Positions 1-64,000 of a stretch of 64,000 nucleotides of DNA are shown in pieces. Under the pieces are notes generated by a model. That model did not search any database. It was not told the DNA's origin and worked only from the letters and a program-made list of their open reading frames with translations. The DNA is taken from positions 1,426,001 to 1,490,000 of the forward strand of contig NZ_CP012034.1 in NCBI RefSeq assembly GCF_001050475.1. The letters are read 5' to 3'. Numbering within the stretch: position 1 is the stretch's first letter; every line of letters begins with the position of its first letter. This DNA comes from Companilactobacillus ginsenosidimutans (GTDB lineage Bacteria > Bacillota > Bacilli > Lactobacillales > Lactobacillaceae). The position numbers and the translations under genes were made by a program.

Positions 1-123
1 AAATTACAACTGAAATTGCCAAGATCCACTTATGCTGAATTTGTTGAATCGAAAACCTCTTCAAAACACCATACCTCAACTTATTTGCGACTCGTAAAAT
101 ATAAGTTTAGCCTAGAATTGTGA
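1..123 (+). CDS. possible 3' end of an unrecognised CDS, cut by the window edge
   Basis: The first frame is open from the window edge to a TGA at 121-123, giving about 40 residues that are basic and Ser/Thr-rich and end in Phe-Ser-Leu-Glu-Leu. No start or domain is visible. An open run this short can occur by chance in AT-rich DNA, so this is only a candidate C-terminus. It would be convergent with the exporter gene that follows on the other strand. Confidence 0.22.
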   Translation, partial: KLQLKLPRSTYAEFVESKTSSKHHTSTYLRLVKYKFSLEL

Positions 124-142
124 AGAAATATCGATGAATTAA

Positions 143-1165
143 TTAAAAGAATGATTTAGCTACGATTATCATGAATGCTAATAATATAACTGAAGATGAT
201 AACGCTGCTATAACGGCATTTCTCCCACTACTTACGAACGCTTTGAAGTTGACTGACATTCCCAATGCAGCCATAGCCATACCTAGAACCAGATAAGCTA
301 ATTTAACTAACCAACTCAACACATTGGCTGGCATAGGAACGAACGTGCCGATAACACTGGCCAATAAGAACCCAGCCATAAACCAAGGAATAGGTAATTT
401 CTGTTTAGTATTATCAGTTGAATTTTTCTCAGAATGGTGATACCAAATTCCAATAATCAAGGCTGCTGGTGCAAGCATCAACACTCTAGAAAGCTTAGTA
501 ATAATAGCTGCATCCAAACTAACTGGACCTGCAGCTCCACCGGTAGCAATTGCATGTGCAATTTCATGTAGTGAGCCACCAGCCATAACCCCAAATTGTG
601 AAGGTGACATATGTAGCAACGGTTTAATCGATATTTCAATCAAAGTAAAGAGTGTCCCTAAAATTGCCACAATAGCAACGGCTAGCACTTCGTCATTTCG
701 CTTATTATGTTCTTGATCCTTGCTAACTTTAATTTGCGGTGAAATCCCCATAACGGCCGCAGCTCCACAAATTCCAGTCCCACTAGCTGTCAAGATAGCC
801 AGCTGTTTGTTCACACCAAGTTTTCGAGCGATATTGTACGTCAGAATTATGACACCTGTTACAACTACCATTGCAACAAGAATTGTTTTAACACCGGCGT
901 GAGCCAAATCAATTAGGTTCAATTTAAATCCCAATAGGATAATTCCTAATCGTAAAAATTTATTGGAGATAAATCCGATTCCGACTTCAGCTTTTTGAAT
1001 TGCTGGTCGATATAATTGGAAAGCCATCCCGAGAATTAATGACATGACTAACGCCCCAATGATTGACAGGTAAGGCAATCCGCCTAAAAGTGTTCCTAAT
1101 ATTGAACATACCAGAGTCATTAATATTGCATAAATAAATCCACGTTCCATAAATTTAACAAACAT
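143..1165 (-). CDS. yeiH: YeiH-family putative sulfate exporter (UPF0324)
   Basis: A 340-residue, very hydrophobic protein with about 10 predicted membrane segments, the normal length for the YeiH/UPF0324 family. Family-type segments are visible: GIILLGFKL near residue 75, the ASGTGICGAAAVMG loop near 125 and the GGSLHEIAHA segment near 195. The family is annotated as a putative sulfate exporter and often sits beside CysL-type LysR regulators, as it does here on the opposite strand. The substrate is not established by sequence. Expression is probably controlled by the divergent LysR protein through the 100-bp spacer. Confidence 0.88.
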   Translation of the reverse strand: MFVKFMERGFIYAILMTLVCSILGTLLGGLPYLSIIGALVMSLILGMAFQLYRPAIQKAEVGIGFISNKFLRLGIILLGFKLNLIDLAHAGVKTILVAMVVVTGVIILTYNIARKLGVNKQLAILTASGTGICGAAAVMGISPQIKVSKDQEHNKRNDEVLAVAIVAILGTLFTLIEISIKPLLHMSPSQFGVMAGGSLHEIAHAIATGGAAGPVSLDAAIITKLSRVLMLAPAALIIGIWYHHSEKNSTDNTKQKLPIPWFMAGFLLASVIGTFVPMPANVLSWLVKLAYLVLGMAMAALGMSVNFKAFVSSGRNAVIAALSSSVILLAFMIIVAKSFF

Positions 1166-1240
1166 ATATCCATCCCCTTTGCGTAATTTAAATTGTAAAG
1201 TAAAATTAGTATAAGTAAAAATTAGTATTTATTGTAATGA

Positions 1241-1257
1241 TATAAGTTGTACTTATA
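1241..1257. promoter_or_regulatory. candidate LysR operator (perfect palindrome)
   Basis: TATAAG-TTGTA-CTTATA is a perfect inverted repeat with the T-N11-A layout of LysR-family boxes. It lies in the spacer between the divergent exporter and LysR genes and touches the LysR gene's own ribosome site, which suits autorepression. The operator role is inferred. Confidence 0.5.
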
Positions 1258-1267
1258 AGGAGAATAT

Positions 1268-2134
1268 ATGTTAGATAAAAGATTTCAAACTTTGATAGTC
1301 GTATCTGAAACACTTTCGTTCACTGCGACTGCCCGAAAACTATTTATCACTCAACCAGCGGTATCCCAACAAATTTATTCTTTGGAAGATGAACTAAATT
1401 TGAAACTAGTTGATTCTACCAATCACAAAATAAGTCTGACTAATGAGGGAAAAAAATTAGCTGCGTATTGTAAGCAAGTTGAAATTGAGGGTGGCCGAAT
1501 AATTGATATCCTTCAGCAAACAGACAATTCTAATCCATTCAAAATGGGCTGTACTCTATCACTGAGCTCAATTTTGCTACCGAAATTCATCCACCATTTG
1601 GCTGGGAAATCAAAGGTATTGACTACTAAAATCAATAATACTGAACATATTTTACAAGACATTCGTGACGGCAAAGTCGATTTTGGATTGATCGAAGGTA
1701 ATTTCAATAAAGATGAATTCGATTCTATCTTCATACAAAACGAGAATTTTATTTGTGTTGCTAATCCTCATTTGAGAATATCGAAGTATATAATAGAAGA
1801 ATTATTCTCACAAAATATTTTCGTAAGGGAACCAGGCTCTGGTAGTCGTGAAATTTTTGAACATTGGCTAGGAACACAAAATCACCAAATATCAGATTTT
1901 CAACACATCGTCGAAATTGCCAGTCCAAATGTCATAATCCAACTTTTGAAGCAAAGCCCTGGTATTAGTTTTATTTATGAATCATTGGTTAAAACTGAAC
2001 TTGAAAATGGCCAGCTAAAAAAACTAGATCTCAAGGGGCTCTCAATTGAGCACCCTATCCATCTAGTTTTTTCAAAAAATAGTTATTTTACTGACACCTA
2101 TCAGCAATTAGTTAGTTCTGTTCTTCATCAATAA
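1268..2134 (+). CDS. LysR-family transcriptional regulator (CysL-like)
   Basis: A 288-residue protein. Residues 1-60 form the LysR winged helix-turn-helix (SFTATARKLFITQPAVSQQI), followed by a linker helix and a substrate-binding domain from about residue 90. The ATG follows a TAAGGAG ribosome site. It is divergent from the YeiH-type exporter, the same arrangement as CysL with its sulfur-related target, so the exporter is the likely target. The effector is unknown. Its 3' end overlaps the convergent GNAT gene by 23 bp. Confidence 0.85.
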   Translation: MLDKRFQTLIVVSETLSFTATARKLFITQPAVSQQIYSLEDELNLKLVDSTNHKISLTNEGKKLAAYCKQVEIEGGRIIDILQQTDNSNPFKMGCTLSLSSILLPKFIHHLAGKSKVLTTKINNTEHILQDIRDGKVDFGLIEGNFNKDEFDSIFIQNENFICVANPHLRISKYIIEELFSQNIFVREPGSGSREIFEHWLGTQNHQISDFQHIVEIASPNVIIQLLKQSPGISFIYESLVKTELENGQLKKLDLKGLSIEHPIHLVFSKNSYFTDTYQQLVSSVLHQ

Positions 2135-2669
2135 ATTTAATCTTGGCAAACGGAGTAAATATTCCAGAGAAATAAGCTTGTAGATCAATATATTCTTGTT
2201 TCTCAAAATCAGCATCACCATATGACAGCATAGTATATGTTACACCATCTTCGACTGCGACTTTTCCAAAATCATTGAATCCGTTTCGTTTGTAAAACGC
2301 TATTCTACGTTCACGTTGCTCTGCATTGGCAGCTTTCGAATCAGGCTTTTCAGCGCTCAAGCAAAAACGATGTCCGGCATACATTTGAACAATGTCTTTC
2401 AAAATTTTACTTCCGTATCCACCACCACGAAGTTCTGGGTTAACAGCCAAATAAAAGATATACGTCAAGTCACCTTTACTCATATTGTAGGCAGTACCAA
2501 CAAGTTTGCCGTTATTGAAGAATCCAATAAATTCGATATATTGTTTTTTGGAACGTAACATTAGCCAAAACCAAGGCTCACGTTCTGCTTTTGGAAATGC
2601 TTCAAAATATAATTTCTTAGCTTGCTTGTATTCAGGTAATGATCGAGTAATTATCTTCTTAGTTAAAAT
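2112..2669 (-). CDS. GNAT-family N-acetyltransferase with an apparent ATT start
   Basis: A GNAT-fold acetyltransferase: the acetyl-CoA loop appears as LRGGGYGSKIL (motif A R/Q-x-x-G-x-G), followed by the FYKRNGF motif B region. The first ATG (2561) would cut off the N-terminal strand and helix. The frame continues upstream through a convincing GNAT N-terminus (SLPEYKQAKKLYFEAFPKAE) up to a TGA, with no ATG, GTG or TTG. An ATT at 2669 sits 8 nt after a strong AGAGAGG ribosome site, so I place the start there. The substrate is unknown. The end overlaps the LysR gene tail to tail. Confidence 0.72.
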   Translation of the reverse strand: MLTKKIITRSLPEYKQAKKLYFEAFPKAEREPWFWLMLRSKKQYIEFIGFFNNGKLVGTAYNMSKGDLTYIFYLAVNPELRGGGYGSKILKDIVQMYAGHRFCLSAEKPDSKAANAEQRERRIAFYKRNGFNDFGKVAVEDGVTYTMLSYGDADFEKQEYIDLQAYFSGIFTPFAKIKFIDEEQN

Positions 2670-2737
2670 ATTGATTACCTCTCTTTTGTATTTTCATTGC
2701 CACTATAACAAATTGAAGATGCATTAAAAATAGTATT

Positions 2738-3994
2738 CTACTTTTCATCCAGTGAAATCTGTAAATTGACATCATATTTGCGTGCAACTGGAATTGCTAT
2801 TAATAGTAATCCGCAAATCAAAGTCCCAATGCCTGCAATAATAAACAGACTATTAACACCTATTTTATCAGCTAAAGGACCTGCTAGAATCAATCCAACT
2901 GGGCCGGATATATTCATCAATGAATTGAATATTCCCATAACCCTGCCTAACATTTCTGATGGGAAGCTTTGTTGAAGCATGGCGATTAAAAGCGTACTGA
3001 AAAATGGTGAGGCGATTCCAGCAATTCCATTCAGAATTCCAAACCAAATAAGGCCTTTCATGTCGCCCGATAAATTACCACTAAAAATAAAGGCAATACC
3101 CAAGACTGACATTGACAGAAGTATTGGCAGCACACGGTTTTTCCATTTTCCAAAGACACCAATTATCGCGCCACCAATCAACATCCCTCCAGAAAAGATT
3201 CCTTCAATGATACCTGCTTCACCAACACTTCCATGAAAATATGAGAGTGTCATCAATGGATACATTGTCGTTGCCGGCATGAATAGCAGCGTATAGGCTG
3301 TTCCCAACAGCGTTAATATCCATAAACCTTTTTTGCCACGGAGCTTATTCAATCCAAATTTCACGTCATCCATTAATCGTATCTTTTGGTCAAACACTGG
3401 ATGTTCAGGAATTCTTATCCAGAGATTTATTGGTGTTGCAAACATTGCACCTATTGGATCCAGTAATACTAATAAAGGTAGAGGAACTATCGCAAATAAC
3501 AATGCGCCCAAAGCGGGTGCGATAATCAAATTGGAATTTTGGACCACTCCTAGTTGACCATTCACCCTAGTCAACTGCTTCTTTGGTACCATTGGCGGCA
3601 TCATCGACTGGATTGTTGGCATCTGGAAGGTCTGAGCAACAGAACGAATGAACAGTCCGATAAATATTATCCAAATTGGGATATTAGTATTAATAAGTGC
3701 AACGATGGAAAGGACAATCGCCACTGAGGCTGACACAATATCGGGTATTATTAATAATCCTTTTTTATTATGACGGTCGACGAAGGGACCAATTAATGGG
3801 CTCAACAACACCATTGGCAGCATTCCTACTAAAGTTGCCAAGCTCAAAATGGTTGCTGAACCTGTGCGTTTGGTTAGGTACCAAATGATGGCATATTGAA
3901 CAATCATGCTTGTGACGCCTGAGACAAACTGTCCGGTTAAAAACGGATAAATATTTTTCTGCCAGCTTCTGGTTATTGGTTGATTGTCAGACAT
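2738..3994 (-). CDS. MFS transporter, DHA3-like drug/macrolide efflux type
   Basis: A 418-residue protein with about 12 membrane segments. The PFVDRHNKKG loop between segments 2 and 3 matches the MFS motif A position (GxxxDRxxRK). The overall form (short N-terminus, SGVTSMIVQYAIIWYLTKRTGSA) resembles the DHA3 group that includes MefA-like exporters. It probably exports a drug or metabolite by proton antiport. It stands alone, with no adjacent regulator or partner, so no specific substrate can be assigned. Confidence 0.82.
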   Translation of the reverse strand: MSDNQPITRSWQKNIYPFLTGQFVSGVTSMIVQYAIIWYLTKRTGSATILSLATLVGMLPMVLLSPLIGPFVDRHNKKGLLIIPDIVSASVAIVLSIVALINTNIPIWIIFIGLFIRSVAQTFQMPTIQSMMPPMVPKKQLTRVNGQLGVVQNSNLIIAPALGALLFAIVPLPLLVLLDPIGAMFATPINLWIRIPEHPVFDQKIRLMDDVKFGLNKLRGKKGLWILTLLGTAYTLLFMPATTMYPLMTLSYFHGSVGEAGIIEGIFSGGMLIGGAIIGVFGKWKNRVLPILLSMSVLGIAFIFSGNLSGDMKGLIWFGILNGIAGIASPFFSTLLIAMLQQSFPSEMLGRVMGIFNSLMNISGPVGLILAGPLADKIGVNSLFIIAGIGTLICGLLLIAIPVARKYDVNLQISLDEK

Positions 3995-4169
3995 GTTCCG
4001 CCCTCCCTTCTCTTAAACAAAACCCTGGTCTACTAATGTTGAGGATGGACTAGTCAAGAATGTTTGTAAAATACATCACTAACTTGATTAAAACACCATT
4101 TTTGAGAAAAATCTTATTTCAGTTACATCTGCGCTTAATAATACAATCAATTAGCTAAATTTTGAAATT

Positions 4170-4209
4170 CAAAAAGACCAATCACTGCACGTTAATAGTG
4201 ATTGGCCTT
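4170..4209 (-). terminator. intrinsic terminator of the WYL regulator
   Basis: On the minus strand CCAATCACTAT and AGTGATTGG pair around a short loop and are followed by TCTTTTT, directly after the stop of the WYL regulator gene. Confidence 0.75.
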
Positions 4210-4214
4210 TCGTA

Positions 4215-5060
4215 TTACGGATAACTTACGGCAACTTTTTTACCATATTTGCTTAAAAACTTTTTGGCGTAGTCTGGATTATACAAATCTTTTTCCAAAA
4301 CTAGAATTCGATCTGGCAATTCAACGAGTTTATCTCGTCTGAAATCGGTACGAACTTGTTTTCGAACTGATTTCTCGAATTCGAGCGTTACAAAATAACG
4401 TTCATTAAAATTGCGTGGATCATTTGTCCCTTCAATTATGTTGAAAGGACGTGGTATAAAGGTTTCCGCGGTCTCTTCCATACTAATTTCTTTGGTGATT
4501 TTGAAAATACGAAGTGCACTTCGTAGATGACAGTATGCCCAAATGTACCATGATTCATCGCGATAAAAAATTTCCATCGGCTCGATATCTCTTACAGTTT
4601 TTGCCCCAGCAACATCTACATAGTTGAGATGAATAATCTTATGCTTCATCTTAGCAACAAAAGCAGTTGCGATTTCATAACCTAATCGCTGATTTTCCGG
4701 CAAGTATTCTAATCCTAAATCATCATAGGGAATTTCCACCTGTGCATCGTTTAACAGGTTAGCAAATCTAACATAGGAGGTTTTCGACGATAACTTTCGA
4801 TTCGAATAATCCATTGTTCGCAAGTTTAAAAAATCCTCAAACCTCAAGAACCGTTTCTCCATCACTTCGTCTGCGACTAATCGATAGCTATCATCAAAGT
4901 TGAAATCTTCGACAATATTGATTCCTGATTGTTTGAGAATTTGAATGTAACTTCGAACTTCCGCAGGGGATGCATCTAAATAGACACATAAATCCTCGTT
5001 GGTTAATTCATCGTTTCTAAGTAACTCGAATACGGTAGCAAAGATTTGGTCTTGATCCAT
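4215..5060 (-). CDS. WYL-domain transcriptional regulator
   Basis: A 281-residue protein. Residues 1-60 look like a helix-turn-helix (LTNEDLCVYLDASPAEVRSY), and the middle carries a WYL-type domain (KIIHLNYVDVAGAKTVRDIEPMEIFYRDESWYIWAYCH, with the W-Y-I/L signature near residue 170). It ends in a WCX-like extension. WYL proteins bind small ligands or nucleic acid and regulate diverse operons, including defence loci. It lies 18 bp after the small gene upstream and the two probably form an operon. Confidence 0.8.
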   Translation of the reverse strand: MDQDQIFATVFELLRNDELTNEDLCVYLDASPAEVRSYIQILKQSGINIVEDFNFDDSYRLVADEVMEKRFLRFEDFLNLRTMDYSNRKLSSKTSYVRFANLLNDAQVEIPYDDLGLEYLPENQRLGYEIATAFVAKMKHKIIHLNYVDVAGAKTVRDIEPMEIFYRDESWYIWAYCHLRSALRIFKITKEISMEETAETFIPRPFNIIEGTNDPRNFNERYFVTLEFEKSVRKQVRTDFRRDKLVELPDRILVLEKDLYNPDYAKKFLSKYGKKVAVSYP

Positions 5061-5077
5061 GAATTAACCCTCACTTT

Positions 5078-5458
5078 TTAAAGTATTTCTACTTTATCAA
5101 TATACTTCTCATTGTTATTAAATTGAAGTAATACCTTCTCACAGAGGTCTTGATTTTGGAATAATATTTTATCAAAATTTTTATTGGAAATGTAATGCGA
5201 AACTAGATGTGAGAAATACACGAAATGCAGCATATTCTCATACTCAACTACATCCTTAATATGTAAAACTTTTTGCACGAAGGTATTTACCACTTTGTCC
5301 CCAGTTTTGACGTATGCAGGTATCTTGGTGAAGTGAATTCCTACTCCTTTGTGCTTATCTGCCCACTTCTTGTTTGCTTTATTCAAGACGGTGAATACTG
5401 TTACGTCATCTGGCACGATCGGTACGTCTGATAAATCCATACTAATTATGGCTTTCAT
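5078..5458 (-). CDS. hypothetical protein paired with the WYL regulator
   Basis: About 126 residues starting MKAIISMDLS. I chose the ATG at 5458 because GAGGGAG lies 6 nt upstream; a TTG 15 bases earlier would overlap that ribosome site. No signal peptide or membrane segment is visible. The N-terminal half alternates short strands (AIISMDLSDVPIVPDDVTVF) and the C-terminal half is helical and rich in His, Phe and Asn. I do not recognise the family. It sits just ahead of the WYL regulator and may be its partner or target. Confidence 0.6.
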   Translation of the reverse strand: MKAIISMDLSDVPIVPDDVTVFTVLNKANKKWADKHKGVGIHFTKIPAYVKTGDKVVNTFVQKVLHIKDVVEYENMLHFVYFSHLVSHYISNKNFDKILFQNQDLCEKVLLQFNNNEKYIDKVEIL

Positions 5459-5638
5459 CACTTTCTCCCTCAATTCTATTTAATTTTTTGACAAATAATT
5501 TCAAATTGTATTGTTATTGCGTATTTGAATTTATTTATTTATTTATTTTAAGCTAAATTTTTTCAAATGTACAACACTATAAACATTACTCCGACGACAA
5601 ATTAAGCGTTTCCATAATGTTTATTGGGTATAACTAAT

Positions 5639-5659
5639 AAATTAGTCTACCCTAAATTT
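5639..5659. promoter_or_regulatory. candidate metalloregulator site upstream of mntH
   Basis: AAATTAG and CTAAATTT flank a 6-nt centre, an imperfect inverted repeat about 65 bp upstream of the mntH start. The arms resemble the AATTAG/CTAATT type sites seen for MntR- or Fur-like repressors. The match is approximate, so this is a weak call. Confidence 0.3.
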
Positions 5660-5723
5660 GTTATTTACCTCTTCTAATAGATGGACTAGAATGTAGTGGA
5701 CAAGTGAAAGGGGAACTATATTT

Positions 5724-7289
5724 ATGTCAGATAATAAAAAATCTAAGGGGCTGTTAACCTACGCTAACGGACCTTCCTTGGAAGAAATCAACGGTACAGT
5801 TAAGGTACCAAAGGGCAAGGGATTCTTGAGAACGCTGTTAGCATACTCAGGTCCCGGTGCTCTGGTCGCAGTTGGATACATGGATCCAGGTAACTGGTCA
5901 ACATCTATCACTGGTGGTCAAAATTTCCAATACATGTTAATGTCGATAATCCTGATTTCTAGTTTGGTCGCCATGCTTCTACAATACATGGCAGCCAAAC
6001 TAGGGATTGTGACTCAAATGGATTTGGCGCAAGCAATTCGTGCCAGAACAAGTAAGTCACTAGGGATTGTTCTATGGATCCTAACCGAGTTAGCCATTAT
6101 GGCGACAGATATCGCCGAAGTAATTGGTGCAGCCATTGCGTTGTACCTACTGTTCCACATTCCATTAGTAGTAGCCGTATTCATCACCGTATTCGATGTT
6201 CTACTATTATTACTTTTAACAAAAATTGGTTTTAGAAAAATTGAAGCAATCGTTGTTGCTTTGATTCTCGTTATTATTTTCGTTTTCGGTTATCAAGTAG
6301 CTCTTTCAGATCCTAACTGGGGAGCAATTATCAAAGGTTTAGTACCATCAGCTGAAGCATTCTCTGAGGGACATGCCGTTGGTGGTATGACACCATTAGC
6401 TGGTACATTAGGTATCATTGGTGCTACAGTTATGCCTCACAACTTGTACTTACATTCAGCTATCTCACAAACACGTGAGATTAACCACAAGGATGAAGAT
6501 GAAGTTGCACGTTCAGTTAAATTTACAGCTTGGGATTCAAATATCCAATTAACAGCTGCCTTTTTCGTAAATGCCCTATTACTAATCATGGGTGTTGCAG
6601 TATTCAAGAATGGTGCCGTTTCTGATCCATCATTCTTCGGTCTATACGATGCGCTTAAAGATACATCAACATTAAGTAACCCATTATTAATCAGTGTTGC
6701 CAAATCAGGTGCACTTGCTACATTATTCGCCGTTGCCCTATTGGCATCCGGTCAAAACTCAACTATTACAGGTACTTTAACTGGTCAAGTAATCATGGAA
6801 GGTTTCGTTCACTTAAGAATGCCAATCTGGTTACGTCGTTTGATCACACGTTTACTATCAGTTGTTCCAGTATTAATCTGTGTTCTATTAACAAGTGGGA
6901 AAACTGCTGTTGAAGAACATCAAGCCTTGAATACATTGATGAACAACTCACAAGTATTCCTAGCTTTCGCCCTACCATTTTCAATGTTGCCATTACTACT
7001 TATGACTGACAGTCGTGTAGAAATGGGAGAACGCTTTAAAAATGCCATGTGGGTGAAAATTTTCGGTTGGTTCTCAGTAATCGCCTTAACTGTCTTAAAC
7101 ATGAAAGGTTTGCCAGCTCAAATTGAAGCATTTTTCGGTGAACACCCAACAGCCCTACAACTTCACATTGCTGACAGTATTGCCTACGTATTAATCGCTG
7201 GTGTGCTAGCATTATTAGTATGGACGATTGTAGAATTACGTCGAGGAAACAAACGTTTCGCAAGAAAAGTTGCTTTAGAAACAAAATAA
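5724..7289 (+). CDS. mntH: Nramp-family divalent metal (Mn2+) transporter MntH
   Basis: A 521-residue Nramp transporter with about 11 membrane segments. The two metal-binding signatures are present: DPGN at residues 54-57 in TM1 and MPHNLYLHS in TM6. It imports Mn2+ with protons. The long N-terminal cytosolic tail is usual in lactobacilli. AGGGGA lies before the ATG. The usp gene follows 19 bp downstream, so the two are co-transcribed. Manganese uptake is central to lactobacilli, which use Mn2+ for oxidative protection. Confidence 0.95.
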   Translation: MSDNKKSKGLLTYANGPSLEEINGTVKVPKGKGFLRTLLAYSGPGALVAVGYMDPGNWSTSITGGQNFQYMLMSIILISSLVAMLLQYMAAKLGIVTQMDLAQAIRARTSKSLGIVLWILTELAIMATDIAEVIGAAIALYLLFHIPLVVAVFITVFDVLLLLLLTKIGFRKIEAIVVALILVIIFVFGYQVALSDPNWGAIIKGLVPSAEAFSEGHAVGGMTPLAGTLGIIGATVMPHNLYLHSAISQTREINHKDEDEVARSVKFTAWDSNIQLTAAFFVNALLLIMGVAVFKNGAVSDPSFFGLYDALKDTSTLSNPLLISVAKSGALATLFAVALLASGQNSTITGTLTGQVIMEGFVHLRMPIWLRRLITRLLSVVPVLICVLLTSGKTAVEEHQALNTLMNNSQVFLAFALPFSMLPLLLMTDSRVEMGERFKNAMWVKIFGWFSVIALTVLNMKGLPAQIEAFFGEHPTALQLHIADSIAYVLIAGVLALLVWTIVELRRGNKRFARKVALETK

Positions 7290-7308
7290 ATTTTTCTGGG
7301 GGAAAAGT

Positions 7309-7743
7309 ATGAGTGATAATATTTTCAAACGAATTTTAGTCGGTGTAGACGACTCCGAAGATTCATTGTTAGCACTCAAATACGCCATCCACACTGCAAA
7401 AGAAGACGATTCCGAGTTATTCATCGCCTCCGTTTTGGAAAGCAATGAGATGAATGTATTTGAAGTCTTAAGTAAAGACTTTGTCCACGGAGAACGTGCT
7501 GATCTAGAAAAGCATATTCTCGATTACAAAAAGTTAGCCGAAGCTGCCGGCGTTAAAAACGTCACAGCTGTAGTTGACGAAGGACAACCTGGCGAGACAA
7601 TCATCAAAACTATTATTCCAGCAGTCAAACCTGACTTACTAGTAATCGGTTCTGAAGCTCGCAAAGGTGTCAAAAAGCATTTCGGTTCACAAGCAGCCTA
7701 TATGGCAAAATACGCTGACATATCAGTAATGATATTCAGATAA
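7309..7743 (+). CDS. universal stress protein, UspA family
   Basis: A 144-residue single Usp domain. It opens with a beta strand (RILVGVDDSEDSLLAL, Asp at the nucleotide site). Near the end is GSEARKGVKKHFGSQA, the G-x2-G-x9-G-S ATP-binding pattern, so it is probably an ATP-binding Usp. It is the second gene of the mntH operon, an arrangement common in lactobacilli. The operon ends at a clear terminator. Confidence 0.92.
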   Translation: MSDNIFKRILVGVDDSEDSLLALKYAIHTAKEDDSELFIASVLESNEMNVFEVLSKDFVHGERADLEKHILDYKKLAEAAGVKNVTAVVDEGQPGETIIKTIIPAVKPDLLVIGSEARKGVKKHFGSQAAYMAKYADISVMIFR

Positions 7744-7751
7744 TAAGCACG

Positions 7752-7779
7752 AAAAAGACAGCCTAACGGCTGCCTTTTT
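7752..7779 (+). terminator. intrinsic terminator of mntH-usp
   Basis: AAAAAGACAGCC and GGCTGCCTTTTT pair around TAAC just after the usp stop. The symmetric A and T runs would let it act on both strands. Confidence 0.8.
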
Positions 7780-7802
7780 CTGTAATTAAGGGGATTATCA
7801 AT

Positions 7803-8231
7803 TTGGAAAAGCTATACACTTTTTGGAAAAAAACAATTGTACTACTTTGCATCATTGCGGTTAGTGCATTCATCTGGTTTGCAATGCATCAATTGGTTGT
7901 CATCACCCGTGACGCGCCAGAAACAATGAACATGCTCCGTGCATTTAATGGCTGGGGATTAGGCGTTATCCTGTCCCTATTGGTAGTAATTGTAGTATTC
8001 TTCTACAAACCCAAAGAAGCGTTTGCTCTACCAAGAGTAGTCGCCCTAACACTCCTACCAATAACCGATTTTATTTCCATCGTAACCGCAACCCACCATG
8101 CTAAATATATTCTTGTGATCGATTATATATTTGCGGTTGTTTATACCCTAGCCGCAGCAGTAGTTGTAGTGTTGGGAGCAATTACATTATACAAAAAATT
8201 AGTCAAAGATAACGATGAAGATATAGCCTAA
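7803..8231 (+). CDS. small four-helix membrane protein, function unknown
   Basis: A 142-residue protein starting at a TTG after AAGGGG. Four hydrophobic helices are evident at about residues 13-32, 48-66, 76-96 and 104-127, and the C-terminus is charged. No catalytic motif or known family is apparent. It follows the mntH-usp terminator and ends at its own terminator, so it is probably transcribed alone. Confidence 0.7.
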   Translation: MEKLYTFWKKTIVLLCIIAVSAFIWFAMHQLVVITRDAPETMNMLRAFNGWGLGVILSLLVVIVVFFYKPKEAFALPRVVALTLLPITDFISIVTATHHAKYILVIDYIFAVVYTLAAAVVVVLGAITLYKKLVKDNDEDIA

Positions 8232-8239
8232 TAAGTAAG

Positions 8240-8276
8240 CAAAAGCGCGCTGAGAAGTTTTCAGCACGCTTTTTTA
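8240..8276 (+). terminator. intrinsic terminator, shared by convergent genes
   Basis: AAAGCGCGCTGAGAA pairs with TTCAGCACGCTTTTTT (one mismatch) between the end of the membrane protein gene and the end of the convergent SHOCT gene. It can serve both strands. Confidence 0.75.
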
Positions 8277-8789
8277 GATTCCTAATATTTTCTTTTTCTT
8301 ACTATCAAAATCATCTTGAGTTATGACGCCCTCATCTAGAAGCTTCTTGAGCTCTCTTAGTTGATCAAATGATTCCTTATCACTTGTATCGTTTTCAACT
8401 TTAGATTCGTTTTCAGGCTGTGGTTGCTGTCTTGAGTCTGGTGCAGCGACAACCTGAACTGGAGTTGCATTTTGGTTGATAATAAATCTCAAATGTCCTT
8501 CCAATTGAGACGCAGAACTAGAGGCAGTTCGATAACTCCAACTATCTTCCTTAGTTTCAAATTGAACATATTTCTGTTCAAATTCAGGACCATTCTTGAA
8601 ATACACCGACACAGACATCTTTTTAACAGCACGATAATCTTTTCCACCAGTCATAGCACCAACCACCGCACCAGCACCTCCAAATAACGCTCCACCAACA
8701 GCGCCACGAGTAATTCGATGATGCTTACTAACATTTTTGTAGACAGTATTCCGATGGAAACTAACAAGGTCTGAATAATCATAAATCAT
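8274..8789 (-). CDS. SHOCT-domain protein, downstream half of a split DUF4428-SHOCT protein
   Basis: 171 residues. Residues 28-52 are Gly-rich (TRGAVGGALFGGAGAVVGAMTGG), a beta-type domain follows, and a SHOCT motif ends the protein (LKKLLDEGVITQDDFDSKKKKIL). In related proteins as I know them, this follows a DUF4428 zinc ribbon in one polypeptide. Here its ATG is in frame with the upstream gene, separated by only TAA-CCA-TAC, and no good ribosome site precedes it. It is therefore best read as the 3' part of one gene interrupted at 8796-8798, or translated by re-initiation. Confidence 0.75.
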   Translation of the reverse strand: MIYDYSDLVSFHRNTVYKNVSKHHRITRGAVGGALFGGAGAVVGAMTGGKDYRAVKKMSVSVYFKNGPEFEQKYVQFETKEDSWSYRTASSSASQLEGHLRFIINQNATPVQVVAAPDSRQQPQPENESKVENDTSDKESFDQLRELKKLLDEGVITQDDFDSKKKKILGI

Positions 8790-8795
8790 GTATGG

Positions 8796-9242
8796 TTATC
8801 CAAATGACTTCTTAATCATAACTTTCTTATCCTGATCATCAAATACCAAGCTACCAAGTGTCGTAGCTTGATGTGAATTCATCAGAGCAAGCTTTTCTTT
8901 ATAAACATCGGCATACTCCTGCTTTGGAGTTTTAGCAGGTTTGGGTTTAACTGAACGTTTCTCAGCTCTACTATTAGGCTGGTTAATATTCTGAGCAGAG
9001 TTTTTGTTCAAATCCCTAGTTGAAGTATCCTGACGTGACTTTTCAGGATCGATTTTTATTTCTTTAGGTGGTTCTACTCCGTTGATTACTGCTGAAATTT
9101 CTGCACTAGTCATGATTGCTGCATCTGATGCAGACAAACCGGCTTTTTCAATACAATCAGCACAAACACGCCCATCACGCACGAGGATTCCCGGTGAAAT
9201 GAACGATAGATTCTTTTTACAAATTAAACATTGTCTTGCCAT
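8796..9242 (-). CDS. DUF4428 zinc-ribbon protein, upstream half of a split DUF4428-SHOCT protein
   Basis: 148 residues. The N-terminus carries two CxxC pairs (CLICKK, then CADCIEK near residue 27), the DUF4428 zinc ribbon. A charged Lys/Arg/Gln-rich linker follows, then a short strand (GSLVFDDQDKKVMIKK) that in intact homologues leads into the domain now found in the next frame-matched gene. It ends at an in-frame TAA. The role of the family is unknown. GAGGTAAC precedes the ATG. Confidence 0.75.
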   Translation of the reverse strand: MARQCLICKKNLSFISPGILVRDGRVCADCIEKAGLSASDAAIMTSAEISAVINGVEPPKEIKIDPEKSRQDTSTRDLNKNSAQNINQPNSRAEKRSVKPKPAKTPKQEYADVYKEKLALMNSHQATTLGSLVFDDQDKKVMIKKSFG

Positions 9243-9305
9243 GATTGTTACCTCTAAAAATTACTCCATTTCCAAGCATTCAAAATATTTTCACTATTAT
9301 TTGTC

Positions 9306-9336
9306 AAAAAAAACATCCCCCAATTAGGAGGACGCT
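9306..9336 (-). terminator. hairpin with minus-strand T run
   Basis: On the minus strand CCTCC-TAATT-GGGGG is followed by ATGTTTTTTTT. It lies upstream of the DUF4428 gene with no obvious gene ending at it. It may terminate read-through from upstream or lie in a leader. Confidence 0.4.
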
Positions 9337-9574
9337 TTCTTGGTCGCATTGACTGTAAACAGTTAGCAACTATTTCATTCACCTAAAGACTACCATCTAA
9401 GCTGATTGTGTTCAACAATATATATTTGGAAAACAATTACTATTACTTGCTCTGGCACTTTTAACTATATTGATAATTTATGTGCTTTGTAATTCACGTT
9501 CCAACACCTACTACAATTATCACATGGATATTATCAATAACCTACTGATTAAGCTTGGAAACAGATGACTCAGC
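9337..9574. other. gene-free stretch
   Basis: About 240 bp with no supported gene. A plus-strand frame at 9428-9567 encodes a hydrophobic segment with a polar tail but has no usable in-frame start; it could be reached only by a one-base change near an A run at 9430. The stretch lies between two minus-strand hairpins. Confidence 0.4.
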
Positions 9575-9601
9575 TAAAAAAGGATGCTGTCTAGCATCCC
9601 C
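9575..9601 (-). terminator. intrinsic terminator of the DUF898 gene
   Basis: GGATGCT-AGAC-AGCATCC is a perfect 7-bp stem with a 4-nt loop followed by TTTTTT on the minus strand, 41 bp after the DUF898 gene ends. Confidence 0.75.
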
Positions 9602-9641
9602 TCAATTTCATTTTTAAATTTACAGACAAATAAAAGCAATA

Positions 9642-10022
9642 TTAATTAACGAAAACTGTATTCTTAGCTTTCCAGTCTTCAATTCTGAGATTGACCCAGA
9701 ACAAGTAAATTCCTAAAGTAATGATTGATAGAAGTAACCATTTGATCCAATTTCCAAAAAGTCCAACTGCACTTCCTGTGAATTGCATTCTCTTACCTTC
9801 AATTACAGTGTGATTAATTTTCCATCCGTAGGCAATACAAACTGCCCAAGGATATAGAATTCCAAATGAACACACAGTTATCAATATTCCAATAATCGTG
9901 TTCAAAATATAGCTTAAGAGTCCCCCATCAAAAAACGAATTCCTTCCATGCTTCATTTCGCCACTAGCAGCATTTCTTCCTTGTGTAGCGACATCCATGT
10001 TTCCATCAAATTGTTGATCCAT
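9642..10022 (-). CDS. DUF898/YjgN-like membrane protein
   Basis: 126 residues. After a polar 27-residue N-terminus come FFDGGLLSYILNTIIG and FGILYPWAVCIAYGWKINHTVIEGKRMQFTGSA, then a second helix pair ending TLGIYLFWVNLRIEDW. The FDG...YPWA...HTVI.G..L.FTG...G.....TLGIY.FW pattern is that of DUF898 (YjgN). This is a single-repeat version of a family often found with two or more repeats. Its role is unknown. It may be in one unit with the TerB-N-like gene upstream, 71 bp away. Confidence 0.75.
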   Translation of the reverse strand: MDQQFDGNMDVATQGRNAASGEMKHGRNSFFDGGLLSYILNTIIGILITVCSFGILYPWAVCIAYGWKINHTVIEGKRMQFTGSAVGLFGNWIKWLLLSIITLGIYLFWVNLRIEDWKAKNTVFVN

Positions 10023-10093
10023 TATTTCCCCCGTGTAACAGATTTTTTAACTGGATAGAACGAATTTATATTTTGAGAATCACCCCCTAAAAA

Positions 10094-11017
10094 TTAATAT
10101 CCATGATGTCCAATTAATTCTTCTTGAACTTCCGTACTGGTTTCTTCCAACATTCGTAGAAGTGGCTTGCGAACATCTTTATTCTTCAATAAATCAGGAA
10201 TCTTCATGCGACGTTCATCCTTAGGTATGGAAAAGTTTGATAGAAAAACATCAATTGTAGTGTCACCAGAATGAGTTAGATTGTTAATCGAGAAATGTCC
10301 TTCAGCATATTTTTCAGCCAATTTACGATTCAAAATTTCCTCAAATAAGCTTGGTTTTCCGGTAATATAACGTTGATTATCCATCCCCAATTTTTCAGAA
10401 ATCAACATAATATCTTTAGCTGACAAATAACCATGCGTGTACAACTTAACCAATATTTGAGTGTGTTCAGGAATTTCGTCTTCCTTAAGGCAATTCAAAA
10501 ATTCCACACGTTTGTACTTATAGGCCGCCCAAACCAGCGTGTCAGAAGATTTACGAATAAAACCTTCATGTTCAATTTGTTGGTGCATCTTGCAGATCAA
10601 ATTAACTGCAGGTTCCACCTTACTACCCATATAAATGCGACGTTCAAGTGCATACAATAGTAGAAAGGCAAAGCCAATGTCGTCTTTACGCTCAATATCT
10701 TCTAACCATTTCAAGAATGAATACTTCTGACCAGGTCCAAGGTTATGAAAAGTAGGATAACTCCCCACCACATCAATATTTTCACGATAAATCTGATCAT
10801 GAGTTAAAATTTCTGAAGGCTCTGAGATTGAATTAGCTTCAAAGTCTTCAGTATTTTTGCGACGTCCATCACCAAACCACAACAAATCCAAAATTTCCGT
10901 TGAAATATCAAAGTGGTGTGAACCAACTCTAATTCGTTTTACATAGTGATTAGCATGTTGATGTGCTAAATCACGTGACAATAAATCTCTCCCAAAAATC
11001 GTTGCCAAAAAGCTCAT
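10094..11017 (-). CDS. TerB-N-like domain protein
   Basis: I choose the ATG at 11017 (MSFLATIFGRDLL) because GGGAGAA lies 5 nt upstream; this gives 307 residues. Residues around 90-130 (YPTFHNLGPGQKYSFLKWLEDI, then IGFAFLLLYALERRIYMG) match my memory of the TerB N-terminal domain, which precedes tellurite-resistance TerB domains. The rest is helical with no clear TerB metal motif. It has no membrane segment and is probably cytosolic. The function is not established. Confidence 0.62.
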   Translation of the reverse strand: MSFLATIFGRDLLSRDLAHQHANHYVKRIRVGSHHFDISTEILDLLWFGDGRRKNTEDFEANSISEPSEILTHDQIYRENIDVVGSYPTFHNLGPGQKYSFLKWLEDIERKDDIGFAFLLLYALERRIYMGSKVEPAVNLICKMHQQIEHEGFIRKSSDTLVWAAYKYKRVEFLNCLKEDEIPEHTQILVKLYTHGYLSAKDIMLISEKLGMDNQRYITGKPSLFEEILNRKLAEKYAEGHFSINNLTHSGDTTIDVFLSNFSIPKDERRMKIPDLLKNKDVRKPLLRMLEETSTEVQEELIGHHGY

Positions 11018-11138
11018 ATATTTTCTCCCTGTACGTGTGTAATGTAAGCATGTTTTCCCAATCAATACTTACTTATCTAAGTTAAAATTTAGCATATATC
11101 TAGACCAATTTGGTAACGAATAATTTCTATAATTCATG

Positions 11139-11190
11139 AAAAAAACGTTGTTCAAAACTCATCTGTATCAATGGTTTTGTACAACGTTTT
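11139..11190 (-). terminator. intrinsic terminator of the DUF4352-like gene
   Basis: AAAACGTTGTACAAAAC pairs with GTTTTGAACAACGTTTT around a loop, followed by TTT, about 45 bp after the stop of the membrane-anchored gene on the minus strand. Confidence 0.75.
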
Positions 11191-11232
11191 AATTGTAATT
11201 AATATTGAATTATTTGGAATGGTGCTTTCTTA

Positions 11233-12096
11233 CTATTGAGTAATTTGACCCTTCCATACTGAATCATTGAATGTGACAGTTACATTATCACCAGTATGCT
11301 TGAGTCCAATACCAATTCTAAGATCAGCATTCTGACCCTGGGATAGTGTATCGGGGATACCGTTGTCACGATTACTAGAAGCTGTTCCAATTGTTCCATT
11401 AGAATCTGCAACAGATAGTTCAGACCCATCAAAATCATCCATGGTGATATCTCCCTTTATTGCCGATACATGGTAATTAACTATTACATACTGTTGCATG
11501 CCTTCATAATTATGTGATATATCTGTAACCGAAACATCATCAGGAGATACTCTCTGGACAGAATTTACAGTAATATCAGCAACCATATCGTCATTTCCCA
11601 CAATTGCTGCTATTCCAAATGCCATTTCCGACTTGGAAGAATCATCCTCCGCTTCATCGTCATCTGGTTCAGAATTCTTATCTTCAGAATGTGTGACCTT
11701 ATTTATAATTTCCACTGTACCCTTTTTTACAGAAAAAGTTTTTGACTTACTGTATCGACCATCAGAAACAGTTATCTTGTATTTCCCAGGATAATGGACA
11801 ACTAAAACAACTTTACCCGTATCCGCCTTATCTTTGACTTCAACTTTTTTCGTTTTCACATTCATTACTTTATATGAATTATTTTTGTTAGTATCAAATG
11901 TAACTTTTACACCTGATCCGTCTTTAAGAGTATCATGGGCATTATGAACTTCTAAATACATTGAATTTTTTTCAACTAAATTTGAAATTCCTCGATATAG
12001 TATGAATAATACGAATATTGCTATTAAATATACCCACCATCTTTTATATAATGGCTTATTTGTCTTGCTATGATATTTTGATGTCCTTGTTTCCAA
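11233..12096 (-). CDS. membrane-anchored extracellular protein with a DUF4352-like C-terminal domain
   Basis: 287 residues. A basic N-terminus and one membrane helix (WWVYLIAIFVLFILYRGI, residues 20-37) predict an N-in anchor. Outside, residues 50-130 form an Ig-like beta domain, 135-155 an acidic Asp/Glu/Ser linker, and 160-287 a beta domain (QQYVIVNYHVSA..., late LRIGIGLKHTGDNVTVTF) like DUF4352. Such proteins are common in lactobacilli with unknown roles at the cell surface. It stands alone between terminators. Confidence 0.68.
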   Translation of the reverse strand: METRTSKYHSKTNKPLYKRWWVYLIAIFVLFILYRGISNLVEKNSMYLEVHNAHDTLKDGSGVKVTFDTNKNNSYKVMNVKTKKVEVKDKADTGKVVLVVHYPGKYKITVSDGRYSKSKTFSVKKGTVEIINKVTHSEDKNSEPDDDEAEDDSSKSEMAFGIAAIVGNDDMVADITVNSVQRVSPDDVSVTDISHNYEGMQQYVIVNYHVSAIKGDITMDDFDGSELSVADSNGTIGTASSNRDNGIPDTLSQGQNADLRIGIGLKHTGDNVTVTFNDSVWKGQITQ

Positions 12097-12113
12097 TTAA
12101 TTTTCTCCCCACC

Positions 12114-12159
12114 AAATAAAAGAGAGCAGCTAGTAACAGCTAGTTGCCCTCTTTTATTT
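12114..12159. terminator. long near-perfect hairpin in a divergent spacer
   Basis: AAATAAAAGAG...CTCTTTTATTT arms with an inner AGCTAGT/AGCTAGT repeat form a long stem. It sits between two divergent genes, where no known transcript ends, so it is either part of the minus gene's leader or the terminator of a small RNA. The T-rich arm would permit termination on either strand. Confidence 0.45.
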
Positions 12160-12374
12160 CTAACTTCACATTACTTGTATTTCATTCAATAGTTATAAGT
12201 ATTTCTATCAATAAATATACTACACTACTTTTATAGTTAATCTAACTTGAAACTGACACAATTCTACATATTGCTGAACAATGATTTTTCTATGAATAAA
12301 TTTGCGGACGGTTTAGAACTAATTCCACAAAGGTTATAATGAAACATGAATAACAAAAAGGAGTGCTTCTGAAA

Positions 12375-13787
12375 ATGACAAAAAGAATTAAGGGCTCATG
12401 TACTACTATTTTAGTTGGTAAGAAGGCCTCTATTGATGGCTCTACTATCATTTCTCGTAACGATGATGGTCATGAAGCTTTGGATCCAGAGCGTTTTGTA
12501 GTTGTTAATCCTGAGGATCAACCAAAACACTACCAATCAGTTATTAGCAAAGTTAAGGTTGAGCTTCCTGACAACCCACTTCGCTACACATCAATTCCTA
12601 ACTCAATTTTGACGAACGGAATTTGGCCAGCTGCCGGTATTAATAGTGAAAACATTGCTATGTCCGCAACTGAAACTATCACAACAAACTCACGTATTCT
12701 CGGACTTGACCCATACGTTGAAGGCGGTATCGGTGAGGAGGACCTTGTTACACTAGTCTTGCCTTACATCCACAGCGCCAAGGAAGGTGTCGAACGTCTC
12801 GGCTCACTTCTTGAAGAATATGGAACTTATGAACCAAATGGAATCGCATTTTCCGATAACGACAGTGTTTGGTGGCTCGAAACAATCGGTGGACACCACT
12901 GGGCAGCCGAGCGTATTCCTGATGACGCCTACGTAGTTGCACCAAATCGTATGAACATCGATGAATTCGACTTCGATTCAGCAGATACATTAGCCTCAGC
13001 TGATTTACAAAAATTTATTGAGGATAATAATCTAAATCCCGACACAAATGTATATAACTTGCGCCACATTTTCGGTAGCGCATCGATAAAGGATACTGTT
13101 TACAACAACCCTCGTGCCTGGTACGGTCAAAAGTACTTCAACCCAGAAGCAGAACATGATCCAATGGAACAAGATTTACCTTTCATTTGTCATGCCAACC
13201 GTAAAATTTCTATTGAAGATGTAAAATTCGTTTTGAGTTCTCACTTCGAAAACACCAAGTATGATGTTTATGGAAACGGAACAGAAGATGAAAAGACTTT
13301 ATTCCGTCCAATCGGTATCAACAGAAACCACGATGTTCACATTCTTCAAATTCGTAACAATGTGCCTTCAGAAATTGCCGGTATCCACTGGTTAGCTTTT
13401 GGCGCAAACACATTCAACTCAGTCGTTCCATTCTATGCTAATGTCAACGACACACCTGCTACTTATAAAGACGCAGATGGAGAATTCAACTTGAATAACA
13501 TGTACTGGTTAAGCTGTACAACAGCCTTGTTAGGCGATACAGACTACGACTTGTACGTTGACTTCAGAAACACCTTCGAACTCGAAGCAATGGGTTCATA
13601 TCGCAAGATTCAACACGATACAGACGCTGACATCAAGAAACAAAGTAGTGCAAACATTCAAAAATATCTTGAAGAGGCCAATAACAAATTAGCTAGCGAT
13701 TCATTGAAACGCCAAACTAAATTGCTTGGTGATATGGTAGTATTTGGATCAGAAAAGATGAAATTAAGATACAATTTGAATGATTAG
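12375..13787 (+). CDS. pepD: C69-family dipeptidase (PepD type)
   Basis: About 470 residues, the normal length for peptidase family C69 (N-terminal-nucleophile dipeptidases). The N-terminus [25 protein letters not shown] contains the nucleophile Cys near residue 8 and the family's D-G-S-T motif. AAGGAG lies upstream; I prefer the ATG at 12375 over a GTG at 12363 that overlaps the ribosome site. Lactobacilli carry several PepD paralogues that hydrolyse dipeptides in the cytosol. No signal peptide is visible. A terminator follows. Confidence 0.92.
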
Positions 13788-13798
13788 ATTACAATTAG

Positions 13799-13825
13799 GC
13801 CCTCCTTACGGAGAGCTTTTTTTAT
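13799..13825 (+). terminator. intrinsic terminator of pepD
   Basis: GCCCTCC-TTAC-GGAGAGC followed by TTTTTTT, 12 bp after the pepD stop. Confidence 0.75.
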
Positions 13826-13923
13826 TTCCCAGATTTAAACATAAATTTTATTAAAAGCTAAATTAACAAATTATATTTAAAACGTTAGAATGTAAAAGTA
13901 GAAAAAAACTGGAGGACTAAAAC

Positions 13924-14022
13924 ATGGACGTAAATACAGGAACCGCAGTCATAGAACAAGCAGACTTGGACCAAAAAGGAACATGGGACTGGTCTTCCAA
14001 CGAAGCGCAAACAAATAAATAA
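13924..14022 (+). CDS. small 32-residue peptide gene, unknown
   Basis: ATG follows CTGGAGGACTAAAAC, a strong ribosome site 8-10 nt away, and the frame runs 32 codons to TAA. The peptide begins MDVNTGTAVIEQ, is acidic, has no membrane segment or Cys, and contains Trp-Asp-Trp near residue 21 before a polar tail. A terminator follows at once, so it is a complete monocistronic unit. I do not recognise it; it could be a signalling, bacteriocin-like or regulatory peptide. Confidence 0.55.
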   Translation: MDVNTGTAVIEQADLDQKGTWDWSSNEAQTNK

Positions 14023-14040
14023 TAATAAATTGTATAATTA

Positions 14041-14070
14041 GCTATATCCGATGTGGATATAGCTTTTTTT
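14041..14070 (+). terminator. intrinsic terminator of the small peptide gene
   Basis: GCTATATCC-GATGT-GGATATAGC followed by TTTTTTT, 18 bp after the small peptide stop. Confidence 0.8.
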
Positions 14071-14204
14071 GATGCCATATAAATTTACAATCTAGTGACT
14101 GATAAACGTAACGAAATATATCAACCAATTTATAAAGTGGTATCGTTATTAGCTCACACCAAACTATGTAATAATTACAACACTAACCAATTAAGGAGTC
14201 TCAT

Positions 14205-15386
14205 ATGAAACTTTTACACACAGCCGATTGGCACATTGGGCGTACTTTGAATGGGTACTCCTTACTTAACGAACAAAAACATGCGTTCAAACAAATACTT
14301 CAATTAGCAAAAGATGAAAAAGTGGACGGAATTGTGATTGCCGGCGATATCTACGATCGTTCAATTCCAGGCACAGACGCCGTCACTACGCTTGATTCGA
14401 TGCTTCGTGAAATTAATCTAACAAATAAAATTCCCATTTATGCAATTTCTGGAAATCACGATGGAGCTAAACGTCTAAATTATGGCCGTGAATGGATGGA
14501 ATTTACAAATTTCCATCTAAACACCTTGCTTGATGAAGCTTTTACACCACTAGAAACAGAAGATACTCAAATATTTATGTTGCCGTTTTTTGACCCCATG
14601 GATGCGCGAGTTTACTACAAAGAACAAGGTATGGATGAAGATGATGTTAAAAATATCCACACGATAAATGATGCCATGGAACTAGTATTGGCGGACATGT
14701 ACAAGTTATTTGCGCCAAATAAAAAACACCTGCTAATCACCCATTTTTCGGTGACTCCAAGTGCTGATCAAGAAATCGAATTGACTAGTGAAACTTCCTC
14801 AAAAGTTGGTGGATTGGCTACATTAACCGCATCTCAATTCGACAAATTTGATTACGTAATGCTTGGCCACATTCATACAAGATTCGCCTCACCAAGTGAA
14901 AATATTCGTTATTCAGGTAGTCCTATCAAGTTTAACGTCAAGGAAGCTCGTTTAAAAAATAAAGGTAAAGGCGTTGATATTGTTAATATCACTCCGGACA
15001 AAATCACTACTGAATTCCACGAAATAAGACCCCAGACTGATTTAATCGTGCTAGAAGAAACGTGGGAAACACTGCTAGATCCCACCTTTTATAAAACACA
15101 GCCTACAAAATCAGATTGGTTTGCAATAACTGTTAAGAATTTTGACAGAAGTAAACACATTAATGTCCGTGCACAACTCCAAGAAATTTATGGAACAGTT
15201 GTCGAATTGGATTACGAAAATCTTCGTAAGGATACGACTGCCAAGATAGCAGATAAAAACATAAGCGAACTAAGTCCAGATAGTATCGTAGAACAATTTT
15301 TCCAGTCGGTTACTGGAAATGACTTATCAAAAGAACAAAAACGCCTAGTTGACAGCATTTTCGTCGACTTAAGAAAAGAGGACTAA
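14205..15386 (+). CDS. sbcD: exonuclease SbcD, Mre11-like subunit of SbcCD
   Basis: 393 residues. Calcineurin-type phosphoesterase motifs are in order: ADWHIGR (Asp8, His10), AGDIYDR near 50, SGNHD near 85, and GHIHTR near 225. The C-terminal part is the capping domain. SbcD cuts DNA ends and hairpins together with the SbcC ATPase and acts in repair of blocked or palindromic DNA. AAGGAG precedes the ATG. The sbcC start is 2 bp after this stop, so the two are translationally coupled. Confidence 0.95.
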   Translation: MKLLHTADWHIGRTLNGYSLLNEQKHAFKQILQLAKDEKVDGIVIAGDIYDRSIPGTDAVTTLDSMLREINLTNKIPIYAISGNHDGAKRLNYGREWMEFTNFHLNTLLDEAFTPLETEDTQIFMLPFFDPMDARVYYKEQGMDEDDVKNIHTINDAMELVLADMYKLFAPNKKHLLITHFSVTPSADQEIELTSETSSKVGGLATLTASQFDKFDYVMLGHIHTRFASPSENIRYSGSPIKFNVKEARLKNKGKGVDIVNITPDKITTEFHEIRPQTDLIVLEETWETLLDPTFYKTQPTKSDWFAITVKNFDRSKHINVRAQLQEIYGTVVELDYENLRKDTTAKIADKNISELSPDSIVEQFFQSVTGNDLSKEQKRLVDSIFVDLRKED

Positions 15387-15388
15387 TT

Positions 15389-18300
15389 TTGAAACCAGTC
15401 TATTTGGAAATGAAATATTTTGGTCCCCACGAGGACTCTATAATCGATTTTCGTGCACTTGAAGAAGCACCAATTTTCTTAATTGGAGGCGACACTGGTG
15501 CCGGTAAATCAACTATTTTCGATGCAATGACCTATGCTCTATTTGGCAGTACAACTGGCGACCGTGATGCAAAAGAGTTACGCAGTCAGTTCGCCCCTGA
15601 TGATGAAGCAACCGAAGTTGTATTCTACTTCGAACAAGGCAATCAGCTCTATGAAATGACTAGAACTCCTGAACAATACCTTACCAAGAAGCGTGGTTCA
15701 GGACTAGGTAAAAAAGTTGCTACGGTAAAGCTTGCAATTGTTAAAGAAGTTGGCGGAGTTGAAGTCCAAAGTGTTGCTTCAAAACCGGTTGATGTTGGAA
15801 ATGAAATTGCATCCATATTGAATTTAACTGCTGATCAATTTAAGAAGATCATCCTATTACCTCAAAATGATTTTTCAGAATTTTTGAAATCTAAAACGAA
15901 TGATAAAGAAGTCATTTTGAAGAAAATCTTTGGCACACAAATGTTCACTGACTTCACGACTGAGTTAAAGGGCAAATACGACGAAGCTAGAAAACAAAGT
16001 GAAGGATTTGAGACACGACTTCAATTTGAGCTAGAGTCAAACATTTGGACTGATGAAGAAAAAGAACAGTTGTCTGCAGAAGCAAATAGTCAAAAAGTAG
16101 AATTATTAAATAAATATGTACAAACACGTTCGAACTCATTATCAGATTTAAAGAAGTCAAAAGTATCTATCGATAAGTCTGTTGAAAAAGCTGATATGGA
16201 CTATCAAGTGGCAAAAGACTTACAAAAGAAATTTGCTGATTTAGAAAAATACAAGTTAGAATTCAAAACTAAAATTACTGACAAGGCTGAACAACATAAG
16301 TCTGAACAAGTACATCTTTCTGAGCTTCAATGGGCTAACCCACTGAAAGATATAGTTAGAGATTTGGCCACAAAAACATCTGACCATCAGCAAAGCTTGA
16401 AGACACAGGTAGAACAGTCCAATGCTGAAAATCTTTCTGAAGAAGCATATCAAAAAGCCAAGGTTCTGTCGGACACATTATCTGGACAATCAGATGATAT
16501 TGAAAAGAAGAAAAGCCAAATTACTCAACTGACTGCATTGATTCCTAGGGTTGAGTCGATTGAACAGCTTCGTCAAAAGTTAGAAGTTGCAAAACCAAAA
16601 CTTGCTGTACTGCAGAAACAGTTGGATGAACAGTCTGAAGCTGCCAAACTAATTTCAGACAAAATCACTTTGAAAAACAAGCAATTAGTCCCAACCGCAG
16701 ATTTACAAAAAACACGTAACTCTTTGACCAAGGAAAAAGAAACATTCGTTGAGACGTTGACGCCACTTCTAAATCTTGTTACCAACTTAGATAGTGATAT
16801 CCGTCAAGAAAACGTTAATCTTGGGCAACTGAAATCTGAACAAGTTGCCAAACAATCTGCGTTGGATGTGGCAAAGAAAAATTACGATAAGCAAATTAGT
16901 CGGCGTCAAGGTTTAATGATTGCCCAACTACAAAAAGAGTTAGTGGACGGAGAACCTTGTGTAGTTTGCGGTTCAACTGACCATTCAAACATGGTCCATA
17001 CTGTTGATGCGAATGAAACTGAATTAAAAGCCGCAATGGAACAAGTTGACCAATCTCAAAATACATTTGCAGCCGCTGAAAAAAGTTTGTCCACTGTAAA
17101 AGGCAATGTCGTTAAATCAGAAGCAGAATTAAAATCCAAAACAGTTTCACTTGACAAAGCAAAATCAGATTTATCGGTAACTTATAAACAGTTAACTGAA
17201 AAATCCGACTTGAATTTCTCAGATAAATTTTCACTTGAACAAGTTAAACATTCTTTCGATACAAAGATTTCTGACGTTGATAGAGAATTAACCACCGCAA
17301 ATAATTTGTCGAATGAAATTAAAACTCTTGAGACTCAATTTAAATCTGCAAATGATGCTGTCAATCAAGCTAAACTTGATGTTACTGCTAAAAAAACTGA
17401 AATAACTAACACGGAAAATGACTTGAAGAAACAATCTGCAGAAATAGATATGGACAAATCTAGTTCAGAATTATCAGAAGAAAAGTCAAGATTAACTACT
17501 GAAACAGCTGAATACCAGAAGAAGTTGGAATCTGCACAGTCCGCTTTGCAACAAAGTAAGCTGGACTTATCTACTGTCCAAACTCAATTGAAGGATACTG
17601 AAGTTCAAGTTAAAAAGCAGACTTCAGATATAAAGTCTCTTCAGAAACAGTTGAATGATTCCCTCTCCGCGGACGATGCCAAGACTCATGATGCTGAGGT
17701 TCTGAATGGTTGGATATCCGAGATTAATGAGGATAAACTATCTAGACTTCACGTTTCAATTTCTCAATACTCACAAGAATATGAGCGGTTGAACTCAGAA
17801 ATAAAGAAATTGACTGCTGAGTTATCTGATAAACAAGTACCCAACATTGATGAGCTTGCTAAAATCCAGAAAGATTGGAATCAAAAGAAGGAAGTCATCA
17901 TCCAACAAGTTTCATTCGCAACAAAGACTTTGGAAGACTCCCGGAACAGTTTGAAGAATGTTCAAAAAATTATGGATGATCAAGGTGACTTTGCTAAAAA
18001 ACTTGGTGAAATCACTAGCTTATACAATATCGTCACTGGTAAAGACGGAAATGACCGTAAGTTGAAACTAGAAACTTATGTCGTTCAAAATTACCTTCAA
18101 CGTGTTTTGAATTATGCCAATGATCACTTTATCAATTTGCTTTCAAATAATCGATATTCATTTGAACTTGCGGATGAAGGCTCAGATAAACGCACTGACC
18201 ACGGTCTGGACATCAACGTTTTTGATAACGAGACTGGCGACTCAAGGTCGTCCAACACACTATCAGGTGGTGAAACGTTCATTGCCGCCTTATCAATAGC

Positions 18301-18553
18301 ATTATCACTTAGTGAAGTCGTTCAATCATCTTCAAATGGTGTTCAAATAGATGCCTTATTTGTCGATGAAGGATTCGGTTCACTCGATCATGAAACACTC
18401 GAAAAAGCTATGACTGCACTCGAGACCATCGGTGAAAACCGCATGGTTGGTGTCATCAGCCACATTGAGTCAATGAAGAATTCCATCGGACAACAAGTTT
18501 ATATCAAGAAACTTGGCGATGGACGTAGCACCGTTGAAATGATTAATAAATAA
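15389..18553 (+). CDS. sbcC: exonuclease SbcC, Rad50-like ATPase subunit
   Basis: 1054 residues from a TTG start. Walker A is GDTGAGKST near residue 35. Long Gln/Lys/Ser-rich coiled coils run from about 180 to 480 and 560 to 850. The zinc hook is CVVC near residue 523. The signature LSGGETFIAALSIALSLS and Walker B ALFVDEGFGSLD lie near 955-1000. It forms SbcCD with SbcD. The coiled coil length is typical. A strong bidirectional terminator follows. Confidence 0.95.
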   Translation: MKPVYLEMKYFGPHEDSIIDFRALEEAPIFLIGGDTGAGKSTIFDAMTYALFGSTTGDRDAKELRSQFAPDDEATEVVFYFEQGNQLYEMTRTPEQYLTKKRGSGLGKKVATVKLAIVKEVGGVEVQSVASKPVDVGNEIASILNLTADQFKKIILLPQNDFSEFLKSKTNDKEVILKKIFGTQMFTDFTTELKGKYDEARKQSEGFETRLQFELESNIWTDEEKEQLSAEANSQKVELLNKYVQTRSNSLSDLKKSKVSIDKSVEKADMDYQVAKDLQKKFADLEKYKLEFKTKITDKAEQHKSEQVHLSELQWANPLKDIVRDLATKTSDHQQSLKTQVEQSNAENLSEEAYQKAKVLSDTLSGQSDDIEKKKSQITQLTALIPRVESIEQLRQKLEVAKPKLAVLQKQLDEQSEAAKLISDKITLKNKQLVPTADLQKTRNSLTKEKETFVETLTPLLNLVTNLDSDIRQENVNLGQLKSEQVAKQSALDVAKKNYDKQISRRQGLMIAQLQKELVDGEPCVVCGSTDHSNMVHTVDANETELKAAMEQVDQSQNTFAAAEKSLSTVKGNVVKSEAELKSKTVSLDKAKSDLSVTYKQLTEKSDLNFSDKFSLEQVKHSFDTKISDVDRELTTANNLSNEIKTLETQFKSANDAVNQAKLDVTAKKTEITNTENDLKKQSAEIDMDKSSSELSEEKSRLTTETAEYQKKLESAQSALQQSKLDLSTVQTQLKDTEVQVKKQTSDIKSLQKQLNDSLSADDAKTHDAEVLNGWISEINEDKLSRLHVSISQYSQEYERLNSEIKKLTAELSDKQVPNIDELAKIQKDWNQKKEVIIQQVSFATKTLEDSRNSLKNVQKIMDDQGDFAKKLGEITSLYNIVTGKDGNDRKLKLETYVVQNYLQRVLNYANDHFINLLSNNRYSFELADEGSDKRTDHGLDINVFDNETGDSRSSNTLSGGETFIAALSIALSLSEVVQSSSNGVQIDALFVDEGFGSLDHETLEKAMTALETIGENRMVGVISHIESMKNSIGQQVYIKKLGDGRSTVEMINK

Positions 18554-18607
18554 AAATAGGAATCCAATTAAGGGACTTATAGCCCTGAGATTGGATTCCT
18601 ATTTTTG
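18553..18607 (+). terminator. strong bidirectional terminator
   Basis: AAAATAGGAATCCAAT pairs with ATTGGATTCCTATTTT around a loop, between the sbcC stop and the end of the convergent PIN gene. Confidence 0.85.
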
Positions 18608-19072
18608 TAATGTAAATATTTTTGGAAATTGAATGTCACTGCCACTGAATTTTTCAAAATCACGATCATGCGTTATGACCGACAATTCGTTTTGTATGGC
18701 ATCAGAAATAATTAATTGATCATTAAAGTCTAAGGAGAACGGATTATCAATTGCTGATAAAATGTATTCATTTTTCAGCACTGGTGACAATTCACATAAC
18801 TCAAGTATTTCGTTTTGAACTGAGGATAAAACATATTTTCTTGTTTTTACAAACTCATCTGTTGATCGAAAATCTCTCTTATAATTATAATTCTTAATAT
18901 TTCTAGATTTTGAAAAAGCTATGCCCGCAATACGATAACTTCGATTGATATATTCCGAAATTATATATGGGGTTACAAGATACTTAACTCTTCTATCTGA
19001 AACAGAATTATATATCAGATCTGAATATCCATAATCATTTTTTTGTTGAATGGAATCAATCAAATACAACAA
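18599..19072 (-). CDS. PIN-domain ribonuclease-like protein, apparently without a start codon
   Basis: The C-terminal PIN features are intact: a Leu-Asp-Phe-Asn-Asp-Gln-x-Ile-x-x-Asp-Ala helix near residue 130 and SVITHDRDFEKF. The first usable start (TTG, 19072) lies after the conserved N-terminal strand. Upstream in the same frame is LLDTNIL, whose Asp (19087-19085) is the first catalytic acid, but no ATG, GTG or TTG exists between it and a TGA. Either the start has been lost or a rare codon is used. It is the last gene of the cassette with the STAS-like and ATPase proteins. Confidence 0.65.
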   Translation of the reverse strand: MLYLIDSIQQKNDYGYSDLIYNSVSDRRVKYLVTPYIISEYINRSYRIAGIAFSKSRNIKNYNYKRDFRSTDEFVKTRKYVLSSVQNEILELCELSPVLKNEYILSAIDNPFSLDFNDQLIISDAIQNELSVITHDRDFEKFSGSDIQFPKIFTLQK

Positions 19073-19151
19073 TATATTAGTGTCGAGAAGATATCTCCCT
19101 GGAAATAATTTCTGCCCTCAAGAAATATGTATAAAATTTGATTTAGTTAGA

Positions 19152-19475
19152 TTATCCTTCATTTAGTTTCTCATCGTCAATTTTCACTTTTACATTATCG
19201 ATTACTCGTTGCAATTTCTCTTGTTGGTACAATGATAATGTACTCAAATCAACATTTATACGTTCTTTTAATTCCTCTTGGGTATTCATCTGATACAGTC
19301 GGCCAATTGACAAATTCAAAAAGGCAGTTGTGATTGTTGATAAACCAGTAAAATCAATTGTTATTTTCTCTCCGTGGTTTAATGCTTCATTAATTACAGT
19401 AAAAACCATTTTACCCTGCTCGGTGTTAACAGCCAAAGAATTATTAATAACTTTTTGAATAACAATTTTTTTCAT
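19152..19475 (-). CDS. STAS-like domain protein (DUF4325 type)
   Basis: 107 residues. Alternating strands and helices (KIVIQKVIN, KMVFTVINEALNHGEKITIDFTGLSTITTAFLNLSIGRLY) fit the STAS-like DUF4325 fold; the FTGLSTITTAFLN segment is typical. GAGGATC precedes the ATG. It begins 30 bp after the ATPase gene, and PIN sequence follows about 50 bp on, so the three form one operon. A switch-like pairing with the ATPase, as in anti-sigma/anti-anti-sigma systems, is inference. Confidence 0.72.
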   Translation of the reverse strand: MKKIVIQKVINNSLAVNTEQGKMVFTVINEALNHGEKITIDFTGLSTITTAFLNLSIGRLYQMNTQEELKERINVDLSTLSLYQQEKLQRVIDNVKVKIDDEKLNEG

Positions 19476-19504
19476 ACCAATAGATCCTCCTGTGTTAAGT
19501 ATCG

Positions 19505-20347
19505 TTAAAATGCAAATTGATAACTTGGTTCTTTTAATTTGAAATGCTTACTGGAATTTCCATATTCATTTAATTCAATGTTCATATAAAGAAGTGTTCC
19601 AGGGAAACTGGCACTCAATGTTTTCTTAATTATACTTCCGTCGGTATCTTGAAACCAGTAACCTTTATTGGAAATAATAATCATCTTGCCAAGTGATTTC
19701 ATTGCACTTTGTATCTCACTCAAGCCCATTCCACTTTCTGGAATCATTTTAGTAGAATTTCCTTGTCTAATCGCCCATTCGATATAATCTACATCAAAAA
19801 TCATCTGATCTGTATTCTTACTTGATTGTTGAACCCTTTTAGGTATTGAAATGCCAACATCAGCAATCGTCATAGAAATATTACCAACAGGATTTTCATC
19901 CCCGCATAAATACAATATGTTTGAATTTGAATGTGTACTTGTATTATCAGCAAACTCAAATACAGAATCTTTAAATGATTGAATTAGTCGTTCATAAGTA
20001 TTTTTGGATATTTGCCCACGACCAAATTTTACAATAAAGTTCTCATCAAGATATCTATCCAATTGGTTAATGTCTGACGATTTGATTCTCTCAAACTTAA
20101 TTTGAGAACTATCAGGAGATAAAAAATCCATGTCAGAAATTTGAATATTCTTTCCTCGTTGGTCTAATTTATCAATTAATATATTCAAAAACACAAGCAT
20201 ATTTGAATCAATAATCTTAATATTGGATGCGTTTATTAATACATTCTTCTGATGCCCATCATTAATTGCATCTTCCACTTGGTTCAATATCATATCGACA
20301 TTCTCAAATCCAATATCAATATTCTGTGGAAGTATTATTTCATTCAT
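19505..20347 (-). CDS. STAS plus GHKL-type ATP-binding protein
   Basis: 280 residues. Residues 10-75 form a STAS-like fold (NVLINASNIKIIDSNMLVFLNILIDKL). Residues 125-240 carry HATPase boxes: N box FKDSVFEFADNTSTHS, G1-like IADVGISIP and G2-like PESGMGLSEI. No histidine phosphoacceptor domain or membrane helix is present, so it resembles anti-sigma-type kinases more than sensor kinases. It leads the operon with the STAS-like and PIN genes and has its own promoter inside the end of the preceding gene. Confidence 0.72.
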   Translation of the reverse strand: MNEIILPQNIDIGFENVDMILNQVEDAINDGHQKNVLINASNIKIIDSNMLVFLNILIDKLDQRGKNIQISDMDFLSPDSSQIKFERIKSSDINQLDRYLDENFIVKFGRGQISKNTYERLIQSFKDSVFEFADNTSTHSNSNILYLCGDENPVGNISMTIADVGISIPKRVQQSSKNTDQMIFDVDYIEWAIRQGNSTKMIPESGMGLSEIQSAMKSLGKMIIISNKGYWFQDTDGSIIKKTLSASFPGTLLYMNIELNEYGNSSKHFKLKEPSYQFAF

Positions 20348-20399
20348 ACTTCAGATACTCCAATTAATTTTTGACATAATCACAATCTTATCAGACTAA

Positions 20400-20428
20400 T
20401 ATATATAAAATGTGTATTTCCTATTCAA
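20400..20428 (-). promoter_or_regulatory. predicted promoter of the ATPase/STAS/PIN operon
   Basis: On the minus strand TTGAAT, 17 nt, TATATA. It lies inside the 3' end of the preceding gene, 53 bp before the ATPase start. Confidence 0.5.
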
Positions 20429-20951
20429 TTTGATAAAGACACCATACCATTGAAGGAGTCAGACGCTTTACTATCGACTCGTTCGCTTTCAAGGTAACGT
20501 TCTTTTCATTAGTCAAAACATACTCTGCGTCGTTCACTAAGTATCGTTGATACGCATCATATTTGCTTGGTGAAGTCTTAACTTCCACCTCATCACCAAC
20601 CACTTGTTGTAAAAGTTGTGCAGTGGCTGCATGTGTATATCCGACTCCGTTGCTAACATCATTTCGCTTCACAACAATTAATGGGTCTAAATTAGTCATG
20701 AAACAATTTTCGAGTTTCATCTGATCTAATTTTTCATAATGGATATCGCCCCAGCTCTCTTGAAGTTTAGGTGATTTGAAAGCAGCAGGTATCAACAAAT
20801 AATCGCGCGAATAAGCATTCAAGTTCGTTAAGATATTTTCGAAACTTGGGTGACCAACTATCTTGGCTCTGCCTAAACATTCTTCGCGATTATACTGAAT
20901 TGCTGCGGCATAACTGTCGGTTGCGCTTGGTCCTAATGTATGAATTCTCAT
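20421..20951 (-). CDS. prephenate dehydratase-like protein
   Basis: 176 residues, about the size of a lone prephenate dehydratase catalytic (type II periplasmic-binding) domain without the ACT regulatory domain. It begins MRIHTLGPSATDSYAAA, like the TLGPxGTxS start of PheA domains, and has THAATAQLL in the middle. In place of the conserved TRF motif near the end it has LTNEKNVTL, so catalysis as a true PheA is uncertain. GAGAGG lies before the ATG, preceded by a terminator and leader peptide. A role in aromatic metabolism is likely but inferred. Confidence 0.62.
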   Translation of the reverse strand: MRIHTLGPSATDSYAAAIQYNREECLGRAKIVGHPSFENILTNLNAYSRDYLLIPAAFKSPKLQESWGDIHYEKLDQMKLENCFMTNLDPLIVVKRNDVSNGVGYTHAATAQLLQQVVGDEVEVKTSPSKYDAYQRYLVNDAEYVLTNEKNVTLKANESIVKRLTPSMVWCLYQIE

Positions 20952-20984
20952 AATATCTGCCTCTCAAAAATAAAATTAGGGAAA

Positions 20985-21078
20985 ATAAAAAGCCAACTAG
21001 ATTAGAAATCTAGTTGGCTATAATTGACAGGCTTCAATTATGAACTTTGCACCAGCTAGATCTCGCGTGTCTAGCTGG
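20985..21078 (-). promoter_or_regulatory. transcription attenuator (terminator and antiterminator arms)
   Basis: Read on the minus strand, four arms occur in order: 1 CCAGCTAG (21078-21071), 2 ATCTAGCTGG (21062-21052), 3 CCAACTAGAT (21017-21008), 4 ATCTAGTTGGC (21002-20992) followed by TTTTT. 1:2 is perfect, 3:4 is a terminator, and 2:3 can pair at 9 of 10 positions, giving mutually exclusive antiterminator and terminator forms. It ends 40 bp before the prephenate-dehydratase-like start. Confidence 0.65.
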
Positions 21079-21151
21079 CCAAGACAAAACTGACTTCGCT
21101 AACCTTAGACACGAACGTGTTGGACGTCCGCATCTAAGATCAACACGGACG

Positions 21152-21211
21152 CTACCTAAAGTTTGCAAAGCCGAAAAAGGCTGTAGTTTTAGCTGGCGAA
21201 TAATTAGTCAT
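21152..21211 (-). CDS. leader peptide rich in phenylalanine (putative)
   Basis: ATG at 21211 follows AAGGGAAGACAATT, a good ribosome site. The 19-residue peptide ends TTAFFGFANFR, with four Phe in seven residues, then TAG. It lies upstream of an attenuator and a gene resembling a phenylalanine biosynthetic enzyme, as expected for a pheL-type leader. The 70 nt between it and the attenuator arms can form several exclusive stems (GTCCG/CGGAC, CGTGTTG/CAACACG, CTTAGA/TCTAAG). Translation is not shown by sequence alone. Confidence 0.55.
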   Translation of the reverse strand: MTNYSPAKTTAFFGFANFR

Positions 21212-21282
21212 AATTGTCTTCCCTTCATAAGTTGTTGTGAACATTAAAGCATTCTTATTTTGTTAAGTCAAATTTAATTCAA

Positions 21283-21316
21283 AGCAAAGAGACATCCAAT
21301 CCTTAGATGTCTCTTG
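21283..21316 (-). terminator. hairpin, probable end of the exopolysaccharide operon transcript
   Basis: GAGACATC and GATGTCTC pair around a 9-nt loop, followed by TTTGCTTTG on the minus strand. It lies 180 bp after the last exopolysaccharide gene and upstream of the leader-peptide unit. Confidence 0.55.
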
Positions 21317-21415
21317 TTCTGATGTATTCAAAATAATGAATACAGTTAATTATCATAAAAAACTAAAGGAGAATGAGTAAAAATTTAAAAAAGAAAAAAT
21401 AATACATATTCTTAT

Positions 21416-21459
21416 GCATGATAAGATTTTTCCATCTTCTTATCATACTTGAATTATAT
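21416..21459 (-). repeat. hairpin element, copy A (3' end of the exopolysaccharide cluster)
   Basis: On the minus strand TGATAAGA...TCTTATCA encloses a loop containing TGGAAAA. A related copy with compensating stem changes lies at 34507-34548, upstream of the same operon. The flanking bases (ATAATTCAAGT versus ATAATCAAGTT) also match. A U-rich stretch follows 20 nt later, so here it may also help end the operon transcript. Confidence 0.5.
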
Positions 21460-21492
21460 ATCCTCATCACCGGAATTCAACAAATACGCACT

Positions 21493-22473
21493 TTAGTGAT
21501 TATCTGCTGCAGGATTGTACTGAATGTTACCAGTAAGAGAGTGATCAAGTTCAAGATTCTTACGAATAAAATCCGTTACTCTTTGCAATTCACCTTTTTT
21601 TACAAGTTCCATACTTTGATTATCCACTTGCGCACCAATTCCTTGCAGATGAGTTTCCTCAGTATGACTGCGCACAGAACGATAATCTTTAGCCAATGCA
21701 GTTATTTCATCAAATGTTAAATCCGTTTGTGTTTGATCTGACAACGATTTGATGAATTGTTGATTCAACAAACTTTGAATAGAACTACTTTTTTTAATTA
21801 AAGCAGTAAAAACTTGTCTTTGACGTTTTTGACGACCGTAATCACCATCAGGATCATCGTAACGCATCCTAGAATATGCCAAAGCTTTCTTACCGTCCAT
21901 ATGTTCAACCTTATTTTCAGTAAAGCTATGTCCTTCGTAATCAAAAGATAAAGTTGGCTTAACATCAACTCCACCGGCTTGATTAATTACTTTTTCCATA
22001 CCACCCATGTTAATCAAAACATAAAAATCGATCGGAACATTCAGCATTTGCTCCACAGTTGTAATGGCTGCTTTAGTCTGACCAACAGAATATGCTGAAT
22101 TAATTTTCGCAGGAGATTCTTCAGGATAACCAGGAATATTTACAGCCGTATCTCGTGGAATACTAGTGACAGTCGTTTTATTAGTATTAGGATTCAAAGT
22201 TAAAACCATCATACTGTCAGTTCTACCTTGATAATCACGGCCCAATGCACCAGTATCGGTACCCATCAGCAAAATAGAAATTGGTTTCTTCTTTTCCAGC
22301 TGTGCATTCACATTTCTTTGCTTAGTCACACCGGAAGATTTAAATGACTTGTTCACAGAATTTTTGATACCTCGATATGTGGTCATACCATAGGCCGTAC
22401 CACCAGCAAACATCATCAAAAATAAGATGATAAAGGAGTTTCTAAGTAAATGCTTCTTCTTTTTTTTCTTCAT
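21493..22473 (-). CDS. LytR-CpsA-Psr (LCP) family glycopolymer transferase
   Basis: 326 residues. A short basic N-terminus and one membrane helix (residues 10-30) anchor an extracellular LCP domain: LLMGTDTG near 70, DSMMVLTLNPNTNKTTVTSIPRDT near 90-115, and YSRMRYDDPDGDYGRQKRQRQV near 200 with the conserved Arg and Asp residues. LCP enzymes attach undecaprenyl-linked glycopolymers to peptidoglycan. It is the last gene of the exopolysaccharide operon and overlaps the flippase by 4 bp, so the product is probably wall-linked. Confidence 0.92.
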   Translation of the reverse strand: MKKKKKKHLLRNSFIILFLMMFAGGTAYGMTTYRGIKNSVNKSFKSSGVTKQRNVNAQLEKKKPISILLMGTDTGALGRDYQGRTDSMMVLTLNPNTNKTTVTSIPRDTAVNIPGYPEESPAKINSAYSVGQTKAAITTVEQMLNVPIDFYVLINMGGMEKVINQAGGVDVKPTLSFDYEGHSFTENKVEHMDGKKALAYSRMRYDDPDGDYGRQKRQRQVFTALIKKSSSIQSLLNQQFIKSLSDQTQTDLTFDEITALAKDYRSVRSHTEETHLQGIGAQVDNQSMELVKKGELQRVTDFIRKNLELDHSLTGNIQYNPAADNH

Positions 22474-23906
22474 ACTTTACGTTTTTTCCTCATTGTAATT
22501 AAAAGTGTTTTTGCTTTGAAAATTATTTGAGCTCTTAATAAGATTAATAAGCAAATATAAAACATGGTTCCGATAAATATCTCGATTATTAGTGATGACC
22601 AATTTTGTTTTAGCCATTGATTCAAAATAAAAACGAATACATACATTGCGATTCCGGCAGCAAAATACTTGTAGCAATCCTCGAAAAGCTTCTTAAAATC
22701 GACCTGCTTTCGAATGGAAAATAATTGATATGCAGTTACCGCTATCTCGGATAAAACAGTGGCAATTGCAGCTCCCAATGCACCCATTAATAGGATTAAA
22801 GGTATATTAGCCAACAAGTTTATTCCCGCTCCAATAACCACCGACCATGTATATGATTTCGTTTGTTTTGTTGGCAGCAAATATTGCGCACCAATTGCAT
22901 TACTCCAAGCAATCAGCACAATAACAATCGATTCAACAATCATAATTGGAATTACATTAATGAATTTTGAAGACAAAAACAATGGTATTAATTTCGACGT
23001 AATTGCTGCTAATCCAAACGCCATTGGGACAGAAATTGCCGTGACAAAGGAAAAACTATCATATAAATATCGTTTAGTTCGTTCATGATCACCTTTTGCA
23101 AATGTATTGGCCACGTGTGGAAGCATGACTGTCCCGGTAGCTGTGACAACCGCTAACACAATCTTGATAATTTTATCTGATTGTTCAAAATATCCAGCTG
23201 ATTGAACTGATACTAGTGACCCCAACATAGTTTTGTTTAACACTAAATAAACTTGGGTAGCAATTTGAGGAATGAACAAAATCAACGAAGGACAAACATG
23301 TCTAAATGGATTCAATTGTTTAATTTTCGGTAACGTGATGATATTTCTTAAACTTGGAAACAGGAGTACATTTCCAATAAGTGTAGATAATGAAATTATC
23401 AAAACATAAACAATAAGGTCATCTGATGTTTTCACAAATAGGAAGATACAAATAACCGAAACTAATTTAACCACGATATTTCGCAATACAGTTACAGAAA
23501 ATTTTTCTAATCCCATAAAGAACCATGAGATATCAAAGGCAACTGCCCAGATAGTTATAGATTGTATAAGATAATATGACCTATACTGATTCACAAATGC
23601 TAAAAAAATCATGAATAATCCCAGAGAAATTAGCATAGTAAAAATTTTAACAATCAATATTTCAAAGAATGTCTTGGATAATTCTTCCTTATTCTCTCGA
23701 ATAAAGGCAATTTGCCGATTCGCATACAGCCCAATTCCAAGGCTACCCAGTAATATAAAATATTGAATTATTGAACCTGTATACGCATTAACTCCAACCC
23801 CTTTTGGTCCGAGAACTCTTGCCACATATGGCGTTGTAACTAAAGGGATAATCAAAATGAATATTTGATAAAAAGCGTTATAGAAAAAGTTTTTTATTAA
23901 CTTCAT
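22470..23906 (-). CDS. wzx: Wzx-type polysaccharide flippase
   Basis: 478 residues with about 14 membrane segments, the size and layout of the MOP-superfamily Wzx/RfbX flippases. It starts MKLIKNFFYNAFYQIFILIIPLVTTPYVARVLGP..., typical of the family. It moves lipid-linked repeat units across the membrane for polymerisation. It abuts glf upstream and overlaps the LCP gene downstream. Confidence 0.92.
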   Translation of the reverse strand: MKLIKNFFYNAFYQIFILIIPLVTTPYVARVLGPKGVGVNAYTGSIIQYFILLGSLGIGLYANRQIAFIRENKEELSKTFFEILIVKIFTMLISLGLFMIFLAFVNQYRSYYLIQSITIWAVAFDISWFFMGLEKFSVTVLRNIVVKLVSVICIFLFVKTSDDLIVYVLIISLSTLIGNVLLFPSLRNIITLPKIKQLNPFRHVCPSLILFIPQIATQVYLVLNKTMLGSLVSVQSAGYFEQSDKIIKIVLAVVTATGTVMLPHVANTFAKGDHERTKRYLYDSFSFVTAISVPMAFGLAAITSKLIPLFLSSKFINVIPIMIVESIVIVLIAWSNAIGAQYLLPTKQTKSYTWSVVIGAGINLLANIPLILLMGALGAAIATVLSEIAVTAYQLFSIRKQVDFKKLFEDCYKYFAAGIAMYVFVFILNQWLKQNWSSLIIEIFIGTMFYICLLILLRAQIIFKAKTLLITMRKKRKV

Positions 23907-25027
23907 TACGCCAATTCTTCAAACTCACGTTTAACTACTTGAAGAGCAGCCATAATAGTTTGATCCATATTGTAATATCTGTACTGGCCTAATCTACCGC
24001 CAAAAATAACATTTGCATTTTCATCTCTCGCTAGTTTTACGTATGAAGAATACATTTTTTTATTTCGGTCATTGTTAATTGGATAGTATGGGTCATCCCC
24101 ACGTCTCCATTTTTTAGGATATTCACGCGTAATAACCGTTTTGCCTTTATTTCCATTACCCATTTCAAAATGCTTATGCTCAATAATCCGAGTATACGGT
24201 GCTTCTGCATCAGTATAATTAACAACTGCATTTCCTTGATAATTATCTGTATCAAGTACTTCGTTCTCGAATCGCAAACTACGATATTCTAATTCACCCA
24301 AACGATAATCAAAGAATTGATCAATCATTCCGGTAAAGACAATTTTGTAATCCGAATCTATATATTCCTGTTTCCTGTCGAAGAAATCACAATTAAGTTG
24401 GACATCAATATTCTCGTGATCCAACATTCTTTCGATAATCTGTGTATAACCACCAACGGGAATCCCTTGGAACGGATCATTGAAATAATTGTTATCATAT
24501 GTGAATCTAACTGGTAATCTTCGAATAATAAAGGCCGGCAATTCAGTTGCAGACTGTCCCCATTGTTTTTCGGTGTATCCTTTAACTAATTTTTCGTATA
24601 CATCAGGCCCAATTAAGGAAATAGCTTGTTCTTCAAGATTGCGAGGATTCTTTTCTAGAACATACCCCTTCTTTTGAGATTCAATTTTTTCCTTAGCTTC
24701 AGAAGGCGTAATCACACCCCAAAGCTTATTAAAGGTATTCATATTGAATGGCAAGTTATAAATTTCACCGTTAAAATTGGCTACCGGAGAATTAATGTAA
24801 TTGTTAAATTCAGCAAACTGCTGTACATATTCCCAAATATTTTCCATTTTAGTGTGAAAGATATGAGCCCCATACTGGTGAACTTGTATTCCTTCTATTT
24901 CTTTTGTATAAATATTTCCGCCAATATGATTAGACTTTTCAATCACCTTCACTTCATGATTTCTTTTCGCTGCTTCATGAGCAAAAACTGATCCAAACAG
25001 TCCAGATCCAACTATTAAATATCTCAT
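23906..25027 (-). CDS. glf: UDP-galactopyranose mutase
   Basis: 373 residues. The N-terminal FAD-binding fold is MRYLIVGSGLFGSVFAHEA (GxGxxG) with a second motif NHIGGNIYT. YEKLVKGYTEKQWGQ and the late FGGRLGQYRYYNMDQ match Glf. It converts UDP-galactopyranose to UDP-galactofuranose, so the polymer probably contains galactofuranose. The neighbouring glycosyltransferase is a plausible galactofuranosyltransferase. Confidence 0.95.
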   Translation of the reverse strand: MRYLIVGSGLFGSVFAHEAAKRNHEVKVIEKSNHIGGNIYTKEIEGIQVHQYGAHIFHTKMENIWEYVQQFAEFNNYINSPVANFNGEIYNLPFNMNTFNKLWGVITPSEAKEKIESQKKGYVLEKNPRNLEEQAISLIGPDVYEKLVKGYTEKQWGQSATELPAFIIRRLPVRFTYDNNYFNDPFQGIPVGGYTQIIERMLDHENIDVQLNCDFFDRKQEYIDSDYKIVFTGMIDQFFDYRLGELEYRSLRFENEVLDTDNYQGNAVVNYTDAEAPYTRIIEHKHFEMGNGNKGKTVITREYPKKWRRGDDPYYPINNDRNKKMYSSYVKLARDENANVIFGGRLGQYRYYNMDQTIMAALQVVKREFEELA

Positions 25028-25039
25028 ATTTGTTCCTCT

Positions 25040-25933
25040 TTATTGATGTACTTTCTCTATTTTCGGTTTAAAGGCAAAACCACAAAGCATGCCTTTAATA
25101 ATGGTTTTTGATCTCATCAATTTATTAGTGTTTTTTGAAAAACAAATCTGTCCAACTTCCTTAAAATTCTTCAAAGTGATTTTTCCTAATTGAACTTTTG
25201 TTGAGTACATTTTGGTAGTTGTAATGGCGTTTCTGTATTTATAGAAGTATCTCCCCATTCTCTCTATATCGTCATTTAGAATGTTCAAATTATTGGTATT
25301 CTTTGCCGTATCGTGGTAAACAGTGCTGTCTAAAACTAGATATGATTCCTTTTGATTTGAAAGTCTCATTGTATATTCCGTGTCGTCACCCCAAATCACC
25401 ATATCAGCAGCTGGTATTCCTACATTTCTGACCATTTCTCGTTTCACAAGAATAGATACGAAAGTAGCTCTTTCAACTCCAATAACATTAGAAGCAAGTT
25501 TATTTGCCCAAATATATCGATCAATTATTGGTGCATTAACTGTCGATCCATCTTTCCACAACACTTTGCTACAAAGGAATCCAAAATTATTATCTAAATT
25601 ATTAATAGCTGTTTGAAACCCTTCCGTTGCTGTGGCAGTCGGAATCGTATCATCATCCATAATCCAAAAATAATCATCATCGGTTGTCTGATATGCCTTC
25701 TTTAATGCTTCGGAAAATCCAGGTGCTCCACCAATATTTTTCGGGGAATTATACACATGAATTTTTGAATCATCTCCAAATTCCTTTTCCAGCATATCTT
25801 GGGTCCCATCATCACTATCATTATTGAATACAAATATGTTGTTTACTGGCAATGCTTGGTCAAGGACGTTGATCAAACACTTTTTCAGTAAATCTCTTCG
25901 GTTATAGGTAACAATTACGGCACATGTATTCAT
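25040..25933 (-). CDS. GT2 glycosyltransferase, GlfT2/rhamnosyltransferase-like
   Basis: 297 residues. A GT-A fold with AVIVTYNRRDLLKKCL at the start, FNNDSDDGT near 37 and the metal-binding WIMDDDT near 90. The layout (long substrate loop IWGDDTEYTMRLS, then VYHDTAKNTN) resembles galactofuranosyl- and rhamnosyltransferases. It lies 13 bp from glf, which supports galactofuranose as donor, though this is inferred. Confidence 0.85.
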   Translation of the reverse strand: MNTCAVIVTYNRRDLLKKCLINVLDQALPVNNIFVFNNDSDDGTQDMLEKEFGDDSKIHVYNSPKNIGGAPGFSEALKKAYQTTDDDYFWIMDDDTIPTATATEGFQTAINNLDNNFGFLCSKVLWKDGSTVNAPIIDRYIWANKLASNVIGVERATFVSILVKREMVRNVGIPAADMVIWGDDTEYTMRLSNQKESYLVLDSTVYHDTAKNTNNLNILNDDIERMGRYFYKYRNAITTTKMYSTKVQLGKITLKNFKEVGQICFSKNTNKLMRSKTIIKGMLCGFAFKPKIEKVHQ

Positions 25934-25956
25934 ATTTGTTTTTTTCCATTTCTATT

Positions 25957-26970
25957 TCAGAATAATTTGGGGATTATATATTTTGATTCAAACGATTCAC
26001 GCAAAACTTTTTGCAATTCGTCAAAATCTTTCACATTATCATTATCGTTTAGACAAATTGTTTTATGGCGACCTTGAATAATCTCATCTTTGACTGACTC
26101 ATTCGAAACTGTTCCTAACTCATAAACTTGTCCAAAATTGTTTTTTTGTAATTCGAAATTTCCGGATGCTAATTGCCAATACCTCATCAGCCAATGGCTA
26201 TAATCAGACTTTGTTCTAAACTTATGTAAACAACTTTGATTTAATTCTTCTGGAATCACATTCCAAATCTTTGTGAATATATCTTTGCAATACGGAACTG
26301 GTAAATGATTATTCCACATCCCACTGAAATTTTTCGAAGGAAGCAATGCTAATGTTCGAAAAAGTTTAGAACCTAATCTCAAGTTAAAGATCTTCCGAAA
26401 GTTATTAGTATAGAATTCTTTTTTTGAAAAATTCTGGTTAATTACTTCCATATTATTTACCATCGTATTTGCAACACTGCCTGACGTTGAAATAATTGGA
26501 CTTTCAGCATACAAATCAACAGGTTTACCATCCTTAAAGAAATCAGTTGGTTGCACAAAGTCATTAATAAACATGTCATCATTGAATAAGACAAAACGAT
26601 CAGATAATTCTTCAATTCTGTGAAGATTTAATTCGATAACATTTGAATTAAATGTTGGAAGATATTCTTTTGGAATGAAATCTTCGTGGTTCAAACAAAT
26701 AATCTTTTCATTATTCATATTCGATAACCAATGAGGTACCTGCTCATCAGTTATTAAATAAATTTTGTTAACCCAAGATGCATATCTTTCTACACCCTTA
26801 AACCAATATTGAAAGATATCAAAATCTCGATATCTGCTGTTAGAGTTCATTGATTGAACTGGTCGAATTTGCTTTAAGTATTTTCCCTTTTTACTTATCC
26901 ATCTTTCGTCATTCCCATTCACCCAAGTGACGACGAAATCGATACGTTCCAGATTATTTATTTTTTTCAA
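25957..26970 (-). CDS. Stealth-family sugar-phosphate transferase
   Basis: 337 residues. The Stealth conserved regions are in order: CR1 IDFVVTWVNGNDERW near residue 10, CR2 YRDFDIFQYWFKGVERYASWVNKIYLIT near 47-75, CR3 FVLFNDDMFI near 125, and CR4 near 220-265. Stealth proteins transfer a hexose-1-phosphate, giving phosphodiester-linked polymers. The polymer may thus carry phosphodiester bonds. It sits between the polymerase and the GT2 gene. Confidence 0.88.
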   Translation of the reverse strand: MKKINNLERIDFVVTWVNGNDERWISKKGKYLKQIRPVQSMNSNSRYRDFDIFQYWFKGVERYASWVNKIYLITDEQVPHWLSNMNNEKIICLNHEDFIPKEYLPTFNSNVIELNLHRIEELSDRFVLFNDDMFINDFVQPTDFFKDGKPVDLYAESPIISTSGSVANTMVNNMEVINQNFSKKEFYTNNFRKIFNLRLGSKLFRTLALLPSKNFSGMWNNHLPVPYCKDIFTKIWNVIPEELNQSCLHKFRTKSDYSHWLMRYWQLASGNFELQKNNFGQVYELGTVSNESVKDEIIQGRHKTICLNDNDNVKDFDELQKVLRESFESKYIIPKLF

Positions 26971-26985
26971 GAATTATATTCTCCA

Positions 26986-28092
26986 TTAAAATTTTGAATC
27001 AAATACTGTCTGATACGGCAATGTCTGATAGCCATTCCTGACAAATAAGAAATAGCAAAAAAATAGAATAGCCGAGATGGCAACAACTAAATACATAGTT
27101 AATCTAATATATTTATTAGTGATTCTAGACAATACATTGGGAACCAATACAATATTAATTGGAAAAAACATGTATAGGGTCCTTGTAACTGTTGGGAATA
27201 TATCAGCAATTGGAAGTAACATTACTAAGAATATGTCAAACCAAAGCAAATATGTAATTTTTTCCCTTGATTTCATATCAATTAGAAAATAATACGAAAT
27301 CAATACAACTATGCAGATAATAAAAATCAAAAGTACAAGTGATGTATTAACATCCCCCTGATCAAACTGAGATCCAATATAACTCTCGTAAACTCCAGTT
27401 TTTTCAATCAAGAAAAGAAGTATGTCTCGACCAAACGGATATATAAAAAGTAGTCCTATTTGAAGTCCAACAATAACTAATAATCGAGGTTTTATAAGAG
27501 CAAGAAAATAAAAAATTCCATAAATAATCACGCTCATATGAAACAGGCAAGCCATCAACAAAAAGAGGAAGTACTTGAACATTTTTTTATCTCTTATGAA
27601 TTTAGTTGCATATAGCATTATTGAAATGGCAATACATTGTCTCATTGCATTAAATGAGTATGAATAGTAAGAAGTTGCAATTACTAAGTAAACGCTAAAT
27701 CCAACGCATATGGATTGTTCCTTGATCCATAGAAACAAGAAAATCAAAATTAAAAACATATAGATTGCAAAAATTAGTTGATAAGGATGCTCTATAAAAC
27801 CATGACCAAAGAAGTATCCGATTTCGACAATCTTCTTTGAGAAATAACTAATTCTAAATGGAATTCCTGATAAAACCATTGGGAACTGTTCGTCTGTATA
27901 ATTTAAATAATCAATTCCGACGTCATATCTAATCGATCCCAAAATTAGCAATATTAAGAAAGCAAATGTTAAGAACAGTTTATTCTGTGTTGCCATTCCG
28001 CCAATTGACGGTACATTTCCTCCTAATCCCGAGGTGCCCCAGCGAATAACAAATGGGGAAACTATAATGATTAATATTCCAATGTAAATCAA
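26986..28092 (-). CDS. wzy: EpsG/Wzy-type polysaccharide polymerase
   Basis: 368 residues with about 10-11 membrane segments. The RYDVGIDYLNYTDEQ stretch near residue 52 and the SYYSYSFNAMRQCIAISIMLYA segment near 140-160 are typical of EpsG-family polymerases (NxxRQ motif). It joins lipid-linked repeat units outside the membrane. It is mid-operon between the glycosyltransferases and the Stealth gene. Confidence 0.88.
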   Translation of the reverse strand: MIYIGILIIIVSPFVIRWGTSGLGGNVPSIGGMATQNKLFLTFAFLILLILGSIRYDVGIDYLNYTDEQFPMVLSGIPFRISYFSKKIVEIGYFFGHGFIEHPYQLIFAIYMFLILIFLFLWIKEQSICVGFSVYLVIATSYYSYSFNAMRQCIAISIMLYATKFIRDKKMFKYFLFLLMACLFHMSVIIYGIFYFLALIKPRLLVIVGLQIGLLFIYPFGRDILLFLIEKTGVYESYIGSQFDQGDVNTSLVLLIFIICIVVLISYYFLIDMKSREKITYLLWFDIFLVMLLPIADIFPTVTRTLYMFFPINIVLVPNVLSRITNKYIRLTMYLVVAISAILFFCYFLFVRNGYQTLPYQTVFDSKF

Positions 28093-28125
28093 GCTATTTC
28101 CCCTTTATTTTTTTAATCATCATTC

Positions 28126-29112
28126 TCAAAAGAAAGCCTCTTTAAGAGAGTTCAATTTTAAACAATCTCTATAAAAACTAATTCCAAATCTTAGAGCATA
28201 TGTCGTTGCTTTTAATCTCTTATCCATATTCAAATCGGAATTTATTAGTTCTCTATTACTAGTAATTCCTTTTTGTAATATTGTTATTTCCCTATTAAAT
28301 TCCCGAGCATTATTACTTAAAAGTAAACTATTCAATACACTGACATAACACCAGCTCATCCTAAGTATTGCTTCTGAATACAATTCTGGGAATTTTTGAG
28401 TGATCCCATCCACCATTGAGTCTGTCGCGAAAATTAAATCAAATTTTCCATTGTTAAATCCAGATGTAGTAATCGAACTATTTCTTAAAATATAGTTATA
28501 TTTAGATTTCGAACCTACAGCTATTGCCTCGGACTCCATTATTGTTTTGTAAATTGTAGAAGAATCTTCAAATAATTTACCTTCTGGAAAACGTATTCCA
28601 TCAAAAATGGATTTTTTATACAACTTTGCACAACAAGTAAGATCTAAATGGTCCCTAACCAACATTTTCTTAAGCCAATCTCTAGAACTATATATCTTTG
28701 AAATATCATTAATTTCATATGATTGTGTTTTTCCATTTCTTTTCACAACGGAATGCTGACAACTTGAGATATCAGTTTTAAACGTCACAAGTTGATCCAT
28801 CAAATAACTTAAGTAATCAAAATCAACTGTATCATCTGCATCAATAAATGATATAAAGTCACCCGATGCCACTTCAATACCAATATTTCTAACATGAGCA
28901 ACACCATTATGCGGAAGCTCATACAATTTAATAAAACTATACTTACTTGATAATTCTTTGACGATGGCATTAGTTGAATCTGTTGATCCGTCATCAATTA
29001 CTAGTATTTCAATGTTTGAATAATCCTGTTCAATCAAAGATAAAATACATCTTTTGATTGTTTCTTCCACATTAAATGAAGGTATTATTACTGAAATCAA
29101 TGAATCCATCAT
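28126..29112 (-). CDS. GT2 glycosyltransferase, tandem copy 2
   Basis: 328 residues. The GT-A domain starts ISVIIPSFNVEETIKRCI, has VIDDGSTDST near 40 and FIDADDTVD near 93 (metal DxD). It is highly similar along its whole length to the next gene upstream (HDWFQKMLVRDHLD versus RDWLKKMLVRDHLD; similar C-termini), so the two are a tandem duplication. The donor is unknown. The two copies probably add different sugars or linkages, unless one is redundant. Confidence 0.88.
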   Translation of the reverse strand: MMDSLISVIIPSFNVEETIKRCILSLIEQDYSNIEILVIDDGSTDSTNAIVKELSSKYSFIKLYELPHNGVAHVRNIGIEVASGDFISFIDADDTVDFDYLSYLMDQLVTFKTDISSCQHSVVKRNGKTQSYEINDISKIYSSRDWLKKMLVRDHLDLTCCAKLYKKSIFDGIRFPEGKLFEDSSTIYKTIMESEAIAVGSKSKYNYILRNSSITTSGFNNGKFDLIFATDSMVDGITQKFPELYSEAILRMSWCYVSVLNSLLLSNNAREFNREITILQKGITSNRELINSDLNMDKRLKATTYALRFGISFYRDCLKLNSLKEAFF

Positions 29113-29216
29113 AGATAATTTTTCTCCTAAAAATCATTTTCTTACTAGACTAAAATTTTCCAACATAAGATATAGTTTTTCGTTAACTACTTTCTCTAAA
29201 ACAGTGGGGACAAAAG

Positions 29217-30206
29217 CTATCTACCAGATTGTTCTTTCAAAACCATCATTTTCAAACAGTTCTTATAAAATTTGGTTCCAAATTTTAATGCAAAACAAGC
29301 TAACTTTAATCGTCTATCTGGATTTAAATCACTATTGATGAATTTTTGATGTGCTAAAATCTGTTCTCTTAATTTATTAACTAGTAGATTACATTCCTTA
29401 TCATTACCACTTAAAAGTATATTGTTTAGCACACTGGTATGAGACCAACTCAGTCGTAACATTGCTTCAGGATACAAATCAGGATATTTCCTTATAATTT
29501 CTTCTGTCATTGATTCAGTTGCTGAAATCAAATCTAATTTTCCATAATTAAAACTTGAAGTAGTTATTGAATTATTCCTCAAAATATAGTCATATTTTGA
29601 TTCGGATCCAACGGCAATTGACTCAGATTTCATTATTGTTTTATAGATTGTCGCAGAATCTTCAAATAATTTTCCTGGAGGAAATTCAATACCATCAAAA
29701 ATTGATTTTTTATATAATTTTGCCCAACAGGTTTGATCCAAATGATCTCTCACAAGCATTTTTTGAAACCAATCATGAGAATTATAAATTCTCGAAAAAC
29801 CAGCAAGTTCATTTGAGTGAATATCCCCATTAATTTTGATTACTGAATGCTGACAACTCGAAATATCGGTATTAAATGTAATAAGGAGATTCATTAAATA
29901 ACTCAAGTAGTCACTTTTAACGACATCGTCAGCATCTACAAATGATATGAATTGACCCTTAGAAGATTTAATTCCAACATTTCGAACTTGAGCAAGTCCA
30001 GAATGAGGAATTTCATACATCCGAATGCAATCGTGTTTGTTCAGCATACTTTGTACAATGCTATTTGTCTGATCTGTAGATTCATCGTTTATCACAACTA
30101 TTTCAAAATTGGAATAATCTTGTTCTAATAAAGACAAAATGCATTTTTCTATTGTTTCTTCTGCATTGTACGCAGGAATTATCACCGAAATTAATGGGTT
30201 TTCCAT
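29217..30206 (-). CDS. GT2 glycosyltransferase, tandem copy 1
   Basis: 329 residues with ISVIIPAYNAEETIEKCI, VINDESTDQT near 40 and FVDADDVVK near 93. The paralogue lies 104 bp downstream. In this copy the usual DDGS-like motif reads NDES, while the metal-binding DADD is kept. AGGAG precedes the ATG. It follows the DUF4422 gene by 15 bp. Confidence 0.88.
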   Translation of the reverse strand: MENPLISVIIPAYNAEETIEKCILSLLEQDYSNFEIVVINDESTDQTNSIVQSMLNKHDCIRMYEIPHSGLAQVRNVGIKSSKGQFISFVDADDVVKSDYLSYLMNLLITFNTDISSCQHSVIKINGDIHSNELAGFSRIYNSHDWFQKMLVRDHLDQTCWAKLYKKSIFDGIEFPPGKLFEDSATIYKTIMKSESIAVGSESKYDYILRNNSITTSSFNYGKLDLISATESMTEEIIRKYPDLYPEAMLRLSWSHTSVLNNILLSGNDKECNLLVNKLREQILAHQKFINSDLNPDRRLKLACFALKFGTKFYKNCLKMMVLKEQSGR

Positions 30207-30221
30207 ATATTTTTTTCACTC

Positions 30222-30989
30222 CTAAAAATGGGTTTTCTTGCTCAAACCGAATTTTCTCAACAGAAAATGTACCACTTTGGAAATCTTCTTCTCGCCACCT
30301 ATTTGAATCCAATCATGTTCACAATAATTGATGTCATTTTTATCAATCCAAACATCCATCAAGATTTCAGCAATATATCCAAAAACTCTGGCTTCTTGTT
30401 CCGAATATTCTTCTACATAAATGTTTTCTTCTAGCTTTTCAAGAATTGAGAAAAGCCATTCGCAATACGTTGAGAATTGATTTTGTTTCATTACAAACAT
30501 GTTGAACATATGAGCACTACGCTTATTCATAGCCTGGTCAAAAGCTGATAAATAATCATTATGATGTTTTTCAATTATTCGTCGAGTTAACAATAATGGT
30601 TCTTCGTGATGAGCATGAACGTAGTGAGAATAATTAGTTTCAACGTAATACTTTCTTTCAGTCGGTAATATCACATCATGCTTAGATAACTTTTCATCAA
30701 TCAAGTCTTGATTCAATAAATCATCTTCATCTTTACCAAAGAATCTTCGGTAGTGAACCAATCCTATAGCATCAGCATCTTGAATGTTCTTCCATGCCCA
30801 ATAAATGGCTGTTAATTCATTATAATTAGGGTTCTTTTTAGAAATATTAATTCCTGCATCGTCGCGAAGATAACTCATGCCGTTTTGATAATTCTTATAT
30901 GATCCAACTAATATTGGATGATATAATTTGTCATCATCTGGCATTTTGCTCTCCTTATGTGTTGCAACAAGAATTTTTACATTTTTCAA
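30222..30989 (-). CDS. DUF4422 capsular polysaccharide glycosyltransferase-like protein
   Basis: 255 residues from a TTG overlapping the stop of the preceding gene. KILVATHKESKMPDD at the start, NYNELTAIYWAWKN near 55 and IGLVHYRRFF near 75 are the DUF4422 signature, a family found in capsule and exopolysaccharide clusters and thought to act as glycosyltransferases. No membrane segment is visible. It probably adds the second sugar of the repeat. Confidence 0.85.
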   Translation of the reverse strand: MKNVKILVATHKESKMPDDDKLYHPILVGSYKNYQNGMSYLRDDAGINISKKNPNYNELTAIYWAWKNIQDADAIGLVHYRRFFGKDEDDLLNQDLIDEKLSKHDVILPTERKYYVETNYSHYVHAHHEEPLLLTRRIIEKHHNDYLSAFDQAMNKRSAHMFNMFVMKQNQFSTYCEWLFSILEKLEENIYVEEYSEQEARVFGYIAEILMDVWIDKNDINYCEHDWIQIGGEKKISKVVHFLLRKFGLSKKTHF

Positions 30990-31645
30990 TACGCGCCGCT
31001 CCCTTTAAAAATATGGAAAAAGTTCATAAAGATAATCTTGATATCAAACCAGAAGCTTGCTCTATCTATATATGACATCTCAATTTCAGCACGTTCTGGA
31101 TAACCAACTTGGCTTCGACCTGAGGCTTGCCAAAGACCCATTGCTCCGGGCTTTACTGCCAAAAGCTTTTCCACATTGTATTCGCATAATTCCTCTTCAA
31201 CTACTGGTCTTGGACCCACCAAGCTCATGTTTCCCCGCAATACGTTCAAAAATTGAGGTATTTCATCAATTGATGTACGTCTCAAGAAACTACCAACTTT
31301 GGTGATTCTAGGATCCCTATCAGGTGTAAGTTTGTAGTTATTCGCTACATACTCCTCATATAGTTCTTTATCTTTAAGCAAATGTTCCTCAGCATTACTA
31401 ATCATTGACCGAAATTTATAAATCTCAAATTTCTTTCCATTTAGCCCAATTCGTACTTGCCTATATAGCAATGGCCCTCTGTGGGATTTACAAATAATGT
31501 TTAACATCCAAATAATAATAAAAATTGGACTAACCATAATTAGAGCAAACAGAGAAACGATAATATCCAAAATCCTTTTAGCAATCAAATAACCTGTTGA
31601 ATGTTTTACTAAGATTGTTTTCCCTTTAGTTTCAAAATATTCCAT
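30986..31645 (-). CDS. polyprenyl phosphate sugar-1-phosphate transferase (priming enzyme)
   Basis: I choose the ATG at 31645 (MEYFETKGKT), 6 nt after CAAGGA, giving 219 residues. One membrane hairpin lies near residues 25-50, then the WbaP/PglC-type catalytic domain: YRQVRIGLNGKKFEIYKFRSM, DEIPQFLNVLRGNMSLVGPRPV and KPGAMGLWQASGRSQ. It loads the first sugar phosphate on undecaprenyl phosphate, starting repeat assembly. Confidence 0.93.
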   Translation of the reverse strand: MEYFETKGKTILVKHSTGYLIAKRILDIIVSLFALIMVSPIFIIIWMLNIICKSHRGPLLYRQVRIGLNGKKFEIYKFRSMISNAEEHLLKDKELYEEYVANNYKLTPDRDPRITKVGSFLRRTSIDEIPQFLNVLRGNMSLVGPRPVVEEELCEYNVEKLLAVKPGAMGLWQASGRSQVGYPERAEIEMSYIDRASFWFDIKIIFMNFFHIFKGSGAY

Positions 31646-31673
31646 AATTTTTCCTTGAATGTAATTTAATGTT

Positions 31674-32450
31674 TTAAAAGAAAAAGAATTTCTTTTTCGT
31701 GATTGGTTCAATACATATAGGACTGTCGGATACTACCACTTCGCCATTAAGAATACTTTTAGCGTTGTCCATAAAGTTCTGAGAGATTTGATTATCAAAG
31801 TTCGACAACTTTTCAAAAGCATCCGCCATTCTGAATTGACGTCCTGTTAAAACATGTGCATCGGAAGATATAACATGTGCTAAATTCGATTCAATAATTT
31901 TTTGTGACGTCTCCTGAACTTTTTCCCCAAATACTCCAAGATAACTACTCGCAGTGATTTGTGAAAGACATCCCTGTGAAATTAATTCATGCAGTTTTCG
32001 AGGATTTTTCTGAACCTCTCTATTCCTCTCAGGATGTGCAATTACCGGAACAATTCCACGACTTAATAACTCAAAAATCACATTTGATGTATATGCAGGT
32101 ATATCTGAGTGAGGAAATTCCAGCAATAAATATTTATTATTAGCATCCATAAAAATGACATCATCTTTTTCAATTGCGCTTATTAATGCACCCGTCAAAT
32201 GAACTTCTTGACCCGGAAAAACAGTAATCGGAATTCCAGCCTCATCCAAGCAACTTTGAAAATTTCTAACCTTCTCCAAAACCATTATTTTAGGATTTTT
32301 GTATTGGCTATCCATGTGATGTGGCGTCAACAAAATATGACTAATTCCATCGTTCACAGACGATTTTGCAAGTTCAATGCTACTTGAAAAATCTGGTGAT
32401 CCATCATCCACATTCGGTAACATGTGACAGTGAAGGTCAACTAACGTCAT
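31674..32450 (-). CDS. wzh: Wzh/CpsB-type tyrosine-protein phosphatase (PHP family)
   Basis: 258 residues. LVDLHCHMLPNVDDGSPD at the start is the metal-binding PHP motif; HHMD, GQEVHL, AHPERN and SSDAHVL supply later ligands. CpsB-type Mn-dependent phosphatases dephosphorylate the Wze tyrosine kinase and so control chain length or output. It overlaps wze by 4 bp. The C-terminus ends in a run of Phe. Confidence 0.92.
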   Translation of the reverse strand: MTLVDLHCHMLPNVDDGSPDFSSSIELAKSSVNDGISHILLTPHHMDSQYKNPKIMVLEKVRNFQSCLDEAGIPITVFPGQEVHLTGALISAIEKDDVIFMDANNKYLLLEFPHSDIPAYTSNVIFELLSRGIVPVIAHPERNREVQKNPRKLHELISQGCLSQITASSYLGVFGEKVQETSQKIIESNLAHVISSDAHVLTGRQFRMADAFEKLSNFDNQISQNFMDNAKSILNGEVVVSDSPICIEPITKKKFFFF

Positions 32451-33178
32451 TTTTCAATACCGTAGTATCCGCCGTAATAGCCATCCGCATTATCACATTT
32501 TGATCTGTTCATAATTCCACCCAAAATTCTTGCTCGAACAGTAAGTAATGATTTTTTTGCATTAATCACTTGTGCTTTATCAGCGATACCTTGAGGAATA
32601 ACCAAAATCACACCATCAACTTTGGAAGCCAATATTTGTGCATCAGTCACTAAATTTACTGGTGGAGCATCAAAAATAGTCAACGAAAAATTTTCTTTTA
32701 AATCAGATAACAATTGTGGAATTCGTTTACTTCCAAGAAGTTCAGACGGATTGGGTGGAATCGGACCACTTGTGATAATAAAAAGGTTTGGAATCATAGT
32801 CTTTTGGATAATATCTTCAAAGTCTGCACTTCCAAATAAATAATTTGATAAGCCAGTTTGGTTACTCACATTAAAGGTTTTGTGAATAGTTGGTCGACGT
32901 AAATCGGCATCAATCAAGATTACTCTCTCACCTTGTTTGGCCCAACTTACTGCAACGTTATTACTAACAGTCGATTTCCCTTCAGAAGGTGCCGATGATG
33001 TGAATAAAATTGAAGTTAACTCTTCATCAACAGACGAAAACTGGATATTAGTTCTAATGGTATTAAATTGTTCAGAAATCATACTTGTAGGGGAATCATG
33101 GGTAATTAATCCAACTCCGTGAGTAAGACTATAATCGTTTAATTTTTTTCTTTTATTTTTTCGAAAATTACCAAACAT
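32447..33178 (-). CDS. wze: Wze/CpsD-type tyrosine kinase
   Basis: 243 residues. Walker A is SSAPSEGKSTVSNN near 60-73, Walker A' is LIDADLRRP near 94, Walker B is LTIFDAPPV near 175. The C-terminal Tyr cluster DGYYGGYYGIEK is the autophosphorylation site. It needs the membrane partner Wzd, encoded directly upstream. The pair controls polymerisation and export. Confidence 0.94.
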   Translation of the reverse strand: MFGNFRKNKRKKLNDYSLTHGVGLITHDSPTSMISEQFNTIRTNIQFSSVDEELTSILFTSSAPSEGKSTVSNNVAVSWAKQGERVILIDADLRRPTIHKTFNVSNQTGLSNYLFGSADFEDIIQKTMIPNLFIITSGPIPPNPSELLGSKRIPQLLSDLKENFSLTIFDAPPVNLVTDAQILASKVDGVILVIPQGIADKAQVINAKKSLLTVRARILGGIMNRSKCDNADGYYGGYYGIEK

Positions 33179-33179
33179 C

Positions 33180-33953
33180 CTATACCCTCCTAACAGCAGA
33201 ATCTTTATTACGATTAATCTGCTTGGTTATTTTTTTATTTTTAGAAATTCGTTCAATTTCCTTTTGACTGATTTCAGAAATAATACCAAGATTTATTGAT
33301 TTCAATTCATCTGTAATGAATGTGGCCGAATCGACTGTCCTATCGGTTAATTCCTTGATAAAAGCAATCGCAACTCCCAACATGGCACCCAATATTAAAC
33401 CGAGAGTAATATTAATGGCCTTCCGTGGACTAACGGGCTTCGGATTTGATTCTGCTCGAGAAACTATTGAAACATTATTAATACTCATAATCTTTCCGAT
33501 TTTATGTTTAAAAATATCGGCTGTTAAATTTGCGGTTTCTGAGGCAGTTCTTGGATCAGTTGAAACCGCTTTAATTGAAAATACTTGTGAATTTTTTAAT
33601 GTACTAATTGAAATTGATTTTTTTAATTTAATCATCGATCCTGGATATCCTGGATAATTTCTAATTTCTCGATTAACATCTTTCAACACAGTCGGACTGT
33701 TTATGATGTCCTTGTATGTGCTAATCATTTGCACATCAGCTTGCACCTGTTGAAATTGGGCTCCTTGCATCTGTGCTGAAAGTTTTCTGTTAACTAAAAT
33801 TTCAGTCGTGGCGCTATACATGGGTGTCATGAAATAAAAGGTTGCGAACGCAGACATTAACCCTACGATGATCGTTGTTCCGAGGATAGCTTTGATATGT
33901 TTGCGCAGTATGCTGATAATTTGGAGCATACTAATAGTTTGTTCAGGCTTCAC
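33180..33953 (-). CDS. wzd: Wzd/CpsC-type chain-length regulator, kinase activator
   Basis: 257 residues from a GTG start after GGAGGG. Two membrane helices near residues 17-37 and 178-198 flank an extracellular domain; the proline-rich NPKPVSPRKAINITLGLILG before the second helix is the Wzz signature. The cytosolic C-terminal tail activates the kinase Wze. It is the first gene of the 13-gene operon. Confidence 0.93.
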   Translation of the reverse strand: MKPEQTISMLQIISILRKHIKAILGTTIIVGLMSAFATFYFMTPMYSATTEILVNRKLSAQMQGAQFQQVQADVQMISTYKDIINSPTVLKDVNREIRNYPGYPGSMIKLKKSISISTLKNSQVFSIKAVSTDPRTASETANLTADIFKHKIGKIMSINNVSIVSRAESNPKPVSPRKAINITLGLILGAMLGVAIAFIKELTDRTVDSATFITDELKSINLGIISEISQKEIERISKNKKITKQINRNKDSAVRRV

Positions 33954-34171
33954 TGAATCCCTCCGTAAATGTATATATTGTTAAAAGCTTTAGAATTGGG
34001 TGTTTCATTGCTCATTAAATTTAAGCCCATTTAACACAGACTTCCATTCTGTTTTGATATAAACGTGAATAATCTAACATGATGTATTTATGAATTATAT
34101 TTTATGTAACCTTAATGATGTATACCGATTTTCTTATGGTTCTGTGAATTCAACGTCCTATTGAAAACATT

Positions 34172-34197
34172 CAAAAAACCCAACCAACAGGATTGGA
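34172..34197 (-). terminator. leader terminator upstream of the exopolysaccharide operon
   Basis: CCAATC-CTGTT-GGTTGG followed by GTTTTTT on the operon strand, 218 bp before wzd. It starts only a few bases after the predicted start site of the 34205-34232 promoter. Confidence 0.55.
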
Positions 34198-34204
34198 CTC
34201 GAAA

Positions 34205-34274
34205 ATTGTATTAGTTTTTTCACATACAACAATTCGCAAACTAACAAGAAATTTTATAACGTAGCAAACTAACA
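34205..34274 (-). promoter_or_regulatory. promoter with upstream 11-bp direct repeats
   Basis: On the minus strand TTGTTG, 16 nt, TACAAT (34232-34205). Directly upstream TGTTAGTTTGC occurs twice, 28 bp apart (34274-34264 and 34246-34236), a layout expected of an activator site. The regulator is unknown. Confidence 0.45.
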
Positions 34275-34418
34275 GTCTTCTTTCTTCCTATATACATATT
34301 TTCAAAAAATATTTAGAGATTCTGACAAAAAATAATATTTCTATAAATCCATTCATTAGATAATATTAGTCTCTACTATCTAGTTGGGGATCCATCTAAT
34401 AACCAAATCTAAGACAAA

Positions 34419-34468
34419 CAAAAAGGCATTCTCCAAAGAGAATGCCCGCTTCTGCTCAAAACAGAAGT
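34419..34468 (-). terminator. double hairpin with T run
   Basis: CTTCTG/CAGAAG and GGCATTCTC/GAGAATGCC lie side by side, followed by TTTTTG on the minus strand. The 9-bp second stem is perfect. No gene ends here, so it would act on a leader transcript entering from above 34500. Confidence 0.6.
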
Positions 34469-34506
34469 ATGTACTGCTCACTAATAAAAAAGATTTAAAT
34501 CATGTC

Positions 34507-34548
34507 GCATGATAAGACTTTTCCACGTCCTATCACAACTTGATTATA
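34507..34548 (-). repeat. hairpin element, copy B (5' side of the exopolysaccharide cluster)
   Basis: On the minus strand TGATAGGAC-GTGGAAAA-GTCTTATCA forms a 9-bp stem (one G-U). Relative to copy A the stem differs while pairing is kept, and the TGGAAAA loop is shared. Confidence 0.5.
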
Positions 34549-34671
34549 AGGCGCTGACAATTATATTCAACAAATTGAATTTTACCCAAATAACTAGTCT
34601 TGATTTGCCTTCGAAAAACAATTTTATTCATAAAAAACGGTACAATAAAAGTATCGAAGGGAGTGTCAATT

Positions 34672-35622
34672 ATGAGAGCAGTTGTTGTTAACAAGGCCGG
34701 TGGACCTGAGGCGCTGGAGATTGAGGAGCGCCCAATTCCCAAGGCCAACAAGTATGAATCGGTCATGAAAATCTACGCTTTTCCAGTACACAGATATGAA
34801 GTTTTGACTAGGCAAGGTGGTTCGCCATCGGTCAAATTTCCGCGTGTCATCGGTGTCGAGGCTGTCGGCGAAGTGTTCGAAACTACTGAAGATAGCGACT
34901 TGGAAGTGGGACAAAAGGTTGTTACATTAATGGGCGGATTTGGACGCGAATTTGATGGCAGCTACGAAGAATATGCATTGGTTCCCAATAATCAATTATA
35001 TCCGGTCGAATATTATGGTGCCTGGGAAATTTTGGCATCCCTCCCAGAAACTTTTTACACAGCATTCGGCGCTCTTAAAGCGACACACTTGCAGCAAGGA
35101 GACCACTTGCTAGTTAGAGGTGGAACGACCGGAGTCGGCATGGCAGCTATTGAGCTCGCAAAGTCGCTCGGACTAAAAGTCACCGGAACAACCCGCCACG
35201 AGACAAATTTGGCAATGATTAAAAAGGTCGCTGCTGATGAAGCAATTCTCGATACTAATGGCGTGCTCGAAACCGATCAAGAATACGACGGAATTATTGA
35301 CATGATTGGCGCACCCGTCCTAGAGAATACCCTCAGCCACTTGAAGCTCCACAAAACATGTACATCCCTGGGAATGGTCACGGGAGAATGGAAGATCAAC
35401 AATTTTGATCCATTCGAATACTTGAGCAACAAATATCTGACATTCTACGATTCGACCGAAGTTAATCCCGATATGGTCGAAGAAATGTTCAGAATTATCA
35501 ACGCTAATGATTTACAAATACCAATCGCCAAAGTATTTAAATTATCCGATATTCAGGAAGCCCATAAGTATGTAATGGAATCACCACGTAATGTTGGACA
35601 GGTTATCGTTACTAATCAATAG
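34672..35622 (+). CDS. quinone oxidoreductase-like zinc-independent dehydrogenase (MDR superfamily)
   Basis: I choose the ATG at 34672 (MRAVVVNKAGGPEALEIEE) after GAAGGGAG, giving 316 residues. The GroES-like N-terminal domain and Rossmann fold (LLVRGGTTGVGMAAIELAKSLG near 155-176) match QOR-type proteins; the Cys ligands of zinc dehydrogenases are absent. It probably reduces quinones or enones with NADPH. It is monocistronic, with a TACAAT box upstream and a strong terminator. Confidence 0.88.
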   Translation: MRAVVVNKAGGPEALEIEERPIPKANKYESVMKIYAFPVHRYEVLTRQGGSPSVKFPRVIGVEAVGEVFETTEDSDLEVGQKVVTLMGGFGREFDGSYEEYALVPNNQLYPVEYYGAWEILASLPETFYTAFGALKATHLQQGDHLLVRGGTTGVGMAAIELAKSLGLKVTGTTRHETNLAMIKKVAADEAILDTNGVLETDQEYDGIIDMIGAPVLENTLSHLKLHKTCTSLGMVTGEWKINNFDPFEYLSNKYLTFYDSTEVNPDMVEEMFRIINANDLQIPIAKVFKLSDIQEAHKYVMESPRNVGQVIVTNQ

Positions 35623-35630
35623 GTATAGTT

Positions 35631-35664
35631 AAAGGCACAGAACATGGAGTTCTGTGCCTTTTTG
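35631..35664 (+). terminator. bidirectional terminator
   Basis: AAAGGCACAGAAC and GTTCTGTGCCTTT form a perfect stem with flanking A/T runs, between the oxidoreductase and the convergent small-protein array. Confidence 0.85.
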
Positions 35665-35675
35665 AGTGTTAACAA

Positions 35676-35879
35676 TCAGTTTAATTTATCGTCGTAGAAT
35701 TCAACTTTTGTTTGTACGCCTCTTTGCTTTTCTTCCCATGTTGGGAACACCACATTAGCATACGGTCTACCTTTTGAATCCAAAAAGTTCCACTTTTTTT
35801 CATCATCTTTTGAAGAATTCAGAATTTTATCATTCTTGTTATCTGTGCTCGAATCATCGAAATTATTTTCTTCCGTCAT
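35676..35879 (-). CDS. small paralogous protein, array member 4
   Basis: 67 residues. The N-terminal 28 residues are acidic and low-complexity; the rest is the array domain (WNFLDSKGRPYANVVFPTWEEKQ, then VEFYDD). It lacks the N-terminal helix seen in the other copies. AAGGGA lies 5 nt before the ATG and the gene overlaps the previous one by 17 bp. Family unknown to me; possibly an immunity or antitoxin-like protein, by context only. Confidence 0.6.
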   Translation of the reverse strand: MTEENNFDDSSTDNKNDKILNSSKDDEKKWNFLDSKGRPYANVVFPTWEEKQRGVQTKVEFYDDKLN

Positions 35880-36123
35880 CTGAGTCCCTTTTTTCTAGCT
35901 TTTTATTTTTAACATAGTCTTCGTAAAATTCAACCGAGCCTTCATTACCATTTTGTTTTTCCTCCCAAGTGGGGAGGATAACATTAGCAAAAGGCTTTCC
36001 GTTTTCATCAACAACATTCCAGTGTTTACCATCGACATCAGGAAGATCGAATCGTAAATCTACATTTGCTTCTTTCGCTGCTTCCATAAGTTCTTCTTTT
36101 GTTAGCATTCTGAATTTTTCCAA
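35863..36123 (-). CDS. small paralogous protein, array member 3
   Basis: 86 residues from a TTG at 36123, or 81 from the ATG at 36108 that matches the start of member 1. Helix LTKEELMEAAKEANVD is followed by WNVVDENGKPFANVILPTWEEKQ and VEFYEDYVKNKKLEK. It is close to identical to member 1 (36472-36696) through the middle, so the pair arose by recent duplication. Ribosome signals are weaker than for member 1. Confidence 0.65.
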   Translation of the reverse strand: MEKFRMLTKEELMEAAKEANVDLRFDLPDVDGKHWNVVDENGKPFANVILPTWEEKQNGNEGSVEFYEDYVKNKKLEKRDSDDGRK

Positions 36124-36128
36124 TGTTT

Positions 36129-36350
36129 TTATTTATCCTCTTTTTGACTAATTTCATCATCTTTATCCCAAATTGGTGGCAACTTTTCTGGCTTGTCTCT
36201 TTCAGACCATGAAGGTATGGTTGCATATCCTAAAGGATTCCCGTCACTATCGACTACATTATTGCGTTTTTCTTTAACAGCACGTACACCAAATCTGGAT
36301 TTAATATTTGCTTTCTTGACGATGTCCTGTAATTGTTCCCTTTTGTCCAT
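36129..36350 (-). CDS. small paralogous protein, array member 2 (divergent)
   Basis: 73 residues after a strong AAGGAGGA site. It keeps the N-terminal helix (REQLQDIVKKANIKSRFG) and a divergent core NNVVDSDGNPLGYATIPSWSER, with an acidic tail. The gene ends 5 bp before member 3, so translation is likely coupled. Confidence 0.65.
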   Translation of the reverse strand: MDKREQLQDIVKKANIKSRFGVRAVKEKRNNVVDSDGNPLGYATIPSWSERDKPEKLPPIWDKDDEISQKEDK

Positions 36351-36431
36351 GTGGAAATCCTCCTTTTAAACTTTCTGGAAATGAAATTTAAAGTATGCCG
36401 GATAAATTAGCGTTATAAACTATATTCAAAA

Positions 36432-36466
36432 TAAAAGCCACAGAACTCAAAATCCTGTGACTTTTT
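36432..36466 (-). terminator. terminator after array member 1
   Basis: AAAAGTCACAG and CTGTGGCTTTT pair around a loop on the minus strand. Its sequence resembles the terminator at 35631-35664, including the bases after the stem, which suggests that gene and terminator were duplicated together. Confidence 0.65.
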
Positions 36467-36471
36467 GAATA

Positions 36472-36696
36472 TTAATCTTTTTCTAGTTTCTTGTTCTTTA
36501 CATAGTCTTTGTAAAATTCAACTGAACCTTCATCACCATTCTGTTTTTCTTCCCAAGTTGGTAGGATAACATTGGCATACGGCTTACCAGATTCATCAAC
36601 TACATTCCAATGTTTACCGTCGACATCAGGGTGACCAAAACTAATTTTTACGTTTGCTTTTTTCGCCGCCTCTATAAGTTCTTCTCTTGTTAGCAT
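36472..36696 (-). CDS. small paralogous protein, array member 1
   Basis: 74 residues starting MLTREELIEAAKKANVK, then WNVVDESGKPYANVILPTWEEKQ and VEFYKDYVKNKKLEKD. AAGGAG lies before the ATG. It starts 12 bp after the ADP-ribosyltransferase-like gene and is presumably co-transcribed with it. No membrane segment or Cys. Family unknown to me. Confidence 0.68.
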   Translation of the reverse strand: MLTREELIEAAKKANVKISFGHPDVDGKHWNVVDESGKPYANVILPTWEEKQNGDEGSVEFYKDYVKNKKLEKD

Positions 36697-36708
36697 TTTT
36701 ATGTCTCC

Positions 36709-37293
36709 TTATTGTCTATCGTAATCGAAGCCTAACATCTCAAGAGTTTCGAAGTCAATGATATCTTGATCAATCACGCATATTTGCTTATGTTTCTTTT
36801 GAATACCCAACAATTCTAAATTTCCAGGTTGATGTGAGTCAAACACTTGAACGACACATTGATAGTCAAAATGTTTTTGAATCAAATTCATTATCTTTGT
36901 TTTATACATTGCTTCTGAAGCCTCATTTTGTTTTCTCTTGTTTAAAATTGTCTCCAAATATTCATCTTCACGCTTCGAAAAAGTCAGTTCACCGGTTTCA
37001 TCAAGAACGTGAGAATAAAATTGTGACATCAAATTGTAGCCCCTCTCAGTATCCAAATCTAATACTTTGTCATCATCTACTTCCACATAACACTTCAATA
37101 CAATAGGTGTGCTTCCTCGTATTCTTTTACAATGCTGTCTTGCCCACCATTGTGCGGATGAATTATCATTAACGAAAAAATAGATTCCATTTCCAAGCCA
37201 GTGATCTAGTCGAGGGTGCAATATGAACTATTTATCTTTAAGTATTTTTTCAGCTGCAATAAGGTCTGTTCCATGAAATACTTTTAGTCGCAT
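36709..37293 (-). pseudogene. ADP-ribosyltransferase-like protein interrupted by an in-frame TAG
   Basis: From an ATG at 37293 the frame reads MRLKVFHGTDLIAAEKILKD, then TAG at 37230-37228, then in the same frame HPRLDHWLGNGIYFFVND and WWARQHC. The His-Gly-Thr start, a helix and Gly-Asn-Gly-Ile-Tyr-Phe-Phe are the layout of ART/PARP-fold enzymes, so the stop splits one gene. A TTG at 37221 could give a 170-residue product lacking the first motif. The following four small proteins may be its partners. Toxin activity is inference. Confidence 0.65.
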
Positions 37294-37385
37294 ATTATCC
37301 AACTTTCACCGTAATAGTTATTATGCCGATATCGATAACGTCTTAAATAAATTACGCAAAAATCAGAATAATGATTTCATCGGTC

Positions 37386-37420
37386 AAAAAAAATACAAGC
37401 CGGTAAAACCAGCTTGCATT
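37386..37420 (-). terminator. terminator of the dehydrogenase gene
   Basis: GCAAGCTGG and CCGGCTTGT pair around TTTTA, followed by ATTTTTTTT on the minus strand, 11 bp after the stop of the dehydrogenase gene. Confidence 0.8.
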
Positions 37421-37430
37421 CATCAATAAT

Positions 37431-38531
37431 TTATTTCGAATAATCCATTTCATCAATTCCAACATATTCATTCATAGGTTTAGTTAGATAATAGTTATTA
37501 GGCATTTTTTCAGTGGTGATATAACCTGGTTTCTCATCAATCAACATAGGAATTCTATTGACCAATGTAGCACAAGTCAACTCAACTGTAGCTGGGCGAT
37601 CAACGGAAATTGAAGTAGTTGGTTCTCCTTCAAATGTCCAATCATTTCTGTCAAAGTCATCTGCTGCATAAACATAGCCCTGACATTGAGTTTCAAAGGT
37701 GATTCCTTCTTCAGTAGTTGTCGTGACAATTGCTGCCATACCCACAGCATCTCCAGCATTAATTGTCATATTCAATGTGTCTGAGTGAATATCTTCTTTT
37801 TTTACAATTGGCTCACACTTCTGCGTTTGAGACACAATGTGTAAATTCAATTTATTACATAACCAGCCGTTTTGGTTCCACATATAGGAAGGAGTAACTT
37901 TACCGTCTTTAATCGCAGCAACCGTTTCTTGATAATTCAGATTATTGTACTTACCAATTTTCTTTTCAAAATCAGATACTGATATACCTGCACCATGTCC
38001 TTCAGCCAAAGCAATTCCATAATCCTCAACGTTATAACTGCTAATACCTTTAATAGCATCAATTCTATTCAATGAACCAGCGAGGGTGGTAATTAAGCTT
38101 CCCCAATACATATCAGGATAGCCACTACCAGCCAATGTGCAGTTGTTCTCTTTTGCCAAGTCATCTAATTCTTTAGTAATTTCATATGACGAATTCCAAG
38201 GGTAGAGGGATTCCTCACAAGTGCTGATAGCATTAACACCATTCTTAGCGCACACGGCAAAAGCTGGTTTCAGTTCTTCCATTGTGGATCGCGTGGCAAT
38301 AATGCAAACATCGGGTTGAACATCCTTTAACACAGCATCTGCATCTTCCGCACTACTAATTTTGATATCAATAGAATCAATTCCCAGAACATCACTAACA
38401 GATTTACCAATTATTTCCGGATTAAAATCGAACGCAGCAACAAGCTCTCCACCGTGTTCCGTCACGTATCTGATTAAGTATTTCGACATCTTCCCACAAC
38501 CATATTGAGCAACTTTAACTTTTCTATCCAT
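37431..38531 (-). CDS. 2,4-diaminopentanoate dehydrogenase-like NAD(P)-dependent oxidoreductase
   Basis: I choose the ATG at 38531 (MDRKVKVAQYGCGKMSKYLI), after GGAGG, giving 366 residues. The Rossmann motif GCGKMS at residues 12-17, followed by a dihydrodipicolinate-reductase-like C-terminal domain (ISTCEESLYPW, AGSGYPDMYWGSL), matches the family of 2,4-diaminopentanoate dehydrogenase. The substrate is not certain. It is divergent from the MerR gene, its likely regulator, and is monocistronic. Confidence 0.75.
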   Translation of the reverse strand: MDRKVKVAQYGCGKMSKYLIRYVTEHGGELVAAFDFNPEIIGKSVSDVLGIDSIDIKISSAEDADAVLKDVQPDVCIIATRSTMEELKPAFAVCAKNGVNAISTCEESLYPWNSSYEITKELDDLAKENNCTLAGSGYPDMYWGSLITTLAGSLNRIDAIKGISSYNVEDYGIALAEGHGAGISVSDFEKKIGKYNNLNYQETVAAIKDGKVTPSYMWNQNGWLCNKLNLHIVSQTQKCEPIVKKEDIHSDTLNMTINAGDAVGMAAIVTTTTEEGITFETQCQGYVYAADDFDRNDWTFEGEPTTSISVDRPATVELTCATLVNRIPMLIDEKPGYITTEKMPNNYYLTKPMNEYVGIDEMDYSK

Positions 38532-38558
38532 GATAATTCCTCCATCAATCGATAATGT

Positions 38559-38576
38559 CTTGTTTACACTTACAAG
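38559..38576. promoter_or_regulatory. inverted repeat near the dehydrogenase promoter
   Basis: CTTGT and ACAAG flank TTACACTT, between the dehydrogenase ATG and its likely promoter. It may be an operator for the adjacent MerR protein. Confidence 0.3.
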
Positions 38577-38680
38577 AATACAGTCTATATTTGGTATAAA
38601 GTAAAGTGACTTTTTTAACAAAGCTATATTTGCGTGGTATCAGGATTGTATGTCAAATTTCAAGTTTGCAATTAGATTAC

Positions 38681-38705
38681 AAGTTTAATAATCCCTTATA
38701 AACTT
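38681..38705. promoter_or_regulatory. candidate MerR operator
   Basis: AAGTTTA and TAAACTT form a perfect 7-bp inverted repeat across 11 nt, just upstream of TATACT at the merR-type gene promoter. This is consistent with autoregulation. Confidence 0.45.
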
Positions 38706-38732
38706 TATACTATATTAAAGGTTCGGATAAAA

Positions 38733-39563
38733 ATGAAAAAAGATTATCTATCAATTGGACAAATGTCAGCTATCAATAACGTATCGACTCAAGCATTACG
38801 GCTTTACGACAAAAATCAATTACTGTCACCAGCGTATCAAGATCCAGAAAATGGATATCGCTATTACACAATTGCTCAGTGTGATCAGTTGGATTTGATT
38901 CATACAATGCAAGTATGTGGAATGACATTGGAACAAATAAAAAAACAATTCTCCGAATATTCACCTGAATCAATGTATCAATCACTGCTTAAGCAAGAAA
39001 ATATATTGTCGAGTGAAATCGAAAAATTGAATCGTCATATGCATACAGTCAAACGCCTAGCATCTAATTTAAATAAGTTACAATCATTACCACCCGATGG
39101 GCAGATAACAATGGAATATCTGCCAAGTCGGCGAATTGATACGCTCAAAACGGACATCGACCTTTTTGATCAGGAAGACTTTGGATATGAAATAATGTTG
39201 CGGAAGTTTAAACTACACATGTTGCAAAACAAGTTACCTCTCTCATATTTTGTAAACGCGGGGACAATCATTAAAAAAGATGATTTTGCAAACGAGAATT
39301 TCCATTCAAATACTATCTTTATCTTTGTAGATAACAATTATCCAAAGAGTGAGTCTCAAGAAGATATACCTGAAAACACATATTTGACCCTATACGGCAG
39401 TGACACAAAAGAAGAATTGAGTTATGCACAACAAATGTTTAGCTACATCAAAGATCACAATTTCAAAGTTATAGGTGATTATGTTTGCGAAGTGATTTTC
39501 AATTCAGCATTTGGGGAGAAATCTATGAAGTACAAGATTCAGGTGCCAATTAGAAAATTGTAA
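38733..39563 (+). CDS. MerR-family transcriptional regulator with effector domain
   Basis: 276 residues. The winged helix is IGQMSAINNVSTQALRLYDKNQLLSP...YRYYTIAQCDQLDLI (residues 6-55), then a dimerisation coiled coil to about 115, then a GyrI/BmrR-like effector domain. It probably senses an organic ligand. It is divergent from the dehydrogenase gene, the probable target. Confidence 0.85.
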   Translation: MKKDYLSIGQMSAINNVSTQALRLYDKNQLLSPAYQDPENGYRYYTIAQCDQLDLIHTMQVCGMTLEQIKKQFSEYSPESMYQSLLKQENILSSEIEKLNRHMHTVKRLASNLNKLQSLPPDGQITMEYLPSRRIDTLKTDIDLFDQEDFGYEIMLRKFKLHMLQNKLPLSYFVNAGTIIKKDDFANENFHSNTIFIFVDNNYPKSESQEDIPENTYLTLYGSDTKEELSYAQQMFSYIKDHNFKVIGDYVCEVIFNSAFGEKSMKYKIQVPIRKL

Positions 39564-39590
39564 AACAGAGTTATCTAACTTTAAGAGTCA

Positions 39591-39625
39591 AAAAAGGTCA
39601 TGGATCAGCAATCCGTGACTTTTGT
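39591..39625 (+). terminator. terminator shared by convergent genes
   Basis: GGTCATGGAT-CAGCA-ATCCGTGAC with A and T runs on the two sides, between the MerR gene and the end of the convergent reductase gene. Confidence 0.7.
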
Positions 39626-39628
39626 ATT

Positions 39629-40210
39629 TCAATCCACAACTCTCTCAGCCCGATCCAACCACTTAACACGTGTCTCATTAGATCTCATCTTAACCATATT
39701 AAAGCTCAACCACTTAACATTCTTAAATCCAGATTTCTTAAATGATCCCTTGATCAAAGCTTCCTTAATAGCATTTCCATAGGTAAACTTGTACATAATC
39801 TTGGGTGTATTCATAGTTGTTATAACTGTGGTTGATTTCAAATTAGGCAACAAGGTTCTCATGCTTACGCTGTTTGATTTATATGCGTATGTTTGTCCTG
39901 GAAAAATAACTTTATCAATAAAGCCTTTCATCATTGCTGGCATTAATTCCCACCAAATTGGGAATACTAGCACTAGATGGTCGGCTTTTTTTAGTCTGTT
40001 GGCATAGTCGATTGCTTGTTCGTCGACAGCTTGATGCTTTACGAATCCTAATAAATCACGTCCAGACATAACTGGATTGAAGTGATCCTTGTATAAATCA
40101 ATGACGTCGAGATTCTTTCCTGCTTTATCAGCACCTGTTTCTAAGTGTTCTAAAATTGCGTGACAAAAACTTCCTTCGTATGGGTGACAGTAAACTACTA
40201 ATGTATTCAT
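39629..40210 (-). CDS. NAD(P)H quinone oxidoreductase, flavodoxin-like fold
   Basis: I choose the ATG at 40210 (MNTLVVYCHPYEGSFCHAIL) after CAGGAGGT, giving 193 residues. The N-terminal HPYEGSF FMN loop and FPIWWELMPAMMKGFIDKVI near 80 match the KefF/MdaB group. It probably transfers two electrons to quinones using FMN. It follows the Crp-type gene by 75 bp and is probably regulated by it. Confidence 0.88.
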   Translation of the reverse strand: MNTLVVYCHPYEGSFCHAILEHLETGADKAGKNLDVIDLYKDHFNPVMSGRDLLGFVKHQAVDEQAIDYANRLKKADHLVLVFPIWWELMPAMMKGFIDKVIFPGQTYAYKSNSVSMRTLLPNLKSTTVITTMNTPKIMYKFTYGNAIKEALIKGSFKKSGFKNVKWLSFNMVKMRSNETRVKWLDRAERVVD

Positions 40211-40285
40211 AATAAATACCTCCTGTATTGGATTTATGAATATAATAATTTCGTTCACGAATCATCTCATTAACATATGTTAATA

Positions 40286-40852
40286 TCAGTCAACTTTATT
40301 TAATTTGTTTCGAATCCGACTCAATGAAACCGGTGTGATACCAAGGTATGTAGCAATATAATATTGTGGAACTCTTTTCAAAATTTCTGGTTGCTTAGCA
40401 ATTAATTCTTCATACCTGTCTTGAGGATTCTCTTTAATTCTAGACAGGAAGAAATGAGTATAATCAATAAATCGATGACACATTAATTGTGTGAACATTT
40501 CTCTAACTTCTTCGTATTGATTAATAAATTTATCAAACGTACGCTTGTCCAAAATTTTGACATTAGAATCTTCCAAACTCTCGATGGAAAAGTTACTAGG
40601 CTCACCAGTATACAAGCTTTCAAACGACGAAACAAAATGTCCCTCAAAGAAAAACTGGAAAGTAATATCCTTGCCATCATCATTATTCCAAAGCCTAAGC
40701 AGACCCTTTTCAACAAGAAAAATTTTATCCGCAACATCCCCTTCATACAACAAAGTAGTCTTAGCAGGAATCTGCTTAGTAGTCATATATTTCTCAAGCT
40801 CCTCAACGTTAAAATTCTTAAAATGAAAGTTATCAATATCAATTTTTCTCAT
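40286..40852 (-). CDS. Crp/Fnr-family regulator, cyclic-nucleotide-type domain
   Basis: I choose the ATG at 40852 (MRKIDIDNFHFKNF) after GGAGGT, giving 188 residues. Residues 20-125 form the cNMP-type beta barrel (LLYEGDVADKIFLVEKGLLRLW). The C-terminal helix-turn-helix is YYIATYLGITPVSLSRIRNKL. No FNR-type cysteine cluster is visible, so it is probably not an iron-sulfur sensor. It is upstream of a quinone reductase in the same direction. Confidence 0.82.
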   Translation of the reverse strand: MRKIDIDNFHFKNFNVEELEKYMTTKQIPAKTTLLYEGDVADKIFLVEKGLLRLWNNDDGKDITFQFFFEGHFVSSFESLYTGEPSNFSIESLEDSNVKILDKRTFDKFINQYEEVREMFTQLMCHRFIDYTHFFLSRIKENPQDRYEELIAKQPEILKRVPQYYIATYLGITPVSLSRIRNKLNKVD

Positions 40853-40908
40853 TTGGTTACCTCCTACAAGCAATAGAGCTTATTTTCAGCTTAACATTGA
40901 AAACACAC

Positions 40909-40945
40909 AAAAAGCCCGCACTCGTGGATATTGAGTCTGGGCCAT
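40909..40945 (-). terminator. terminator of the membrane protein gene
   Basis: GCCC-A-GACTC...GAGT-GC-GGGC followed by TTTTTG on the minus strand, 34 bp after the stop of the membrane protein gene. Confidence 0.6.
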
Positions 40946-40978
40946 TAAGAGATATGAAAATTTAAAAAGTTTATCAAA

Positions 40979-41833
40979 TTAATTATTTGTATGAATTACA
41001 CGAGTAGTCGTCGTATTTGTATGAATTACAGGCGTTGGCTTATTTGCAATAATCTGAGTATTGCGTGCTGTTGCAGCTGAAGAAGCAGCGGCGGCGGTTG
41101 CGGCGGCAGCGGCCACTCTACTTGCTTGCTCTGTTTGTTTTGAACTTGCAACAAGATCATTAATACTGTTAATCATTTGACTATGTGATTGTTTTTGTTC
41201 ATCAAGCTGTTGTTGATTATTAAATAAGTCTTCAGCTTGATACATACTTTCAACAATATTTGCTTTGAATCTACTAATATAAAAAGCTAATTGTTGAGAC
41301 ACACCAATTGGTTCATATTCACCTTGCGATTCGATGGTTGGAAATCCAATATCTCCAGGCTCGATTATCAAAGCTGTAATCAATGCATTTTCTTGAAATT
41401 CAGAATAATCAGCATAATAATCATCAAACTGATCATCTGTTTCTTGAAACTGTTGTTCAAGTGTCTTATACTCATTCGTCTTATCTTCATCTCGAAGTTC
41501 AATGAATGGGATTCGTACGATATTCGTACTTGTAAGCAAGATATATCCAAATAACAACAAGAACGGGATTGAATATAATCTCAATATGTAAAATAATGCA
41601 ATTGCTGCAATAGCCATTTCAATCATAGCCATACGTCTATGGCGAAATGTGTGATTATGATATTTTGCCATGCGTGAAGCAAAATAATTCTTATCACGAA
41701 ACTTTCCAAGTTTGTAATTTAACGGAACCAATTTTTTTAAAACGTTACTGCTTTCCGCCATATTATCATTCATTGCCTTCGCATATCTAGCAAAAGTGCT
41801 GCTTTCATCTAATACTTGTTCCTTTTGTGACAT
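40979..41833 (-). CDS. membrane protein with alanine-rich coiled tail, unknown
   Basis: I choose the ATG at 41833 (MSQKEQVLDESS) after AGGGGA, giving 284 residues. Two hydrophobic helices lie near residues 80-115, followed by an acidic region (DDQFDDYYADYSEFQ) and a Gln-rich coil (NNQQQLDEQKQSHSQM). The end has an Ala-rich block (RVAAAAATAAAASSAATA) and a short repeated RVIHTN ending. I do not recognise the family. Monocistronic. Confidence 0.65.
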   Translation of the reverse strand: MSQKEQVLDESSTFARYAKAMNDNMAESSNVLKKLVPLNYKLGKFRDKNYFASRMAKYHNHTFRHRRMAMIEMAIAAIALFYILRLYSIPFLLLFGYILLTSTNIVRIPFIELRDEDKTNEYKTLEQQFQETDDQFDDYYADYSEFQENALITALIIEPGDIGFPTIESQGEYEPIGVSQQLAFYISRFKANIVESMYQAEDLFNNQQQLDEQKQSHSQMINSINDLVASSKQTEQASRVAAAAATAAAASSAATARNTQIIANKPTPVIHTNTTTTRVIHTNN

Positions 41834-41963
41834 ATTTATTCCCCTTATAACAATCAACATTTAAATAATTTCCTGTTTAATGTTATCACGATTCGGACAA
41901 TTTTATAAGTATATTTATAAAATATTATGAATAAATATATCGAACGCGTATTTCAATTCTCAG

Positions 41964-42971
41964 CTATTTACACGAAGCTTGATAACTAATCGGTTTCAAC
42001 ATTATATCATTTATCTTAACAACAGATAGTTTACCTCGTTTTAGATTCTTATCAAATTCCGATACATGATAAAAAAAGTAATCATGATTATTGTTTTCCA
42101 AACATTTTTCAGCAACTTGTCTTTCGTTTTCAGAAACAAAGAATCTTCCAGAACCAGAAGTGGATGTTTTTACATCAATTAAATATCTGAAACCATTTGG
42201 GAAAATGACTGATATATCATATCCAAGATCATCGCGGCCATTCTCAGAATCCAAGTTTTGTGAAACACCTTCAACATTTGCTTCGGGATATTTCTTCACT
42301 AAATAGTCAAGTACGACCTCTTCTCCTGAAGAGCCAACTAGTTGATTTTGAAAATAAATAGTTTCGTAATCTACACGACTTGTATCACGAATAACTGATT
42401 CGGATGTATTTTCTCTTTTATTACTGGATTTAAATTCAGCATAATTTTTATTTTCAAGATTAAAATCAGTGCTATCAATCCTTGATTCAATATTTTCATA
42501 AACAGGATTCATGGATATTTTTAAAATAAGTCTTTGAATTTCCAAACTGTGTTCGGAGAAATACTCAACTTGTTCCGGATTAAGTTCAGACAAATACTTT
42601 TGATTTAATTTTCCATTATTTGTAAATGCCGAGCCATTGTTCTTTTTAAAATATTCTAAATGCTCTTTAATAGAAAAATTGACTTCGTGCATCTTAAGGT
42701 CAACTCTCCACCCATCTGGATCCCAGTTATCGTTAACATCAAAATTATTCAAGTCTGATTTATTAAATGAATACGCATCGCTTAAAGCTTCACTGATTGA
42801 ATAAACTAATCTGTCATGGACATTAAAAACAATATCACCTTTCTTAATTCTACTCATGGCTTCATATCCAGCGTTCTTACTGCCATTTTTGGCACGCTTG
42901 GGTGACCATAAGAATTCACCTTTACTTTCTATTTTCCAAGTCTGATTTTGCGAAACTAAATATACTTTCAT
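41964..42971 (-). CDS. EVE-like plus DUF3883 predicted modification-dependent nuclease
   Basis: I choose the ATG at 42971 (MKVYLVSQNQTW) after GGAGAGG, giving 335 residues. Residues 1-110 resemble an EVE/PUA-like domain that reads modified bases (KKGDIVFNVHDRLVYSISEA). Residues 215-320 are DUF3883, a PD-(D/E)xK-like nuclease: GSSGEEVVLDYL, GYDISVIFPNGFRYLIDVKTS, FFVSENERQVAEKC. Together they suggest a type IV-like restriction enzyme acting on modified phage DNA. It is next to the Wadjet operon, separated by a GNAT gene. Confidence 0.75.
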   Translation of the reverse strand: MKVYLVSQNQTWKIESKGEFLWSPKRAKNGSKNAGYEAMSRIKKGDIVFNVHDRLVYSISEALSDAYSFNKSDLNNFDVNDNWDPDGWRVDLKMHEVNFSIKEHLEYFKKNNGSAFTNNGKLNQKYLSELNPEQVEYFSEHSLEIQRLILKISMNPVYENIESRIDSTDFNLENKNYAEFKSSNKRENTSESVIRDTSRVDYETIYFQNQLVGSSGEEVVLDYLVKKYPEANVEGVSQNLDSENGRDDLGYDISVIFPNGFRYLIDVKTSTSGSGRFFVSENERQVAEKCLENNNHDYFFYHVSEFDKNLKRGKLSVVKINDIMLKPISYQASCK

Positions 42972-43167
42972 ATCGGTTTTCCTCTCCGATGCATCACATT
43001 TGCATCCCATTGTTCATATTTGATTTATTCCTAAAAAGATTAAATCATATTTGAACTCTAAAATGAGGTGTTCGAGAAAATACAATTATTTAGTTCTAAT
43101 TTCTACTAACTAAGCCTATAATCAGTCATTAAATAATTACTATTTACTTTTATGGAGGTAATTTAAC

Positions 43168-43653
43168 TTGGAAATCATACCCTACAAAACAAACCCAAAA
43201 CATCTAGCAGGCATAATAGATGTAATAAACTACGGTCAAAACATAGAAGCTGACCTAAAAATCAAAATGGTGGAAGAATATGATCTTTTCGACATTGAAA
43301 ATTCTTATCAAGCTAGAGGTGGCGAATTCTGGATTGCTTTAGATAATGATAGAGTTGTTGGAACTATTGCACTTTATCCTCTAATCGGAAAAACTGCTGT
43401 TTTAAAAAAATTGTTCAGCTATCCTGAATACCGTGGTGACCCTATTCGTATTGGAAACAAGCTTTATGATAAATTTATGGAATTTGCTAAAGCACATGGA
43501 TACACAAAAATTATTCTGGACTCACCCGAAGGTAGAGATAGAGCACATCATTTTTACGAAAAAAAAGGCTTCAACCAAATAACTGCAGAACAGTTAGAAG
43601 TTGAATACCATTATCCGGATCGTAACTCTTTGTTGTATGAATCAAATATTTAA
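43168..43653 (+). CDS. GNAT-family N-acetyltransferase
   Basis: 161 residues from a TTG after GGAGGT. GNAT motifs are WIALDNDRVVGTIALYPL, then FSYPEYRGDPIRIGNKLYDKF (the R-G-x-x-I-G acetyl-CoA loop is an unusual RGDPIRIG), then FYEKKGF. The substrate is unknown. It lies between two defence genes and is convergent with jetD by 1 bp. Confidence 0.8.
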   Translation: MEIIPYKTNPKHLAGIIDVINYGQNIEADLKIKMVEEYDLFDIENSYQARGGEFWIALDNDRVVGTIALYPLIGKTAVLKKLFSYPEYRGDPIRIGNKLYDKFMEFAKAHGYTKIILDSPEGRDRAHHFYEKKGFNQITAEQLEVEYHYPDRNSLLYESNI

Positions 43654-43654
43654 A

Positions 43655-44872
43655 TTAATCAGTTTCCGAAATTATCTGAATTTCATCAATCAATTCTTCA
43701 ATTTCAGATTCTTGATATACCGCTTTATGGTGTGTAATCAGATTTTGCTTGAGTGACTGTAAAGTTGGGTTATTAATACCCTTTACTTTGGAAAGATTCT
43801 CATTTGTAAGTTTTACACCGGAATCTACTTTTTTAAGATAAATCTCTGACGACATTCCAAAAAGATGGACTCTGTCTCCAAATTTTTCCATTAAATTATT
43901 AGACATAATTAGTCCGGCTGGATCCAAATCACTTGAATGGTATATTTCAACATTTTTCGGCAACAAGCTTAATAATTTCCACGTTGAATATTTGAACTGA
44001 CCACTTGTCATAATAATTGGTATATCTTTAAGTTTATCAACAATAATTGCGTAGACACTGGAATTTTCAATTAAGAAAACCTTGTTACCCTTTGATGGAA
44101 AAGCAGAATCAAGCTCAAGTAGTTTCATGAGAGGAACATTCCAAACCATGTGTTGACTCGAAGCCGCATGAAATAAATCGTCATTAGCATCAATGTTTTG
44201 AACTGTAACAAAATTCAAAATATCATCCTTAACTATGTTCACACTCAAATAAATTTCATTCCCGTCTGTCAGTTTAGGCCTTAATAACTTAATACATTCT
44301 AAAAACATTTTCCCTACGGTGGTTGTTTTGTCGAGCCCGTGGGGATTTTTTAGTATCAGAAATGCAAATACAGGCAATCTAGTCGGTTGAGCTGGAATAT
44401 TATTAAGACATTTTTCGACCTGTATAAAATCATCAAGGATTGCATCGCGGGTGTAATACGATTTTATTTTTGATTCAGATAAAATACTACACACTTTGGG
44501 ATTTGATACTTGAACAGAAGTCAAAAATCGTTGAAACGCTCTTTCATTTTCCTCGTCAATCGATTGCTTGGTGACTAACTTCTTTCCAATCACTCCTTGA
44601 ACGAGTTCAAAAATACTAATCCCGGCAAATCTACTATGCTCTAAAGCTTCTTCAAAATCAGATACTTTAAACCGCTTAGTTTTTTCCCATCGAAACTTAT
44701 TTACTCCTAAGAAAGCCAGTAGAGATGCATTATTACCCAATAATTCCTTATCGATGGTTCCTTTGAATTCACCATATGAATAATATTTGCCAGCCATTTC
44801 CTTCATCAGTTTGATGAACACCGGACTCGATTTGAAATATTTTATTGCTGAATCTAATGCTTCCTTCGCCAC
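43655..44872 (-). CDS. jetD: Wadjet JetD, Toprim nuclease subunit (DUF2399 type)
   Basis: 405 residues from a GTG that overlaps the jetC stop (TAGTG). The Toprim acidic motifs are LIENSSVYA (Glu) near 290 and SSDLDPAG (DxD) near 335. JetD cuts plasmid DNA after the JetABC SMC complex has extruded it. It is the last gene of the jetABCD operon, the usual order. Both catalytic motifs look intact. Confidence 0.88.
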   Translation of the reverse strand: MAKEALDSAIKYFKSSPVFIKLMKEMAGKYYSYGEFKGTIDKELLGNNASLLAFLGVNKFRWEKTKRFKVSDFEEALEHSRFAGISIFELVQGVIGKKLVTKQSIDEENERAFQRFLTSVQVSNPKVCSILSESKIKSYYTRDAILDDFIQVEKCLNNIPAQPTRLPVFAFLILKNPHGLDKTTTVGKMFLECIKLLRPKLTDGNEIYLSVNIVKDDILNFVTVQNIDANDDLFHAASSQHMVWNVPLMKLLELDSAFPSKGNKVFLIENSSVYAIIVDKLKDIPIIMTSGQFKYSTWKLLSLLPKNVEIYHSSDLDPAGLIMSNNLMEKFGDRVHLFGMSSEIYLKKVDSGVKLTNENLSKVKGINNPTLQSLKQNLITHHKAVYQESEIEELIDEIQIISETD

Positions 44873-47800
44873 TATTCTTCCCTATTCTTTCCGTTCCAAT
44901 GAATCTTAATTGTCGTCACCAAGTCTCCAGCTTCACCTTTGGCTCTCAATAATTCATAGGTGTTCAAGCTTGGGACAGTTGAATATTCGGCCTGTAACTG
45001 TTGAGAATTCATGATGTAGTTGAATCCTAGTTGATTGATGGTTTTGAAAAGCTGACTGATATTGCTCTCGTCAATCCCAGCAAATGCTTCATCCAAAGTA
45101 ATAATTCGAGGTGCAAAATCACTAGCATTATCATACCTTGCCGACATGGCAACAAATAATGGCGTATACATCGTAATAGCTTTTTCCCCACCAGAGAATC
45201 TATTGAAAACAGCCCTAGTCAATTGGCGCTTGTTCTTCCCATTCTGAGTGTAAAACATTCTAAACTGGAACCACTCACGGTAATCGAGTGCATCCCTCAA
45301 GACAGTAGTCATTTGAACTGACTTGCCTTCATCCTCATATTCAGCACGTCTAGCATTAATCTTGCTATTCAAGAAACGCTTAATCTTGTTCAAGTCAGCA
45401 TCAGTTAGGGCCTTAGGATCCTTCTTCAGCAAATTAACGCCTTCTTGATTATCAGTATCGCTCAACTCGTCACTAGGCTTAATCTCCCACTTAATATTCA
45501 ATTTCAAGTTAGAATTATTTTCCTGTTGACGAAGGACAAGGTTGATCTTATCGACCCAATCCTGAGCCTTATTAATTCGTTGGCGAATAATTTTACCTAA
45601 GCTGTCAAAAATAATTGTTCGGAATAATTCCTCTTCACCTTGTGTCATAGCTTCTTGGTTAATCGAAATTTGTTGCTTCAGTTTTTCGTCCAACTGAGTA
45701 ACGGAACTGTCGACACCTGATAACTCGACTAATACTTCCTGCTGGATATTCAAATCTCTGCGCCAATTATCAATTTCAGCTTGATAATCTGAAAAGTCAT
45801 TAATCCAATCTGGCTCAGTCAAAGTAGACCGACTTCGTTGTTTAGGACCGAAATCCAAGAGGTCATTACTTTGCGTATTGAATTGTCGATTGACGATTTC
45901 AATATCGTGACTTAGCTTGTCAGCTTCTGGCATGTGCTCGTCTAACAATTCAGTTCTTAACGTATCTTGGTCCGACTCATCGTCACCAACTTCAATGCTC
46001 AATTCTTTATCAAATGTTTGAATCAACAATGCTGAAAAAGGTTTTTCAAACTCGAGTTGTGTTGAGAAAAGATTGATATCACTTTCATATGACCCAACCT
46101 TACCAGCAAGCTCATGCAGTCGCTTATTGTTACCTTTTTGCTGGTGCTTGATTGATTCTATTCTATCGTCGATATCCTTTATTTGCTTACGAATATCAGC
46201 CAGATCACCAGCAGCACCCTGCAATTTTTTATTAGAGGCCAATGCAAAGTTAATCTGTTGCTTCTTTTCATATAATGTCGTTAACTCAGTTTTTCTTTCA
46301 ACCAAATCGTTTTCCAATTCAGCTAGTCTTTCAATAACATCGTTAATTCGTTCATTCTGATTATTGATGTTATTTGCAAACTGTTTCCATTCATTAATCC
46401 CAGACAAATAAGATTCCATCGATTGAGTCGCTTGAACAAAAGCTTCCTCATTTTTAGCAATCTTAATATTCTGAGTTTTCTGATTAATTCCCAATCTAAT
46501 CCTCTGAGAGGATTCTTTTTCAGCTTCAAGTGCCACACTAGCTTGACTTACCGTGTTTCTTTGCAACTCAATATTGTGGTCACATACTTCTACCTGATGA
46601 TGAGCTTGATGCAAATCATCATCTGTAGGTAATTTGGCTTGATCGTCGACAACACGAACAATTTCTTGACGAGTTTCCTCAAGCCTTTTGGTTGTCAACT
46701 CTCTGTCACTAAGCTTTTGATTAATCTCCCCCTGAATCTTCTCAATTTGTGATTCACGATATTTTTTCTGAGCAGTCGCACCAATGAATTGAGAAACATA
46801 ATCCGGTTGAGCTTTTCCAGAAATAATTCCAACTCTAAATTCACCATCAACGGTAATCATGGTTTGAACATCATGATTAGTATCATCAACGGCAATACTA
46901 TTCAACAGTTCAGTAATTTGGGATTTTTCAATATTAACATCGGAATCCAAATCAGCTTTCAAATAATCCGCTAAAGTCTGCTGCATTAATAAGGGTTCAG
47001 CTACCAAAACGGAATCCCCAACCACAATTTTCCCATCTTGAGTAACCAATCCATCTAGAATGCCACTCTCTAGTAATGCACCTTCCAATTTACCGGCAAC
47101 ATCAGCAGAAATATCAGGATTCCAGTCCAGCAGTTGATAAAACGGAACACCATCTGACTGTTGATCACGTGCTTTTTCACGTCTAGATAATCGTTCCGGA
47201 ACAGGATATTTTTGCGAACGGATATTTTCCTGCTCTGCTTTTAAATCACCAATTTCTTGATCAATTTGGTCAATCTCAGCTGTAACTTCTTTTTCTTGAA
47301 TTTTAAGTTCGGCACTTTTATTAGTGAATTCATCGATAATTGGTTTCACAGCAACAGAAAAATCAGAAACTTCAGAGGTATAAATTTTATCCAAATTAGA
47401 CTGCACGGTTCCGATAACTTCATGAGTAATTTCAAAGCTCAAAGAGTCACGATAATCCATCAACGCTTGCTTTAAATTGAATAAATATTCATTGTAACTA
47501 GATTCCCAGTCACGTTGTTCAAGCTGCATCTTTGAGAGCTTATCATTCTCCACACTCAACGACCTGTCTAATCGATCAATATTTTCTTCAACTCGGGACT
47601 GTTTCTCAAATAAATTGACGATTGCTCGTAAATTACTCTGATACTCATGAGCTTCTGTAATCCAATGTTTAAAGTCAATATCTGTTTTCTCAGAAGTTGA
47701 AGAGATTATCAATTGATGTTGAATTGTAAAACTAAGCTTGTCAGCAATGTTTTGCATCTTCTCACTCAATTTCTTCAACTCATTCTCAGTTTCAGCCTTC

Positions 47801-48948
47801 TTATAATTCAGTCCGTTCTGCTTATCTTGTTGAGTATCAATATTTACTTGATTTTGTAATACTTGATTATGTTTATTCTCATAATCCTTCGAAATATTCT
47901 CAAGGTCCTTCTCTAGCTTGGTCTCTTTTTCAGCCAACCCAAAAAGTTTATTACTGGAAAGCTTGTTTCGAAGATCTCCTTGAGCAGTGAGTTCAATTTC
48001 CAAATTATCGACAGACTGAGTCAACTCATCTTGTAATTGTAGATTATTTTGTTTTTCATTCTCAACATCATTAAGCCTTTTGTTCAAACTCAAATAAGCA
48101 TCTGAATGTTTCTTCGATGTATGGGCTAGCGTTAATAATTGATCTCTACGATATTTGTTAAATGCTCTAAGAAGTGGTTGAAGCGCTTTTTCCTGATTCT
48201 TGCTATCCTGAATATTCGAATTTGCTCTCTCAATTTGGTCCAAAGTCTGGGCGCTTGCTTGCACATTGTCATCCGTCAAGCTTGGAAGTGATGATGCCAA
48301 AATATTTTCCAAATCATCCGGCTTGAAATCTTTATTCAGTTTAGGATTACGAAGTTGAATCAATAAACTAATCGTATCTTCAAAATCCTCGATAGAATTG
48401 AATCCAAAAATATGGTTGCTCACGTATTTCGCGTAATCCTTAGCTTTATCAAAAACATTGCCACCTTGAACTAACTGATTCTTCAATTGTTTCTTGCTTA
48501 AGGTCGTGGCAGAGTTTTCCGTTTCATTTGTTAGAAGTGAAAAGTCATAATCAGCACCGATTCTTCGACCATCTTCAATTACAAAGTACCAGCGGTCAAG
48601 GTTGGTGGAATTTCTGCGTCCATGCATCCCTATCCCAGTCGTTATATATTTATCACCAAGCTTATATTCCGCCCATAAATATCCAACTGCTTCGTCTTTT
48701 CCACTGACATCTTTCTCGCCAAGCAAATAATCCAACATTTTACGGTCGCGACTACCAAAAGAATCTAAACGACTAGCTTCAGTGTTACCGTCAAGTAGGA
48801 CTGGCATCAAACTCTGCATAGTAACTGATTTACCCGCACCATTACTACCACGCAGGAGTAAATGGCCATCGCTTAATTCAAAAATCTGATCTTGATAATA
48901 CCAAAAGTTTATTAATCCCAATCGATTTAAAACATATTGATTTTCCAT
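44872..48948 (-). CDS. jetC: Wadjet JetC, SMC-like ATPase
   Basis: 1358 residues. Walker A is RGSNGAGKSVTM near 33-44. Long coiled coils run from about 260 to 500 and 740 to 1000 with a hinge region between them. The signature RFSGGEKAITMYTPLFVAM lies near 1230 and Walker B is APRIITLDEAFAGID near 1265. It is the loop-extruding motor that recognises small circular DNA. AGGAG precedes the ATG. Confidence 0.92.
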   Translation of the reverse strand: MENQYVLNRLGLINFWYYQDQIFELSDGHLLLRGSNGAGKSVTMQSLMPVLLDGNTEASRLDSFGSRDRKMLDYLLGEKDVSGKDEAVGYLWAEYKLGDKYITTGIGMHGRRNSTNLDRWYFVIEDGRRIGADYDFSLLTNETENSATTLSKKQLKNQLVQGGNVFDKAKDYAKYVSNHIFGFNSIEDFEDTISLLIQLRNPKLNKDFKPDDLENILASSLPSLTDDNVQASAQTLDQIERANSNIQDSKNQEKALQPLLRAFNKYRRDQLLTLAHTSKKHSDAYLSLNKRLNDVENEKQNNLQLQDELTQSVDNLEIELTAQGDLRNKLSSNKLFGLAEKETKLEKDLENISKDYENKHNQVLQNQVNIDTQQDKQNGLNYKKAETENELKKLSEKMQNIADKLSFTIQHQLIISSTSEKTDIDFKHWITEAHEYQSNLRAIVNLFEKQSRVEENIDRLDRSLSVENDKLSKMQLEQRDWESSYNEYLFNLKQALMDYRDSLSFEITHEVIGTVQSNLDKIYTSEVSDFSVAVKPIIDEFTNKSAELKIQEKEVTAEIDQIDQEIGDLKAEQENIRSQKYPVPERLSRREKARDQQSDGVPFYQLLDWNPDISADVAGKLEGALLESGILDGLVTQDGKIVVGDSVLVAEPLLMQQTLADYLKADLDSDVNIEKSQITELLNSIAVDDTNHDVQTMITVDGEFRVGIISGKAQPDYVSQFIGATAQKKYRESQIEKIQGEINQKLSDRELTTKRLEETRQEIVRVVDDQAKLPTDDDLHQAHHQVEVCDHNIELQRNTVSQASVALEAEKESSQRIRLGINQKTQNIKIAKNEEAFVQATQSMESYLSGINEWKQFANNINNQNERINDVIERLAELENDLVERKTELTTLYEKKQQINFALASNKKLQGAAGDLADIRKQIKDIDDRIESIKHQQKGNNKRLHELAGKVGSYESDINLFSTQLEFEKPFSALLIQTFDKELSIEVGDDESDQDTLRTELLDEHMPEADKLSHDIEIVNRQFNTQSNDLLDFGPKQRSRSTLTEPDWINDFSDYQAEIDNWRRDLNIQQEVLVELSGVDSSVTQLDEKLKQQISINQEAMTQGEEELFRTIIFDSLGKIIRQRINKAQDWVDKINLVLRQQENNSNLKLNIKWEIKPSDELSDTDNQEGVNLLKKDPKALTDADLNKIKRFLNSKINARRAEYEDEGKSVQMTTVLRDALDYREWFQFRMFYTQNGKNKRQLTRAVFNRFSGGEKAITMYTPLFVAMSARYDNASDFAPRIITLDEAFAGIDESNISQLFKTINQLGFNYIMNSQQLQAEYSTVPSLNTYELLRAKGEAGDLVTTIKIHWNGKNREE

Positions 48949-48956
48949 GACTTCTC

Positions 48957-50057
48957 CTAGTCGTTTTTAATAAATTCGCCACTCAATCTGGCAAAAATTG
49001 GTGTAACAACAATCCCAGTATCATTTAACTTAGTCAAGCCAGTCTGATTAGTTTGAGCTAATAATTCTTTAGCCAATAGTTCAAGTGATTTTTCCCGATA
49101 TGTTTTTGACAAAAGTTCTTGATTATCAATCACAGCCTCAGACACAATACTTTGCCACTGTGAGATTCCAAGATGGATTTGGCCATATTCATCAGTATTA
49201 AACTGACCATCACGCAATTTATCCCCAACTATCATCAACAGGTCCCCAGCACTGCTATTATCAGGAATGTATTTAATTTGGGCGCGTCGGTTGTGGCTAA
49301 CCAACAATCCTAAATCTTTAGATAGTTCAAAGTCGTAATAAGAATAACGTTCAAAATAATCAATTAAGAATTTTTGTTGATTCCGCATATATCTGAATAA
49401 TTCTTCAGTTTCCTCCGTGCGGCAAATTCCAGGGGAAATAAATAAACTTTGGATAACCTTAATTCTAGTAGCGTGTTCATCGGGACTAAATTTAAGCTGT
49501 TCCCAACTTTCTAAATTTTGTAAGTTCTCCGGGAATCTTCGTAACAAGTAACGGGAATAATTTGTTGCTGTGAACAACGCCTCTTCGTTTTCATTGCGGT
49601 CAAACTCATCATAGTTACCATCCAAGACATTAATCACGGATAGTTCTACCAATTGTTTGATAACTCTGACTAACCTTTTTCTAATTTGAAACTCAGTCCA
49701 ATCAATCTTCACTGGCATATTTCTTTTCAGATTGTCGGTTAAATCCGGCAACAAAAAAGGTGTATCCGGACCAGTCTCCTCAAGGAAAGACATAACACAA
49801 GCAAACATGACATAATCTTCAACTTCATCAAAATTTTCAATTCCCATAAACGATTGCGGATATTCTGGAATTTTTTCCAATTTAATAAAATGCGCATTCA
49901 CAATTAATCTCATCCCAAGGTCGTTAAGGCAGAGCTTTCTCAAATCAGAAGTATTTTTCTTGATTAGTCGAAACAGTTCCGATTGCTTGTTATCTAAAAT
50001 TACGCGATTTTCAAGCAAAGCATCTAAACAAATTCGAATATCTTCATCATTTTTCAA
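48957..50057 (-). CDS. jetB: Wadjet JetB, kite-like subunit (DUF2398 type)
   Basis: I choose a TTG at 50057 (MKNDEDIRICLD), 8 nt after GGGAGG inside the end of jetA, giving about 366 residues. It is a winged-helix, kleisin-partner-type protein: NDLGMRLIVNAHFIKLEKIP, FEVED-like acidic segments and LKRNMPVKIDWTEFQIRKRLVRVIK. JetB bridges JetA to the SMC motor. It starts within the 3' end of jetA and stops 8 bp before jetC. Confidence 0.85.
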   Translation of the reverse strand: MKNDEDIRICLDALLENRVILDNKQSELFRLIKKNTSDLRKLCLNDLGMRLIVNAHFIKLEKIPEYPQSFMGIENFDEVEDYVMFACVMSFLEETGPDTPFLLPDLTDNLKRNMPVKIDWTEFQIRKRLVRVIKQLVELSVINVLDGNYDEFDRNENEEALFTATNYSRYLLRRFPENLQNLESWEQLKFSPDEHATRIKVIQSLFISPGICRTEETEELFRYMRNQQKFLIDYFERYSYYDFELSKDLGLLVSHNRRAQIKYIPDNSSAGDLLMIVGDKLRDGQFNTDEYGQIHLGISQWQSIVSEAVIDNQELLSKTYREKSLELLAKELLAQTNQTGLTKLNDTGIVVTPIFARLSGEFIKND

Positions 50058-51534
50058 TTTCTTGCCCTCCCACAATTTTGAATTCCGTATCTGGCATCGT
50101 TAAATATCCATCTGAAAACTGCACAGTTACCAGTCGTTTCCGATCAATTTTAACTTCAAAAACCCAGCCTAGCTTAGTAGCAACTCGGTGATCTGACGCA
50201 ACCATTGCTGATGAAAAGTATCTAATTAAATCATGTCGCATTTCAATCGGAAGTTCGTGAATATTCGACAATTGAAGTGATCCACCTTCCAAATATTTGT
50301 TCCACATTGCTCGAGTCTCTTGTTGTTTCTTTTGATATGCCAAACGTACTTGAGCTTGTTTCTCCGGATCCTTAACAAAAGGCTTGTTTACAACCCTGGC
50401 TCTATTCTTCCGACTTTTAGATGTCAATTCAGCATTTGGTACTTCCATTTTCCATAATTCATCCAATTGGTTGGTGACATTCATGGCAGCAGCCTGCACA
50501 TGTCTAGTTTTTCCAAAGCTAAAGAGTAATGATGATAGCTTATTCGCGTCAGACAATTTAGCTTCTTCATCAGATGCACTATCGACAATTGATTGATACC
50601 AACTAGCAATTTGCAAATAATCCTTAGACCGACTTCGATGTTGCTGATTGCTTTCAGTAATAGTTTGAATAATGCTGGTTACACGACTCATCGCCTCATT
50701 AGTTTGGGCAATCAGATTAGTGTATTCACTGTCACGCCCCTCTTGATCAATAAACCAGTCACGAATATGCTTCCAAGTTTCAGTTATTCTCCCGGCAGTT
50801 TCTTGAGAACTTTGCTTTGTAAAAGTTGGTTTCTTCTCATCGTGTTCAGTTTGTAGCTTAATGATTTTCTGAATAGTATCCTCAGATACACCATTCAATG
50901 CAGTTTCAATCGCCACACTGGTCTGTTGCATCTTACGAATAAATTCTCGTAAATATTCGATGAATTTTAATTTATAGACTAGAAACTCGGTGGTCTGCAT
51001 TAAGTCTTCTACCTTACTAGAGGTCAAATAGGCCACATACCCTGTTGCATTACGGCGAATTTTGTCAAACCTATCATGCAAGTCTTCCCATCCATCCAAT
51101 AATTTCTGATTATCAAACGAGTTCAATTTGTTTAAGACTTCCAGCAATCTTTCGAATAAATGTGAATCCAAATCCCCCGAGTTCTCATCCTCACTTGGCA
51201 ATGACTGTATGAATTCTTCAATGGCAATTCCTACCGTCGTGATTTGATATCTAAAATGTTTATTCCGATACTCTTCAATTGTCTTTGGATGAGTCATCTC
51301 TTGTTGAGCCTGCAAATTACCCCATTCAGTCAACAAATTCAGATCATTATCCAGTTGGTCAGCAGTATAATCAGCCAATCCTGAATCCCTAACGCCTTCA
51401 AGAATATCTTACTTATATAGTAAGTTATTCATCCGCTGATTTTCGGTATAAAAAAAGTGCATAATCCGACGATAACGTTCAACGTTATCAGCATTCAGAT
51501 ATGCAACTTGTTTTAATTTATCATAATCACTCAT
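50047..51534 (-). pseudogene. jetA: Wadjet JetA, kleisin subunit (DUF2397 type), with an early nonsense codon
   Basis: From an ATG at 51534 after GGGGAAAA the frame reads MSDYDKLKQVAYLNADNVERY... to LLYK, then TAA at 51411-51409 (codon 42), then DILEGVRDSGLADYTADQLD in the same frame. This joins exactly at the conserved DUF2397 N-terminus, so one base has made a stop. A TTG at 51378 with an AGGG upstream could restart translation and give 443 residues without the first 50. Whether Wadjet still works here is unknown. It leads the operon. Confidence 0.82.
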
Positions 51535-51680
51535 ATATTATTTTCCCCATGGCTAAACGTCATTATTGACTTAAATTGTATCATGCAAACTTACGTTTTT
51601 GGAGTTATTTAATATTTATTCAAAACACAAAAAAGAAGTATCAAGAATCAATCTCAATACTCCTCATAAATCACATATTG

Positions 51681-52961
51681 TTATGCTTCTGAAGCACCTG
51701 AGTTAGCATCAACATCTGGTGTTGGTGCTGCGGGTGCGACTGTTGTGTCGGCATCTTCTGATGCTCCAGCATTTGCATCTACATCGGCTTTGGCAGAATC
51801 TGAGCCTTCTGATGCTCCGGCTGTTGCGTCTACTTTGGCATTTGGATCTGCGACTAATTTCTTACCTGTTTGTTTGAGGTATTGTTCGATGATTGGCCAC
51901 ATGTCGAGTACCCATTCGTTTACTCCACGATATCTGCCATTTTCATCACGCATTGCTTTGTAATAGTGCATTACGTGTCTTGTATCGTTGTTACCAGGTA
52001 CTGGCATTGAAATCAAGTCACTCTTACCTTCACGTAAGGCATGGATAACTTGTTTTACGTGTTTGATTGCGCGTGGTGGGTGAACGTCTGTCATACGGTC
52101 ACCGACTTGATCTGGTGTTCTTGATGCTAACATATCTTTTCCATCCATTGTCTTGTTGTAATAGATGAATTGGTTGTTGTCATCAACGTATGTTAATTCC
52201 ATTGGCATAGTGTTCAAGAAATAGTTGATTTGGTCAACTGTCAAAAGTCCACGATCCAATTTAACGTAAGCTTTGCCGTCAACGGCATTTGTCTTAACTG
52301 CAGCTTGTTCAACCCAATCTTTAGCATTCATTTCAACGTTTGTAACGGTTGTGTCAACCGGATTCTTGGCATCCAAATCTTCTTGTTCATATGAGTCGTC
52401 ACTTTGTTTACCAATCATATTAATAACTTTTACAAATTTGATAAATTTAGCTAATGTACCGCCGATAAAGTCGATTGTACCTTGACTCTTCAAGTTTCCG
52501 TTATCATCAAATGCACCTTTAACATTGCCAAGTAAAACTTCATTTCCTGGCAAGCAAATTGCGTTAACACCTGGTGATTCAAGAATTTGTCTTAAGTGTA
52601 ATTGAGCACGTGATGAACCTTGTGTGTAGTATGATGCACCAACGATTAAGACTGGTTTGCCATCTAATGGATGAATGCTGTAAGAAAGCCATTCGATAAG
52701 ATTCTTCATGGCAGCAGTTACAGTGTGATTGTGCTCTGGTTCAGCAAGAATAACACCATCAGCTGCTTGAATTTTTTTAGCGATGTATTGAATTGCATCA
52801 CCTTGTGATACATCCTCATCTTGATTGAACATTGGAATGTCATTGATGTCCAAAATCTCGATATCCACTTGGCTGTTGAAATGTGATGCCATAAATTTCA
52901 ACAACATACGGTTATATGATTGGTCTGCGATTGAGCCTGCGATACCAACTAATTTCATCAT
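51681..52961 (-). CDS. NADPH-dependent FMN reductase with PAS-like domain and GAS-motif tail
   Basis: 426 residues, about twice the family norm. Residues 1-190 are an NADPH_FMN_red flavodoxin fold ([35 protein letters not shown]). Residues 235-365 resemble a DUF438/PAS-type domain ([19 protein letters not shown]...[16 protein letters not shown]). The last 50 residues are disordered and repeat DA(T/N)(A/S)GASE three times at 378, 395 and 418. That motif resembles the ApbE target D-x-x-(S/T)-G-A-(S/T). It follows a tail-less paralogue by 12 bp. Confidence 0.8.
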
Positions 52962-52973
52962 AGTAACTCCCCC

Positions 52974-53585
52974 TTATTTATTGTCTTCCCAGTTAAAGTC
53001 TGCAGCATCTTGTTTGTTTGCTTCAGTTGAGCTGTTTAATTGAGCTGAAATGTCGACGAAATTCAAAAAATCTTGGAATAATCCGTCTAGTTGAACAACT
53101 TGTTCTTGATCCTTCAAGTTGCCATTTTCATCAAATGCATCTAGTGAGTGTCCAAGTAGGAATTCTGAACTAGGCATAATTCTAGCTTTGATTTCAGGTG
53201 AATCTAAAATTTGACGAAGTTGAGCTTGAGCACGTGATGATCCTAGTGATCCGTATGATGCACCGGTAATCATAACTGGCTTGTCGACAAATGGGTGTTG
53301 TCCATATGACAACCAAGCTAGTGCGCTAGTCAAAACAGCGGGAATTGAGTGGTCATATTCTGGAGTTCCGATAATAACACCGTCCGCTGCTTCAATTTTC
53401 TTAGCAACTTCTTTTGCGTATTCCGGAACAGTCTTTTCAGGACTCTTCTTATATATTGGTAGACCCTTGATTTCGACTAATTCAATATCAGCCTCATTTT
53501 CAAAATGTTTTTGGATAAATTGTAATAATTGACGATTTGTTGATTTTTTTGAGTTGGAACCAACTATGGCGATAAACTTTTTCAT
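52974..53585 (-). CDS. NADPH-dependent FMN reductase
   Basis: I choose the second ATG (53585, MKKFIAIVGSNSKKS) because AAAGGA abuts the first one; this gives 203 residues. FMN loop GSNSKKSTN, then GTPEYDHSIPAVLTSALAWLSY, match the azoreductase/FMN reductase family. It is paralogous to the N-terminal domain of the next gene and co-transcribed with it. It ends in an acidic tail without the GAS repeats. Confidence 0.88.
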   Translation of the reverse strand: MKKFIAIVGSNSKKSTNRQLLQFIQKHFENEADIELVEIKGLPIYKKSPEKTVPEYAKEVAKKIEAADGVIIGTPEYDHSIPAVLTSALAWLSYGQHPFVDKPVMITGASYGSLGSSRAQAQLRQILDSPEIKARIMPSSEFLLGHSLDAFDENGNLKDQEQVVQLDGLFQDFLNFVDISAQLNSSTEANKQDAADFNWEDNK

Positions 53586-53869
53586 TAAGCTATCCATCCT
53601 TTCAATACAAACTAAATATTCCTATATTATATATTTTAATTATATTCTTGTGATAAAGCAATCAAAGTTTGTAAAACGTTTGCACTTTTTTCTTAATTGC
53701 ATATCAACTCAATAATAACACTATCTTATCAGTGTTTTCTCAGTTGTAAATAGAAAGTTCAAATATGCCTGATAGACGTTAGTTTGTGATAATCAGTTCA
53801 AATGAGAAAGTTTTATCAATCATTAATTGTTTTTATGAGATCATAATTATTGCTTATTTATATTGCAGC

Positions 53870-53906
53870 AAAAAAAGCCAGGAAATACTAATCCCAGCTT
53901 TGTCAT
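53870..53906 (-). terminator. terminator of the CAP gene
   Basis: AAAGCTGGGA and TTCCTGGCTTT pair (with G-U pairs) on the minus strand, followed by TTTT, after the stop of the CAP-domain gene. Confidence 0.55.
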
Positions 53907-53908
53907 TA

Positions 53909-54856
53909 TTATCCTAATACATCCGATTCTTTAACGAATTCATTTGTTGAAACTCTATAGTAAGTTGTTCCGTCAATAGTGATATATCTGTCAGTTGCCC
54001 AACCAGAACCGGGAGCTACCCCACGGTTCATGACTTTGGTACCTTGATATGTGTAAAGTGGCGCAACACTGTTCTTGATAACAATAGTTCCCATTTGACC
54101 ATTGTTCATTAATGAAAGGTAATGATATCCGTACTGTGAATCAGTACCTTTATCATATAAGTTTTCTGCATTGCCAGTTGAATTTGTGTTTGATCCATCA
54201 ACTACATCGTAATGATCTTGAGAAACTCCAGCAATTCCAGGATTATTATATTGCTTTGTCCAAACGCTCCATGCTGAGTCCCCACCTTGAGCATCAAATG
54301 TTGCTTGAGTTCCACCAAATACACAGACGTGGAAAATAGTTCCTTGATCATCATAAGCTGCAGCGAAAGCAGCGTGATCCTCAAATCTACTCAGCATAGT
54401 CTTTCTGTGACCAAAGGTAGGATTGCCATTATCAATATAATAATCTTTGATAATTTGTTGCCCCTTTTGATTGATATCCATGTTGTCCATGCTTGTACCT
54501 GCACCATGAAATCCAATAATCTCAGTTCTCGTGAAATAATTATATCTATCAGGATATACGTCTGGATTCAACCCCGCGTGATAATCTAGATAATGCATGG
54601 ATAGTAAAGTGTTCAATCTATTATTAGCGATTGTCTGCAAATCACCATCCCAAGAAAGTGCTGATAAACCATTTTGAGTTCTCAAACGGTTCATCTCATT
54701 GAAAGCAGCAGCACCAATTGCAGAATCAGTATTGGCATCCGCCTTAACCTCTGAAGTTTGAACCCCTGATAACTCGCTTAATACAGGACTGCTCACAACA
54801 GTCGTGATCCCCAGACCTAGTAGTGCTGTAACTAATAACGGCTTAGCTAGTTTCAT
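53909..54856 (-). CDS. secreted CAP-domain protein with SLAP-like C-terminal domain
   Basis: 315 residues. A signal peptide (residues 1-37, cut near VKADA) is followed by a CAP/SCP domain: FNEMNRLRTQNGLSALSWDGDL near 50-72, the His/Glu residues of YHAG and TRTEIIGFHG, and GHRKTMLS near 155. The C-terminal 50 residues (VAPLYTYQGTKVMNRGVAPGSGWATDR) are a SLAP-like wall-binding domain. It is probably non-covalently bound to the cell wall. The role of bacterial CAP proteins is unclear. Confidence 0.85.
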   Translation of the reverse strand: MKLAKPLLVTALLGLGITTVVSSPVLSELSGVQTSEVKADANTDSAIGAAAFNEMNRLRTQNGLSALSWDGDLQTIANNRLNTLLSMHYLDYHAGLNPDVYPDRYNYFTRTEIIGFHGAGTSMDNMDINQKGQQIIKDYYIDNGNPTFGHRKTMLSRFEDHAAFAAAYDDQGTIFHVCVFGGTQATFDAQGGDSAWSVWTKQYNNPGIAGVSQDHYDVVDGSNTNSTGNAENLYDKGTDSQYGYHYLSLMNNGQMGTIVIKNSVAPLYTYQGTKVMNRGVAPGSGWATDRYITIDGTTYYRVSTNEFVKESDVLG

Positions 54857-55007
54857 AGTAAATCCCCCTGTAATAAATATATTTATAGTTTAAGTATAGT
54901 TGACGTCACATTTATGTACAATTTATTTTTTATTAATTGATTTAACACGCGTGTCAGACATTAATTTTCCAATATATTATGATTTTGTATTCGAAACGGA
55001 AAATTAA

Positions 55008-55044
55008 TGAAAACGGTTAAATAATGCCTTTTCTTTGTTATACT
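55008..55044 (+). promoter_or_regulatory. GH84 gene promoter with cre-like operator
   Basis: TGAAAACGGTTAAA (55008-55021) matches the catabolite-responsive element consensus at 13 of 14 positions and overlaps a TTAAAT -35; TATACT follows at 55039-55044. It suggests CcpA repression of the glycosidase. Confidence 0.55.
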
Positions 55045-55074
55045 TCAGTCGAATAGTATAGGGGGAAAAACGAC

Positions 55075-57942
55075 ATGACAAATAACAATCATTTTAAAGC
55101 TTCATTGATTGGATTGACCGCCGCCGGAGTGCTGGTGTCACTGGGGTTGGCACAAAACTCTGAGACTAATGTGCAGGCAAGTTCTGATCCTGCGGTATCT
55201 GGAGAAACAAGCGACGTTCAGACTGACAAGTCTAATGTTACAAATACTTCAGATTCATATGCTAAGAATACGGTGCTTGATTCTGCTTCAGATACCGTCG
55301 TTGCTAAACAACAGCCTGAATCCAACGATGTGTCAACTCAATCTGATACTAGTTCTGACATTGTTGCAACCAAATCTGATATCACTCCTACCACAACAGA
55401 TAAAACTGCAGTTCAAACTCAGCAACCAAGTACAACGACCAAGCAAGCTCCAATGATAGCTGCTGTTGATGATTCCAACCTAGCAACGATTGCTGACGCA
55501 AAATCGGCTCTTGCCCAAAACGATATCCATTTTGACAATGTGACCTTCAACTTGTCCGTTCATGACAATGCTAATTTGAAGGAAAATGGCTACGTTATTC
55601 AAAGTGGTGTGACTGATGGTGTTTCGAATCTACTAGTTCAAGGCAAGGACAATACTGGCCTTTCTTATGGACTCAACGACTTGATTGCTCGTGTGAACAA
55701 GCATGAGTCGGTCGCAAATCTCAATGTTGTGCAAAATCCACAAATGTCGATTCGCGGTGTGATTGAAGGATTTTACGGTCAACCTTGGTCACAACAAGCT
55801 AGAACTGATATGTTCAAATTTATGAATGAACATAAAATGAATGTTTATATTTATTCTCCAAAAGACGATACTTACCTGCGTGAAAACTGGAAAGAGGAAT
55901 ACCCTGCTGACAAGCTAGCTCAAATTAAAAAGCTTGCGGATGCTGCTAACGCTAATCACGTCACGTTCGTTTACACGCTGTCTCCTGGGAATGATATTAC
56001 TTATTCAAGTGAAGAGGACTTTGAGACCACAACTAAGAAACTTGATCAGTTGCGTTCCATTGGTGTCACACAATTCTACATTGCACTCGACGACATTCCT
56101 CTAACTGTAACTGATGTAGATTCAGCCAAGTTCCCCGTCCGTGATACGAAGAATTACAAGAATAATGTTTGGTCACAGTTGGCTGATGCACAAGCTTATT
56201 ACGTTAACAAAGTTCAAACTGACTACATTGAGAAGAACAATTTGCCTGACCTCTGGCTAGTTCCAACCAACTATGCTGGATCCGCTCAAGATCCATTCAA
56301 AGAAGCTCAAGGTGAGAAACTCAACAAGAACATCCGCATGCAATGGACCGGTGAAGGCGTATTCTCCGGCTCAATCAATTCAGATTCCATCGACAAAGCC
56401 AAAACAACTTACAATACCGACCACCTATTCATCTGGGACAACTTCCCCGTTAACGACTCCGATCAAGACCGGCTTTATTTGAATCCAGTTGAAGGTAGAA
56501 ACGACAATCTCTATCAAGTAACCGACGGATTCACCAGCAATCCCATGATTCAGCCATACGCATCATGGATTGGCGTTGCCAGTTATGGTGACTACATGTG
56601 GAACGCCGCAACCTATAAGCCCGCCCAATCACTTCAAACAGTCGTCGAAGAGTTGGCTGGCGACAATCCCGCAACACTCGCATCCCTCAACGCATTCGTC
56701 GACCTCAACCAGTATTGGAATTATGCCGACAAGGCTGACCAAGTCCACGCACCAGTGTTGAGCAAACTAATTGCCGCCTACCAAAACGATCCGGATAGCG
56801 ATGCCAAAACGGCGTTGCTGACCCAGCTAAACACCATTTCAGACACACCTTCAACTTTGGAAAGTATGAAAGTGTCTGGCTTCTATGACGACGCTCTACC
56901 ATGGATAAACGCTGCTTCTCATTGGGCTAAGGCCTTAATCGCTGCAGTCACACTCAATCAACAGATAAGTTCTTCTGACACGCCTGCAGCTCTATCTCAA
57001 ACCCTATCCACAGTAAATTCTGAAGTCGCACAAGCAAAGAAAAAGACTCTGCCAGATAACCGAACCGGAGACCCTGAACTCATCACAACCCCAACAGTCG
57101 GTGATGGCGTGTTTGAACAATTTATTAGTGACACGTACAACAAACTAAACAGTTACCTAGGATTAAAGTCAGTGACACCTGAGCTAACTCCTATTGCTAC
57201 AACAATTTCTACCAACGTATCGCACTATTTGGATCACTCTGCTGACAAAGCTAACGACGGTGACACTGACACGTTCTTCTGGAGTGACCGCGATTTGAAG
57301 GCTGGAGACACGTTTACGATTAAGCTGGCAAAATACTCATCTGTCAGTCGTTTGGTGCTTCAACAAAGCACTGGTGACGACGTTATGTCGGACGGAAATC
57401 TCACTGGAGCAACTGTTTACGCTGGCAAATTCATCAATGGTGCTGATAAATTTGCTATTGGGACGTTATCCGGAAACGGATTATACCAGCTCGATTTGAA
57501 GACTCCCGTCGACGCAAACTTTCTATTTATAAAGGCAAACGACAATAGAACTGGTTGGTTCAGAATTCGTGAATTGGCGGTCTATGGCGGCACTGGTTTG
57601 ACACTAGACAACATCGACAACTCAAACGGAACTACTGCTGCATTGTTCGACAACAAGGTAGAAACGAGCTTCACCGGAAAATTGGACGATGCTTCACAAC
57701 CTGGGACTATTCAACAAGTTTCAGCGACACCAATTAATGGCGTGAAGTCAGCAGTCGTAGTCGGTAACGCTAGCGGAACTGTCTATGTTTCGGAAAAAGA
57801 TAATTGGGTGAAAGTTGGCAAGATTGACGGCACTCAATTGATTAACGTTTTACCTGTTAAAACCAACTCGATCGATGGTATAAAATTTGTTATCGACCCT
57901 ACTTCTAAGAAATTATCTATTAGTGAAATTGGATTAAATTAA
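55075..57942 (+). CDS. secreted GH84 beta-N-acetylglucosaminidase with CBM32-like domain
   Basis: 955 residues. A signal peptide ends near VQASS (residue 36), followed by a Thr/Ser/Gln-rich spacer to about 125. A GH20-like N-domain leads to the GH84 barrel: MSIRGVIEGFYGQPWS near 225-240 and the catalytic pair in FYIALDDIPL near 340. C-terminal residues 700-840 resemble an F5/8 type C (CBM32) module. Such enzymes remove GlcNAc from glycans or hyaluronan-like chains. No LPxTG anchor, so it is probably released. Confidence 0.9.
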   Translation: MTNNNHFKASLIGLTAAGVLVSLGLAQNSETNVQASSDPAVSGETSDVQTDKSNVTNTSDSYAKNTVLDSASDTVVAKQQPESNDVSTQSDTSSDIVATKSDITPTTTDKTAVQTQQPSTTTKQAPMIAAVDDSNLATIADAKSALAQNDIHFDNVTFNLSVHDNANLKENGYVIQSGVTDGVSNLLVQGKDNTGLSYGLNDLIARVNKHESVANLNVVQNPQMSIRGVIEGFYGQPWSQQARTDMFKFMNEHKMNVYIYSPKDDTYLRENWKEEYPADKLAQIKKLADAANANHVTFVYTLSPGNDITYSSEEDFETTTKKLDQLRSIGVTQFYIALDDIPLTVTDVDSAKFPVRDTKNYKNNVWSQLADAQAYYVNKVQTDYIEKNNLPDLWLVPTNYAGSAQDPFKEAQGEKLNKNIRMQWTGEGVFSGSINSDSIDKAKTTYNTDHLFIWDNFPVNDSDQDRLYLNPVEGRNDNLYQVTDGFTSNPMIQPYASWIGVASYGDYMWNAATYKPAQSLQTVVEELAGDNPATLASLNAFVDLNQYWNYADKADQVHAPVLSKLIAAYQNDPDSDAKTALLTQLNTISDTPSTLESMKVSGFYDDALPWINAASHWAKALIAAVTLNQQISSSDTPAALSQTLSTVNSEVAQAKKKTLPDNRTGDPELITTPTVGDGVFEQFISDTYNKLNSYLGLKSVTPELTPIATTISTNVSHYLDHSADKANDGDTDTFFWSDRDLKAGDTFTIKLAKYSSVSRLVLQQSTGDDVMSDGNLTGATVYAGKFINGADKFAIGTLSGNGLYQLDLKTPVDANFLFIKANDNRTGWFRIRELAVYGGTGLTLDNIDNSNGTTAALFDNKVETSFTGKLDDASQPGTIQQVSATPINGVKSAVVVGNASGTVYVSEKDNWVKVGKIDGTQLINVLPVKTNSIDGIKFVIDPTSKKLSISEIGLN

Positions 57943-57955
57943 ATTGCGTAATATA

Positions 57956-57987
57956 TAGAGAGTCCTGAATGATTCAGGGCTCTTTTG
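57956..57987 (+). terminator. terminator of the GH84 gene
   Basis: GAGAGTCCTGAAT and ATTCAGGGCTC pair, followed by TTTTGGTTTT, 14 bp after the stop. Confidence 0.7.
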
Positions 57988-58052
57988 GTTTTAATAACTG
58001 TTACACTATAGTTAATTTCGACACATTTTGTATCAAATTTGGAGGTAATGAC

Positions 58053-59372
58053 ATGTTCACTTCGTTAACGATGAAAAATTATAAATCATTTGATAACATT
58101 ACCATCAACTTTGAAGCCAAAAAGAATCACCCAAAAAAATTGATGGCAATCTTTGGGGAAAACGGTTCTGGGAAGTCTACTATTCTTTCAGCATTCAGCA
58201 AACTCCGTCTTTCAATAAACACAATTTCAAACATAGAAAAATTAAACAACTTATCACCTTCTAAAATTGCTGAAACCAAGACTGAATGGATCAGCCAAAT
58301 ATCTACTATGGATTTGAATTCAAATTTTACGAACGTTAATAACATTTTCAAAGATTCTATAATGGTTGCATCCACTGGTCCTATGGTTATCAATTTTGAG
58401 TTCATTTTGAACGGTCATAAGGGTAATTACGAATTGGTTTTCCAGAATGGAGATAATAACCAACCGTATCTTGTATCTGAGACTTTGAATTTTCTAATAA
58501 ATAAAGTATCTGGAACACTATTTTCAATCAAATACGATTCCAACAACAACATTTCAATTATTCAAAGTCCAAAACTGGTACAAAAATCTGCAATACTAAA
58601 GATTAACGATTACATAAATGAATATTGGGGAGATCATACGTTCCTTTCTATTATTAATCAGTTTGCTAGTGAGAATTTTACTTCAAAGAACCTATTTGCA
58701 GTTTTGAATTTTTTCAAGTCGATGGGTTTAAAAACAGATGAAACCAATATCGTGAATAATACAGTTAATCTTTTAACCAGTGAAAATTCTATAGATAACC
58801 AGTCATTAATAAAAACCACCGAATTGGCATTAAACAAATATTTAATACCTCTTTTGGACGACATTTCCGGAGTTAGATATAAAACAGTCATCAATCTTCA
58901 TAACGAAATTGAGTATGAACTTTGGGAAAAAAAACGTATCTATGGAAAGTATGTTGAGATCAAGTTTTCTTTCGAATCAAACGGTATCAAAAATATATTG
59001 AAACTATTTCCACACATTCTCAATGCAATCGGCGGAAATGTTGAACTCATTGACGATATTGATCATGGGCTCCACACAATGATAACCAAACAAATCGTCG
59101 AAAATATTGAAGAAAATATTGATGGACAGTTAATTTTCACAACCTCAGATACACATCTGATGACGCAATTAAAGAAAAAATATATCTATATTATTTGGGT
59201 GGATTCGGTCGGAAATAAAGCTGTGTATAGTCTAGATACTGTGCAATTTAAAGTTAGAAAGAATAATAATATTGAAAAGATTTATATTGATGGTGGCCTC
59301 AATGGAATACCTTTTTCCAGTGATGTAAATTTTTATGATATCGTCGAAGGGTTGAAAAATTCCAATGAATAA
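58053..59372 (+). CDS. AAA ATPase, RloA/AbiLi-like
   Basis: I choose the ATG at 58053 (MFTSLTMKNYKSFDN) after GGAGGT, giving 439 residues. Walker A is IFGENGSGKSTI near 34-45. A signature-like SNGIKNILKLF near 310, Walker B VELIDDIDHGLH near 338 and a TSDTHLM switch near 370 follow. The layout matches the AAA15/21 group used in OLD, RloA and AbiL systems, where the ATPase works with a Toprim or RloB-type partner. The next gene overlaps by 8 bp. Confidence 0.78.
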   Translation: MFTSLTMKNYKSFDNITINFEAKKNHPKKLMAIFGENGSGKSTILSAFSKLRLSINTISNIEKLNNLSPSKIAETKTEWISQISTMDLNSNFTNVNNIFKDSIMVASTGPMVINFEFILNGHKGNYELVFQNGDNNQPYLVSETLNFLINKVSGTLFSIKYDSNNNISIIQSPKLVQKSAILKINDYINEYWGDHTFLSIINQFASENFTSKNLFAVLNFFKSMGLKTDETNIVNNTVNLLTSENSIDNQSLIKTTELALNKYLIPLLDDISGVRYKTVINLHNEIEYELWEKKRIYGKYVEIKFSFESNGIKNILKLFPHILNAIGGNVELIDDIDHGLHTMITKQIVENIEENIDGQLIFTTSDTHLMTQLKKKYIYIIWVDSVGNKAVYSLDTVQFKVRKNNNIEKIYIDGGLNGIPFSSDVNFYDIVEGLKNSNE

Positions 59373-59766
59373 TATCAGCTCGTCTATTTGCGCTATAGTA
59401 ATTTGTCATGGTCAAACCGAGTTTCTCTTAATGACTTTTATTAAGAGAACATATAATATCCAGATGATAATCATTGCAAGAAACAAGGGAAAATCCAGTA
59501 TCCAAATTGACGGATTATCTAAATTCTTGAGTAATTCAACTTTTCTAAATATTAAATCACTCACGAAGAAATACCCTAAAATTAAAGTGGGTGAAAAAAA
59601 TAATCATGATAAATCAAAATACATTGAGGTGTTCTCTGTGGGCTATACTGCTGAAACACCGGATGAAAGAATTCATAATTTTCTCGTAAAACTGAGAAAA
59701 ACTAAAAGATCTAATATGGATGAATTGATTGAATATCTCATTAAAAATAAATCCGTACAGTTATAA
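59365..59766 (+). CDS. Toprim/RloB-like partner of the AAA ATPase, possibly degenerate
   Basis: 133 residues overlapping the ATPase by 8 bp. The start SICAIVICHGQTEFLLMTFIKR resembles small HG-x-(S/T)-E proteins paired with ATPases; KGKSSIQIDGLSKFL follows. In related proteins I recall an IFxxMDTDD acidic motif in the next strand; here it reads VFSVGYTAET, so the second metal site appears to be missing and the protein is shorter than usual. It is either a degraded nuclease or another type of partner. Confidence 0.6.
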   Translation: MNNISSSICAIVICHGQTEFLLMTFIKRTYNIQMIIIARNKGKSSIQIDGLSKFLSNSTFLNIKSLTKKYPKIKVGEKNNHDKSKYIEVFSVGYTAETPDERIHNFLVKLRKTKRSNMDELIEYLIKNKSVQL

Positions 59767-59799
59767 AAAAGGAGCTCTGAAAATTCAGAGCTCCTTTTA
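59765..59799 (+). terminator. bidirectional terminator
   Basis: AAAAGGAGCTCTGAA and TTCAGAGCTCCTTTT form a perfect stem between the convergent ATPase-partner and apbE genes. Confidence 0.88.
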
Positions 59800-60726
59800 A
59801 ATTATCGTAAATGAATCTTTCAACCCACTGGTGCTAAACACTTCCAGATCTCTAGTAATGAAAATGGCTTCAATTCCAGGCTGTTCTTCAATCATGGCCA
59901 TACCCTTTTCAATACCTTGATAAAAACCAAGCGTTGACCAAATTTCACCATCAACTGACTTATCACTGATGATAGTTACACTGGCAAGATTGTTTGCGAT
60001 GGGATAGCCAGTTTTCGAATCAAACATGTGATGATATTCATGACCATCTATCACTAGCTTACGCTCGTAAATACCTGACGTACCAATGGATTTTTCGGTT
60101 GTATGCAGTATACCGACAGGGACATTCCTTTTCTCCACTGGATTTTGAATTCCAATTTTCCACATAGAATCTGGTCTGAGACTTCTGCCTACTAATAGAA
60201 CGTTTCCACCAAGGTCGACGATACCTGATTCAACACCAGACTTAAGCCACATCTCTTTGATTCTATCCGCAATCCAGCCTTTCGCGATACCACCGAGGTC
60301 AATTTCCATGCCAGGTTGTTTCAAGAACACTGAATGTTCCTCATCATTGAGTTCAATTTGAGCTGGGTCAATTTCAGTAAGCTTAGTCTTAATATCTGAA
60401 TCTAATGGCTTGTTGGCACCCTTGAAACCAATTTTCCAAAGCTTAACCAATGGTCCGATGGCAACGTTGAATCCAAGATGCAATTGACTGGTCTCGACAG
60501 CTAATTTGATTAATCCATATGTGTCCTCTGGAACGGAAACCGCCTTAATTCCGGCATTATGGTTAATCGACATAACTTCTGACTCAGGACGATTGACTGT
60601 CAGTTTATCCTCGTAATCCTGAATCAACTTGTAAGCAGCATCTAAGTCTGCAGTCGTAGCAGGTTCAGCAACGGACAAATTGATCAATGTACCTAATGCG
60701 TAATACTTCTTATTTATCATTCCCAT
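59797..60726 (-). CDS. apbE: FAD:protein FMN transferase ApbE, cytosolic
   Basis: 309 residues. ApbE motifs: EDKLTVNRPESEVMSIN near 40, GFNVAIGPLVKLW near 85, IDLGGIAKGWIAD near 140-152, SIGTSGIYER near 213 and MFDSKTGYPI near 235 (metal ligand Asp). It attaches FMN from FAD to Ser/Thr in target motifs. There is no signal peptide or lipobox, so it acts in the cytosol. It is divergent from the fumarate-reductase-like gene, its probable target. Confidence 0.93.
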   Translation of the reverse strand: MGMINKKYYALGTLINLSVAEPATTADLDAAYKLIQDYEDKLTVNRPESEVMSINHNAGIKAVSVPEDTYGLIKLAVETSQLHLGFNVAIGPLVKLWKIGFKGANKPLDSDIKTKLTEIDPAQIELNDEEHSVFLKQPGMEIDLGGIAKGWIADRIKEMWLKSGVESGIVDLGGNVLLVGRSLRPDSMWKIGIQNPVEKRNVPVGILHTTEKSIGTSGIYERKLVIDGHEYHHMFDSKTGYPIANNLASVTIISDKSVDGEIWSTLGFYQGIEKGMAMIEEQPGIEAIFITRDLEVFSTSGLKDSFTII

Positions 60727-60889
60727 TATTATTTCTTCCCATATTTGTGTATGACATCTGTATATAACCTATCATAGAAATTTTACTACAGCACTGGTCA
60801 ATTTTGCCAAAATCTTCACATGATTATCACACAGCAATAATAATAAGCGTTATATTAATCTATAATGGTATTTTTAAGGAGTGAATAAA

Positions 60890-62767
60890 ATGTTTAAAAG
60901 TGTAAATTCAAACTGGGACGCAACTTATGATGTAATCGTCCTTGGTTTCGGTGGTGCCGGTGCTACTGCTGCCCGCTTCGCAGCTGATAACGGTGCTAAA
61001 GTCTTGATTGTCGACTCAGCTCCCGAGGGTCATGAAGGTGGAAATACTCGATATGCCGGACAAGTTATTTCAACTGGCCACGACCTTGACGATTTGAGAA
61101 ATTATTATGATGATTTGGCACATCCATTGTCATATGATCACGAACTTATGGAAACATACGTTGAAGGATTGTACGACATGCCTAATTTTGTCAAAAAGTA
61201 TCTCGGTGTTGAAAAGCCATTCGTAATGGATGAACACCCAGACTCACCGGTTTCAAAAGCCTTGTTCTTCATGCGCCACGAATATCCAGAACTACGTGGT
61301 CAAAAGACACACGATTTGGTTGCCTTACACGAAGGCGTCGCCGATTCAGCTCTCTGGAAAAATCTTCGTCAACAAGTACTCGACCGTTCCGATAAAATCG
61401 ATGTCTTGTACGAAACTCCAGCTGAATACTTGTATCAAGATCCATACATCAACGCCGTTGTTGGTGTTGAAATTAAACGTAATGGTGAATCACTTAAAGT
61501 CAAGGCTAACAACGGTGTAGTCATGGCAACTGGTGGTTTCGAAAACAATCCTAAGATGATTGAAAACTATCTTGGTGAAACTAGCCTCAATCCTATCGGA
61601 TCCCTTTACAATAAAGGTATCGGCGTCAAAATGGCCGAAGATGTAGGAGCCCAGCTATACAATATGGCTAATTACGAGTCATACGGAATATTCCATGGGT
61701 TGACACCTAAACCCGAAGCCGGTCAGCGTTCACAATTTCTCCCATTCGATTGGCCTGCATTCCACCAAGGCAGCTTGATGGTTGTCGGCGACGACGGGAC
61801 ACGTTACTTCAATGAGGATGAGATGCATCGCCACGGTCACATCAAAAATCACGGTGAATGGCGTATTCCAAACGCGCAAATCCACCCTTATGTCATTTTC
61901 GACCAGAAGAAGTACGTCGAACTCAAGAGTGACAAGAACGCACCTTATCCAGAATTCTTGAAGCTGGTTATTGAGGCCGATGACATCAAAGAACTCGCCA
62001 AGGTGCTCGGAGTCAACGCCAAAACCTTGAAAGGCACAATCAAGGACTTCAATCGCTTCGCCAAAAAGGGACGTGACTATGCTTATAACCGTGACGGTGA
62101 CACCTTAACAGCCTTTGATGATGAGGGTCCATACTATGCAATCGCCATGGTCCAAGGGTTGTTGAACACACAGGGTGGCCCTGTTCACAATGCTAAAACT
62201 GAAGTCGTCGACCCAGATGGCAACGTAATCCCTCACCTATATGCAGTCGGTGAACTTGGTAGTTTGATGGGACGTAAGTACAACGGTGGTAGCAACCTTG
62301 CCGAGAACCTTATCTTCGGTAAAATTGCCGGTGAACAAGCGGCTAAGATTAAGGCTCAAGTTGAAGTGCCTAACACAAATGGTGCTGGATCAACTGACGC
62401 AACTGCTGGTGCTAGTGAAAACGCAGCTCCCGTCAACAACGGAACTGCCGGATTAGGATCTGATGCTGTCGAAGAATCTTTTGAGACTGGTCCAAATCAA
62501 TTTATCGGTAAATCAACTGCCGGTATGGGTAACGAAGTCGTTGTCCGTGTTACAGTTGATGATGACAATAACATCAAGGATGTTGAAGTTTTGAAGCAAA
62601 GTGAGTCTGAAGATTATGGACTCAAGGCTATCAAGGAACTTCCTAAAGAAATCGTTGCTAAAAATTCTGTTGATGTTGACTCAATTTCTGGCGCATCAGC
62701 TTCAAGTAACGCAATCAAAGAAGCCGTAACAAATGCACTAAAACTTGCAAAAAAAGTTACTGAATAA
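60890..62767 (+). CDS. FAD-dependent fumarate/urocanate reductase-like flavoprotein with FMN-binding domain
   Basis: I choose the ATG at 60890 after TAAGGAG, giving 625 residues. Residues 12-490 are an FAD_binding_2 domain (DVIVLGFGGAGATAARFAADNG; EGGNTRYAGQ; ATGGFENN; GSLMGRKYNGGSNLAENL). A linker at 495-525 holds DATAGASE at 503-510. Residues 525-625 are an FMN_bind domain with DSISGASAS at 597, Ser603 being the likely flavinylation site. No signal peptide, so it is a soluble cytosolic NAD(P)H-linked reductase of a double-bond acceptor, probably modified by the adjacent ApbE. Confidence 0.88.
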   Translation: MFKSVNSNWDATYDVIVLGFGGAGATAARFAADNGAKVLIVDSAPEGHEGGNTRYAGQVISTGHDLDDLRNYYDDLAHPLSYDHELMETYVEGLYDMPNFVKKYLGVEKPFVMDEHPDSPVSKALFFMRHEYPELRGQKTHDLVALHEGVADSALWKNLRQQVLDRSDKIDVLYETPAEYLYQDPYINAVVGVEIKRNGESLKVKANNGVVMATGGFENNPKMIENYLGETSLNPIGSLYNKGIGVKMAEDVGAQLYNMANYESYGIFHGLTPKPEAGQRSQFLPFDWPAFHQGSLMVVGDDGTRYFNEDEMHRHGHIKNHGEWRIPNAQIHPYVIFDQKKYVELKSDKNAPYPEFLKLVIEADDIKELAKVLGVNAKTLKGTIKDFNRFAKKGRDYAYNRDGDTLTAFDDEGPYYAIAMVQGLLNTQGGPVHNAKTEVVDPDGNVIPHLYAVGELGSLMGRKYNGGSNLAENLIFGKIAGEQAAKIKAQVEVPNTNGAGSTDATAGASENAAPVNNGTAGLGSDAVEESFETGPNQFIGKSTAGMGNEVVVRVTVDDDNNIKDVEVLKQSESEDYGLKAIKELPKEIVAKNSVDVDSISGASASSNAIKEAVTNALKLAKKVTE

Positions 62768-62776
62768 TTAGTAAAT

Positions 62777-62817
62777 AAAATATCGTTAGAAGTCAAAATC
62801 TTCTAACGATATTTTTA
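62777..62817 (+). terminator. terminator of the flavoprotein gene
   Basis: AAAATATCGTTAGAAG and CTTCTAACGATATTTTT pair around TCAAAAT, 10 bp after the stop. Confidence 0.85.
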
Positions 62818-62867
62818 TTTTTTCATATGGTATGATAGATATAGTATTTGGAAAGCAGGGGTAATTC

Positions 62868-63464
62868 ATGGCTGTAGATAGACGAATCGTCAGAACTAAG
62901 GATGCAATTAGGTCCTCAATAATAGAATTAGCCAAGACCAAACCAATTGACAAAATCACTATTACCGCCATTTCCAAGCAGGCAAACATTAGTCGAAAAA
63001 CATTTTACGAACGATATTCAAGTGTCGATAATCTTCTCGACGACATCCGTCAACAGCTAATGGATGAGTTCAACAGCATCTTCCAACCCCCACTTATTAT
63101 TGGTGACGATATCAACCAAGGGTCCGTTTATCGGTATTTGAAGTTTGCAAAAGACCATAAGGATTTATTAGGTATTTTAAACAATAGTGACGAAGGATTC
63201 TTAAAAAAAGCTTTGCACGATCGTGGTCCTGATTTACAAAGGTTCCTAATCTCTTCAGGAGAATTTGACGAGCGCACTGCAAAAATAATTACACCCTGGT
63301 TGTTAGAATTTTACATTAAGGGTGTTGAACATCTAACCACTACTTGGTTAACTTCAAAAGAACATGTCTCTGAAGAAGACATGTCAAAGCTAATGATCAA
63401 CATCTTCAAGGCGCCAGTACTTTCTATTAAAGCAAAAAATGATTTAGTCGAAAAAAATAGATAA
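62868..63464 (+). CDS. TetR-family transcriptional regulator
   Basis: 198 residues. The N-terminal helix-turn-helix is RTKDAIRSSIIELAKTKPIDKITITAISKQANISRKTFYERYSSVDNLL (residues 7-56). The C-terminal ligand domain resembles the TetR_C group common in lactobacilli. AGCAGGGG precedes the ATG. It may control the flavoprotein and apbE genes upstream, though a terminator separates them. Confidence 0.85.
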   Translation: MAVDRRIVRTKDAIRSSIIELAKTKPIDKITITAISKQANISRKTFYERYSSVDNLLDDIRQQLMDEFNSIFQPPLIIGDDINQGSVYRYLKFAKDHKDLLGILNNSDEGFLKKALHDRGPDLQRFLISSGEFDERTAKIITPWLLEFYIKGVEHLTTTWLTSKEHVSEEDMSKLMINIFKAPVLSIKAKNDLVEKNR

Positions 63465-63499
63465 TGCCAAAACCCAGTATGGCAATTATCTATTTTTTA
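63453..63499 (+). terminator. bidirectional terminator of the TetR gene
   Basis: AAAAAATAGATAATGCCA and TGGCAATTATCTATTTTTT pair around a loop at the end of the TetR gene. It would also stop any minus-strand transcript from the 63.7-kb promoter. Confidence 0.8.
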
Positions 63500-63855
63500 T
63501 TTTCTACTTGAAAATACCCCAATGTGTCACGCCAGATAAAAAGCATGAGATTTGGGTAAATCTCCGAACTCGGATTCCAGAATATCCGCGCATGTGAAAA
63601 TATCCAATCATTTCTTGGGAAAACGATTCAAATATTTTGCATTTTTATCGCTACGTAACATCTAAGCAAAGTATAACGCTAATTTTGTCACAATGTAACA
63701 ATCCACAGCAGAAAACGTTACTTTTGTATCTTATTTTGGGAATAACCCCTAAAGGCACTAGGAAATTCAATATTTGTTTTATTTATATGAACAAATTATT
63801 GATAGTTCTTGTTGAAGTTGTCACAAATTGGATGTTTTATTTGTGGATCAAAAAC
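63500..63855. other. gene-free stretch with a minus-strand promoter
   Basis: About 350 bp with no supported gene. On the minus strand TTACAT, 17 nt, TATACT (63698-63670) is a good promoter. The roughly 165-nt transcript it would make, to the terminator at 63499, holds small stems (GAGATTT/AAATCTC, CCGA/TCGG) and no open frame of note. A small RNA or a decayed gene leader are both possible. Confidence 0.35.
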
Positions 63856-64000
63856 CTATTCAATCAAAGCTTTATACGAGATTTGTTTTTCAGATGATTG
63901 ATCTAAATATTGGAATTCATTTCGAGAATAATCACAAATTTCATGGATTGACAGCTCCTTGAACCTTTCTATCTGTATTTCCATTGTTGATATTTGATCT
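63856..64000 (-). CDS. possible 3' end of an unrecognised CDS, cut by the window edge
   Basis: The minus-strand frame is open from the window edge to a TAG at 63858-63856, about 47 residues, including MEIQIERFKELSIHEICDYS and a polar helical tail. It reads like a protein C-terminus but no domain can be named. It ends upstream of the minus-strand promoter region described for 63.5-63.85 kb. Confidence 0.4.
   Translation of the reverse strand, partial: DQISTMEIQIERFKELSIHEICDYSRNEFQYLDQSSEKQISYKALIE

Follow-up and report, generated by a model that had tools for sequence, protein, structure and literature searches.

Described flavin reductases and flavinylated tails

The closest described proteins are FMN_red proteins, mostly from Firmicutes, whose unstructured C-terminal extension carries one to two ApbE motifs and whose genes are co-located with apbE (Huang et al. 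2024, PMC11334425). According to the available parts of that paper, the FMN_red proteins of L. lactis and L. taiwanensis are flavinylated when co-expressed with their cognate ApbE in E. coli, and the predicted Ser/Thr is required. The L. lactis extension is modelled near the conserved flavin site, and the authors propose that the tail fixes the flavin in the pocket. The target motif of ApbE is D-x-x-[ST]-G-A-[ST], with Thr preferred over Ser; a glycine-to-alanine change kept about 50% of flavinylation in one substrate, and a stretch of seven residues is enough for ApbE in the Flavin-tag of Tong et al. (2021), which works best when placed at a terminus (all as given in accessible sections of the review PMC12052999).

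A second relevant system is FRedA/FRedB of L. johnsonii, an NADH:FMN reductase heterodimer studied together with the PAS_10 protein LjPAS (Valladares et al. 2015, PMC4500961). As described in the available text, FRedA/B reduces FMN and FAD, not riboflavin, and its affinity for FMN is limited, the Kd being near 2 uM. Absence of oxygen represses the LjPAS gene. The LjPAS protein, after purification from E. coli, slowed the assembly of FRedA/B and had no effect in a two-hybrid assay. According to the same paper, other lactic acid bacteria have PAS and FMN_red in a single fused protein. Its authors propose LjPAS as a redox/oxygen sensor; flavin sites are not considered in the available text, and the word 'ApbE' occurs zero times in the main text.

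The protein analysed here resembles both systems as far as these sources describe them. Like the proteins of Huang et al., it has an FMN_red domain, an unstructured extension, at least one strict motif and a co-located apbE; like FRedA/B-LjPAS, its locus has two consecutive FMN_red genes and a PAS_10 domain, and the PAS-FMN_red fusion is its own architecture. An earlier note on this DNA, made from the sequence alone, had stated that no tail of this kind was described, which the flavinylated FMN_red extensions in the available text of Huang et al. 2024 (PMC11334425) contradict. Flavinylated tails were known before; the weight of the present analysis rests on the multi-site array with PAS_10 and on its spread to pyruvate oxidase. 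No paper that links flavinylation to PAS_10 or to pyruvate oxidase was recognised in the literature searched, which largely stopped short of subscription papers (one Brucella flavoproteome paper contains all three words).

Architecture of the window protein

The window, the whole 64,000-nucleotide stretch of the Companilactobacillus ginsenosidimutans genome analysed here, contains the following features.

51681..52961, minus strand: FMN_red + PAS_10 + tail protein, a FRedB-PAS-like subunit of 426 residues (Pfam: FMN_red E 4.4e-37, PAS_10 E 1.2e-28)
52524..52958, minus strand: its FMN_red domain (PF03358), residues 2-146 (Pfam)
51900..52229, minus strand: its PAS_10 domain, residues 245-354 (Pfam; best Foldseek match 2qkp, the C-terminal domain of SMU_1151c)
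51684..51839, minus strand: C-terminal tail predicted to be disordered, residues 375-426
51810..51830, minus strand: site 1, DATAGAS, candidate Ser384 (codon 51812-51810; from sequence)
51759..51779, minus strand: site 2, DANAGAS, candidate Ser401 (codon 51761-51759; from sequence)
51690..51710, minus strand: site 3, DANSGAS, candidate Ser424 (codon 51692-51690; from sequence), the sole strict D-x-x-[ST]-G-A-[ST] match
52974..53597, minus strand: partner FMN_red protein of 207 residues without a motif (Pfam; the pair recurs in relatives)
53909..59372, strand not specified: three genes separating apbE from the FMN_red pair, encoding a CAP-domain protein (weak SlpA match), a GH84-type beta-N-acetylglucosaminidase and an AAA protein
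59797..60726, minus strand: ApbE flavin transferase of 309 residues, signal peptide not apparent (profile match)
60881..62767, plus strand: fumarate-reductase-like (Frd-like) protein, FAD_binding_2 + linker + FMN_bind (Pfam)
62396..62416, plus strand: linker site DATAGAS of the Frd-like protein (from sequence)
62678..62698, plus strand: FMN_bind site DSISGAS of the Frd-like protein (from sequence)

All three tail motifs fall within the final 49 residues of the 51681-52961(-) ORF (16 protein letters, not shown, and then DANSGASEA at the end), outside both the FMN_red and the PAS_10 domain. The protein has no Pfam match to FMN_bind (PF04205), and a PHROGs search returned no result. Structural modeling with AlphaFold2 (single chain, alignment of 50 homologues, pTM 0.47) gives block means of 63-95 for residues 1-370 and a pLDDT below 50 for residues 375-425 of the 425-residue entry; the C-terminal tail is thus predicted to be disordered, in agreement with the earlier note.

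That note had also described three GAS-type repeats at the C-terminus, the last at the very end of the protein, and these are well beyond chance: in 200,000 shuffles of the final 60 residues, three D...GA[ST] motifs never arose and two arose in 47. When DxxxGASE was searched as a DNA pattern with TCN serine codons, all three matches in the organism's own 2.59 Mb genome lay in this tail, and the reversed pattern had no match there; the Frd-like linker copy escapes the TCN-serine pattern. Codon choice differs among the three tail copies. The proposed fit to D-x-x-[ST]-G-A-[ST] holds for site 3 and fails at position 4 of sites 1 and 2, where Ala is found; the organism also has Ala at this position in one of its FMN_bind domains (DVVAGAS, L004). 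The label 'flavin reductase' omits the second domain, PAS_10, with which the array is often found even where FMN_red is missing.

Conservation of the motif array

Among the nearest homologues of the window protein (best 120 of 1306, the window protein included), all 120 carry 2-6 D...[GS]A[ST] motifs past residue 350, and 118 retain a site when only glycine is allowed at position 5. The nearest homologues of an L. lactis plasmid protein (best 120 of 1444) likewise have 1-3 such motifs in 120/120 cases. Motifs are present at 40/40 loci outside Lactobacillaceae (1-4 each) and at 80/80 named loci (1-3 each).

From 100 Lactobacillaceae stretches, 98 PAS_10 proteins yielded 97 distinct tails of at least 15 residues, which hold 300 motifs against a shuffle mean of 4.7 and a maximum of 12 (300 rounds). 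The bodies of the same PAS_10 proteins contain one motif in 29,908 residues, and 817 other ORFs of at least 150 residues contain 20 in 260,035. Four PAS_10 tails are motif-free, three of them on small PAS_10 proteins and the fourth out of frame. Of the 300 motifs, 237 have G and 63 have S at position 5; at position 4, T occurs in 142, S in 128, A in 27 and another residue in 3. The spacers vary in both length and sequence, with a median start-to-start distance of 18 residues. One homologue of 712 residues (P0061) contains an additional PAS-like stretch, and further motif-rich stretches separate its repeated parts, a layout that suggests duplication of the PAS-tail unit.

Ten of the 97 distinct tails carry only SAS-type copies and no G-type copy (the PAS_10 tails of L072, L075, L085, L089, L092, L094, L095, L096, L120 and L128). 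Among the matches listed, and with relatedness uncorrected, an FMN_bind match is absent in 6/10 of these genomes versus 11/74 other tail genomes (p 0.004). SAS-only tails may reflect a relaxed or changed ApbE specificity, or decay.

Genomic neighborhood and co-occurrence with ApbE

The organism's genome has a single ApbE match (59797-60726(-)), the divergent gene beside the Frd-like gene (the earlier note had already called ApbE its neighbor), and gene order in relatives supports the tie of the tail to ApbE and to the Frd-like protein. Five congeneric genomes (L041, L042, L043, L045, L049) have a divergent Frd-like gene with FMN_bind ahead of apbE, the same order as in the window. In the window, apbE lies ~7 kb from the 51681-52961(-) gene, and in most relatives examined the two are adjacent. 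Since the three intervening genes of the window are not at that place in the five genus relatives, the separation described as '10 kb away' reflects a split cluster. The linker repeat in the Frd-like protein to which that distance referred is present ~10.6 kb from the tail; it is of the G type in the window copy only, and 5/5 genus relatives compared have D...SAS there.

The row apbE, FMN_red (about 205 residues, no motif), FMN_red-PAS-tail on one strand occurs at 59/80 named loci, and the remaining 21/80 have FMN_red followed by FMN_red-PAS-tail, with ApbE not on the stretch examined. ApbE is found on the same stretch at 32/40 loci outside Lactobacillaceae and for 62/112 FMN_red+PAS proteins when all stretches are combined. 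In L. fermentum the pair is divergent beside flavocytochrome c and fumarase. On the L. lactis plasmid pGdh442 the order is a Crp/Fnr-type regulator, a small ORF, apbE, FMN_red and FMN_red-PAS-tail, the tail having two DATSGAS copies; the regulator gene (L163:4043-4714, plus strand), being ahead of the row, hints at oxygen control. The only Lactococcus returned by the named-genome scan was Lactococcus hircilactis, whose FMN_red-PAS-tail protein has two sites.

Of the 251 Lactobacillaceae genomes scored for co-occurrence, 84 have a listed homologue that covers PAS_10; in 65 of them it also includes FMN_red, and in 19 it does not. ApbE is strongly matched alongside the tail homologue in 84/84 genomes versus 49/167 others (Fisher 6e-32, relatedness uncorrected; among the matches listed), with the 19 weak ApbE matches (E above 1e-20) scored as ApbE-less, none of them in a tail genome. 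The genome sets for the ApbE, FMN_bind, flavocytochrome c and clustered-pattern counts were compiled by hand from match tables, and two irregular cases are counted within the 84: G124, where the stand-alone PAS_10 protein (L102) has an out-of-frame tail and 0 sites, and G235, in which the gene is split. At least 15 of the 49 ApbE-bearing 'others' have tails of diverged type (G003, G102, G229, G241, G169, G225, G175, G179, G216, G130, G104, G077, G045, G090, G116), so the contrast of 84/84 with 49/167 is conservative. An FMN_bind match is absent in 17/84 tail genomes (among the matches listed), which leaves the tail as the only recognised ApbE target there. Outside the family, ApbE is present in 107/107 genomes in which a match covers both domains (among the matches listed); this adds little, because 262/295 genomes of the order have ApbE anyway. 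A simple pattern match found a lipobox-like start in 0/72 ApbE ORFs on the fetched stretches, and the ApbE tied to the tail array is cytosolic-looking.

A second test started from the motif rather than the protein. The DxxxGASE pattern occurs in 63/151 family genomes, with two or more copies within 300 bases in 23, and ApbE is present in 23/23 of the latter versus 78/151 overall (among the matches listed). The earlier note had named a motif widespread in tails of unrelated proteins lacking ApbE as evidence against its reading; across these 151 genomes, the 15 with a pattern and without a strong ApbE match hold scattered single matches only.

Other carriers of the array

The array is not tied to a single protein type. 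Stand-alone PAS_10 proteins of about 220-271 residues have 2-4 sites, with the exception of L102 (L102:5334-6017, minus strand), whose tail, compared with that of its close relatives, is out of frame and has no in-frame motif. Four of them (L125-L128) are encoded next to apbE, as is the small diverged L109. Small diverged PAS_10 proteins have 2-5 sites in L109-L112, L115 and L289 and no site in L113, L114 and L117. L285-L287 have FMN_red joined to the small PAS type; these proteins carry 3-4 sites, and apbE follows immediately downstream. Assignment of the tail to the FMN_red domain was abandoned, given that stand-alone PAS_10 proteins carry arrays (several beside apbE) and the partner FMN_red has none. 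Conversely, FMN_red occurs without PAS_10 and with 3-4 sites in L290 and L291, so the tie of the tail to PAS_10 is frequent, not exclusive. A view of the array as confined to PAS_10 proteins was dropped when the pattern search of the 151 genomes revealed pyruvate oxidases.

L290:2655-3554 and L291:2142-3086, both minus strand: FMN_red proteins without PAS_10, 299-314 residues, 3-4 motifs in a long extension, overlapping apbE (from sequence)
L047:2052-3947, plus strand: SpxB-type pyruvate oxidase with 1-2 ApbE-type motifs at the extreme C-terminus
L288:2778-4667, minus strand: the same type
L293:2043-3851, minus strand: the same type
L294:1861-3666, minus strand: the same type
L295:2116-3924, minus strand: the same type, by similarity of ending only

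Among the best 120 of 2529 relatives of one Lactobacillus enzyme, 95 pyruvate oxidases have 1-2 C-terminal sites and 25 are siteless, the latter including L. plantarum-type enzymes and some short records. The three enzymes tested scored above the TIGR02720 cut-off. The L047 pyruvate oxidase ends in DVVSGASQHV, and its gene lies just ahead of apbE, FMN_red and FMN_red-PAS-tail, all four on one strand. On a pyruvate oxidase tree of 66 of 124 sequences (rows below 565 residues, identical bodies and rows over 97% identical to a retained sequence were left out), presence or absence of the tail requires 5 changes, and branches with good support force at least 4 of these. Such C-terminal motifs were found in two of 1,921 other ORFs of at least 80 residues on 142 stretches, one being the L047 pyruvate oxidase. 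A tailed pyruvate oxidase was not found in the organism's own genome, where the best match is 35% identical and has a siteless end. The literature searched reports no search for covalent flavin in Lactobacillus pyruvate oxidase. The presence of the array also on stand-alone PAS_10, on FMN_red alone and on pyruvate oxidases, as judged from sequence, is joined here and not in the literature searched.

Proposed function and alternative explanations

It is very likely, judging from conservation and gene content, that at least one tail site is flavinylated in vivo. The suggestion of flavinylation sites outside a folded FMN_bind domain is favored by these data: the repeats are most probably ApbE sites, as indicated by homologue conservation, ApbE co-occurrence and the lack of a PF04205 match; the decoy or docking role raised at the same time found no positive support. 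For the window protein, the reading that we consider probable is a three-site ApbE array on the FRedB-PAS subunit of a cytosolic NADH:flavin reductase heterodimer, with tethered FMN serving as electron carriers. By analogy with FRedA/B, the partner (52974-53597) and the FMN_red domain of 51681-52961 would form the NADH-oxidising heterodimer. The three tail sites would carry, or be able to carry, phosphoester-linked FMN attached by ApbE, and the heterodimer would reduce these tethered flavins as its physiological acceptors, in place of the free FMN supplied in assays. FRedA/B takes FMN and FAD but not riboflavin, and so accepts phosphate-bearing flavins, as tethered FMN is. The flavins would swing on the flexible tail and could pass electrons to separate flavoenzymes, e.g., Frd-like proteins, or to O2, giving H2O2; electrons may also be exchanged with pyruvate oxidase. 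We rate the relay role of the tail flavins itself at about an even chance. Weighing against the carrier reading are the Ala at position 4 of sites 1 and 2, the ten SAS-only tails, and LjPAS, given its slowing of heterodimer assembly and its lack of a two-hybrid effect. A flavocytochrome c homologue is present in 66/84 tail genomes and 73/167 others, and an FAD2 gene without FMN_red in 10/100 family stretches, 0/40 outside the family and 0/80 named loci. By these counts a tight tie of the tail to FAD-only fumarate reductase is only partial, and Frd-like acceptors are kept here as conditional partners.

The proposal of Huang et al. would make the tail flavin the reductase's own FMN, folded into the FMN_red pocket against dissociation. 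It draws on the L. lactis model described above and would suit the Kd of only about 2 uM given for FRedA/B in the available text of PMC4500961, yet one pocket faces two to seven sites on most chains, and arrays also sit on stand-alone PAS_10 proteins and pyruvate oxidases that lack FMN_red, while the partner FMN_red has none. Retention is possible for one site; since most chains have two to seven sites and tails occur on proteins without an FMN_red pocket, it is insufficient alone, and as a full account of the tail we regard it as unlikely. Alternatively, the tethered FMN could be the ligand of PAS_10, making the protein a redox/oxygen sensor that tunes the reductase, as proposed for LjPAS by Valladares et al. 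The array does accompany PAS_10 where FMN_red is absent, the expression and assembly effects of LjPAS in PMC4500961 fit such a role, and a Crp/Fnr-type gene precedes the L. lactis row. However, the number of sites varies widely, the sites are on an unfolded tail, and PAS-less carriers exist (FMN_red alone, pyruvate oxidase), which makes a dedicated sensor ligand improbable.

The repeats could also belong to an unflavinylated, low-complexity acidic tail rich in Ala and Ser that resembles ApbE sites by chance or serves solubility or docking. Its composition is indeed biased, two of the three window sites are non-strict, and some species have SAS-type repeats alone. Against this, equal composition predicts 4.7 motifs where 300 are found, motifs are present in 240/240 listed homologues (best 120 of 1306 plus best 120 of 1444), ApbE accompanies the array in every one of the 84 tail genomes and 23 clustered-pattern genomes of the family (among the matches listed), and FMN_red extensions are flavinylated in the published work (PMC11334425, as available). 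We consider this explanation very improbable. Given that arrays of 2-7 sites occur also on chains without an FMN_red domain, that cofactor retention is insufficient, and that the FAD reductase is separate here and on one chain in HcrB-type ORFs, tethered carrier flavins are favored.

A broader and more tentative reading is that the tail is a portable, foldless, multi-site covalent-flavin arm on several cytosolic redox proteins (FMN reductases, PAS_10 proteins, pyruvate oxidases and the Frd-like linker), served by a cytosolic ApbE and allowing a shared exchange of electrons among NADH, pyruvate, fumarate-type acceptors and O2. If so, it would be an arm for electrons that parallels the swinging lipoyl arms for acyl groups, the FRedA/B-like 'FMN reductases' would be carrier-flavin reductases, and LjPAS would be less a sensor than a flavin carrier. 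Should the tail flavins carry electrons, the question of the in-cell substrate of lactic acid bacterial 'flavin reductases' would be answered directly, and a single modifying enzyme could be linked to the H2O2 that lactobacilli form through FRedA/B and pyruvate oxidase.

Comparison with known systems

The window protein departs from each described system in a different respect. Huang et al. report one to two motifs in the available text, whereas three are present here and up to seven in relatives; a PAS domain is unmentioned there for their proteins, and PAS_10 is present in the window protein. The Flavin-tag, as summarized in the accessible part of the review, is an engineered label, while the window tail is a natural, conserved array. 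For FRedA/B-LjPAS, the nearest counterparts in this data set are stand-alone PAS_10 proteins of LjPAS size in genus g37 (L099-L101, L134-L138), which have two to three terminal sites (L102, a further copy, has lost them to its out-of-frame tail); these are size-matched proteins, not LjPAS itself.

The hydroxycinnamate reductase HcrA/HcrB is a coupled pair of a small FMN_red partner and a larger chain (review PMC10295242, available text). The same genomes encode ORFs of about 800 residues that combine FMN_red, FMN_bind and FAD_binding_2 in a single chain (among the matches listed); these presumably correspond to HcrB. There, as far as the source describes it, a folded FMN_bind domain would hold the covalent flavin and the FAD reductase is fused, whereas the window system has a foldless tail and a separate reductase; the unfolded tail may fill the role that FMN_bind has in HcrB-type fusions. 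Multi-flavinylated FMN_bind proteins carry several covalent flavins per chain, with up to 13 predicted sites (PMC8238504; PMC10339131, in the parts available). Every site in those proteins is described as lying in a folded FMN_bind domain, usually extracytosolic, while the window tail places its candidate sites in no domain at all.
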